Made by a program: the position numbers and the translations under genes
DNA from: a virus
Virus record (IMG/VR): IMGVR_UViG_3300022937_001750
Span: 1 to 25,881 of that record
Direction: 5' to 3' (one strand)
Length of the DNA: 25,881 nucleotides
In this document: positions 1 through 25,881 of the stretch, piece after piece
How positions within the stretch are numbered: position 1 is the first letter of the stretch
Layout: the number at the start of each line of letters is the position of its first letter
Notes under the pieces: generated by a model
Told to the model about the DNA's origin: nothing
The model's input: only the letters and a program-made list of their open reading frames with translations
Database searches by the model: none

Positions 1-441
1 GAGTTTACAGCAAGGGTTGCAGAAATTTGTATAACCGAAGGTATTACTCCTGATTTAGACACACTTGACACTTATGTAAAAGCAACCTATCCTGACTTGC
101 GTAAGTGTATTAACATGGTGCAAATGAATTCGCAGGACGGACAGTTGCTTGCCCCCCACGAAGGGGATAGTGGGGAACAGGATTGGAAGTTGGACATGGT
201 GGAACTTTTCAAGGCTGGAAAAGTTCAAGATGCCCGTAAACTTTTATGCGGCACTGTCCGTCCAGAAGAGATGGAAGAAATTTATCGTTGGCTATATACA
301 AACATAGAATTGTTTGGAGAAGAAGAACAACAACAAGACAATGCTGTTCTAATTATTAAACAAGGATTAGTTGATCACACACTTGTTGCAGATCCAGAAA
401 TTAATTTGGCTGCAACTCTTATACAACTTGCGAGGCTATAA
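1..441 (+). CDS. 44: Sliding clamp loader large subunit, gp44-like (C-terminal part)
   Basis: The frame is open from base 1 and runs 146 codons to a TAA, so the N-terminal AAA+ ATPase core lies upstream of the window. The visible part matches the C-terminal half of T4 gp44: AEICITEGI followed by PDLRKCIN corresponds to the T4 stretches EICKHEGI and PDFRKTIG, and the end ([11 protein letters not shown]) matches T4 NTELHLAYLFIQLA. In T4, gp44 forms a pentameric clamp loader with gp62 and loads the gp45 clamp at primer ends for gp43. Its stop shares one base with the ferredoxin start (TAATG), so the two are probably translationally coupled. No gp62-like gene follows, unlike T4. The assignment rests on recalled similarity, not a search. 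Confidence 0.85.
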
Positions 442-794
442 TGACTTATATTGTTAATGATAATTGTATTAAATGTAAGCACATGGATTGTGTAGAAGTA
501 TGTCCAGTAGACTGTTTCTATGAAGGCGAAAACATGCTTGTAATTAATCCTGATGAGTGTATTGATTGTGGAGTTTGCGAGCCTGAATGTCCTGTTGATG
601 CAATCGTCGCAGATCAAAGTCTAAAACCAGAAACAAGTGTAATGTGGGAAGAATTTAATAGGAAGTACAGTTTACTATGGCCTAACATTACTGTAAAACG
701 GCCTGAAGACGTACCTGCAGATGCAGACGACTGGAATATGTATCCAAACAAATTAGAGGAGCACTTCAGTGAAAATCCAGGCAAAGGCGACTAA
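441..794 (+). CDS. fdxA: Seven-iron (3Fe-4S/4Fe-4S) ferredoxin, FdxA type
   Basis: This 117-residue protein carries two cluster motifs. The first is C9-x2-C12-x4-C17-x3-C21-P, the spacing of FdxA/Azotobacter FdI-type ferredoxins that bind a 3Fe-4S cluster with help from a later cysteine. The second is [12 protein letters not shown], a classical 4Fe-4S motif. CPVDCFYEG and the C-terminal WPNIT are also family hallmarks. Length is close to bacterial FdxA (about 106-112 residues). FdxA proteins carry single electrons at low potential in the cytoplasm. The start ATG overlaps the gp44 stop and has GAGG five bases upstream. Placement between a clamp loader and DHFR is odd for a redox protein; possible partners are host reductases or a phage enzyme needing electrons, such as a ribonucleotide reductase outside the window (inference). 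Confidence 0.93.
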
Positions 795-963
795 TAAAAA
801 ACTTATTAATGATCTTGTGCGATTGGAAGTTTTAGAAGAAGAAATAGAATACTATAAAACTTTACTTCAACCGCACGACACGGGTCATATACATACAACT
901 ATTTCTTTTTTACAAAATCGTGTTAGCAATTTAAAAGGCGTGAAGGAGTGGCCCTTTGATTAA
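769..963 (+). CDS. Small coiled-coil protein of unknown function
   Basis: The protein has 64 residues and starts at GTG. GAGGAG at 756-761 sits seven bases upstream and decides the start. It overlaps the ferredoxin end by 26 bases and the DHFR start by 8, which argues for a real gene in a coupled series. The first half ([20 protein letters not shown]) is heptad-like and charged, then HDTGHIHT and a second short helix. No catalytic motif is visible. It occupies the place where gp62 follows gp44 in T4, but it is far too short and shows no resemblance that I can recognise. Confidence 0.7.
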
Positions 964-1447
964 AGCAATTTTAGCGTGTGATGATCACGGTGGTGTAAGC
1001 AAGGATGGCAAACTACCTTGGCCACACAATCCAAAAGACCTTAAATGGTTTAAAGACAACACAGCAGGTCATGTTGTTGTAATGGGGTCAACTACTTGGG
1101 ATGCTCCAGACATGCCAAAACCATTACCCAAAAGAACAAACGTACTAATAACTAGTCGTAAAGAAGATTATTCAGGTGCAGATGCTTATATCAGTGGCGA
1201 TCTAATCAAAGAAATTAAAGAACTAGAAGACACTTGTCCAGGACTTATTATTTGGATAATTGGTGGCCCTAACATTATTGAGCAAACACTAGGTATTATT
1301 GATGAGTTTTACATCAGTCGTATTCCGGGCACCTATGAGTGCGATACTTTTTTACAAATAGGTAAGATTAGATCACTATTTAAAAAAACTTGGGAAGAAA
1401 AAAACGACTTAGTAAAATTTGAAATTTGGAAAAAAACAAATGGGTGA
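956..1447 (+). CDS. frd: Dihydrofolate reductase
   Basis: The 163-residue protein reduces dihydrofolate to tetrahydrofolate with NADPH and so serves the thymidylate synthase encoded just downstream. Visible family features are the N-terminal strand [21 protein letters not shown] (the substrate loop with its W-P), the KDLKWFK helix, VVVMGSTTWD (equivalent to the cofactor-contacting MGRxTWE) and IIGGPNIIEQTL (equivalent to IGG at the nicotinamide site). The start is TTG with AAGGAG at 943-948, seven bases upstream; no ATG gives a complete N-terminus. T4 encodes the same enzyme pair (frd, td). The usual catalytic acidic residue after the W-P loop falls at K-D-L, consistent with an active enzyme. 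Confidence 0.9.
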   Translation: MIKAILACDDHGGVSKDGKLPWPHNPKDLKWFKDNTAGHVVVMGSTTWDAPDMPKPLPKRTNVLITSRKEDYSGADAYISGDLIKEIKELEDTCPGLIIWIIGGPNIIEQTLGIIDEFYISRIPGTYECDTFLQIGKIRSLFKKTWEEKNDLVKFEIWKKTNG

Positions 1448-1598
1448 GTTATTACAATCTATTTTTGGAATAATTGTGGTAGCTATTGCAGGCTGGGTAG
1501 CGTGGATGTCTAATGTTTTGATAAGTGAGAAAAAAGAAAGACAAAAACATGGTATAACAGACTATTATGATATGCCAATTAGAAAGGATGATAAATGA
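1440..1598 (+). CDS. Small single-pass membrane protein
   Basis: A 52-codon ORF that begins inside the end of the DHFR gene (ATG at 1440) and stops at TGA overlapping the thymidylate synthase ATG (ATGA at 1595-1598). The N-terminal part MGELLQSIFGIIVVAIAGW is followed by VAWMSNVLI, giving one hydrophobic segment at about residues 4-28, then a charged tail ISEKKERQKHG ending in DYYDMPIRKDDK. The overlaps at both ends and the coherent topology make it a credible gene although it is short. Function is unknown; small inner-membrane proteins of this kind are common in T4-like phages. Confidence 0.65.
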   Translation: MGELLQSIFGIIVVAIAGWVAWMSNVLISEKKERQKHGITDYYDMPIRKDDK

Positions 1599-2449
1599 AA
1601 CAGTATATAGATGCACTTAAATTTATATTAAAAAATGGGGAAAACGTTAACGACAGGACTGGCGTAGGAACTAAAAGTGTATTCGGTTATCAAATGCGGT
1701 TTGATTTATCAAAAGGCTTTCCTGCTGTTACAACTAAAAAACTTGCATGGCGTAGTGTTGTAAGTGAATTGCTTTGGTTTTTAGAAGGCGGCACAGATGA
1801 GCGCAGGTTAGCAGAAATTTTATACAATGATACAAGAGAAAATATTGCAGATAAAACAACTATCTGGACAGCTAACGCAGATAAACAAGGAAAAGATTTA
1901 GGGTATACTAATACAAGTTTAATTAAATCGCTTGGTCCAGTTTATGGCAAACAATGGCGTAACTTTGGTGGCGTAGATCAAATTGCCCAAATTATAGATC
2001 AAATTAATACTCAGCCCGACAGCAGGCGTATTATTATGAGTGCTTGGAATGCTGCTGAAATAGAAAAAATGGCGTTGCCTCCATGTCATACATTAGCACA
2101 GTTTAGGGTTGTAAATAATAAATTAAGTTGTCAATTATATCAACGTAGTGCTGATATGTTCTTAGGAGTTCCATTTAATATTGCAAGTTATAGTTTGTTA
2201 ACACATATGATTGCGCAAATTACAGGTAACCAAGTTGGAGAATTTATTTGGACAGGTGGTGATTGCCATATCTACAATAATCATGTTGAACAAGTAAACG
2301 AACAAATTAAGCGTAGACCAAAAAAACTACCTACACTAGAATTACCTCCATTTTCTAACCTAGAAAGAATTTTAGAAACAACGGTTGATGATTATAAGTT
2401 AATAAACTATAAACCTATGGATAGTATAAAAGCACCTATGGCTGTATAG
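1595..2449 (+). CDS. td: Thymidylate synthase (ThyA type)
   Basis: This 284-residue enzyme methylates dUMP to dTMP using methylene-tetrahydrofolate, producing dihydrofolate that DHFR recycles. The active-site block LPPCHTLAQF is intact with the nucleophile at C164. The substrate-binding segments QLYQRSADMFLGVPFNIASY and GGDCHIYNNHVEQ are complete, as is the N-terminal NVNDRTGVGTKSVFG. Length equals a normal ThyA, and unlike T4 td there is no intron interrupting the frame. The start ATG overlaps the preceding small gene by four bases (ATGA), with AAAGGA just upstream. No ThyX-type features are present. Confidence 0.96.
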   Translation: MKQYIDALKFILKNGENVNDRTGVGTKSVFGYQMRFDLSKGFPAVTTKKLAWRSVVSELLWFLEGGTDERRLAEILYNDTRENIADKTTIWTANADKQGKDLGYTNTSLIKSLGPVYGKQWRNFGGVDQIAQIIDQINTQPDSRRIIMSAWNAAEIEKMALPPCHTLAQFRVVNNKLSCQLYQRSADMFLGVPFNIASYSLLTHMIAQITGNQVGEFIWTGGDCHIYNNHVEQVNEQIKRRPKKLPTLELPPFSNLERILETTVDDYKLINYKPMDSIKAPMAV

Positions 2450-2453
2450 TATT

Positions 2454-2461
2454 AATAAATA
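2454..2461 (+). promoter_or_regulatory. T4-type late promoter motif (AATAAATA)
   Basis: AATAAATA matches the T4 late consensus TATAAATA at seven of eight positions and lies just after the thymidylate synthase stop. It is recognised in T4 by the gp55 sigma factor. Only four bases separate it from the next ATG, so the expected transcript would start at or within a base of that codon. Confidence 0.5.
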
Positions 2462-2465
2462 ATTT

Positions 2466-3023
2466 ATGCTACCTTATACTTTATTAAACAATTATATTTT
2501 AGATGACTCAAAAATAGAAGAATATTATCAACACTTTAAAAAGTATACAGATAATATCTTGTATAGAGATAATGCTAAGACTAGTCCAAAAATAACTACA
2601 ATTTATGGACATGAAGAATATATTAATGAAAATTTAGAATTAATAGAATATAAAAATAATACACTTAATGCTATTGCAGAAAAATTTCTATCTGACTTTG
2701 GATTAAATCTTAGGTATAACTGTTTTATACTCATTACTAAAGCAGATAAAGTTTTACAATGGCATATTGACGGCGCCGGAGCAGCAGGATCACCACAAGC
2801 CGCTTTTATGTATGATTTTAGGAATACTGAACGGGCACCGACACTATTTGACTATAATGGACAGATATATACTTTAGAAAATTATAAAGCAGCATTGATA
2901 AACACATCAACCATGCACATGGTAGACAACAGCAACCACGGTACTCGTTATAACTTAAGAATCTCTTTATACGGAGATTCGTTTGAAAATATTAGAGATA
3001 AAATTATGTCAGTAAAATTTTAG
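2466..3023 (+). CDS. Putative 2-oxoglutarate/Fe(II)-dependent oxygenase-like protein
   Basis: The protein has 185 residues. The C-terminal half shows a pattern typical of the double-stranded beta-helix oxygenases: WHID (metal H100 and D102), a distal histidine in TSTMHMVDN (H151), and an arginine ten residues later (R161, in HGTRYNLRIS), the spacing used to bind the 2-oxoglutarate carboxylate. The context around H151 resembles aspartyl/asparaginyl hydroxylase-like proteins (H-x-V-x-N). The N-terminal 90 residues are unassigned. There is no Shine-Dalgarno sequence; the ATG lies four bases after a late-promoter motif. The substrate could be a protein, a sugar or a nucleobase. The metal triad is seen; the activity is inferred. 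Confidence 0.5.
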   Translation: MLPYTLLNNYILDDSKIEEYYQHFKKYTDNILYRDNAKTSPKITTIYGHEEYINENLELIEYKNNTLNAIAEKFLSDFGLNLRYNCFILITKADKVLQWHIDGAGAAGSPQAAFMYDFRNTERAPTLFDYNGQIYTLENYKAALINTSTMHMVDNSNHGTRYNLRISLYGDSFENIRDKIMSVKF

Positions 3024-3042
3024 GGGCGTTATGCCCCTAAAA
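3018..3042. terminator. Bidirectional intrinsic terminator
   Basis: A perfect 10-bp stem pairs TTTTAGGGGC (3018-3027) with GCCCCTAAAA (3033-3042) around a 5-base loop GTTAT. The G/C core flanked by T runs on one side and A runs on the other works on both strands. It overlaps the stop of the upstream gene and touches the stop of the convergent phoH gene, as expected for a shared terminator. Confidence 0.85.
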
Positions 3043-3762
3043 CTATGCGTCTCCGTATACCTTGAGTACTTCTTTTACTGCGTCATGTCTTTCTATATCT
3101 CCTTGACCAAAGTGGACTATGTCCAAATGAGTATAATTTGCTTGTTTTAACAGTTTAGTAAAGTCTATTAAACCATTATCTTGTAGCCTATCCGCCTGTG
3201 CCAAGTCGCCTGTAACGGCCATCATTGAGCCTTCGCCTAAGCGTGTTAGTAACATCTTCATTTGATTAGGTGTTGCGTTTTGCATTTCGTCGGCTAGTAT
3301 AAAGGATTGTTTGAAAGTACGCCCTCGCATATATGCTAAAGGAGCAATTTCTATTATGCCTTCTTCGATCATGCCTTCAATTTCTCGTGCATTAAAATAT
3401 TCTCTTAACACATCAAAAATAGGCCTTGTCCAAGGAGCCATTTTCTGTTCTAAAGTTCCTGGCAAGAAACCAAGATCTTCATCTACTGAAACAGCAGGCC
3501 TTGTTACTATTATTTTATCAATTGAGCCTTCTTTAAACAACTTTACTGCAACTTGCACTGCTAACAGTGTTTTACCAGTTCCAGCAGGTCCTATACCAAA
3601 GACAATATCTTTAGTTTCGTCTAGAAGTTTTAGTACATATTGTTCTTGATTTTTATTCCTTGGAATTATTTGGACATGTTGTTTTTTTTGAAAAGTGTTA
3701 ATGTTGATTACATTAGAAAAGTTTTGTTGTCTCTGTTTACGAGACGCTTTTTTTGCACCCAT
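3043..3762 (-). CDS. phoH: PhoH-like ATPase
   Basis: The 239-residue protein is a single P-loop domain of the PhoH family. Walker A is GPAGTGKT (58-65), Walker B is FILADEMQN (D158-E159), and VTRPAV, GFLPGT and VTGDLAQAD are all family signatures. PhoH proteins are RNA-helicase-like ATPases common in marine phages; the name comes from the phosphate regulon of E. coli, but the role in phage infection is not settled. The N-terminus is basic (KKASRKQRQQ). The ATG is preceded by a strong AGGAGGA (complement of 3767-3773). It is the only confident minus-strand gene here, and it converges on the upstream cluster across a shared terminator. Confidence 0.95.
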   Translation of the reverse strand: MGAKKASRKQRQQNFSNVININTFQKKQHVQIIPRNKNQEQYVLKLLDETKDIVFGIGPAGTGKTLLAVQVAVKLFKEGSIDKIIVTRPAVSVDEDLGFLPGTLEQKMAPWTRPIFDVLREYFNAREIEGMIEEGIIEIAPLAYMRGRTFKQSFILADEMQNATPNQMKMLLTRLGEGSMMAVTGDLAQADRLQDNGLIDFTKLLKQANYTHLDIVHFGQGDIERHDAVKEVLKVYGDA

Positions 3763-3854
3763 TAAGTCCTCCTATGAGCTATGGAATGTTGCAGGGTAGT
3801 ATGTCCCGTAGAACACTTTGCCCTACAAAAGTATTTACCATCTGAGCAAAAAGC

Positions 3855-3862
3855 GATAAATA
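3855..3862 (+). promoter_or_regulatory. Late promoter motif (GATAAATA)
   Basis: GATAAATA sits in the 126-base divergent gap between phoH and the next plus-strand gene and matches the T4 late consensus at seven of eight positions. A transcript starting about six bases downstream would carry a leader of some 20 bases with TAGGA at 3877-3881 ahead of the ATG at 3889. The rest of the gap holds only a doubtful 23-codon ORF. Confidence 0.6.
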
Positions 3863-3888
3863 ACTATATAAAGAAATAGGATTTTAAT

Positions 3889-4458
3889 ATGCATGATGTA
3901 GTCGACATTATTAAAAACGTTGAACAAGTTTATGATTCTTCAACATCTTTTCAAGTTTTAAAAGATTTTGAAAGGGTTTTAGACGAACTAGATTTGTATG
4001 TATACAAAAACTGGGAAGATGGCGAGCTTGCAGCTGGTCCTAAAATCAGTCGTCATTTTGTAACTTGTGTTTTTATGTGGCCAAGAAAAGATATGCCTGA
4101 TCCAATGGGAGGCAAACGTCTTCTTGATTATGACTGTAAAATTAGATTTAAAAAAGATTATGTAATTGTACCTAGAAAAATTAAAAAACCAGATGATATT
4201 CGTCCGGGCACAAAAAAAGGCAAATTAGATAGAGAAGCTGTATGGCTAGTTGAAATTAAGATGCCAAAAAAACTTATTGTTGATATATATGGTGGATACA
4301 ATCAAATAGAAGACTTACAAACAGATCCTATGACACAAGATTCTCAAGCACAAGAAATGGCACCGCAACCCGCAGACACAATAGCACAACCATTTGATGC
4401 TGGTGCAGCGCCTGCACCTGTAGACGCTGGAGCAGCGCCAGCTGAAGGAGCAGTTTAA
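3889..4458 (+). CDS. Late phage protein of unknown function, Ala/Pro-rich C-terminus
   Basis: The protein has 189 residues. Residues 1 to about 145 look globular, with mixed charge and beta strands such as VTCVFMWPRK, KKDYVIVPRK and VWLVEIKMPKK. The remainder is a low-complexity tail in which DAGAAPAP and DAGAAPAEG are a near repeat. TAGGA lies seven bases upstream of the ATG and a late-promoter motif is nearby, so late expression is likely. Its stop overlaps the next start by one base, implying a functional pair. A structural or assembly role is possible, but I do not recognise the family. Confidence 0.75.
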   Translation: MHDVVDIIKNVEQVYDSSTSFQVLKDFERVLDELDLYVYKNWEDGELAAGPKISRHFVTCVFMWPRKDMPDPMGGKRLLDYDCKIRFKKDYVIVPRKIKKPDDIRPGTKKGKLDREAVWLVEIKMPKKLIVDIYGGYNQIEDLQTDPMTQDSQAQEMAPQPADTIAQPFDAGAAPAPVDAGAAPAEGAV

Positions 4459-5171
4459 TGGGCTTAAGAAACGGAGACCTTAAAGATTTAATTTATAATG
4501 TATTTGAAATTGACTCGTTTGCATCTAAAATGGGCGATGACAAAAATATTATCACACTAAGTTTTAGTGTTAAAGATAAGGCGCCTGCAGATGATTTAGT
4601 AAAATTTTTAGAAGGTGGTTACAGTTACGTACTTGATGCTGACGCAACAAGCGGCGAACAAAGTGATGGCACGTATAAAGTTTTTGTAGAATTAGAGCGT
4701 AATAAAGAATCTAATGAACAAATTATGGAAATCATCGACGGTGTAGGTAAATTAGCTCAAGTAGAAGATTTCAAATTCCGTTACTATAAAAATTGGAAGA
4801 GTAAACCTGTAACACTAGAGGATTTAGATAGTATGGTTCCTCTTAATCCGGATGACTATGGTCTTAAAGTAAACGAGTCTAATATGGATAATTACAAAAA
4901 CTTTTTTAACAGAAGTTATGTAGATAATATAGAGTTATTGTTAGACACATTAACAATTAAAAAACCATTTGCAGATCCTGTACAATTTGAGTTTTTAGAC
5001 TTTGGTGATAAAGAAGACGTACTAAACAGAATAGTCGAAAGTTTTAATCCTTGGGATTTTGCTGAAGTTATATTCTTATCAAAATACATAGGCGATTATA
5101 ATATTACAAAATACGGCAATAAATTGACATTCGAAAATGCCGGAAAAACACTAGTACTAAAACGAATTTAA
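4458..5171 (+). CDS. Phage protein of unknown function, paired with the preceding gene
   Basis: The 237-residue, acidic and soluble-looking protein has no signal peptide or membrane segment. AAGGAG at 4445-4450 is seven bases from the ATG, and the start overlaps the upstream stop (TAATG). The N-terminal part (NIITLSFSVKDKAPADDLV, TYKVFVELERN) looks like an alpha/beta fold; the second half contains DYGLKVNESNMDNYKNFF and ends in a short beta region. I see no catalytic motif. Co-translation with the preceding gene suggests a two-component late function. Confidence 0.75.
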   Translation: MGLRNGDLKDLIYNVFEIDSFASKMGDDKNIITLSFSVKDKAPADDLVKFLEGGYSYVLDADATSGEQSDGTYKVFVELERNKESNEQIMEIIDGVGKLAQVEDFKFRYYKNWKSKPVTLEDLDSMVPLNPDDYGLKVNESNMDNYKNFFNRSYVDNIELLLDTLTIKKPFADPVQFEFLDFGDKEDVLNRIVESFNPWDFAEVIFLSKYIGDYNITKYGNKLTFENAGKTLVLKRI

Positions 5172-5177
5172 TAAATA
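5170..5177 (+). promoter_or_regulatory. Late promoter motif (AATAAATA)
   Basis: AATAAATA overlaps the stop of the preceding gene. Using the T4 late geometry, in which the motif spans about -13 to -6, transcription would begin at 5183, exactly the A of the next ATG. It would serve the Cys-rich mini-gene and the lysis region beyond. Confidence 0.6.
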
Positions 5178-5182
5178 TCTTT

Positions 5183-5347
5183 ATGCACAAGTGTAAAAAT
5201 TGCGGACACGACTCTCATTGCGGTATACCATATTATCGTGAACAAGTAGATTATAATGAATCTTCTTATCAACTAAAAGTTTGTGATTGCTGTAGATGCA
5301 ATTCGTGCGAAAACAAGGAAATCAAAGATGGCCAAAGAACATTTTAA
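5183..5347 (+). CDS. Small cysteine-rich (zinc-ribbon-like) protein
   Basis: This 54-residue ORF has eight cysteines: C4-x2-C7, C13, then C34-x-C36-C37-x-C39-x2-C42. Several histidines lie nearby (HKCKNCGHDSHCG). The arrangement suggests two zinc-binding knuckles. It begins five bases after a late-promoter motif without a Shine-Dalgarno sequence and overlaps the endolysin start by 20 bases. Similar tiny CxxC proteins occur in marine T4-like phages as far as I recall, without known function. Zinc binding is inferred from cysteine spacing only. Confidence 0.65.
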   Translation: MHKCKNCGHDSHCGIPYYREQVDYNESSYQLKVCDCCRCNSCENKEIKDGQRTF

Positions 5348-6185
5348 GTTTAACTTCGAGCCGTGGATGGCTGAGGAGTTAATCCATAGAGATGATTGGG
5401 AAGATTGGTACGAAGCAATGTGCGAAATTCTTCCACTATGGGAAGTGGACACAATTGAGCGTGTAGCAATGTTTGTTGCACAGTGTGGACACGAAAGCGG
5501 AGGCTTTAGAGTATTAAGCGAAAACTTGAATTATAGCGCAAAAGCATTAAATTCAATTTTCCCTAAGTACTTCAAGCGAGCAGGGAGAGATGCAAATGAA
5601 TATCATAGACAACCTGAAAAAATTGCGAACGTTATTTACGCCAACAGAATGGACAATGGAGACGTGGATAGCGGCGACGGTTGGCGTTTCCGCGGAGGCG
5701 GCATACTTCAGCTTACTGGACGATACAATTACACAAAATTTGGTGAAGCGGTCGACATGTCACCAGAAGAAGCAGTAGACTATGTGCGCACCAAAAAAGG
5801 TGCATTAGATAGTGCTTGCTGGTTCTGGGACACAAATGGCTTAAACAGTTATTGCGATGATCAAGACATTGTTGGTGCAACAAAACGTATTAACGGTGGT
5901 ACTATAGGTCTTGATGATCGCAAGAAACATTATATACATGCATTAGACGTATTAGGTGGAGACTACGAACCTGAAGAAGAAAAGGAACTTAATCTAAACC
6001 AAACTATACGCAAAGGCAGCAGAGGACCATTAGTTGCAGAGGTACAAGAAAAACTTGATATTTCTCCAGCAGATGGTATCTTTGGTCCAGGTACAGAGCG
6101 CATTGTAAAAGAATGGCAAACTGCAAATGGACTAACAGCTGATGGCATAGTAGGACCCAAAACATTGGGAAAATTACTGGGGTAG
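5328..6185 (+). CDS. Endolysin: GH19 (chitinase-like) lysozyme with peptidoglycan-binding domain
   Basis: The 285-residue protein is predicted to cleave the glycan strands of the cell wall at lysis. Residues 20-210 match the GH19 fold: the catalytic acid in QCGHESGGF (E56), a second acidic residue in LSENLNYS (E65), and the family stretch FRGGGILQLTGRYNY at 121-135. Residues 225-285 form a peptidoglycan-binding domain of the PGBD1 type (IRKGSRGPLVAEVQ, DGIFGPGTE, ADGIVGPKTL). ATG 5328 is chosen because AAGGA at 5315-5319 precedes it by eight bases; an in-frame GTG at 5283 lies inside the upstream gene. There is no signal peptide, so export would need a holin, consistent with the membrane genes downstream. 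Confidence 0.9.
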   Translation: MAKEHFKFNFEPWMAEELIHRDDWEDWYEAMCEILPLWEVDTIERVAMFVAQCGHESGGFRVLSENLNYSAKALNSIFPKYFKRAGRDANEYHRQPEKIANVIYANRMDNGDVDSGDGWRFRGGGILQLTGRYNYTKFGEAVDMSPEEAVDYVRTKKGALDSACWFWDTNGLNSYCDDQDIVGATKRINGGTIGLDDRKKHYIHALDVLGGDYEPEEEKELNLNQTIRKGSRGPLVAEVQEKLDISPADGIFGPGTERIVKEWQTANGLTADGIVGPKTLGKLLG

Positions 6186-6190
6186 GTGGT

Positions 6191-6688
6191 ATGGGTGCCA
6201 AGTTAGCAATCGTATTTTTCTTTTTAATGACAGGCATGGCAGGTGCAGGATATCTCTATTATCAAGATACTCAAGAGCGCATTGCTATACTAACAGAAAA
6301 CAATGCTAAGTTGGAGACAGCCGTACAAACAAATGAAGAAGCTCTAGCATCGCAAAGGGCTTCTTTTGAAGCAATGCAAGTTGAAAATCAAAAACTACAA
6401 GCAGAGTTTCAAGCAATTAGTGAGCGTAACAGGTCACTAGAGAATAGGTTGAGCAGGCACGACATTGGTGCTAGTGCAGTTGCTAAGCCTGGACTTACAG
6501 AAAAAATACTCAATAACGCAACAAAAAATGCACAGCGTTGTATGGAAATATACAGTGGTGCTGAACTAACACAAAAAGAACTTGAAGCAACAAAACCAAG
6601 TGAAATAAATCCTGAGTGTTGGAGAGATGCTAATCCAAACTTTAATCCAGATATACAAAGTGATGCTTGGAAAAGGAAGAACCTATGA
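6191..6688 (+). CDS. Inner-membrane spanin candidate (Rz-like)
   Basis: The 165-residue protein has an N-terminal membrane anchor (LAIVFFFLMTGMAGAGYLYY, about residues 5-24) followed by a long charged coiled coil (about 27-90, e.g. NAKLETAVQTNEEAL, ENQKLQAEF), and a C-terminal periplasmic part with two cysteines. This is the classic i-spanin layout. It sits directly after the endolysin and overlaps a lipoprotein gene by four bases, the o-spanin position. Spanins fuse inner and outer membranes at the last step of lysis. Sequence identity among spanins is low, so the call rests on topology and neighbours. Confidence 0.7.
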   Translation: MGAKLAIVFFFLMTGMAGAGYLYYQDTQERIAILTENNAKLETAVQTNEEALASQRASFEAMQVENQKLQAEFQAISERNRSLENRLSRHDIGASAVAKPGLTEKILNNATKNAQRCMEIYSGAELTQKELEATKPSEINPECWRDANPNFNPDIQSDAWKRKNL

Positions 6689-7140
6689 AAACAGTATTTG
6701 TAGCACTACTAGGATTTGCACTATTAACAGGTTGTGCTTCACAGCCACAGCGTATAGAAATTAGTGCTAAACCTATTGACAAACCTAATCTTATACTTCC
6801 GCCTGCACAAGAACTAAGACTAAAAGATTTAGAATGGGTAATTATCAATCAAGAAAACGCAGAAGAAGTATTTGCACAATTACTCAAAGATAAAAAAGAT
6901 CCTGTGCTTATCGGTTTGACTGATGAAGGATACGAAATACTTTCATTAAACTACAGCGACATTATGGCATACATACAACAACAAAATGCTATAATTAAAG
7001 CATATAGAAACTACTATGAAGAATCAGAGCAAGCACTAGAAAATGCTAATAGCCAAATCGAGGGGGCTCAGGCAGAAGTAGAGGCGCAAAATAACGCTCC
7101 ACAAGAATCTACTCTTGATAGATTAAATCCTTTCAAATAA
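6685..7140 (+). CDS. Outer-membrane lipoprotein, o-spanin candidate (Rz1-like)
   Basis: The 151-residue protein begins MKTVFVALLGFALLTGC, a lipoprotein signal peptide with lipobox LTGC, then ASQPQR. The start ATG overlaps the upstream stop (ATGA), with AAAGGAAG just before it. The mature part is longer than lambda Rz1 and has helical sections including a coiled-coil-like EESEQALENANSQIEGAQ stretch. Its place behind the Rz-like gene supports an o-spanin role. Alternatively it could be another outer-membrane lipoprotein that only happens to sit here. Confidence 0.65.
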   Translation: MKTVFVALLGFALLTGCASQPQRIEISAKPIDKPNLILPPAQELRLKDLEWVIINQENAEEVFAQLLKDKKDPVLIGLTDEGYEILSLNYSDIMAYIQQQNAIIKAYRNYYEESEQALENANSQIEGAQAEVEAQNNAPQESTLDRLNPFK

Positions 7141-7143
7141 ATA
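7136..7143 (+). promoter_or_regulatory. Late promoter motif (AATAAATA)
   Basis: AATAAATA overlaps the stop codon of the o-spanin candidate. It lies four bases upstream of the ATC codon at 7148 that begins the next reading frame, the same spacing seen between the motif at 2454 and the ATG at 2466. Confidence 0.5.
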
Positions 7144-7147
7144 TTAT

Positions 7148-7627
7148 ATCAAACGATTATTACTCATAACGCTTGTTGCAGGCTGTGTTAAAGTTTCGCC
7201 TGATCATACTGCTAAAGCAGTAGAGTATATCGGCTTACATGAACGTCAAAACAGAACAGAGCTTACAGAACTAGTAGGAGTAGATCCTGTACGCACAGAA
7301 TGGTGTGCAGCGTTTGTAAATGCTATACTAGAAATGGAAGGCATTCCAGGTTCCGGAAGTGTTAGTAAAAATCCTCTAATGGCCCGTAGTTTTTTAGATT
7401 GGGGTAGTCCTATAAATCCGCAAGATATACAAAGAGGTGACTTGGTTATATTTCCTAGAGGGCGCGAAGGTTGGAAGGGACACGTAGGATTTTATGTAGG
7501 TCGTGCAAAAGACGGAAGTTACATAATTTTAGGTGGAAACCAAGCAAACCAAGTGCGTTATGATTTGTATGATCCTAAAAAAGCATTGGGAATTAGGCGC
7601 TGGTCTGAAATAAATACACATAGTTAA
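7148..7627 (+). CDS. Amidase/peptidase-like (CHAP or NlpC/P60-type) lipoprotein with apparent ATC start
   Basis: The open frame encodes 159 residues. It opens (M)KRLLLITLVAGC, a lipoprotein signal with lipobox VAGC, then VKVSPDHTAKAVEYIGLHE. The catalytic-type cysteine lies in EWCAAFVNAI (C53) and a histidine in WKGHVGFYVG, the arrangement of papain-fold cell-wall hydrolases found in phages. No ATG, GTG or TTG occurs in frame before the ATG at 7334, which lies past the catalytic cysteine and would delete both it and the signal. ATC at 7148 stands exactly where a start is expected. Options are a rare ATC start, a point mutation that silences the gene, or a sequence error. It would act on peptidoglycan from the outer membrane. 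Confidence 0.6.
   Translation: MKRLLLITLVAGCVKVSPDHTAKAVEYIGLHERQNRTELTELVGVDPVRTEWCAAFVNAILEMEGIPGSGSVSKNPLMARSFLDWGSPINPQDIQRGDLVIFPRGREGWKGHVGFYVGRAKDGSYIILGGNQANQVRYDLYDPKKALGIRRWSEINTHS
7609..7616 (+). promoter_or_regulatory. Late promoter motif (AATAAATA)
   Basis: AATAAATAC lies within the last codons of the lipoprotein gene. A start about six bases downstream would give a leader near 20 bases containing AGAGAGGGA ahead of the ATG at 7642, so it could drive the three following membrane genes. Confidence 0.5.
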
Positions 7628-7641
7628 AAGAGAGGGATACT

Positions 7642-7926
7642 ATGTGGGAAATGATACAGCAGATGGCGGGCGACCGTCTTTGGATTTACACTAGCATCGC
7701 AGGTTCATTACTAGGTGCTGCATTTTTGTTCTGGTTTAAAGATACTAGAATGGCAACATGGGGCGTAAAGAAATTCGATGCAACATTAGAATACCTAGCA
7801 ATACGCTGGGGGTGGACTTGGTTGCAAAACGATCCTAATGCTTGGCGTGTAAAATATCCCAAAATAACCAACAAAATTGACGAGCTAGAAGCACGTCTTG
7901 CTAAACTAGAGGGAAAGAAAAAATGA
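7642..7926 (+). CDS. Small membrane protein of the lysis region
   Basis: The 94-residue protein has one clear membrane segment (about residues 14-33, IYTSIAGSLLGAAFLFWF), a middle region rich in tryptophan and arginine (LAIRWGWTWLQN), and a C-terminal charged helix (IDELEARLAKLEGKKK). AGAGAGGGA precedes the ATG. The next gene overlaps by four bases. A holin or antiholin is possible from size and position, but the single membrane segment and long soluble tail would also suit a regulator or a partner of the 88-residue exported protein. I do not recognise a family. Confidence 0.7.
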   Translation: MWEMIQQMAGDRLWIYTSIAGSLLGAAFLFWFKDTRMATWGVKKFDATLEYLAIRWGWTWLQNDPNAWRVKYPKITNKIDELEARLAKLEGKKK

Positions 7927-8189
7927 AGAAATTGTTAATCGCAATGATGCTTATAGCATCTACTACTGCATTTGCTGATGAAAGCAAACAGTATAAATGT
8001 GGCGGTCAAGTATATGATCCTGCTGAATGGGAATGTGTAGGAGACAACATGCTAAAGGAACTGAGCAGCAAATCCACTTGGGATGCAATGGGTGAAAGCT
8101 TGAATACAATGGGCAGCGCCATTTCAGATGGAGCATCTGCCGCAGGTGATGCTATTTCAGGCGCAGCAAAGAAATTAAAATTCTGGTAA
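7923..8189 (+). CDS. Small exported protein with Sec signal peptide
   Basis: The 88-residue protein starts MKKLLIAMMLIASTTAFADE, a textbook Sec signal with likely cleavage after AFA. The mature part is about 69 residues with two cysteines (KCGG and WECVGD) that could pair in the periplasm. Its C-terminal half (MGSAISDGASAAGDAISGAAKKLKFW) is Gly/Ala/Ser-rich, ends in basic and aromatic residues, and could form an amphipathic helix. The ATG overlaps the upstream stop (ATGA). Periplasmic location in a lysis cassette suggests a helper in envelope disruption or a superinfection factor; neither is shown by sequence. Confidence 0.7.
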   Translation: MKKLLIAMMLIASTTAFADESKQYKCGGQVYDPAEWECVGDNMLKELSSKSTWDAMGESLNTMGSAISDGASAAGDAISGAAKKLKFW

Positions 8190-8204
8190 TCGAGGGGAAA
8201 TAAA

Positions 8205-8603
8205 ATGCCAAGAAAAAAACTTGAAGATTTAGACGCTACACCAGCAGCAACACCAGCAGCAAAGCCTGCTCCTACAAACTATGAAGCAGAAGTAGTAGTT
8301 CCAGCAAGTGATGGTACTGCTACAAAAAAAGTGAAACTAGACCTAGAAGTAGATACTAGCGTAAAAGACTTAGGTCCTAATCCGTATGCAAAAATAATAC
8401 ATATGGCAAGAGCCGTTGATGCTTGGAGGATCTTTCCAAGATTGTTCTTAACAGTTTACATCATATTGCTTTATAAAACTGTTATTTGGTACATGGAACT
8501 TCCAGCACCGAGTATGGAACAAAGCGGACTTATTTCAGTTGTTGTAGGTGCTGGAGCAGCATGGTTTGGTTTATACACCGGATCTAGTAAATCTAACAAA
8601 TAA
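8205..8603 (+). CDS. Holin candidate (two membrane segments)
   Basis: The 132-residue protein has an N-terminal soluble region rich in Ala/Pro (PAATPAAKPAPT), then two membrane segments at about residues 79-95 (LFLTVYIILLYKTVIWY) and 107-126 (GLISVVVGAGAAWFGLYTG), and a short polar end. A conserved-looking amphipathic stretch (HMARAVDAWRIFPR) precedes the first segment. The two-helix topology and the SVVVGAGAAWFGLY segment resemble putative holins of marine phages as I recall them. GAGGGG lies just upstream. It is the best export route for the signal-less GH19 endolysin in this region. Confidence 0.65.
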   Translation: MPRKKLEDLDATPAATPAAKPAPTNYEAEVVVPASDGTATKKVKLDLEVDTSVKDLGPNPYAKIIHMARAVDAWRIFPRLFLTVYIILLYKTVIWYMELPAPSMEQSGLISVVVGAGAAWFGLYTGSSKSNK

Positions 8604-8620
8604 GGCTGCTAAGTAGTAGT

Positions 8621-9463
8621 ATGGACTACTACCAGACGTTGGGCGTCTCCCGAAATGCTACCGATGAAGAATTAAGAAAAGCATACAAAAAGAAAAGTAT
8701 GCAACACCATCCTGACCGAGGCGGTGATGAAGAACAATTTAAAAAAGTAAATGAAGCATACCAAACTTTAAAAGACCCACAAAAAAGAGCTGCCTACGAT
8801 AATCCGCAACCGCAATATAGACAGCGATCTTATTCTACGCAAAATCCATTTAATAATATGGGTGCATTTGAGGATTTGTTTGCTCAATATAGTATGGGTG
8901 GAGGATTTCAACAACCAAGAAGGCCTGTAAAAAACAAAGACATTAGAATTTCTTACACATTAGAGTTTGAAGATGTATTTACAGGTAAAGATGTTGCTAT
9001 AGCATACAGACTACCAAACAATAAAGAACAAATTATAAATGTAAATATTCCAAAAGGAATTAAATCAGGCGATACTATTACATTTGCAGGATATGGAGAT
9101 GACACTCATAAGCATTTACAAAGAGGCAATTTGCTATTAAAAATAAAAGTAAAAGAACATAGACTATACAAAAGAACAGATGACAGCATTTATTACACAC
9201 TAAAAGTTGATCTATTAGATTTAATACTAGGAACTTCAGTAGAATTAACAACTCCGTTAGGAAAACAATTAGAACTCACTGTACCAAAAGGTACAAAATC
9301 AGGTACTACCTTTAACATACCCGGTCATGGTGTTCCTAATGTAAATACTAATAGATCAGGAAACTTTTATGTAAAAATTGAGGGCGTAACTCCAAAAATT
9401 GATAATGAAGAAATTTTAAACAAACTAAAGGAAATTAAAAATGAAATTGATAACCGCTCCTGA
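8621..9463 (+). CDS. dnaJ: DnaJ/CbpA-type co-chaperone
   Basis: The 280-residue protein has an N-terminal J domain (1-60) with the essential HPD at 30-32 (QHHPDRGGDE), which stimulates the ATPase of host DnaK. A short linker (about 62-105) contains Asn/Gln/Phe and a small Gly patch. The two C-terminal substrate-binding beta domains follow (from about 108), with NVNIPKGIKSGDTI and LTVPKGTKSGTTF as the paired signature loops. The CxxCxGxG zinc fingers of true DnaJ are absent, so it is the type II (CbpA-like) form. The gene overlaps the deformylase by 23 bases. It probably redirects host DnaK to phage proteins. Confidence 0.93.
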   Translation: MDYYQTLGVSRNATDEELRKAYKKKSMQHHPDRGGDEEQFKKVNEAYQTLKDPQKRAAYDNPQPQYRQRSYSTQNPFNNMGAFEDLFAQYSMGGGFQQPRRPVKNKDIRISYTLEFEDVFTGKDVAIAYRLPNNKEQIINVNIPKGIKSGDTITFAGYGDDTHKHLQRGNLLLKIKVKEHRLYKRTDDSIYYTLKVDLLDLILGTSVELTTPLGKQLELTVPKGTKSGTTFNIPGHGVPNVNTNRSGNFYVKIEGVTPKIDNEEILNKLKEIKNEIDNRS

Positions 9464-9950
9464 CAAATGGCTTGACAAAAGTTTAAAAGAATTTAATTTT
9501 GAAGAATTAGATGCTGTCGAAGTAAGCGGCAACATGGCTAAAATTATGATGGAAAATAATGGCATAGGATTAAGTGGTAATCAAGTAGGCATTGATGCAC
9601 AAATATTTGTAATGCGTCCTTTAAACAATAAACAAGTGACTAAACCTTTTGCTGTAATTAATCCAGTGATATTAGAAGTAAGTGAAGAAAAAGAAGTTAA
9701 AGGAGAGGGGTGTCTTAGTTTTCCAGGATTAGAACTAAAGATACAAAGACCAAAAAGATTGGTAGCTAAGTTTCTTGACTTAGATGCAAAAGAGTGTATA
9801 CTAGAGTTTGTAGGTATAGATGCTAGATGTTTTTTACATGAATATGATCATCTAAACGGAATAAAATTTACAGATAGAGTGTCTAGATTAAAACTAGACA
9901 TGGCGTATAAAAAGTTAAAAAAGAGGAAAAAACTAAATGGTAGAGCCTAG
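9441..9950 (+). CDS. def: Peptide deformylase
   Basis: The 169-residue enzyme removes the N-formyl group from nascent proteins. The three metal-site motifs are present: GIGLSGNQVG (41-50), EGCLS (89-93, metal cysteine C91) and HEYDH (133-137). Motif 1 usually reads GxGxAAxQ, so the S-G pair is a variant. The C-terminus is basic (KKLKKRKKLNGRA). AAGGAA precedes the ATG inside the end of dnaJ. Deformylases are well known in marine T4-like cyanophages; here the gene is linked to chaperone and unfoldase genes instead of photosynthesis genes. Confidence 0.95.
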   Translation: MKLITAPDKWLDKSLKEFNFEELDAVEVSGNMAKIMMENNGIGLSGNQVGIDAQIFVMRPLNNKQVTKPFAVINPVILEVSEEKEVKGEGCLSFPGLELKIQRPKRLVAKFLDLDAKECILEFVGIDARCFLHEYDHLNGIKFTDRVSRLKLDMAYKKLKKRKKLNGRA

Positions 9951-12177
9951 TCAAGAATTACAACTTGTTTTTGATAAAGCAATTAAAGATGCAAAAAAAC
10001 TAAAACACGAATATGTTACATTAGAACATTTACTGTTTAGTATGATGTGTGCTGACACCTTTTTTAATATTTTAAAAGGGTATGGTGCAGATGTAGAATA
10101 TATTAAAGCAAATTTAGAACACTATCTACGCAATAACCTTGATGATATTACAATAGAAACAACCAAACACAAACCTAAAAAAACACAGTCCGTAGAACGT
10201 GTTCTTAATAGAGCATTTACACAAGTTCTTTTCCAAGGACGAAATACTATAGATCTTGTTGATGTAGCACTTAGTATCTTATCAGAAAAGAAAACACACG
10301 CATTCTATTTTTTAGAAAAGGGCGGCGTTGATAAACAAAAACTTAGTGATTACCTCAACAACGAAATTGAAGAAAGTCTTGAAGAGGAGGAAATGTCAGG
10401 TGCTGCACAAAAGGCACTACGGGCATTTACCACAAACTTAAATGATCAAGTGAAACGTAATAAGATTGACCCTGTAATTGGTAGGTCGGAAGAACTAGAC
10501 AGTATTGCCCTAGCACTAGGCCGACGCAGTAAAAACAATGTGCTACTAGTAGGCGACCCTGGTGTAGGTAAAACTGCTATTGCAGAAGGGATGTCTTGGA
10601 ATATTGTCAACGAAAATGTTCCTGAGTTTTTGAAAGAATATGAAGTTTATAATTTAGATATAGGCAGTATGCTTGCAGGTTCCAAGTATCGTGGCGACTT
10701 TGAAGAACGATTAAAACTAGTTCTTGCTGGTTTGCGTAAAAAGGGTAAAACAATTATGTTTATCGATGAAGCACATATGATGAACGGTGCTGGTGCTGGT
10801 GGAGGTAATAGTGCAAACGATCTAGCTAATATGTTGAAGCCTGCTCTTACTAAAGGCGATCTTAAAGTTGTTGCATCAACTACTTGGGAAGAATATCGCA
10901 AGTACTTCGAAAAGGATCGTGCGTTAATGCGTCGATTCCAACGTGTAACTGTGGACGAACCTTCAAAAGAAGTTTCAAAAGATATTTTACAAGGTATTAA
11001 AAAATATTACGAAGACTTTCATAATACAATTATTACTGACGAAGCGATTGAAGCAGCAGTTAATTTGTCTGTAAAATATCAAAGTGATAAAAAGCTACCA
11101 GACAAAGCAATCGATCTTATAGATCAAGCATGTTCTAGATTTAATCTAAAAGGTCAAATAGAAAATAAAATTGTTAACAAAGAAGAAATACAGTTTGAAT
11201 TAGCAAAGGCTATTAAATTACCTGAAGAACAAGTTGCTGAAAGAGAAACAGAAAATCTTGCTAATCTTGAAAAGAATCTAAAGGGAGTTGTTTACGGTCA
11301 AGACGAAGCTATTGAAAGTATTGTAGATAAAATTCTTGTCGCACAAGCAGGCTTAAAACCCGGAGACAAACCTATTGGTAGTTTTGTGTTTATGGGTCCT
11401 ACAGGTACAGGTAAAACAGAAACAGCAAAACAACTTTCAAAAGCACTTGGTGTGGAACTAGTAAGATTTGATATGAGTGAGTATCAAGAAAAACATGCTG
11501 TTGCTAAATTAATTGGTTCTCCTCCTGGATATGTAGGATACGAAGAAAATAATGGATTGCTTATCACTAAACTACAAGAAAATCCTAACTGTGTACTACT
11601 GCTAGATGAAATTGAAAAAGCTCATCCAGACGTTTCACAAATATTACTGCAAGTTATGGACAATGGTAAAGTAACAGGTTCGAATGGTAAGGAAGCAGAT
11701 GCCCGTAATTGTATTCTAATTCTTACAACAAACTTAGGAGCTCAGGAAGCTGAAAAAAGTGCTATAGGATTTGACGAAGATGTAGACAAAGACTATGAAG
11801 ATACTGATTTGAAAAAGTTTTTTGCACCCGAATTCCGCAACCGTTTAGATGGCACTATTACCTTTGCTAAACTTGGTAAAGAAGTTATGCTTAAAATTGT
11901 AGGTAAATTCCTTTTAGAACTTAAACAAATGGTTTCAGAAAAAGGTGTTACTATTACAGTAAGTGATGAAGCATTAGATTACTTAGTTGACAAAGGCTTT
12001 AACCGCAAAATGGGTGCTCGTCCTTTACAAAGAGTAATCGACAAAGATATTAAACGTCCTCTTTCTAGAGAACTACTGTTTGGTACATTGAAAAACGGTG
12101 GAAAGTTGAATATAAATGTAGTCGATAATGAACTTGTTCTTGATATCGAAAAGGAAGAACTTGTTGAAGTACCTTGA
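9937..12177 (+). CDS. clpA: ClpA-like AAA+ unfoldase
   Basis: The 746-residue protein closely follows E. coli ClpA (758 residues). It has the N-domain (1-140), first AAA module with Walker A GDPGVGKT (206-213) and Walker B FIDEAH (D277-E278), and second module with GPTGTGKT (487-494) and LLLDEIEKAHPDV (D557-E558). The ClpB-type middle coiled coil is missing. A loop IGF at 610-612, in SAIGFDEDV, aligns with the IGL loop by which ClpA docks on ClpP. It should form a hexamer that unfolds proteins and feeds a ClpP protease. No clpP is visible nearby, so host ClpP is the likely partner. The start overlaps def by 14 bases, with AGAGGA upstream. Confidence 0.95.
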   Translation: MVEPSQELQLVFDKAIKDAKKLKHEYVTLEHLLFSMMCADTFFNILKGYGADVEYIKANLEHYLRNNLDDITIETTKHKPKKTQSVERVLNRAFTQVLFQGRNTIDLVDVALSILSEKKTHAFYFLEKGGVDKQKLSDYLNNEIEESLEEEEMSGAAQKALRAFTTNLNDQVKRNKIDPVIGRSEELDSIALALGRRSKNNVLLVGDPGVGKTAIAEGMSWNIVNENVPEFLKEYEVYNLDIGSMLAGSKYRGDFEERLKLVLAGLRKKGKTIMFIDEAHMMNGAGAGGGNSANDLANMLKPALTKGDLKVVASTTWEEYRKYFEKDRALMRRFQRVTVDEPSKEVSKDILQGIKKYYEDFHNTIITDEAIEAAVNLSVKYQSDKKLPDKAIDLIDQACSRFNLKGQIENKIVNKEEIQFELAKAIKLPEEQVAERETENLANLEKNLKGVVYGQDEAIESIVDKILVAQAGLKPGDKPIGSFVFMGPTGTGKTETAKQLSKALGVELVRFDMSEYQEKHAVAKLIGSPPGYVGYEENNGLLITKLQENPNCVLLLDEIEKAHPDVSQILLQVMDNGKVTGSNGKEADARNCILILTTNLGAQEAEKSAIGFDEDVDKDYEDTDLKKFFAPEFRNRLDGTITFAKLGKEVMLKIVGKFLLELKQMVSEKGVTITVSDEALDYLVDKGFNRKMGARPLQRVIDKDIKRPLSRELLFGTLKNGGKLNINVVDNELVLDIEKEELVEVP

Positions 12178-12808
12178 GACTACAAAGTTATTCTATGATG
12201 TATATCCCTATAAATTAGTTTTTCATAATTCTTTAGGATATATCTTTAGAGAAAAAAAGTTTAATTTTGCTAGAGACGAATTAGATAGCCTACAATTATT
12301 GTATGAAAAGGGAGAGCCTTTGATAAGAGGCTCTTACCGACAAAAAACATATGATATTTCAACATTTGAAGAATGTAAAATACTATATAGAGAATTTACA
12401 AAAAGAGATGATTACAAAATAAGGGTTGAAAATCCCAGTATCCAACTTTACTCGCATGATTTAGATTGGCTCGAAAAAATAGGCAAGTTAGTCAAAAACG
12501 CTTATGCTATATATAAACCAAGAGTACCTTTAACAAAAAATACAATTATAATACAACATCCGTCAGAATATACTTACAAAATTACTTTGCCAGCAAAAGT
12601 AGATCCTAGTCTAAGTAAGTGGATTAGGAACAATCCTTCATTAGCAAAAGCTGGCAATACTTGCTTAGAAGAAATATCAAATAACGGATACGTCAAAGGA
12701 TTTTATTTTTATGTAAGAGATGAAAAAATCCTAGGGTTGGTAAATCTGATGTTAGGAAAATCTTGCAGGGTTGACAAACTTGTCTATAGTCCAAACTTAG
12801 ATAAATAG
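12164..12808 (+). CDS. Phage protein of unknown function
   Basis: I choose TTG at 12164 (214 residues, beginning MKYLETTKLFYD), because AAGGA at 12151-12155 lies eight bases upstream. An in-frame ATG at 12128 would overlap clpA by 50 bases and lacks a good binding site. The protein mixes basic and aromatic residues (YPYKLVFHN, GYIFREKKF) with acidic patches and shows no membrane segment. A middle part (IQLYSHDLDWLEKIGKLVK) and KWIRNNPSLAKAG near the C-terminus look helical. No motif assigns a function. Overlap with clpA places it in the proteostasis operon, but its stop lies in a late-promoter motif. Confidence 0.7.
   Translation: MKYLETTKLFYDVYPYKLVFHNSLGYIFREKKFNFARDELDSLQLLYEKGEPLIRGSYRQKTYDISTFEECKILYREFTKRDDYKIRVENPSIQLYSHDLDWLEKIGKLVKNAYAIYKPRVPLTKNTIIIQHPSEYTYKITLPAKVDPSLSKWIRNNPSLAKAGNTCLEEISNNGYVKGFYFYVRDEKILGLVNLMLGKSCRVDKLVYSPNLDK
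12800..12807 (+). promoter_or_regulatory. Late promoter motif (GATAAATA)
   Basis: GATAAATA overlaps the stop of the preceding gene and opens a 47-base gap. The next ATG (12856) has TAAGGAA eight bases upstream, so a leader near 43 bases with a normal ribosome site is expected. Confidence 0.6.
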
Positions 12809-12855
12809 TTATAAGGATCTGTAAAAATACAAATTTAAATCATTAAGGAATAGCT

Positions 12856-13413
12856 ATGCAACACTATGTAACTGTAGTAATGGAAAAACAAGAAACAAAT
12901 AAGCTAGACGAGAGTATCTTTCCTTTGTATGAAACCTTTGAAACTGAGCAAGATACAACAGTTATGCAAATTCCATTACCGAGAGAACTAGAAGAATCAG
13001 AAGCAGATGAATATGCTAATAAACTTGCAAACTATTTGTTTTCAGAAGGTTATGAAGATTTTGATATTTACATAGGCGAAAGCGGTGAAGAAATTGCAGA
13101 AGTAACATATGACGGTGATGATTTTTACGAAGAATTTGGCGTTATGTGGTATAACGAAGATGAAGATTTGGATGAAGCAGAGTATCAAGGACGCAAGGTT
13201 AAGCTCGGCAAACCAATGCGAGGCGATGTTAAGAAGTTTAAAGTATATGTCCGTAACCCAAAAGGTAACGTAGTAAAAGTAAACTTTGGTGACCCTAACA
13301 TGCGTATAAAAAAATCTAGTCCAGCAAGACGAAGAAGTTTTCGTGCAAGACACAATTGTGACAATCCAGGGCCACGTCATAAAGCAAGATATTGGAGTTG
13401 TCGCAAATGGTAA
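12856..13413 (+). CDS. Acidic protein with basic Cys-pair C-terminal module
   Basis: The 185-residue protein has two contrasting halves. Residues 1-115 are strongly acidic (LDESIFPLYETFETEQD, NEDEDLDEAEYQG). From about 116 the chain is basic: GRKVKLGKPMRGDVKKFKVYVRNPKG, VNFGDPNMRIKKSSPARRR, then FRARHNCDNPGPRHKARYW and SCRKW, with a C-x13-C pair. I recall the same basic ending on unrelated proteins of T4-like marine phages, where it looks like a movable module. It may bind DNA or scaffold, or direct the protein into the head. A late-promoter motif and TAAGGAA support late expression. Confidence 0.75.
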   Translation: MQHYVTVVMEKQETNKLDESIFPLYETFETEQDTTVMQIPLPRELEESEADEYANKLANYLFSEGYEDFDIYIGESGEEIAEVTYDGDDFYEEFGVMWYNEDEDLDEAEYQGRKVKLGKPMRGDVKKFKVYVRNPKGNVVKVNFGDPNMRIKKSSPARRRSFRARHNCDNPGPRHKARYWSCRKW

Positions 13414-13742
13414 AAATAGCCGAATTTCATACGCCAGTTAACACTGATTTAAATTTTGATATTGTAGATGATGCTTCAGTATATATGAGAAATGATCCGC
13501 AATTTTACAGGAAAGAATATTATCCTACAATGGCAAAAATGGCAGACCTACACTCATCAGGAAAGTCTTTAGACAGAAGTGTAGTATTACCTATGGTTGA
13601 AAAGGGTATAGACAGCTACTGTAAAAAATATAAATTAGGAAGAGCGTCCGAAGATATTTTTAAACAACCTGATAGAGATGCCCTAATAGATAAACTATTC
13701 TCAGAGGAAATGGAGCAAATTAAAAACGGAGAGTACAAATGA
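13407..13742 (+). CDS. Small phage protein of unknown function
   Basis: The 111-residue protein starts at ATG 13407, with GGAG at 13394-13397 nine bases upstream; a TTG 15 bases earlier is less likely. It overlaps the upstream gene by seven bases and the nucleotidyltransferase gene by four (ATGA). The sequence is helical and charged (YRKEYYPTMAKMADLHSSGK, DRDALIDKLFSEEMEQIKNG) with no membrane segment and one cysteine. No function can be assigned. The tight overlaps place it in one translation unit with the tagged proteins that follow. Confidence 0.72.
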   Translation: MVKIAEFHTPVNTDLNFDIVDDASVYMRNDPQFYRKEYYPTMAKMADLHSSGKSLDRSVVLPMVEKGIDSYCKKYKLGRASEDIFKQPDRDALIDKLFSEEMEQIKNGEYK

Positions 13743-14488
13743 GACTCCGCGAACTATTTGAGGAGGCGCCTGCACAGAAAGTAGTAGCAGTTATGCCGGG
13801 AGGATTTCATCCATTTCATCCAGGACACAAAAGTTTGTATGATTGGGCTGTAGAAACATTTGGTAGAGAGAATGTGTATGTTGCAGCTACTAACGATACT
13901 ACTACAAGACCTTTTCCCTTTGATGTAAAGATAAAACTTGCACAAATGGCAGGAGTACCTGCTAATAGATTTATACAAGTCAAATCACCTTTTAATGCTT
14001 TATCATATAACGATATTATAGGTGACGCATCAAAGACAGCACTTGTATTTGTACGCAGTGAAAAAGATAAAACAAGCCACCCTTTACCAGATCAAGTTCG
14101 TAAAAGTGACGGTAATATGGGATATTTAATTTCTTATAAAGATGGAGATTTAGAAACAGCAGATACACATGGGTATCTAGCATATGGACCTACTATTGAT
14201 TTTGACTTTAGTGGTATGAGTATTAAAAGTGCTAGTGAGCTACGAGCAGCATGGCCAGAAATGTCAGACGAAGACAAATTACAGGCCGCCGAACTAATGT
14301 ATCCAGGGAATGCACAAACAGCCACGCAACTGCTTAACAAGGCACTGGGCGATCCAGAAGCACCTGTAGGCGAAGATGCAAGTGATGAAGAAGAAGATGA
14401 ATTTCACCGCAAACTAGACAAACTTGTACATAAAACATTTGGCCATAGTTCAGACGAAAAGAAAGTGAAGAAATATGGATCTAGATGA
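13739..14488 (+). CDS. Cytidylyltransferase-like nucleotidyltransferase with N-terminal tag
   Basis: The 249-residue protein carries the HxGH signature of the nucleotidyltransferase fold in MPGGFHPFHPGHKSL (HPGH at 27-30), which binds the triphosphate of ATP or CTP. A second site, SIKSASELR (161-169), matches the family's ISxTxxR loop in position. The enzyme fold begins only at about residue 14; before it stands MRLRELFEEA, which resembles the N-termini of several neighbours and contains a possible prohead-protease site L6-F-E8. The C-terminal 50 residues are acidic then basic (GEDASDEEEDE, EKKVKKYGSR). Substrate is unknown; NMN or phosphopantetheine-type acceptors are possible. I infer it may be packaged in the capsid. 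Confidence 0.8.
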   Translation: MRLRELFEEAPAQKVVAVMPGGFHPFHPGHKSLYDWAVETFGRENVYVAATNDTTTRPFPFDVKIKLAQMAGVPANRFIQVKSPFNALSYNDIIGDASKTALVFVRSEKDKTSHPLPDQVRKSDGNMGYLISYKDGDLETADTHGYLAYGPTIDFDFSGMSIKSASELRAAWPEMSDEDKLQAAELMYPGNAQTATQLLNKALGDPEAPVGEDASDEEEDEFHRKLDKLVHKTFGHSSDEKKVKKYGSR

Positions 14489-14690
14489 GCTACGTAAACT
14501 TGCAGGTATTAACGAATTCAAAGGCTACACAGAATATGTGCTAGACGAAAATCCCAGCGAAACCGCAGCAGCTCGTCGCAAACAAGAACGTGAAATGAAT
14601 ATACGTCCAGGAGATCCTGACTGGTTCCGTTTATGGTTTTCAAAACCTTACATGACTGGTCCTGTACAATTTAGAGGACGTAAGAAATGA
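14475..14690 (+). CDS. Small basic protein with LAGINE motif
   Basis: The 71-residue protein overlaps its upstream neighbour by 14 bases and its downstream neighbour by four. It begins MDLDELRKLAGINEFKGY; the core LRKLAGINE recurs as FAKLAGVTE in the protein at 18742. The rest is rich in Arg/Lys and aromatic residues (AAARRKQEREM, DWFRLWFSKPYM, FRGRKK). The I-N-E in the motif fits the [LI]-x-E type of prohead-protease site known from T4. It might be a scaffold or internal protein; function is unproven. Confidence 0.68.
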   Translation: MDLDELRKLAGINEFKGYTEYVLDENPSETAAARRKQEREMNIRPGDPDWFRLWFSKPYMTGPVQFRGRKK

Positions 14691-14977
14691 AAATATTTGA
14701 AATACTAGAAGATGCACCTACATTGACTGGCAGACAAGCAGCCTTAAGAAAACAACAACAAGCCGCATTGCTAAAAAGTAAAACATCAGATGCAGGTATG
14801 GTCGATCGTATGAATGTTGTAGGCCAAGGCATGCAAGACAAAATTAACAAAACACAAGCTGATGCTGACAGTTTAAGCAGAGCCGCAGGTATAGATCCAA
14901 ATCAAGTACAAAAAGACATACAAAAAAGTATGCAAAATCAAAATCCGAGATTAAGAGATAAGTTTAGAAAAAAATGA
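14687..14977 (+). CDS. Small helical basic protein with N-terminal tag
   Basis: The 96-residue protein opens MKIFEILEDAPT, the clearest form of the shared tag, with I6-L-E8 as a candidate cleavage site. The remainder is Gln/Lys/Ala-rich and helical (GRQAALRKQQQAALLKSK, QDKINKTQADADSLSRAAG) and ends in RLRDKFRKK. Composition and size are like T4 internal head proteins, which are small, basic and abundant in the capsid. GAGGA precedes the ATG, and both gene ends overlap neighbours by four bases. The packaged-protein role is an inference. Confidence 0.7.
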   Translation: MKIFEILEDAPTLTGRQAALRKQQQAALLKSKTSDAGMVDRMNVVGQGMQDKINKTQADADSLSRAAGIDPNQVQKDIQKSMQNQNPRLRDKFRKK

Positions 14978-16998
14978 GATTTTTAGAGTGGGGTAGAATT
15001 GTTAAAGGCGTAAACACAACAACAGACGTTGGTGTTAACGAAATCCCACGACAAGCAAAAAAGTTTGGTAATACTGTAGATAAAGACGGCCGTCCTCCTA
15101 CATTAAGTTCTAAAGTAAAAGGTAAGTCAACAAACGTACTTTTTAATTTAGGATTGACAGAAGGTATTAAATTACAATTTCAGCGTGGCGAAGATTTTGA
15201 TACATTACACATAAAACCTAAAAATAAAAATAGAGTTGAGCTTAGAGGTAAACCTGGATATGAAAGTGGAGGCTACGATGCCCAAGACAAATTACATCAA
15301 GTGTTGGATAGGCTAGGAAAAGCAGCAAACTTTTCAGAATTAATGAATGGCGAAGTTGTGAGTATAAATCCTAACCACCCAGACGGTGCTCGTGCAAAGA
15401 AAACTGCACAAGATATATTATCAACTGAAGCTCAAGAAGTTGCAAATTCTACAAAGATTTATGTAGATATGGATGGAGTGTTAGCAGACTTTTTTACCGA
15501 ATGGGGTAAATTAATGGGCAAAGACGACTGGAGAGACATAGGACAAGAAAATATCCCGGCTGCACTTGAAAAAATCAAACAAACTGAAAATTTTTGGTTA
15601 GATTTACCGTTAACTTCAAATGCAAAAAATCTTTTAAATTTGATCAAAGACGTGAAAGGATCTTACACAATATTAAGTAGTCCATTACCAGGGGATCCTA
15701 ATTCAGAGCCTCACAAACGCGAATGGATAGAAAAACACTTACAATTCTTCCCTCCAGAAGAAGTGCTTATTAGACATGACAAAGAAACATTTGCTACACA
15801 ACAAGATGGAACACCTAATATACTAATAGACGATTATGGCGTAAATATACAAAAATGGGAAGCAGCAGGCGGAGTAGGTTTCAAACACAAAGATCATAAA
15901 TTCGAAAGAACCGCACAAAATTTAAAACAACATATGCAAGAGCCTGTTAGCGAGTCTATTATTGTAGAACATCCTGCTGTAATTGCTGCACTGTATGCAG
16001 CTGGTACAACAGTTAGAGAACTTGTTAAAAGATACGGTCTAAAGGCAGTTAGACAAGCGTTAGACAAATTAAAAAAACAAAGAGCAAATACCCAAAGACC
16101 TGCTAACGACCACGGCGGTCCTATAGATGATTTAATAGCAGCATCTAAAAGAACAAGGACTCCAGACGAAATAGCACGAGCTCAACAAATGAATTTACCC
16201 AGAGCATTAGATAATGCAAAGGCAATGATTCGTACAACTTCAAGAGATTTTAGAGCAGGAAAATTAAGTAGAGAAGAATTTAATAAAATTATGCAATACG
16301 TAAGGCATAACTTTAGAAATAAAACAGGCAGAGATTTGCCAATAGAAGACTTTTTAAAACTTACAGAAAAATGGAGTGCAAAGTATAAGCGTTCAATCAA
16401 CTGTTCGAATCCAAAAGGCTTCAGTCAAAAGGCTCATTGTGCAGGACGTAAGAAAAACGAAGGCGCAGAAATTACTATGTGGACTAATCCTGAATATCAA
16501 GGCTCAGACGTTGACGACGAATATTATGAAAAACAACCAGTAAAAAGAGTAGACGTATCTAAACTTACACCTTTTGAACCTGCTGATAAAATGGATGATC
16601 CTGTAAGCAAAACTAACATGGATAACCTAGTAAAAGCGATAGAGGCAGGTAAAAAAATAAAACCTATTGTAATTGTGCAGCATGAAGATAAATGGCTTAT
16701 TGTTGACGGGCATCATAGATACTTTGCACATTTAAAAGCAGGTGCAGATAAGATACGTGCAGTTATTGCTGATCCTAAGGATTTAACTTGGCGTGATGAT
16801 GTTCCAGAAAGTGTAAAAGAAAACTTTGCTGACGGTAAAAAAAAGGGTAAAAGCAGACCAGGGCGTGTAAAGCGTTCAGGTGCTAGTTGTAATGGTAGTG
16901 TAACTGCACTACGTAAAAAAGCTAAAAATAGCAGTGGCGAGAGAGCGAGGATGTATCATTGGTGCGCAAACATGAAGAGTGGACGGAAGAAGAGTTAA
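14974..16998 (+). CDS. Multidomain protein: HAD phosphatase, ParB-like domain and two Cys-pair modules
   Basis: The 674-residue protein is a mosaic. Residues 1-155 form an unassigned N-terminal region. Residues 160-310 are a HAD-type domain: VDMDGVLADF (D165, D167), SSPLPGD, then ILIDDYG (D286-D287), most like 5'(3')-deoxyribonucleotidases. A basic helical linker follows. A module with CSNPKGFSQKAHC (477-489) comes next. Residues 526-610 resemble the ParB/sulfiredoxin N-domain (VDVSKLTPFEP, IKPIVIV, VDGHHRYFAHLKAG). The end holds a second module, GASCNGSV to MYHWCANMKSGRKKS (C639, C664). It overlaps the upstream gene by four bases. It might dephosphorylate nucleotides and act on DNA; which domains are active is unknown. 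Confidence 0.8.
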   Translation: MRFLEWGRIVKGVNTTTDVGVNEIPRQAKKFGNTVDKDGRPPTLSSKVKGKSTNVLFNLGLTEGIKLQFQRGEDFDTLHIKPKNKNRVELRGKPGYESGGYDAQDKLHQVLDRLGKAANFSELMNGEVVSINPNHPDGARAKKTAQDILSTEAQEVANSTKIYVDMDGVLADFFTEWGKLMGKDDWRDIGQENIPAALEKIKQTENFWLDLPLTSNAKNLLNLIKDVKGSYTILSSPLPGDPNSEPHKREWIEKHLQFFPPEEVLIRHDKETFATQQDGTPNILIDDYGVNIQKWEAAGGVGFKHKDHKFERTAQNLKQHMQEPVSESIIVEHPAVIAALYAAGTTVRELVKRYGLKAVRQALDKLKKQRANTQRPANDHGGPIDDLIAASKRTRTPDEIARAQQMNLPRALDNAKAMIRTTSRDFRAGKLSREEFNKIMQYVRHNFRNKTGRDLPIEDFLKLTEKWSAKYKRSINCSNPKGFSQKAHCAGRKKNEGAEITMWTNPEYQGSDVDDEYYEKQPVKRVDVSKLTPFEPADKMDDPVSKTNMDNLVKAIEAGKKIKPIVIVQHEDKWLIVDGHHRYFAHLKAGADKIRAVIADPKDLTWRDDVPESVKENFADGKKKGKSRPGRVKRSGASCNGSVTALRKKAKNSSGERARMYHWCANMKSGRKKS

Positions 16999-17093
16999 AG
17001 CACTACGTCGATAAATACAAAGAACACGAAGAACGTAAGGCAAGTACCAACGAACGAAACACATATTGGAAGCAGTATAATGAAAGTATTTGA
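16962..17093 (+). CDS. Short charged ORF bridging two genes
   Basis: Forty-three codons from GTG (or TTG three bases earlier, with GAGG at 16947-16950) run to a TGA inside the next gene. The product (RKHEEWTEEELKHYVDKYKE, then HEERKASTNERNTYWKQY) is highly charged, helical and protein-like, and it fills the 81-base gap between two larger genes with small overlaps on each side. That organisation fits the rest of the window, but shortness and the non-ATG start leave real doubt. Confidence 0.45.
   Translation: MRKHEEWTEEELKHYVDKYKEHEERKASTNERNTYWKQYNESI
17010..17017 (+). promoter_or_regulatory. Possible late promoter motif (GATAAATA)
   Basis: GATAAATA lies 12 bases after the stop of the 674-residue gene. 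The next ATG (17080) would have a leader near 57 bases with TTGGAAG before it. The motif also falls inside the short ORF at 16962, where it encodes D-K-Y, so it could be chance. Confidence 0.35.
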
Positions 17094-17976
17094 AGTATTA
17101 AGAGAAACTACAGAACAGGAAATAGCACAAGCAGCAAAAGGAATGGTTGCAAAAGCTAAAGCAGGAGATATAGGCGGTGCTGCTAACGATATGGAACGAG
17201 TACATAATAGTATAGCAAGAATGGATATAGGTTCTGGATTGTACGACTTCATGCAAAAAACTTTAAAACAATTAAAATCTCTAGTTGCAAGCAATCCTAA
17301 TCATCCTGAAGCACCAAAGTTCGTACAAGCAATTAAAGACATAGAAGCAGGATTACCGGCAATGAAACAGGCTGCGGCAGATTCAAGAAGGATGGCCGTT
17401 GATGCAGGTGCCGGACGTCAAGATGTAGGTGAAGAAATGTCCAATTCTGAAGAGGAATACAAAAACCTAATCAATCAATATTTTAGAAAAGGTTGGGGAT
17501 TTGAACTAGGCGGTGGTGCTACATACAAAATGATGTGGCACGAATTAAAGGCTGCAAGAAGATGGCTAGCACAAGCAGTTAAGGCTGGTGAGATTGAACC
17601 CGGAGTAGATGTAGCTCAAGATCTTACTATAAGAGATAAAAACGGTATTGAAGTTGGCCAGGCCGGTCATTTAACTATAAAGGCCGCAGCAGCTCTTGAT
17701 AAAGCACGTAATATGGCTAGTGCTGCTGGAAAAAAACTTTCAAGTCAACAAGTTGATAATATAACAACCCAGCATAATACAGGTGCTGAAGCTCAAAGAG
17801 ATCTTGGTGCAAACACTACCGAAGAAGGTATATTAGAAATGACATCAGGAGCCACAGGTGCTGGCAGCATAGGAGGCGCATTTGCTGGAGGCGGCAATGG
17901 TTTTGTAAACGGAGGACCAGGTACAATTACTAGAGCAGGCTCTAAGAAAAACAGAAGAAGAAGAAAAAAAGCATAA
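17080..17976 (+). CDS. Tagged helical protein with Gly-rich and poly-basic C-terminus
   Basis: The 298-residue protein begins MKVFEVLRETTEQEI, matching the shared tag, with L7-R-E9 as a possible protease site. Residues 15-240 are mostly helical and Ala-rich (IAQAAKGMVAKAKAGDIGG, KAAAALDKARNMASAAGKK). A tryptophan-rich island (RKGWGFELGGG, MMWHELKAARRWLAQAV) lies near 140-175. The end is a Gly-rich stretch (SGATGAGSIGGAFAGGGNG) followed by GSKKNRRRRKKA, a likely nucleic-acid-binding tail. Endings of the ATGAGSIG type recur in phage proteins as I recall. A packaged or DNA-associated role is plausible but not shown. Confidence 0.75.
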   Translation: MKVFEVLRETTEQEIAQAAKGMVAKAKAGDIGGAANDMERVHNSIARMDIGSGLYDFMQKTLKQLKSLVASNPNHPEAPKFVQAIKDIEAGLPAMKQAAADSRRMAVDAGAGRQDVGEEMSNSEEEYKNLINQYFRKGWGFELGGGATYKMMWHELKAARRWLAQAVKAGEIEPGVDVAQDLTIRDKNGIEVGQAGHLTIKAAAALDKARNMASAAGKKLSSQQVDNITTQHNTGAEAQRDLGANTTEEGILEMTSGATGAGSIGGAFAGGGNGFVNGGPGTITRAGSKKNRRRRKKA

Positions 17977-17979
17977 ATA
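17972..17979 (+). promoter_or_regulatory. Late promoter motif (CATAAATA)
   Basis: CATAAATAC overlaps the preceding stop and lies 21 bases before the next ATG. Transcription about six bases downstream would give a leader of some 16 bases with TAGGAG at 17988-17993, properly placed for translation of the gene at 18001. Confidence 0.6.
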
Positions 17980-18000
17980 CACTATAATAGGAGTGTTTCA

Positions 18001-18513
18001 ATGAGAATGAAAAAAATACAAGAAGGCCTAGGAGATATGGCACATCGTGCTGAAATGGATCACGAAGTCCAAATGGCACGTTCTGATTTATACAAAATTG
18101 CAAAGTATGCTATACAGCTACATGATATGCTAAAAACAGTTAGTGAAGCAGAAGGTATTGAAGGCTGGCAACAAGCAAAAATTACTAAAGCAGCAGATTA
18201 CATGTCTAGTGTATTTCATTCTCTAGATTACGACATGAAATTTGGTGATGGCGGATCGATGATGCAGCAAATGTCTACAGAATCTGCAAACTATAAAGAA
18301 ACACTTTCAAAAAAATTAGCAGAAAAATCTAACAGCACAATTTGTCCAGATTGTGGAAATCCTAGCTGGCGCACTCTTCCACAAGAAGCAATTGAAGAGG
18401 CAAAAAACAATGCAGGTAAAGAACAAGGATCTGACGGCAAGGCTTGCTGGAAAGGTTACAAATTTGCTGGTACAGAAAATGGCAAAGACAAATGTGTGCC
18501 TAGCGGAAAATGA
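18001..18513 (+). CDS. Helical protein with CxxC and Cys-pair C-terminal module
   Basis: The 170-residue protein starts MRMKKIQEGLGDMAHRAEMD; I6-Q-E8-G fits the candidate cleavage pattern of its neighbours. Residues 20-80 form a helical domain (ARSDLYKIAKYAIQLHDMLK, ITKAADYMSSVFHSLDYDMK) that I recall from other marine T4-like phages. After a linker come CPDCGNP (a CxxC pair) and a terminal module ACWKGYKFAGTENGKDKC with C-x15-C. TAGGAG is seven bases upstream of the ATG. The architecture (helical body plus removable Cys module) parallels the proteins at 12856 and 14974. Function is unknown. Confidence 0.75.
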   Translation: MRMKKIQEGLGDMAHRAEMDHEVQMARSDLYKIAKYAIQLHDMLKTVSEAEGIEGWQQAKITKAADYMSSVFHSLDYDMKFGDGGSMMQQMSTESANYKETLSKKLAEKSNSTICPDCGNPSWRTLPQEAIEEAKNNAGKEQGSDGKACWKGYKFAGTENGKDKCVPSGK

Positions 18514-18740
18514 AGATACAAGAACTATACGAAGACGAATCTTGGCTTTCAAAATTAGGTAAAACCTTATGGCATGGATTTGGCGACGATATGGATACTA
18601 TATTAGTCCCATGGGTAGATAAAAATCTTAGAAGACATGGCACACAGTGGTTATATAGAAATGTTAATAAAGAGCTAGGAGGCCATTTTACAAAAAAAGA
18701 TTTAGACACCGCAATTAAATTAGTAATGAGTAGAGGGTGA
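18510..18740 (+). CDS. Small tagged protein, 76 residues
   Basis: The protein begins MKIQELYEDESWLSKLGK, the shared tag again, with L6-Y-E8 as the candidate site. The rest contains WHGFGDDMDTILVPWVD, RRHGTQWLYRNVNKELGG and a final helix DLDTAIKLVMSRG. Starts and stops overlap as ATGA with the upstream gene, and the next ATG follows the stop by one base. No known domain is recognised. If the tag is cleaved, about 68 residues would remain, the size of a small internal head protein. Confidence 0.7.
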   Translation: MKIQELYEDESWLSKLGKTLWHGFGDDMDTILVPWVDKNLRRHGTQWLYRNVNKELGGHFTKKDLDTAIKLVMSRG

Positions 18741-18741
18741 T

Positions 18742-19458
18742 ATGACAGATTTTTATAAAATGAGCGAAATGATGAAGGGGTTGTTTCCAAGTGATCCTAT
18801 AGCAGACAGAGAAGCTCTTATGTCAATGGCCGGTAAGACGCAAGAAAGTGTTGCTCCTACTAAAGATTACGTGCAAGAAAGTGTAGAAGTACCACAAGGA
18901 TCAATGCCATTAGGTATTGATAGTTTATCAGATTTTGCAAAACTTGCAGGTGTAACAGAAAAACAACATACTGGTAGTGCAGGACAAGCAAAAGGTTCTG
19001 ATCCTATGCCCAGCACAAGCAAGCCGAGTACCACAGGCGAACAACCACATCCTTTAAAAGATAAACTAGTAGGTGAAGATCACTTTGATTCTTCAAGCAC
19101 AGTAGGCGAAGCTAGAGATAAAATTCAGAGGTGTGGAGCAGAGTTAGGGTTGCATGACGGGATTTTAGAGGTGTGGACCAGAATGGTACAAGACCTACTT
19201 ATGAAACTTTTAGTTCGACAGGAAAGGCCCTCTGGAGGCTGGCCTACTTTAGATGCTCCTATAGGAGAAAGAGAACTTACTGGCGGAGAAAAACGCAGCC
19301 GTGAAGCTAATGTAAAAAAACTTAAAAAACACAAAAGTGATTTCGAAAAACGTTATGGTGATGATGCTGAAAGTGTGATGTACGCTGTTGCAACAAAACG
19401 TGCAAAACAGGAATCTATCAAAGAACAATTATTAAAAGCGCTGAATGATTATAAATGA
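18742..19458 (+). CDS. Phage protein of unknown function with LAGVTE motif and basic C-terminal module
   Basis: The 238-residue protein has a disordered-looking first half (GSAGQAKGSDPMPSTSKPST) with LSDFAKLAGVTE at 65-76, similar to the protein at 14475. The C-terminal 60 residues (EKRSREANVKKLKKHKSDFE, RYGDDAESVMYAVATKRAKQ) look like a conserved module I recall from other phages. The stretch between, about 130-170 (VWTRMVQDLLMKLLVRQERP), is odd: it spans an 18-base imperfect repeat 40 bases apart, and another frame there reads more naturally. Two compensating frameshifts are possible. Function is unknown. Confidence 0.7.
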   Translation: MTDFYKMSEMMKGLFPSDPIADREALMSMAGKTQESVAPTKDYVQESVEVPQGSMPLGIDSLSDFAKLAGVTEKQHTGSAGQAKGSDPMPSTSKPSTTGEQPHPLKDKLVGEDHFDSSSTVGEARDKIQRCGAELGLHDGILEVWTRMVQDLLMKLLVRQERPSGGWPTLDAPIGERELTGGEKRSREANVKKLKKHKSDFEKRYGDDAESVMYAVATKRAKQESIKEQLLKALNDYK

Positions 19459-20050
19459 CACAGCAGAAGATTTAGTATGGCAAACAGTTGACCCAGATGA
19501 TATCTGGGTTATGGATAAATTAATACTTTCAAGAAAATTAGGATATGTATGTGGCCCGGTAGGACAAGATGTTCCTGAACCCGGGCTTTATATTGTCCGC
19601 CCATGCGTTAATATGCTCGGCTTAGGACTAGGTGCTAAACAGGTATGGTTGGTCAAAGAGACTATGCACTTACCAGTAGGTCATTTTTGGTGCGAATGGT
19701 TTGAAGGATTACATCTCAGTATAGATTACAATTGGGGTATACAACGTTTATGTGTAGAAGGTAAAAAAGATAATGATACTTTCACCCAATGGAACGAATG
19801 GATTAAAGTAAATGATCACATTCCATTTCCTAGTGTATTAACTAATCTAGGAAGTAAGTACGAATGGATAAATTGTGAATTTATAAACGGCAATCTAATA
19901 GAAGTGCATTTGCGTAAAAACGAAGATTTTAACGGAGGTATCGAACATTTCATTCCAGTTTGGGAAGGACAAGAAATAGATCCTCCCGAAGGTTACATGT
20001 ACAGAGATTATCCAGATATACATGGACGAATTGGAGCATATGTGAAATGA
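19445..20050 (+). CDS. Phage protein of unknown function, Trp-rich
   Basis: The 201-residue protein overlaps the upstream gene by 14 bases and the downstream one by four. It is rich in tryptophan and contains IWVMDKLILSRKLGYVCGPV, GLYIVRPCVNMLGLGLGA and HFWCEWFEGLHLSIDY. The segment V-R-P-x-x-N-x-x-G-x-G is suggestive of an ATP-grasp-like nucleotide loop, but I cannot confirm the fold. There is no signal or membrane segment. I recall similar proteins in T4-like marine phages as conserved hypotheticals. Confidence 0.75.
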   Translation: MIINDTAEDLVWQTVDPDDIWVMDKLILSRKLGYVCGPVGQDVPEPGLYIVRPCVNMLGLGLGAKQVWLVKETMHLPVGHFWCEWFEGLHLSIDYNWGIQRLCVEGKKDNDTFTQWNEWIKVNDHIPFPSVLTNLGSKYEWINCEFINGNLIEVHLRKNEDFNGGIEHFIPVWEGQEIDPPEGYMYRDYPDIHGRIGAYVK

Positions 20051-20241
20051 CCAACCCAAGTCATAAAGAAATGTGTAGGATTTTTTATATGGTAAAGGGA
20101 CATTTAAATTCTACAGAAGATACTATAAGAGCATGTTATGACGGTTATTTTAAAAGACTTTGGGGTAATCATGAAAACTGCTATCATGAAGAAGGTTTTG
20201 ATGAAGCCTACCATAAAAAGTTCTTGACAAAGAACAAATAA
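20047..20241 (+). CDS. Small protein of unknown function
   Basis: The 64-residue protein starts at ATG 20047, overlapping the upstream stop (ATGA); an open extension further upstream is a shadow of the preceding gene. It contains HKEMCRIFYMVKGHLNSTED and a Cys/His/aromatic-rich end (NHENCYHEEGFDEAYHKKF). The last codons (LTKNK) are written in the first copy of the 44-bp promoter repeat, so the stop and the promoter share bases. Function is unknown. Confidence 0.65.
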   Translation: MTNPSHKEMCRIFYMVKGHLNSTEDTIRACYDGYFKRLWGNHENCYHEEGFDEAYHKKFLTKNK

Positions 20242-20266
20242 TCAACTATAATTAATTTAAACTCAA
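20223..20266 (+). repeat. 44-bp direct repeat, copy 1 (carries a promoter)
   Basis: This 44-base block is identical to 20541-20584. It begins CTTGACAAAG, contains a full sigma-70 promoter and ends AACTCAA. Beyond it the two copies remain similar (GTATACTAT here, GGATACTAT there), so the original duplication may have been about 58 bases. Confidence 0.95.
20224..20252 (+). promoter_or_regulatory. Sigma-70-type promoter, copy 1
   Basis: A perfect TTGACA (20224-20229), a 17-base spacer and a perfect TATAAT (20247-20252) give a consensus host-type promoter, as expected for early phage genes. It overlaps the end of the preceding gene and would drive the 83-residue gene at 20294. Confidence 0.9.
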
Positions 20267-20293
20267 CAGAGTATACTATACTTGGAGAATCAA

Positions 20294-20545
20294 ATGCCTA
20301 GAGTTTCTGCAAAAGATAATCGTATTAAATCTTGTAAGGACAAAGCACCCAAGGTTCCACCTAACACATGTCCTTATATTAACTTTGTTCAAGAAATCAT
20401 CGAGGATCATTTTAAATATGATGACTCGGTCGATGAACACCGTAAAACAACTTTGCTTGAAACACTCGAATATATAAGAAAAGCAAATGAAACACTTCGA
20501 GACTCTTCGAAGTATTGGTATGACCAATATAAAAAGGTAGCTTGA
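20294..20545 (+). CDS. Small early protein of unknown function
   Basis: The 83-residue protein starts at ATG 20294, with GGAG at 20284-20287 six bases upstream. It has a basic Cys-containing beginning (MPRVSAKDNRIKSCKDKAPK) and a helical acidic-to-basic remainder (FVQEIIEDHFKYDDSVDEHR, LEYIRKANETLRDS). It lies between two identical sigma-70 promoters, so early expression by host polymerase is expected. Its stop codon TGA is part of the second TTGACA box. Early timing suggests a host-takeover role, but nothing in the sequence names it. Confidence 0.72.
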   Translation: MPRVSAKDNRIKSCKDKAPKVPPNTCPYINFVQEIIEDHFKYDDSVDEHRKTTLLETLEYIRKANETLRDSSKYWYDQYKKVA

Positions 20546-20584
20546 CAAAGAACAAATAATCAACTATAATTAATTTAAACTCAA
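20541..20584 (+). repeat. 44-bp direct repeat, copy 2 (carries a promoter)
   Basis: Identical to 20223-20266 and starting 318 bases downstream of it. This copy is followed at once by AGGAGG and the dsbA-like start. Identity over 44 bases, including non-promoter positions, implies recent duplication or maintenance by recombination. Confidence 0.95.
20542..20570 (+). promoter_or_regulatory. Sigma-70-type promoter, copy 2
   Basis: TTGACA (20542-20547), 17-base spacer, TATAAT (20565-20570), identical to copy 1. It lies 25 bases before the ATG of the DsbA-like gene, with a strong AAGGAGG between them, so this gene should be expressed early and well. Confidence 0.9.
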
Positions 20585-20595
20585 AGGAGGATACT

Positions 20596-20856
20596 ATGAG
20601 TGATCGTACTTATGGTGCTGAAGAAAAAGCAAAACTAGAACGTCTCGTTCGCGAAGGTGTGACTGTCATGCAGGAAGTAGAAGATCTTCAAGCAGGTCTT
20701 AAGGATACAGTTAAGGCTGTGGCAGAAGAATTAGATATTAAGCCGAGCTTAATTAATAAAGCAATTAAAATTGCAAAAAATAGAGATTGGGATATGCATG
20801 CAGATGCACATGAAGATCTCGAAACGCTTGTTGCAACATTAGGATATGACAAGTGA
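20596..20856 (+). CDS. dsbA: DsbA-like double-stranded DNA-binding protein
   Basis: The 86-residue, helical protein resembles the T4 DsbA family of small dsDNA-binding proteins (T4 DsbA is 89 residues), which in T4 binds late-promoter regions. The best-matching part is LKDTVKAVAEELDIKPSLIN followed by KAIKIAKN, similar to the T4 and cyanophage pattern of acidic helix, D-x-K-x-x-x-N and basic helix. AAGGAGG lies just upstream of the ATG, and a consensus sigma-70 promoter precedes it. The stop overlaps the next start (GTGA). The family call is from recalled similarity and synteny; it is moderately secure. Confidence 0.65.
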   Translation: MSDRTYGAEEKAKLERLVREGVTVMQEVEDLQAGLKDTVKAVAEELDIKPSLINKAIKIAKNRDWDMHADAHEDLETLVATLGYDK

Positions 20857-21134
20857 ACAGTATAAAAAGTTTTTGGATAACAAGTTATTCTAGTGACAGA
20901 ACTGCATTTTATTTTGAATTAGTAAGTTTCATTTTTACAGTAAGTGCAAGCCTTACACTTGCATTTAATGCAGGAAGCCCTAATATGCTTGTTGTATATC
21001 CAGGATTTTTTATTGGTAGTATAACGCAAGCCTATGCAGCATTTCGAAGGGGTGCTGCATGGGTTATGCTCTTGACAATGTACTTTAGTTGTGTTAATAT
21101 ATTTGGGTATGGAGTAGCTGCACAATGGTGGTAA
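20853..21134 (+). CDS. Three-helix membrane protein (first of a pair)
   Basis: The 93-residue protein starts at GTG 20853, overlapping the dsbA stop. It has three hydrophobic segments: FYFELVSFIFTVSASLTLAF (about 19-38), MLVVYPGFFIGSITQAYAAF (45-64) and WVMLLTMYFSCVNIFGYGVA (70-89), linked by a short basic loop RRG. It is followed by a second three-helix protein overlapping by ten bases. Such half-size pairs can assemble into one transporter. No conserved transport motif is certain. Confidence 0.7.
   Translation: MNSIKSFWITSYSSDRTAFYFELVSFIFTVSASLTLAFNAGSPNMLVVYPGFFIGSITQAYAAFRRGAAWVMLLTMYFSCVNIFGYGVAAQWW
21072..21100 (+). promoter_or_regulatory. Possible sigma-70-type promoter ahead of gp43 region
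   Basis: A perfect TTGACA (21072-21077), 17-base spacer and TAATAT (21095-21100, four of six matches) lie inside the end of the first membrane gene. It could drive the second membrane gene and DNA polymerase. The weaker -10 and coding location keep confidence low. Confidence 0.4.
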
Positions 21135-21343
21135 AACCTTATCAATGGTTAGCATGGCTTAGCACAGGATGTTTACTTGCGGCCGCAATATTAGCAGCAT
21201 TTAATGTGTATCCTTTTTATGTTTATGCGTTTATTATAAGTAATAGTATGTGGACATTAGTAGGTGTGCTTTGGAAAGAAAAAAGTTTAGTAGTTATGAA
21301 TACAGGACTAACTATTATATATGTAGCAGGACTAGTGTTATAA
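21125..21343 (+). CDS. Three-helix membrane protein (second of a pair)
   Basis: The 72-residue protein has segments WLAWLSTGCLLAAAILAAF (8-26), FYVYAFIISNSMWTLVGVLW (31-50) and SLVVMNTGLTIIYVAGLVL (54-72) with a KEK loop between the last two. Its layout parallels the preceding protein (P, helix, Trp or Ala, basic loop, helix), suggesting duplication or two halves of one carrier. A SemiSWEET- or PnuC-like half transporter is one possibility, from topology only. GGAG lies ten bases upstream. Confidence 0.7.
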   Translation: MVVKPYQWLAWLSTGCLLAAAILAAFNVYPFYVYAFIISNSMWTLVGVLWKEKSLVVMNTGLTIIYVAGLVL

Positions 21344-21399
21344 CGCCCACAGGGCATGTAGATGGTTAAGTTGGCCAATAAGCAACAGAGGAGAAAAAT

Positions 21400-24093
21400 T
21401 TGAGTTACGTAGACGCTTTCTTTGATCGCGATCAGGATATTATTCGAGTAGTCGAACGCCGAGATGGAAAGCGACATTTCCACGAATACCAAGCAAAATA
21501 TACATTTTATTATGAGGATCCACGAGGCAAGTACAAGAGTGTGTACGGAGATCCTTTAACTCGCATTGTGTGTAAGAACACAAAAGACTTTCGCAAAGAA
21601 GTTGCTATTAACAAAGGCAAGAATCTTTTTGAAAGCGATATCAATCCAATCTTCCAATGTTTAAGTGAGAACTATCTCAATCAAGACGCACCTAAACTAA
21701 ACATTGCGTTTTGGGATATTGAGACGGACTTTGACCCAGAGCGTGGATTTGCTCCAGTTGAAGATCCGTTTATGCCAATCACTGCTATTACTGTACACTT
21801 ACAATGGCTAGATGCACTAATTACTCTTGCAGTGCCACCTAAAACAATGAAGCACGAAGACGCCGTTGATATGTGTAAAAAACGCTGGGGCGATGATGTA
21901 ATTCTATTTACAAATGACAAAGACGGTAACGGCGAACGTCAAATGTTGCTAACTTTCTTAGATTTGTTAGAAGATGCTGATATCCACAGCGGCTGGAACT
22001 CAGAAGGTTATGATGTTCCGTATACTGTAAATAGAATTAAACGAGTATTAAGTAACGACGATTGTAGACGGTTTTGTCTTTGGGGACAGATGCCCAAGAA
22101 AAGAGAATATGAGAAGTTCGGAAAGACATCAGAAACATATGATTTTGTAGGTCGTGTGCATTTAGACTCATTAGAATTGTATCGTAAATACACATATGAA
22201 GAGCGTCACACATATCGATTGGATGCAATTGGTGAGTTAGAAGTAGGCGAAAACAAAACTGTTTACGAAGGTACACTTGATCAGCTGTACAACAACGACT
22301 TTGAAACATTTATCGAATACAACAGACAAGACGTTGCACTATTAGACAAACTAGATAAAAAACTACGCTTCATTGATTTGTCAAACGAACTTGCTCACGC
22401 AAATACTGTATTGTTACAAACAACAATGGGTGCTGTTGCTGTTACAGAACAAGCAATTATTAATGAAGCACATCACAGAGGACTACAGGTTCCTAACAGA
22501 CCAAGGCGTGATGATGAGAATACACAAGCAGCAGGTGCTTATGTTGCATTTCCCAAAAAGGGTGTACATAAATGGATAGGATCAATGGACTTAAACTCCC
22601 TGTATCCATCGGTGATTCGTGCATTAAATATGGCTCCAGAAACTATCGTAGGTCAAATACGGCCAGAGATTTCAGAAGCTCGTGTACATGAAGATATGAA
22701 TCTAAAGAAAAAATCTTTTGCAGGAAGTTGGGAAGGTAGATTTGCAACAGAAGAATACGAAGCAGTTATGGAGCGGCGCAAAGACGTTGCACTTACGATT
22801 GATTGGGAGGATGGTAGGTCGGATGTACTATCGGGTGCAGAGATTTATCAACTCATATTTGACAGTCATATGCCATGGATGCTTTCATCTAATGGTACTA
22901 TATTTACTACAGAGTTTGAAGGTGTAATTCCAGGTATTTTAAAGAGGTGGTATGCAGAACGAAAAGACTTACAGAAAATGCTTAAAAAGGCAAAAGACGC
23001 AGGCAATGATGCTGAAATTGCATTTTGGGACAAAAGACAACTTGTTAAGAAAATTAATCTTAACTCTCTTTACGGGGCCATTCTTAATCCTGGCTGTAGA
23101 TTTTTTGACAAAAGGATAGGACAGTCGACTACACTAACTGGTCGTACTATTGTTAAGCACATGAGTGCTGAAGTTAACAAAGTTATTACCGGTGAATATG
23201 ATCACGTAGGTAAAAGTGTTATCTATGGTGACACAGACTCTGTATACTTTAGTGCATATCCCGTTCTTAAGGAACAAATTGATGCAGGTAATATTCCTTG
23301 GACAAAAGACAATGTAATTACACTGTATGATCAAGTTGCAGACGAAGCAAATAGTACGTTTATAGACTTTATGGGCAAGGCATTCCATTGTCCAAAGAGC
23401 CGTTCAGATGTTATTGCGGCAGGTAGAGAGATTGTTGCTGAAAGCGGATTATACATTACAAAGAAGCGTTATGCAGCACTTGTATATGATACCGAAGGTT
23501 TCCGTTCAGACGTAGATGGCAAGCCAGGCAAGGTTAAAGCAATGGGTTTAGACTTGAGACGTTCGGATACTCCTGTGTTTATGCAAGAGTTCTTGAGTGA
23601 GATTTTGCTTATGGTACTGCAAGACACACCACAAAAACAAATCCTAGATCGCATAACCGAATTCCGAAAAGAATTTGAACAACGTCCAGGTTGGGAGAAA
23701 GGTTCGCCCAAACGTGCAAACAAGATTGGACACTATCAGCGTTTAGAGCAAAAGCAGGGTAAAGCAAACATGCCCGGACACGTTCGAGCAAGTATCAACT
23801 GGAATACACTAAAACGTATGAACGGTGACAAGTATTCGCAAGAGATTGTAGACGGTATGAAAGTTATTGTTTGTAAACTAAAACAGAACCCACTAGGTTA
23901 TACTTCTGTTGCATATCCAACAGATGAGCTAAGACTACCTGATTGGTTTAAAGAACTGCCATTTGACGATGCAGCAATGGCAGAAACAATTATTGACAAC
24001 AAGCTAGATAACTTAATAGGCGTGTTAGATTATCCGTTAGAAGATACAAAACAACACAATACCTTCAGTAGCCTATTTGATTTTGGAGATTGA
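21400..24093 (+). CDS. 43: Family B DNA polymerase, T4 gp43-like
   Basis: The 897-residue protein is a replicative polymerase with proofreading, the same size as T4 gp43 (898). The exonuclease site appears as FWDIETDF with a second block WNSEGYDVPY and a third YNRQDVALL. Polymerase motifs are DLNSLYPSVIR (motif A), KKINLNSLYGAI (motif B) and IYGDTDSVYF (motif C). The very end, FSSLFDFGD, resembles the gp45 clamp-binding tail of gp43. The start is TTG 21400 with GAGGAG at 21388-21393 six bases upstream. In T4, gene 43 lies close to 44; here the gp44 gene is some 21 kb away, so the cluster has been split. Confidence 0.97.
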   Translation: MSYVDAFFDRDQDIIRVVERRDGKRHFHEYQAKYTFYYEDPRGKYKSVYGDPLTRIVCKNTKDFRKEVAINKGKNLFESDINPIFQCLSENYLNQDAPKLNIAFWDIETDFDPERGFAPVEDPFMPITAITVHLQWLDALITLAVPPKTMKHEDAVDMCKKRWGDDVILFTNDKDGNGERQMLLTFLDLLEDADIHSGWNSEGYDVPYTVNRIKRVLSNDDCRRFCLWGQMPKKREYEKFGKTSETYDFVGRVHLDSLELYRKYTYEERHTYRLDAIGELEVGENKTVYEGTLDQLYNNDFETFIEYNRQDVALLDKLDKKLRFIDLSNELAHANTVLLQTTMGAVAVTEQAIINEAHHRGLQVPNRPRRDDENTQAAGAYVAFPKKGVHKWIGSMDLNSLYPSVIRALNMAPETIVGQIRPEISEARVHEDMNLKKKSFAGSWEGRFATEEYEAVMERRKDVALTIDWEDGRSDVLSGAEIYQLIFDSHMPWMLSSNGTIFTTEFEGVIPGILKRWYAERKDLQKMLKKAKDAGNDAEIAFWDKRQLVKKINLNSLYGAILNPGCRFFDKRIGQSTTLTGRTIVKHMSAEVNKVITGEYDHVGKSVIYGDTDSVYFSAYPVLKEQIDAGNIPWTKDNVITLYDQVADEANSTFIDFMGKAFHCPKSRSDVIAAGREIVAESGLYITKKRYAALVYDTEGFRSDVDGKPGKVKAMGLDLRRSDTPVFMQEFLSEILLMVLQDTPQKQILDRITEFRKEFEQRPGWEKGSPKRANKIGHYQRLEQKQGKANMPGHVRASINWNTLKRMNGDKYSQEIVDGMKVIVCKLKQNPLGYTSVAYPTDELRLPDWFKELPFDDAAMAETIIDNKLDNLIGVLDYPLEDTKQHNTFSSLFDFGD

Positions 24094-24094
24094 T

Positions 24095-24337
24095 ATGAGC
24101 GAAGAACAACGTATTATCCTTATTTCAGATTTTATAGAACAAAAACTACGCAAAGAACAAGAACTAGAGTTTTATCTCAAAGAACTAGAAGAATTACAAC
24201 GTAAAATAGGTTATTTGCGTAGAGAAGTTGATCTCACCAATACAATTATCACAATGATTAAAGGCGAACAAATTTACGACATTCGAGAAGGAATGCTTGG
24301 AAATAGTAATGATAATCTACTAGGAGATAATGAATGA
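24095..24337 (+). CDS. Small coiled-coil protein
   Basis: The 80-residue protein starts at ATG 24095 (GGAG six bases upstream), directly after the polymerase stop. It is a long charged helix with heptads (FIEQKLRKEQELEFYLKELE, LQRKIGYLRREVDLTNTI) and an acidic Asn-rich end. No cysteine or motif is present. The next ATG overlaps its stop (ATGA). Function is unknown. Confidence 0.72.
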   Translation: MSEEQRIILISDFIEQKLRKEQELEFYLKELEELQRKIGYLRREVDLTNTIITMIKGEQIYDIREGMLGNSNDNLLGDNE

Positions 24338-24750
24338 AAGTAGGCTTCACTTGTTCGACCTTTGATCTACTACATGCAGGTCACGTACAAATGTTGCGTG
24401 AAGCAAAAGAACAATGTGATTATTTGATTTGCGGGTTACAATTTGACCCTAGTCAAGATAGAACAGATAAGAACGCTCCAATACAAACTATTGTAGAGCG
24501 TTACACTCAACTAAAAGCAGTAAGCTATGTAGACGAAATAGTTCCATATTCTAGCGAAAAAGACCTAGAAGATATCTTGACAATGTATCATATTGATGTT
24601 AGAATATTAGGAGAAGAGTATAGAGATAGAGACTTTACTGGCAAAGATATTTGTCGTAAACGTGACATAGATTTATATTTTAACAAAAGAGATCATCGCT
24701 TTTCATCAAGCGATTTACGAAAAAGAGTATCGGAGAAAGAAAATGTCTAA
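24334..24750 (+). CDS. Cytidylyltransferase, TagD-like (glycerol-3-phosphate type)
   Basis: The 138-residue protein is a compact nucleotidyltransferase. It has GFTCSTFDLLHAGHVQMLRE (HAGH at 14-17), the activated E-R-Y-T-Q-L-K-A segment, YVDEIVPY, and the C-terminal HRFSSSDLRKR (121-131), equivalent to the RTxGISTT substrate loop. TagD enzymes make CDP-glycerol from CTP and glycerol-3-phosphate; related enzymes use ethanolamine phosphate or sugar phosphates. AGGAG is seven bases before the ATG. The phosphomannomutase gene nearby suggests activated precursors for envelope or DNA modification (inference). Confidence 0.85.
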   Translation: MKVGFTCSTFDLLHAGHVQMLREAKEQCDYLICGLQFDPSQDRTDKNAPIQTIVERYTQLKAVSYVDEIVPYSSEKDLEDILTMYHIDVRILGEEYRDRDFTGKDICRKRDIDLYFNKRDHRFSSSDLRKRVSEKENV

Positions 24751-24928
24751 ATTACCTGAAGGACGTACACCATTAACAGACGGTGACATGATTATTCTTT
24801 TGCACAATATTGCTAGGCAACTAGAAAGTCTTGGTACCCATGGAAAAGATTTAAGAAAGGTTGCTGATAGATTTAGTGATTTATCTAAAGCAGAAAAGGT
24901 TGCACAGCACAAGGCACAGCAAGGATGA
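24743..24928 (+). CDS. Small protein of unknown function, 61 residues
   Basis: The start ATG overlaps the cytidylyltransferase end by eight bases, with GGAG at 24732-24735. The sequence is helical and soluble (GDMIILLHNIARQLESLGTH, KDLRKVADRFSDLSKAEK) and ends Gln/Lys-rich. The stop overlaps the next start (ATGA). No family is recognised. Confidence 0.7.
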   Translation: MSKLPEGRTPLTDGDMIILLHNIARQLESLGTHGKDLRKVADRFSDLSKAEKVAQHKAQQG

Positions 24929-25065
24929 AATACTTTTATCTAGCAATAGCATTTATCGCAGGATGGGCAGTAGCAATGTACTTTCATCCTTATGAAACTT
25001 GCAAGCGAATGTACGATACGCCTGAAGACGTTTCAGAATGTACATGGATCAAGGAGAATCCCTAA
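24925..25065 (+). CDS. Very small membrane-anchored protein
   Basis: The 46-codon ORF starts ATG 24925 in an ATGA overlap. It has one N-terminal membrane segment (YFYLAIAFIAGWAVAMYF) and a short polar end with two cysteines (ETCKRMYDTPEDV, SECTWIKENP). Its last codons lie in the 31-bp direct repeat. Overlap and topology support it as a real gene; function is unknown. Confidence 0.6.
   Translation: MKYFYLAIAFIAGWAVAMYFHPYETCKRMYDTPEDVSECTWIKENP
25031..25061 (+). repeat. 31-bp direct repeat, copy 1
   Basis: Identical to 25215-25245. It spans the end of the membrane mini-gene and an AAGGAG that serves the next start at 25066, so coding and ribosome-binding sequence were copied together. Confidence 0.93.
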
Positions 25066-25209
25066 ATGGATGATGATTTGGATAACAAGGTAGACATTTG
25101 GGAACACCAAAATCTACAAGGCGAAGTCTGGGAACTACAGCGCAACCTTGAAAAACTTCGCGAAGAGTTTAACGAGTTTAAAAATAGGTTAACTGGCGAT
25201 GGAAAATGA
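25066..25209 (+). CDS. Small acidic coiled-coil protein
   Basis: A 47-residue ORF that begins immediately after the preceding stop, with AAGGAG (25051-25056) nine bases upstream. The product (MDDDLDNKVDIWEHQNLQGE, then VWELQRNLEKLREEFNEFKN) is a charged helix likely to dimerise. It lies between the two 31-bp repeats. No function can be assigned. Confidence 0.6.
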   Translation: MDDDLDNKVDIWEHQNLQGEVWELQRNLEKLREEFNEFKNRLTGDGK

Positions 25210-25214
25210 TGATA

Positions 25215-25245
25215 TTTCAGAATGTACATGGATCAAGGAGAATCC
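25215..25245 (+). repeat. 31-bp direct repeat, copy 2
   Basis: Exact copy of 25031-25061, 184 bases downstream. Here its coding value is lost but its AAGGAG (25235-25240) sits eight bases before the ATG at 25249, so the duplication supplied a ribosome-binding site to a new gene start. Confidence 0.93.
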
Positions 25246-25248
25246 GTA

Positions 25249-25422
25249 ATGTGGACACTGTTAGTATTAAGTTATGTTTATGCAACTGATGACATAGTTG
25301 AACCCAGAGTTACTCGTATTGCAGAATATGAATATGCATGGCAATGCCAAGATGCTTGGAGAGAACTGTCTTACGATCTACCTCCTACTGAAACAGCATG
25401 GTGCGAAGGTCCAAATGAATAA
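25249..25422 (+). CDS. Small, possibly exported protein, 57 residues
   Basis: I choose ATG 25249 because the duplicated AAGGAG lies eight bases upstream; an in-frame ATG at 25222 lies within the repeat. The N-terminus MWTLLVLSYVYATDD is short and hydrophobic, a possible weak signal or anchor. Two cysteines follow (AWQCQDAW and AWCEGP), and the rest is acidic. Its end overlaps the phosphomannomutase start by eight bases. No known family. Confidence 0.62.
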   Translation: MWTLLVLSYVYATDDIVEPRVTRIAEYEYAWQCQDAWRELSYDLPPTETAWCEGPNE

Positions 25423-25881
25423 GTTTATATTTGATGTGGATGGTACACTTACTCCTAGCAGAGGTATAATGAGTCCTAAATTTAAATCTTTCTTTTTAGA
25501 TTTTTGTAAGAGTAATGATGTTTATTTGGTAACAGGAAGTGATAAACCCAAAACTATAGAACAAATTGGCAAAGATATTTACAACAACTGTGTTAGAGTT
25601 TATAATTGTAATGGTAATGATGTATGGGAAGGTGAAGTTAATGTACGTCAAAACAAATGGATTCTTCCAGAAACAGCACAAGAATGGTTAAGCGAGCAAC
25701 TAAGTGCTAGTGCATTTCCTTTACGGACAGGCTTACACTTTGAACATCGTCCCGGTATGTGTAACTTTAGTATTGTAGGACGTAACGCAGATAAAATAGA
25801 ACGTGCAAAATATGTTACGTGGGACACAGAATATAACGAGCGTGATCTCATTGCACATAACTTTAATTTAATCTTTACAGA
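25415..25881 (+). CDS. Phosphomannomutase-like HAD phosphatase, eukaryotic PMM type (partial)
   Basis: The frame is open from ATG 25415 to the window edge, 155 complete codons. It shows the HAD nucleophile FDVDGTLTPSR (D7, D9), VTGSDKPKTIEQIG (motif II with T/S), YNCNGNDVW, and FEHRPGMCNFSIVGR (109-123), which closely parallels the substrate-binding R-N-G-M-L-N-x-S-P-x-G-R of human PMM2. These enzymes interconvert mannose-6-phosphate and mannose-1-phosphate, feeding GDP-mannose synthesis. The remaining third with the last catalytic Asp/Lys lies outside. It is not the bacterial alpha-phosphohexomutase type. Start overlaps the upstream gene by eight bases. Confidence 0.8.
   Translation, partial: MNKFIFDVDGTLTPSRGIMSPKFKSFFLDFCKSNDVYLVTGSDKPKTIEQIGKDIYNNCVRVYNCNGNDVWEGEVNVRQNKWILPETAQEWLSEQLSASAFPLRTGLHFEHRPGMCNFSIVGRNADKIERAKYVTWDTEYNERDLIAHNFNLIFT

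Follow-up and report, generated by a model that had tools for sequence, protein, structure and literature searches.

Why should neighbouring phage genes whose products have otherwise little in common begin with nearly the same few residues? The question is raised by a gene cassette within a 25,881-nucleotide stretch of DNA from a T4-like phage found in environmental samples (the window), for which a preliminary description noted the N-termini MRLRELFEEA (13739), MKIFEILEDA (14687), MKVFEVLRET (17080), MKIQELYEDE (18510) and, more loosely, MRMKKIQEGL (18001), and likened them to T4 capsid-targeting peptides. In T4, the internal proteins IPI-III carry a capsid targeting sequence that is cut by gp21 at an [LI]xE site. 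All five N-termini were reread as stated. All five match the pattern then proposed, M-[KR]-φ-x-[EK]-φ-x(1,2)-E, given 18001 as a start, and each contains an [LI]xE ending (LFE, ILE, LRE, IQE and LYE). It is confirmed that these five cassette genes share an N-terminal tag. The gene caller favoured 18007 over 18001, so that the window counts below use four tagged genes, without 18001. The genes at 14974 (MRFLE/WGRIVKG, the slash here and below marking a predicted cut) and 14475 (MDLDELRKLAGINE) had been omitted from the preliminary description, and in our opinion belong to the same system. The features of the cassette are as follows.

13739..13762, + strand: nucleotidyltransferase tag MRLRELFE at the N-terminus, with predicted cleavage after E8
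13763..14488, + strand: nucleotidyltransferase body with HPGH motif, cytidylyl/adenylyltransferase superfamily
14475..14516, + strand: possible second tag class, MDLDELRKLAGINE, like the tail at the C-terminus of gp22, the presumed scaffold
14517..14690, + strand: small body after the LAGINE tag
14687..14710, + strand: N-terminal tag MKIFEILE
14711..14977, + strand: small Gln-rich body, a singleton when cassette proteins were clustered
14974..14988, + strand: short tag-like start MRFLE ahead of the GRIVKGVNTT module, an exception (FLE)
15154..15162, + strand: predicted internal site LTE/GIKLQFQR
15448..15915, + strand: HAD-type 5'-deoxynucleotidase module (IYVDMDGVLADFF)
15961..15969, + strand: candidate internal site IVE before HPAVIAALYAAG, from motif position alone
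16360..16368, + strand: predicted internal site LTE before KWSAKYKRSINC
16369..16458, + strand: CSNPKGFSQKAHCAGRKK module, common to Synechococcus and Prochlorococcus phages (17 phage records match)
16588..16785, + strand: ParB-like N-terminal domain (IVDGHHRYFAH)
16813..16821, + strand: predicted internal site VKE/NFADGKKKGK, the most frequent junction seen
16822..16998, + strand: basic C-terminal module, NFADGKKKGKSRPGRVKRSGASCNG...MYHWCANMKSGRKKS
17080..17106, + strand: N-terminal tag MKVFEVLRE, longer by one residue
17107..17829, + strand: body with an EEYKNLINQYF... module shared, by eye, with the L003 HAD protein
17830..17871, + strand: internal ILE, then MTSGATGAGSI
17872..17976, + strand: basic C-terminal GGGNGFVNGGPGTITR module; a tagged small protein (L036 14263) has a similar one
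18001..18024, + strand: N-terminal tag MRMKKIQE, ahead of GLGDMA
18025..18513, + strand: GLGDMA..DHEVQMARSDLYK body with motifs CPDC and CWKGYKF
18510..18533, + strand: N-terminal tag MKIQELYE
18534..18740, + strand: small body, a singleton when cassette proteins were clustered
18934..18960, + strand: FAKLAGVTE element within the 18742 protein, scaffold-tail-like and ending VTE

The tag is concentrated in the cassette. Within the window the original pattern is found in 4/9 cassette genes and in 0/35 others (p=9e-4), a test that is partly circular since the pattern was derived from the same window. With the window excluded, three relatives (G005, G002 and G001) give 3/33 cassette N-termini against 4/844 elsewhere (p=0.0015), G002 alone contributing 0/11 against 1/356. 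A relaxed pattern, widened after the relatives had been inspected, occurs in 10/33 cassette N-termini of these relatives and 8/844 elsewhere (p=5e-11). Adding the window brings the figures to 14/42 and 8/879; an equal frequency of the tag outside the cassette, which the preliminary description had named as damaging, is thus not what is observed. In all these counts the limits of the cassette were drawn by hand around the nucleotidyltransferase gene, and a further record, G004, was excluded beforehand because it matches a portion of G005 at 99.96% over its full length of 88,941 bases. The untagged genes of the window include PhoH, ThyA, DHFR, Clp ATPase, DnaJ and deformylase, identified by eye, and DNA polymerase and a second nucleotidyltransferase (24334), identified by search.

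The bodies behind the tags had been described as unrelated. This holds overall, the exception being a weak match of 84 aa between the 14974 and 17080 proteins (24% identity, E 2e-4 without composition correction). Searches of Pfam, PHROGs and NCBIfam gave no convincing name for the small tagged bodies, and no family match for 14517..14690. Among the predicted cargo are a nucleotidyltransferase, a nucleotidase of HAD type and a domain resembling ParB. An HxGH nucleotidyltransferase domain is predicted in the 13739 protein, which reaches 21.1 bits with PF01467, just above the cut-off of 21; TIGR00125 scores 24.6 bits, under its cut-off of 27.7, and no NCBIfam cut-off is reached. A sequence profile listed PPAT chains alone (best E 0.008). 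The structural model, mediocre as a whole (pLDDT 70), appears weakly NadD-like, the best Foldseek match being the weak one to NadD 9fyb (E 1.1e-3, TM 0.44). Residues 1-8 are modelled at pLDDT <50. Across the family, [LI]6-x-E8 is found in 26 of 27 distinct N-termini, and the 27th ORF starts at the Met of MPGGF. The HAD-type module scores 30.2 bits with PF06941, above the cut-off of 24.8, and matches phrog_2643 (E 1e-20). The ParB-like domain lies under the PF02195 cut-off (24.3 against 26.3 bits) and matches phrog_1033 (E 5e-10).

The glutamate of the tag is in register with the predicted maturation site of the major capsid protein. In this lineage gp23 mostly reads YL[SA]E/[ST]ATAGATSAGN[VI]ATLNRV (as seen in 45 of the 64 distinct N-termini that 74 gp23 rows from 80 loci represent). 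Copies of this arm occur in cassette-type proteins other than gp23, with E in the gp23 register in 20/20 contexts and a hydrophobic residue at P3 in 15/20 (p=6e-5). The search expressions were shaped after the sequences had been viewed, and the zero expectation from shuffles is for that reason post hoc. In four loci (L212, L213, L223 and L238) the copy is immediately preceded by LAGIKE, LAGINE or LAGMEE, while the cyanophage S-SM2 copies its own arm, SSM2_108 (MKTLKQFLKE/T) and gp23 (MIAE/Q) continuing with 19/22 identical residues. The MTSGATGAGSI segment of the 17080 protein is possibly a diverged copy of the mature arm, having only 6/17 ungapped identities to the gp23 consensus.

Similar sites recur between the modules of the long proteins, such as the 14974 type with its 674 residues. 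At the junctions of seven modules E is found in 75/76 non-redundant contexts, all derived from related phages. Module boundaries were placed by eye, so that E at P1 may be merely the first residue of a module, and P3 alone is independent; it is one of LIVMF in 59/75 contexts against a background of 30.8% (p=1.5e-17). The GRIV module was excluded from the total because its expression could absorb one upstream residue, and the HAD expression misses both the window form, ILSTE/AQEVANS, which lacks [LI]xE, and EELE/NIGPN forms, leaving both outside the count. Exceptions to [LI]xE are MRFLE, ILSTE, YNE, KNE, KTE, TNE and KSE. At the NFADG junction E is present in 38/38 non-redundant contexts, with LIVMF at P3 in 29/38; a linker, either NFADG or NFSDG, stands ahead of KSRPGRVK in 23 distinct contexts, and the context preceding GLGDMA ends in E in 6/7 non-redundant cases. 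Modules internal in one protein may be N-terminally tagged in another. Relatives have full tags ahead of the GRIV module, such as MKLRELFE/YGRIVKG; their GIKLQFQR-related module comes after LAE, LTE, IIE or VKE, or else after MKINEITMRE as an N-terminal tag; and in L024 the module that follows the 16360 site begins MRWLEVTE before KWSQKYKRSINC. A test based on alignment starts found [LIVM]xE within 6 residues at 135/356 sites (70.6 expected, sd 7.3), but many such sites fall within families and the seven-module count is relied upon instead. The presence of [LIVMF]xE between modules suggests that the long cassette proteins are polyproteins cut in the prohead.

Genes for a T4-type head accompany a cassette in one relative, G005, which has gp20-, gp21- and gp23-type genes, a gp22 candidate (by position) and a tagged gene (MKVFEIISE) some 4 kb from the portal gene. 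Co-occurrence with a gp21-like protease, proposed earlier as a check, was borne out in part: gp21 was found in 2/17 cassette records (G005 and G008, their gp21 being 99% identical), the same two emerging from PF03420 and from a rerun with the relative's own gp21, and the other 15/17 were without it, including cassette contigs of 275 kb and 180 kb. Records without gp21 are probably fragments. In 10 gp23-bearing records the tagged nucleotidyltransferase has two weak matches and no close relative; of four records retrieved with the 14974 protein, one contains such a relative.

The likeness to T4 targeting peptides extends to a short tag and the [LI]xE ending, though the nearest T4 sequence proved to be gp24 (MAKINELLRE) and not the MKTYQEFIAE of IPII and IPIII. 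Like IPI-III, the cassette places a short N-terminal peptide with an [LI]xE-type ending on unrelated proteins, and gp21- and gp23-type head genes are found on both sides (for the cassette, in a relative). However, the Y4/F7 arrangement seen in MKTYQEFIAE is absent from the window tags, and by inspection 0/5 fit the internal-protein wording M-K-x-[FYLW]-x-x-F-x-x-E; thus the tag would work like a capsid targeting sequence while lying outside that sequence family. The cassette cargo also differs in being clustered, often multi-module and inclusive of predicted enzymes. The gp24 propeptide has almost the wording of the cassette tags MKINEILKE and MKINELLGE, yet gp24 is a shell protein whereas the tagged proteins examined bear no sign of being capsid proteins. 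An excerpt from a T4 review has LIE conforming to the cleavage-site logo. In SPN3US and phiKZ, as described in an extract of PMC5694885, head and ejection propeptides are likewise cut after E by the prohead protease, albeit at AxE and SxE respectively and from mostly far longer propeptides, unlike the cassette tags.

Further parallels come from the Kyanoviridae, where S-CREM2 and S-SCSM1 have virion enzymes that include an NMNAT or cytidylyltransferase, a SAM hydrolase and a kinase. There too a T4-type tag is found on a nucleotidyltransferase, and the CSNPKGFSQKAHC module and capsid-arm copies occur as well; the tag wording differs, however, and the nucleotidyltransferase bodies seem only superfamily-related. 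By mass spectrometry others have detected tagged enzymes in cyanophage virions after purification, where carry-over, raised by the authors of both proteome papers, may have contributed. Among S-CREM2 ORFs of at least 35 aa with any start codon, 5/5 whose tag is of the T4 internal-protein type appear in the published virion proteome, which covers 52/219 proteins (hypergeometric 6e-4, or 4e-5 against 28/195 non-structural proteins, both optimistic, the pattern being modelled on T4 internal proteins and written after those N-termini had been read). Tags of S-CREM2 include MKNFSSFLTE (gp154), MKRFDAFLTE (gp14) and MKDFDSFLEE (gp6). An earlier, broad cyanophage pattern gave 4/28 non-structural detected proteins against 2/167 undetected (p=0.004), the two tagged but undetected proteins being gp30 and gp59, while the window-type pattern had no matches in S-CREM2. 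For S-SCSM1, one of two tagged ORFs is flagged as a virion protein. Both reports concern the presence of tagged proteins, not N-terminal processing.

The tag is best read as a removable label for targeting to the prohead, because its glutamate keeps the register of the predicted gp23 maturation site, because it resembles the T4 gp24 N-terminus and because equivalent T4-type tags sit on proteins reported in cyanophage virions. The cassette probably encodes head cargo, addressed to the prohead by the tag and cut by a gp21-type protease. For this phage we infer that a propeptide, either M-[KR]-φ-x-[EK]-φ-x-E or possibly the LAGINE element that resembles the scaffold tail, would bind the core while the prohead assembles and so build the tagged protein into it. 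Cleavage by the gp21-type protease, directly after E in [LI]xE just as in gp23, would then leave mature cargo in the head to travel with the DNA. The longer proteins, as chains of modules with [LIVMF]xE between them, would probably be cut into several pieces within the prohead, some exposing a mature capsid-arm copy at the N-terminus which might seat on the inner face of the shell. A fuller proposal is made tentatively, with belief and doubt in near balance: that cargo is packaged as polyproteins, whose enzyme and basic-peptide modules are strung together through prohead-protease sites under one N-terminal or scaffold-tail-like label and diced in the prohead, with some pieces seated by a capsid-arm copy on the inner shell and modules gained or shuffled at the sites, yielding a fast-changing injected arsenal. 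Capsid-targeting propeptides are already known; modular cargo copying the capsid arm looks to be a new form of them.

Other explanations have been weighed. The tags might merely attach to the scaffold or core, remaining uncut, [LI]xE being incidental to an amphipathic docking helix. The hydrophobic spacing does fit a short helix, the LAGIN element, with its likeness to the scaffold tail, speaks for binding to the core, and according to the T4 review excerpt the IPIII tag has separable residues for targeting and for processing; yet E holds the gp23 register ahead of the capsid-arm copy in every context, and N-terminal docking cannot account for the recurrence of [LIVMF]xE at internal junctions. 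Docking without cleavage is accordingly held to be unlikely. Less probable again is that the motifs are short conserved crossover points for shuffling modules in a variable cytoplasmic locus, with no packaging involved. Bodies and fusions do vary widely among contigs and linkers such as ENFADGKKKGK are near-identical, but the codons of the window tags differ, as do their residues beyond the motif, so that the tags are not one copied DNA segment, and recombination accounts for neither the gp23 register nor the cyanophage virion proteomics.

Chance, or ordinary N-terminal composition, is scarcely credible. A loose hydrophobic-x-E anywhere near the N-terminus is indeed common and shows no enrichment (5/44 window genes against 5.4 expected from shuffles), but the full pattern occurs four times in the window where 5000 shuffles of residues 2-13 gave a mean of 0.0096 matches and a maximum of 1, and it holds in the relatives too.

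If a removable targeting label is the true explanation, sequence alone would reveal what the heads of a widespread T4-like lineage carry, and the enzymes that proteomics has found in cyanophage virions, where carry-over has been considered, would gain a targeting explanation. Tag ends and junctions would specify the exact peptides to seek, and lineage-matched tags would lend themselves as handles with which proteins could be loaded into phage heads.

As to expression signals, the T4-type late promoter TATAAATA is absent from the window, and one CATAAATA is found at 17972.

The five N-termini from which the preliminary description drew a shared label (genes 13739, 14687, 17080, 18001 and 18510, named by start coordinate) were confirmed as quoted, and its pattern, M-[KR]-[ILVM]-x-[EK]-[ILV]-x-E or one residue longer, matches all five when 18001 is taken as the start. 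Across the window it occurs in four of nine genes of the cassette, the hand-delimited block around the nucleotidyltransferase gene 13739, and in none of the 35 others (0.0096 expected after shuffling); the count is four rather than five because the gene caller shifted the 18001 start to 18007. Since the pattern came from the window itself, it was retested on three relatives alone, giving 3/33 in cassettes versus 4/844 elsewhere (p=0.0015), with the long relative record G002 contributing none of the three. A relaxed pattern, drawn up only after the relatives had been seen, gave 10/33 versus 8/844 (p=5e-11). The proposed concentration of the tag in the cassette, and its relative rarity elsewhere, holds in the relatives. 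A second nucleotidyltransferase, 24334, is untagged, and the tag is therefore not a superfamily trait. Tag-bearing genes beyond the cassette (G005 156675-157193; G002 206066-206455; G001 166115-166330 and 168847-169254, all in long relative records), one of which sits near the portal gene, possibly encode further head cargo.

Forty-one IMG/VR loci, many of them short contigs, were gathered as relatives of the tagged nucleotidyltransferase. In their cassettes (15 listed, with family clusters from all loci) tags reappear on differing bodies, examples being MKIRDLLEG, MKMQDILEA, MKINEILKE, MKINELLGE, MRVHEIFEN and MLLRELFEA. Not all cassette genes are tagged: in the largest linked cluster the relaxed pattern is present in 53 of 112 proteins. 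Within the nucleotidyltransferase family, [LI]6-x-E8 is found in 26 of 27 distinct N-termini; an alignment of 12 sequences has E8 invariant and most of the extension variable, and the structure model is of low confidence at residues 1-8. Profile, fold and NCBIfam searches did not point to a single substrate family for the 13739 enzyme.

Long proteins of the cassette are built from modules strung together, and a module that directly follows an N-terminal tag in one phage may be part of a fusion protein in a different one.

Modules in tagged and internal contexts (a slash marks the predicted cut after E)
HAD nucleotidase module: MRVHEIFE/NLGEIA (tagged) versus ETILE/KLGEIA and DLEE/ALGEIA (fusions)
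Module of a window protein: MRWLEVTE/KWSQKYKRSINC (N-terminal tag) versus FLKLTE/KWSAKYKRSINC (inside the window protein)
NFADG module: MRFFEITE/NFADG (tagged) versus SVKE/NFADG (internal)

For seven modules the preceding residue is E in 75 of 76 non-redundant contexts. At P3, two residues before that E, 59/75 contexts have one of L, I, V, M and F, versus 30.8% for all E in the proteomes of three relatives (p=1.5e-17, a value that overstates independence, since the phages sampled are related and module boundaries were set by eye). Exceptions are the STDL module (YNE), the GAEITMW module (KNE, KTE) and the window's own HAD junction, ILSTE/AQEVANS, which the search expression does not match. Window proteins 14974 and 17080 share weak similarity over 84 residues around an NPNHP motif, which suggests one more shared module.

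The register of this E can be compared with the major capsid protein, gp23. From 80 gp23 loci we obtained 74 rows and 64 distinct N-termini; among the 45 printed, most read YL[SA]E/[ST]ATAGATSAGN[VI]ATLNRV and a few YLNE or YLIE. The stretch after E is copied in cassette-type proteins, in 20 contexts besides gp23, ranging from small N-terminally tagged proteins to internal positions in long ones.

Small tagged proteins with a capsid-arm copy
MKINELLGE/V-ATAGGTSAGSIATV
MRFREILE/A-ATAGATSAGSVASV
MRLREIIE/A-ATSGATSAGNVAAV

E lies at the same register in all 20 contexts, and 15 of them have L, I, V, M or F at P3. We take this shared register with the gp23 arm copies as strong evidence from sequence that the last E of the tag is the predicted protease site. 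The window's 17080 protein carries a diverged arm, ILE/MTSGATGAGSI, with an identity of only 6/17. In T4, IPII and IPIII begin MKTYQEFIAE and gp24 begins MAKINELLRE, gp24 being the closest to the window-type tags of the T4 N-termini compared. Cyanophage S-SM2 likewise copies its own capsid arm, of different sequence, onto a tagged protein: after SSM2_108 (MKTLKQFLKE/T; L089 11674-12102) and its gp23 (MIAE/Q), 19 of the next 22 residues are identical. Small proteins that repeat the mature N-terminal arm of the phage's own gp23 are also in the virion lists of S-CREM2 (gp160, L097 28342-29235) and S-SCSM1 (gp97, L105 43121-43306); by eye, the E register is not kept in these two.

The S-CREM2 virion list holds 52 proteins (PMC10665884). 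A pattern modelled on T4 internal proteins, run over all start codons that open an ORF of at least 35 aa, matched five ORFs. These are the annotated genes for SAM hydrolase gp6, gp13, APH-like kinase gp14, gp136 and cytidylyltransferase gp154, and all five are on the virion list; the p-values of 6e-4 and 4e-5 are optimistic, because the pattern was written after those N-termini had been seen. An earlier, broader pattern matched 4/28 non-structural virion proteins versus 2/167 undetected ones (p=0.004). Applied unchanged to S-SCSM1, the T4-type pattern found two ORFs, NMNAT gp91, flagged as a virion protein, and gp30, not flagged (PMC9602691). Enzyme carry-over is raised as a possibility for both phages, and the available portions of the two accounts make no mention of a targeting peptide (PMC10665884; PMC9602691). 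Our literature search recognised no publication tying capsid targeting sequences to cyanophages or this lineage. The Cas9-like S-CREM2 gp12 (L095 7704-10313), also in the virion list, reads LRFASFMAEA at residues 17-26, in the manner of a T4-type tag; this hints either that the annotated start lies too far upstream or that the propeptide is longer. Within a P-TIM68 protein (L091 11464-12585) lies MKNFTSFMEA, a complete-looking internal tag that gives the impression of a fusion between a tagged gene and a second gene.

The nearest DNA polymerases among annotated phages are those of Sinorhizobium phage Phosso (50% identity) and Agrobacterium phage Atu_ph07 (46%), and the 236-kb relative G005 has genes of gp20, gp21 and gp23 type arranged as in T4, its gp22 candidate being identified solely by place between gp21 and gp23. 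On these grounds the 25,881-base contig is assigned to a lineage of the T4 superfamily that has no close relative in the searched phage collection. In this phage the tag would most likely dock on the core and the tagged protein enter the prohead, where a gp21-type protease would cut at [LI]xE and leave the mature cargo in the head. Of 17 cassette records, gp21 was found in two near-identical genomes, which supply the evidence for its co-occurrence with the cassette, and in none of the other 15. Among 10 gp23-bearing records tested, 0 had a close nucleotidyltransferase relative. Fragmentary contigs may account for this sparseness.

At the gp23 loci, a LAG motif closes 54 plus-strand ORFs, which we regard as putative gp22; its usual form is N[VI][VIL]D[ILM][KR]RLAGLN. 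The window's 14475 protein starts MDLDELRKLAGINE, and at four loci (L212, L213, L223, L238) a LAG[IM]xE element stands immediately ahead of the capsid-arm copy. The element may be another kind of label, one that resembles the scaffold tail and has a cleavage site at its end.

Some neighbouring features were also observed. Six loci (L004, L008, L009, L011, L012, L014) encode, upstream of the nucleotidyltransferase, a protein starting like MRFSEFRPILTEA with an HLEDLVF motif, resembling a ligase-like cyanophage family; none was seen in the window. In relatives, untagged proteins near tagged genes (L019 14578-15699, L009 13659-14591) contain Cys motifs that recall those of radical SAM enzymes. 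Just upstream of the 18001 start lies a T4-late-promoter-like octamer, CATAAATA (17972-17979), the only occurrence of [TC]ATAAATA in the window.
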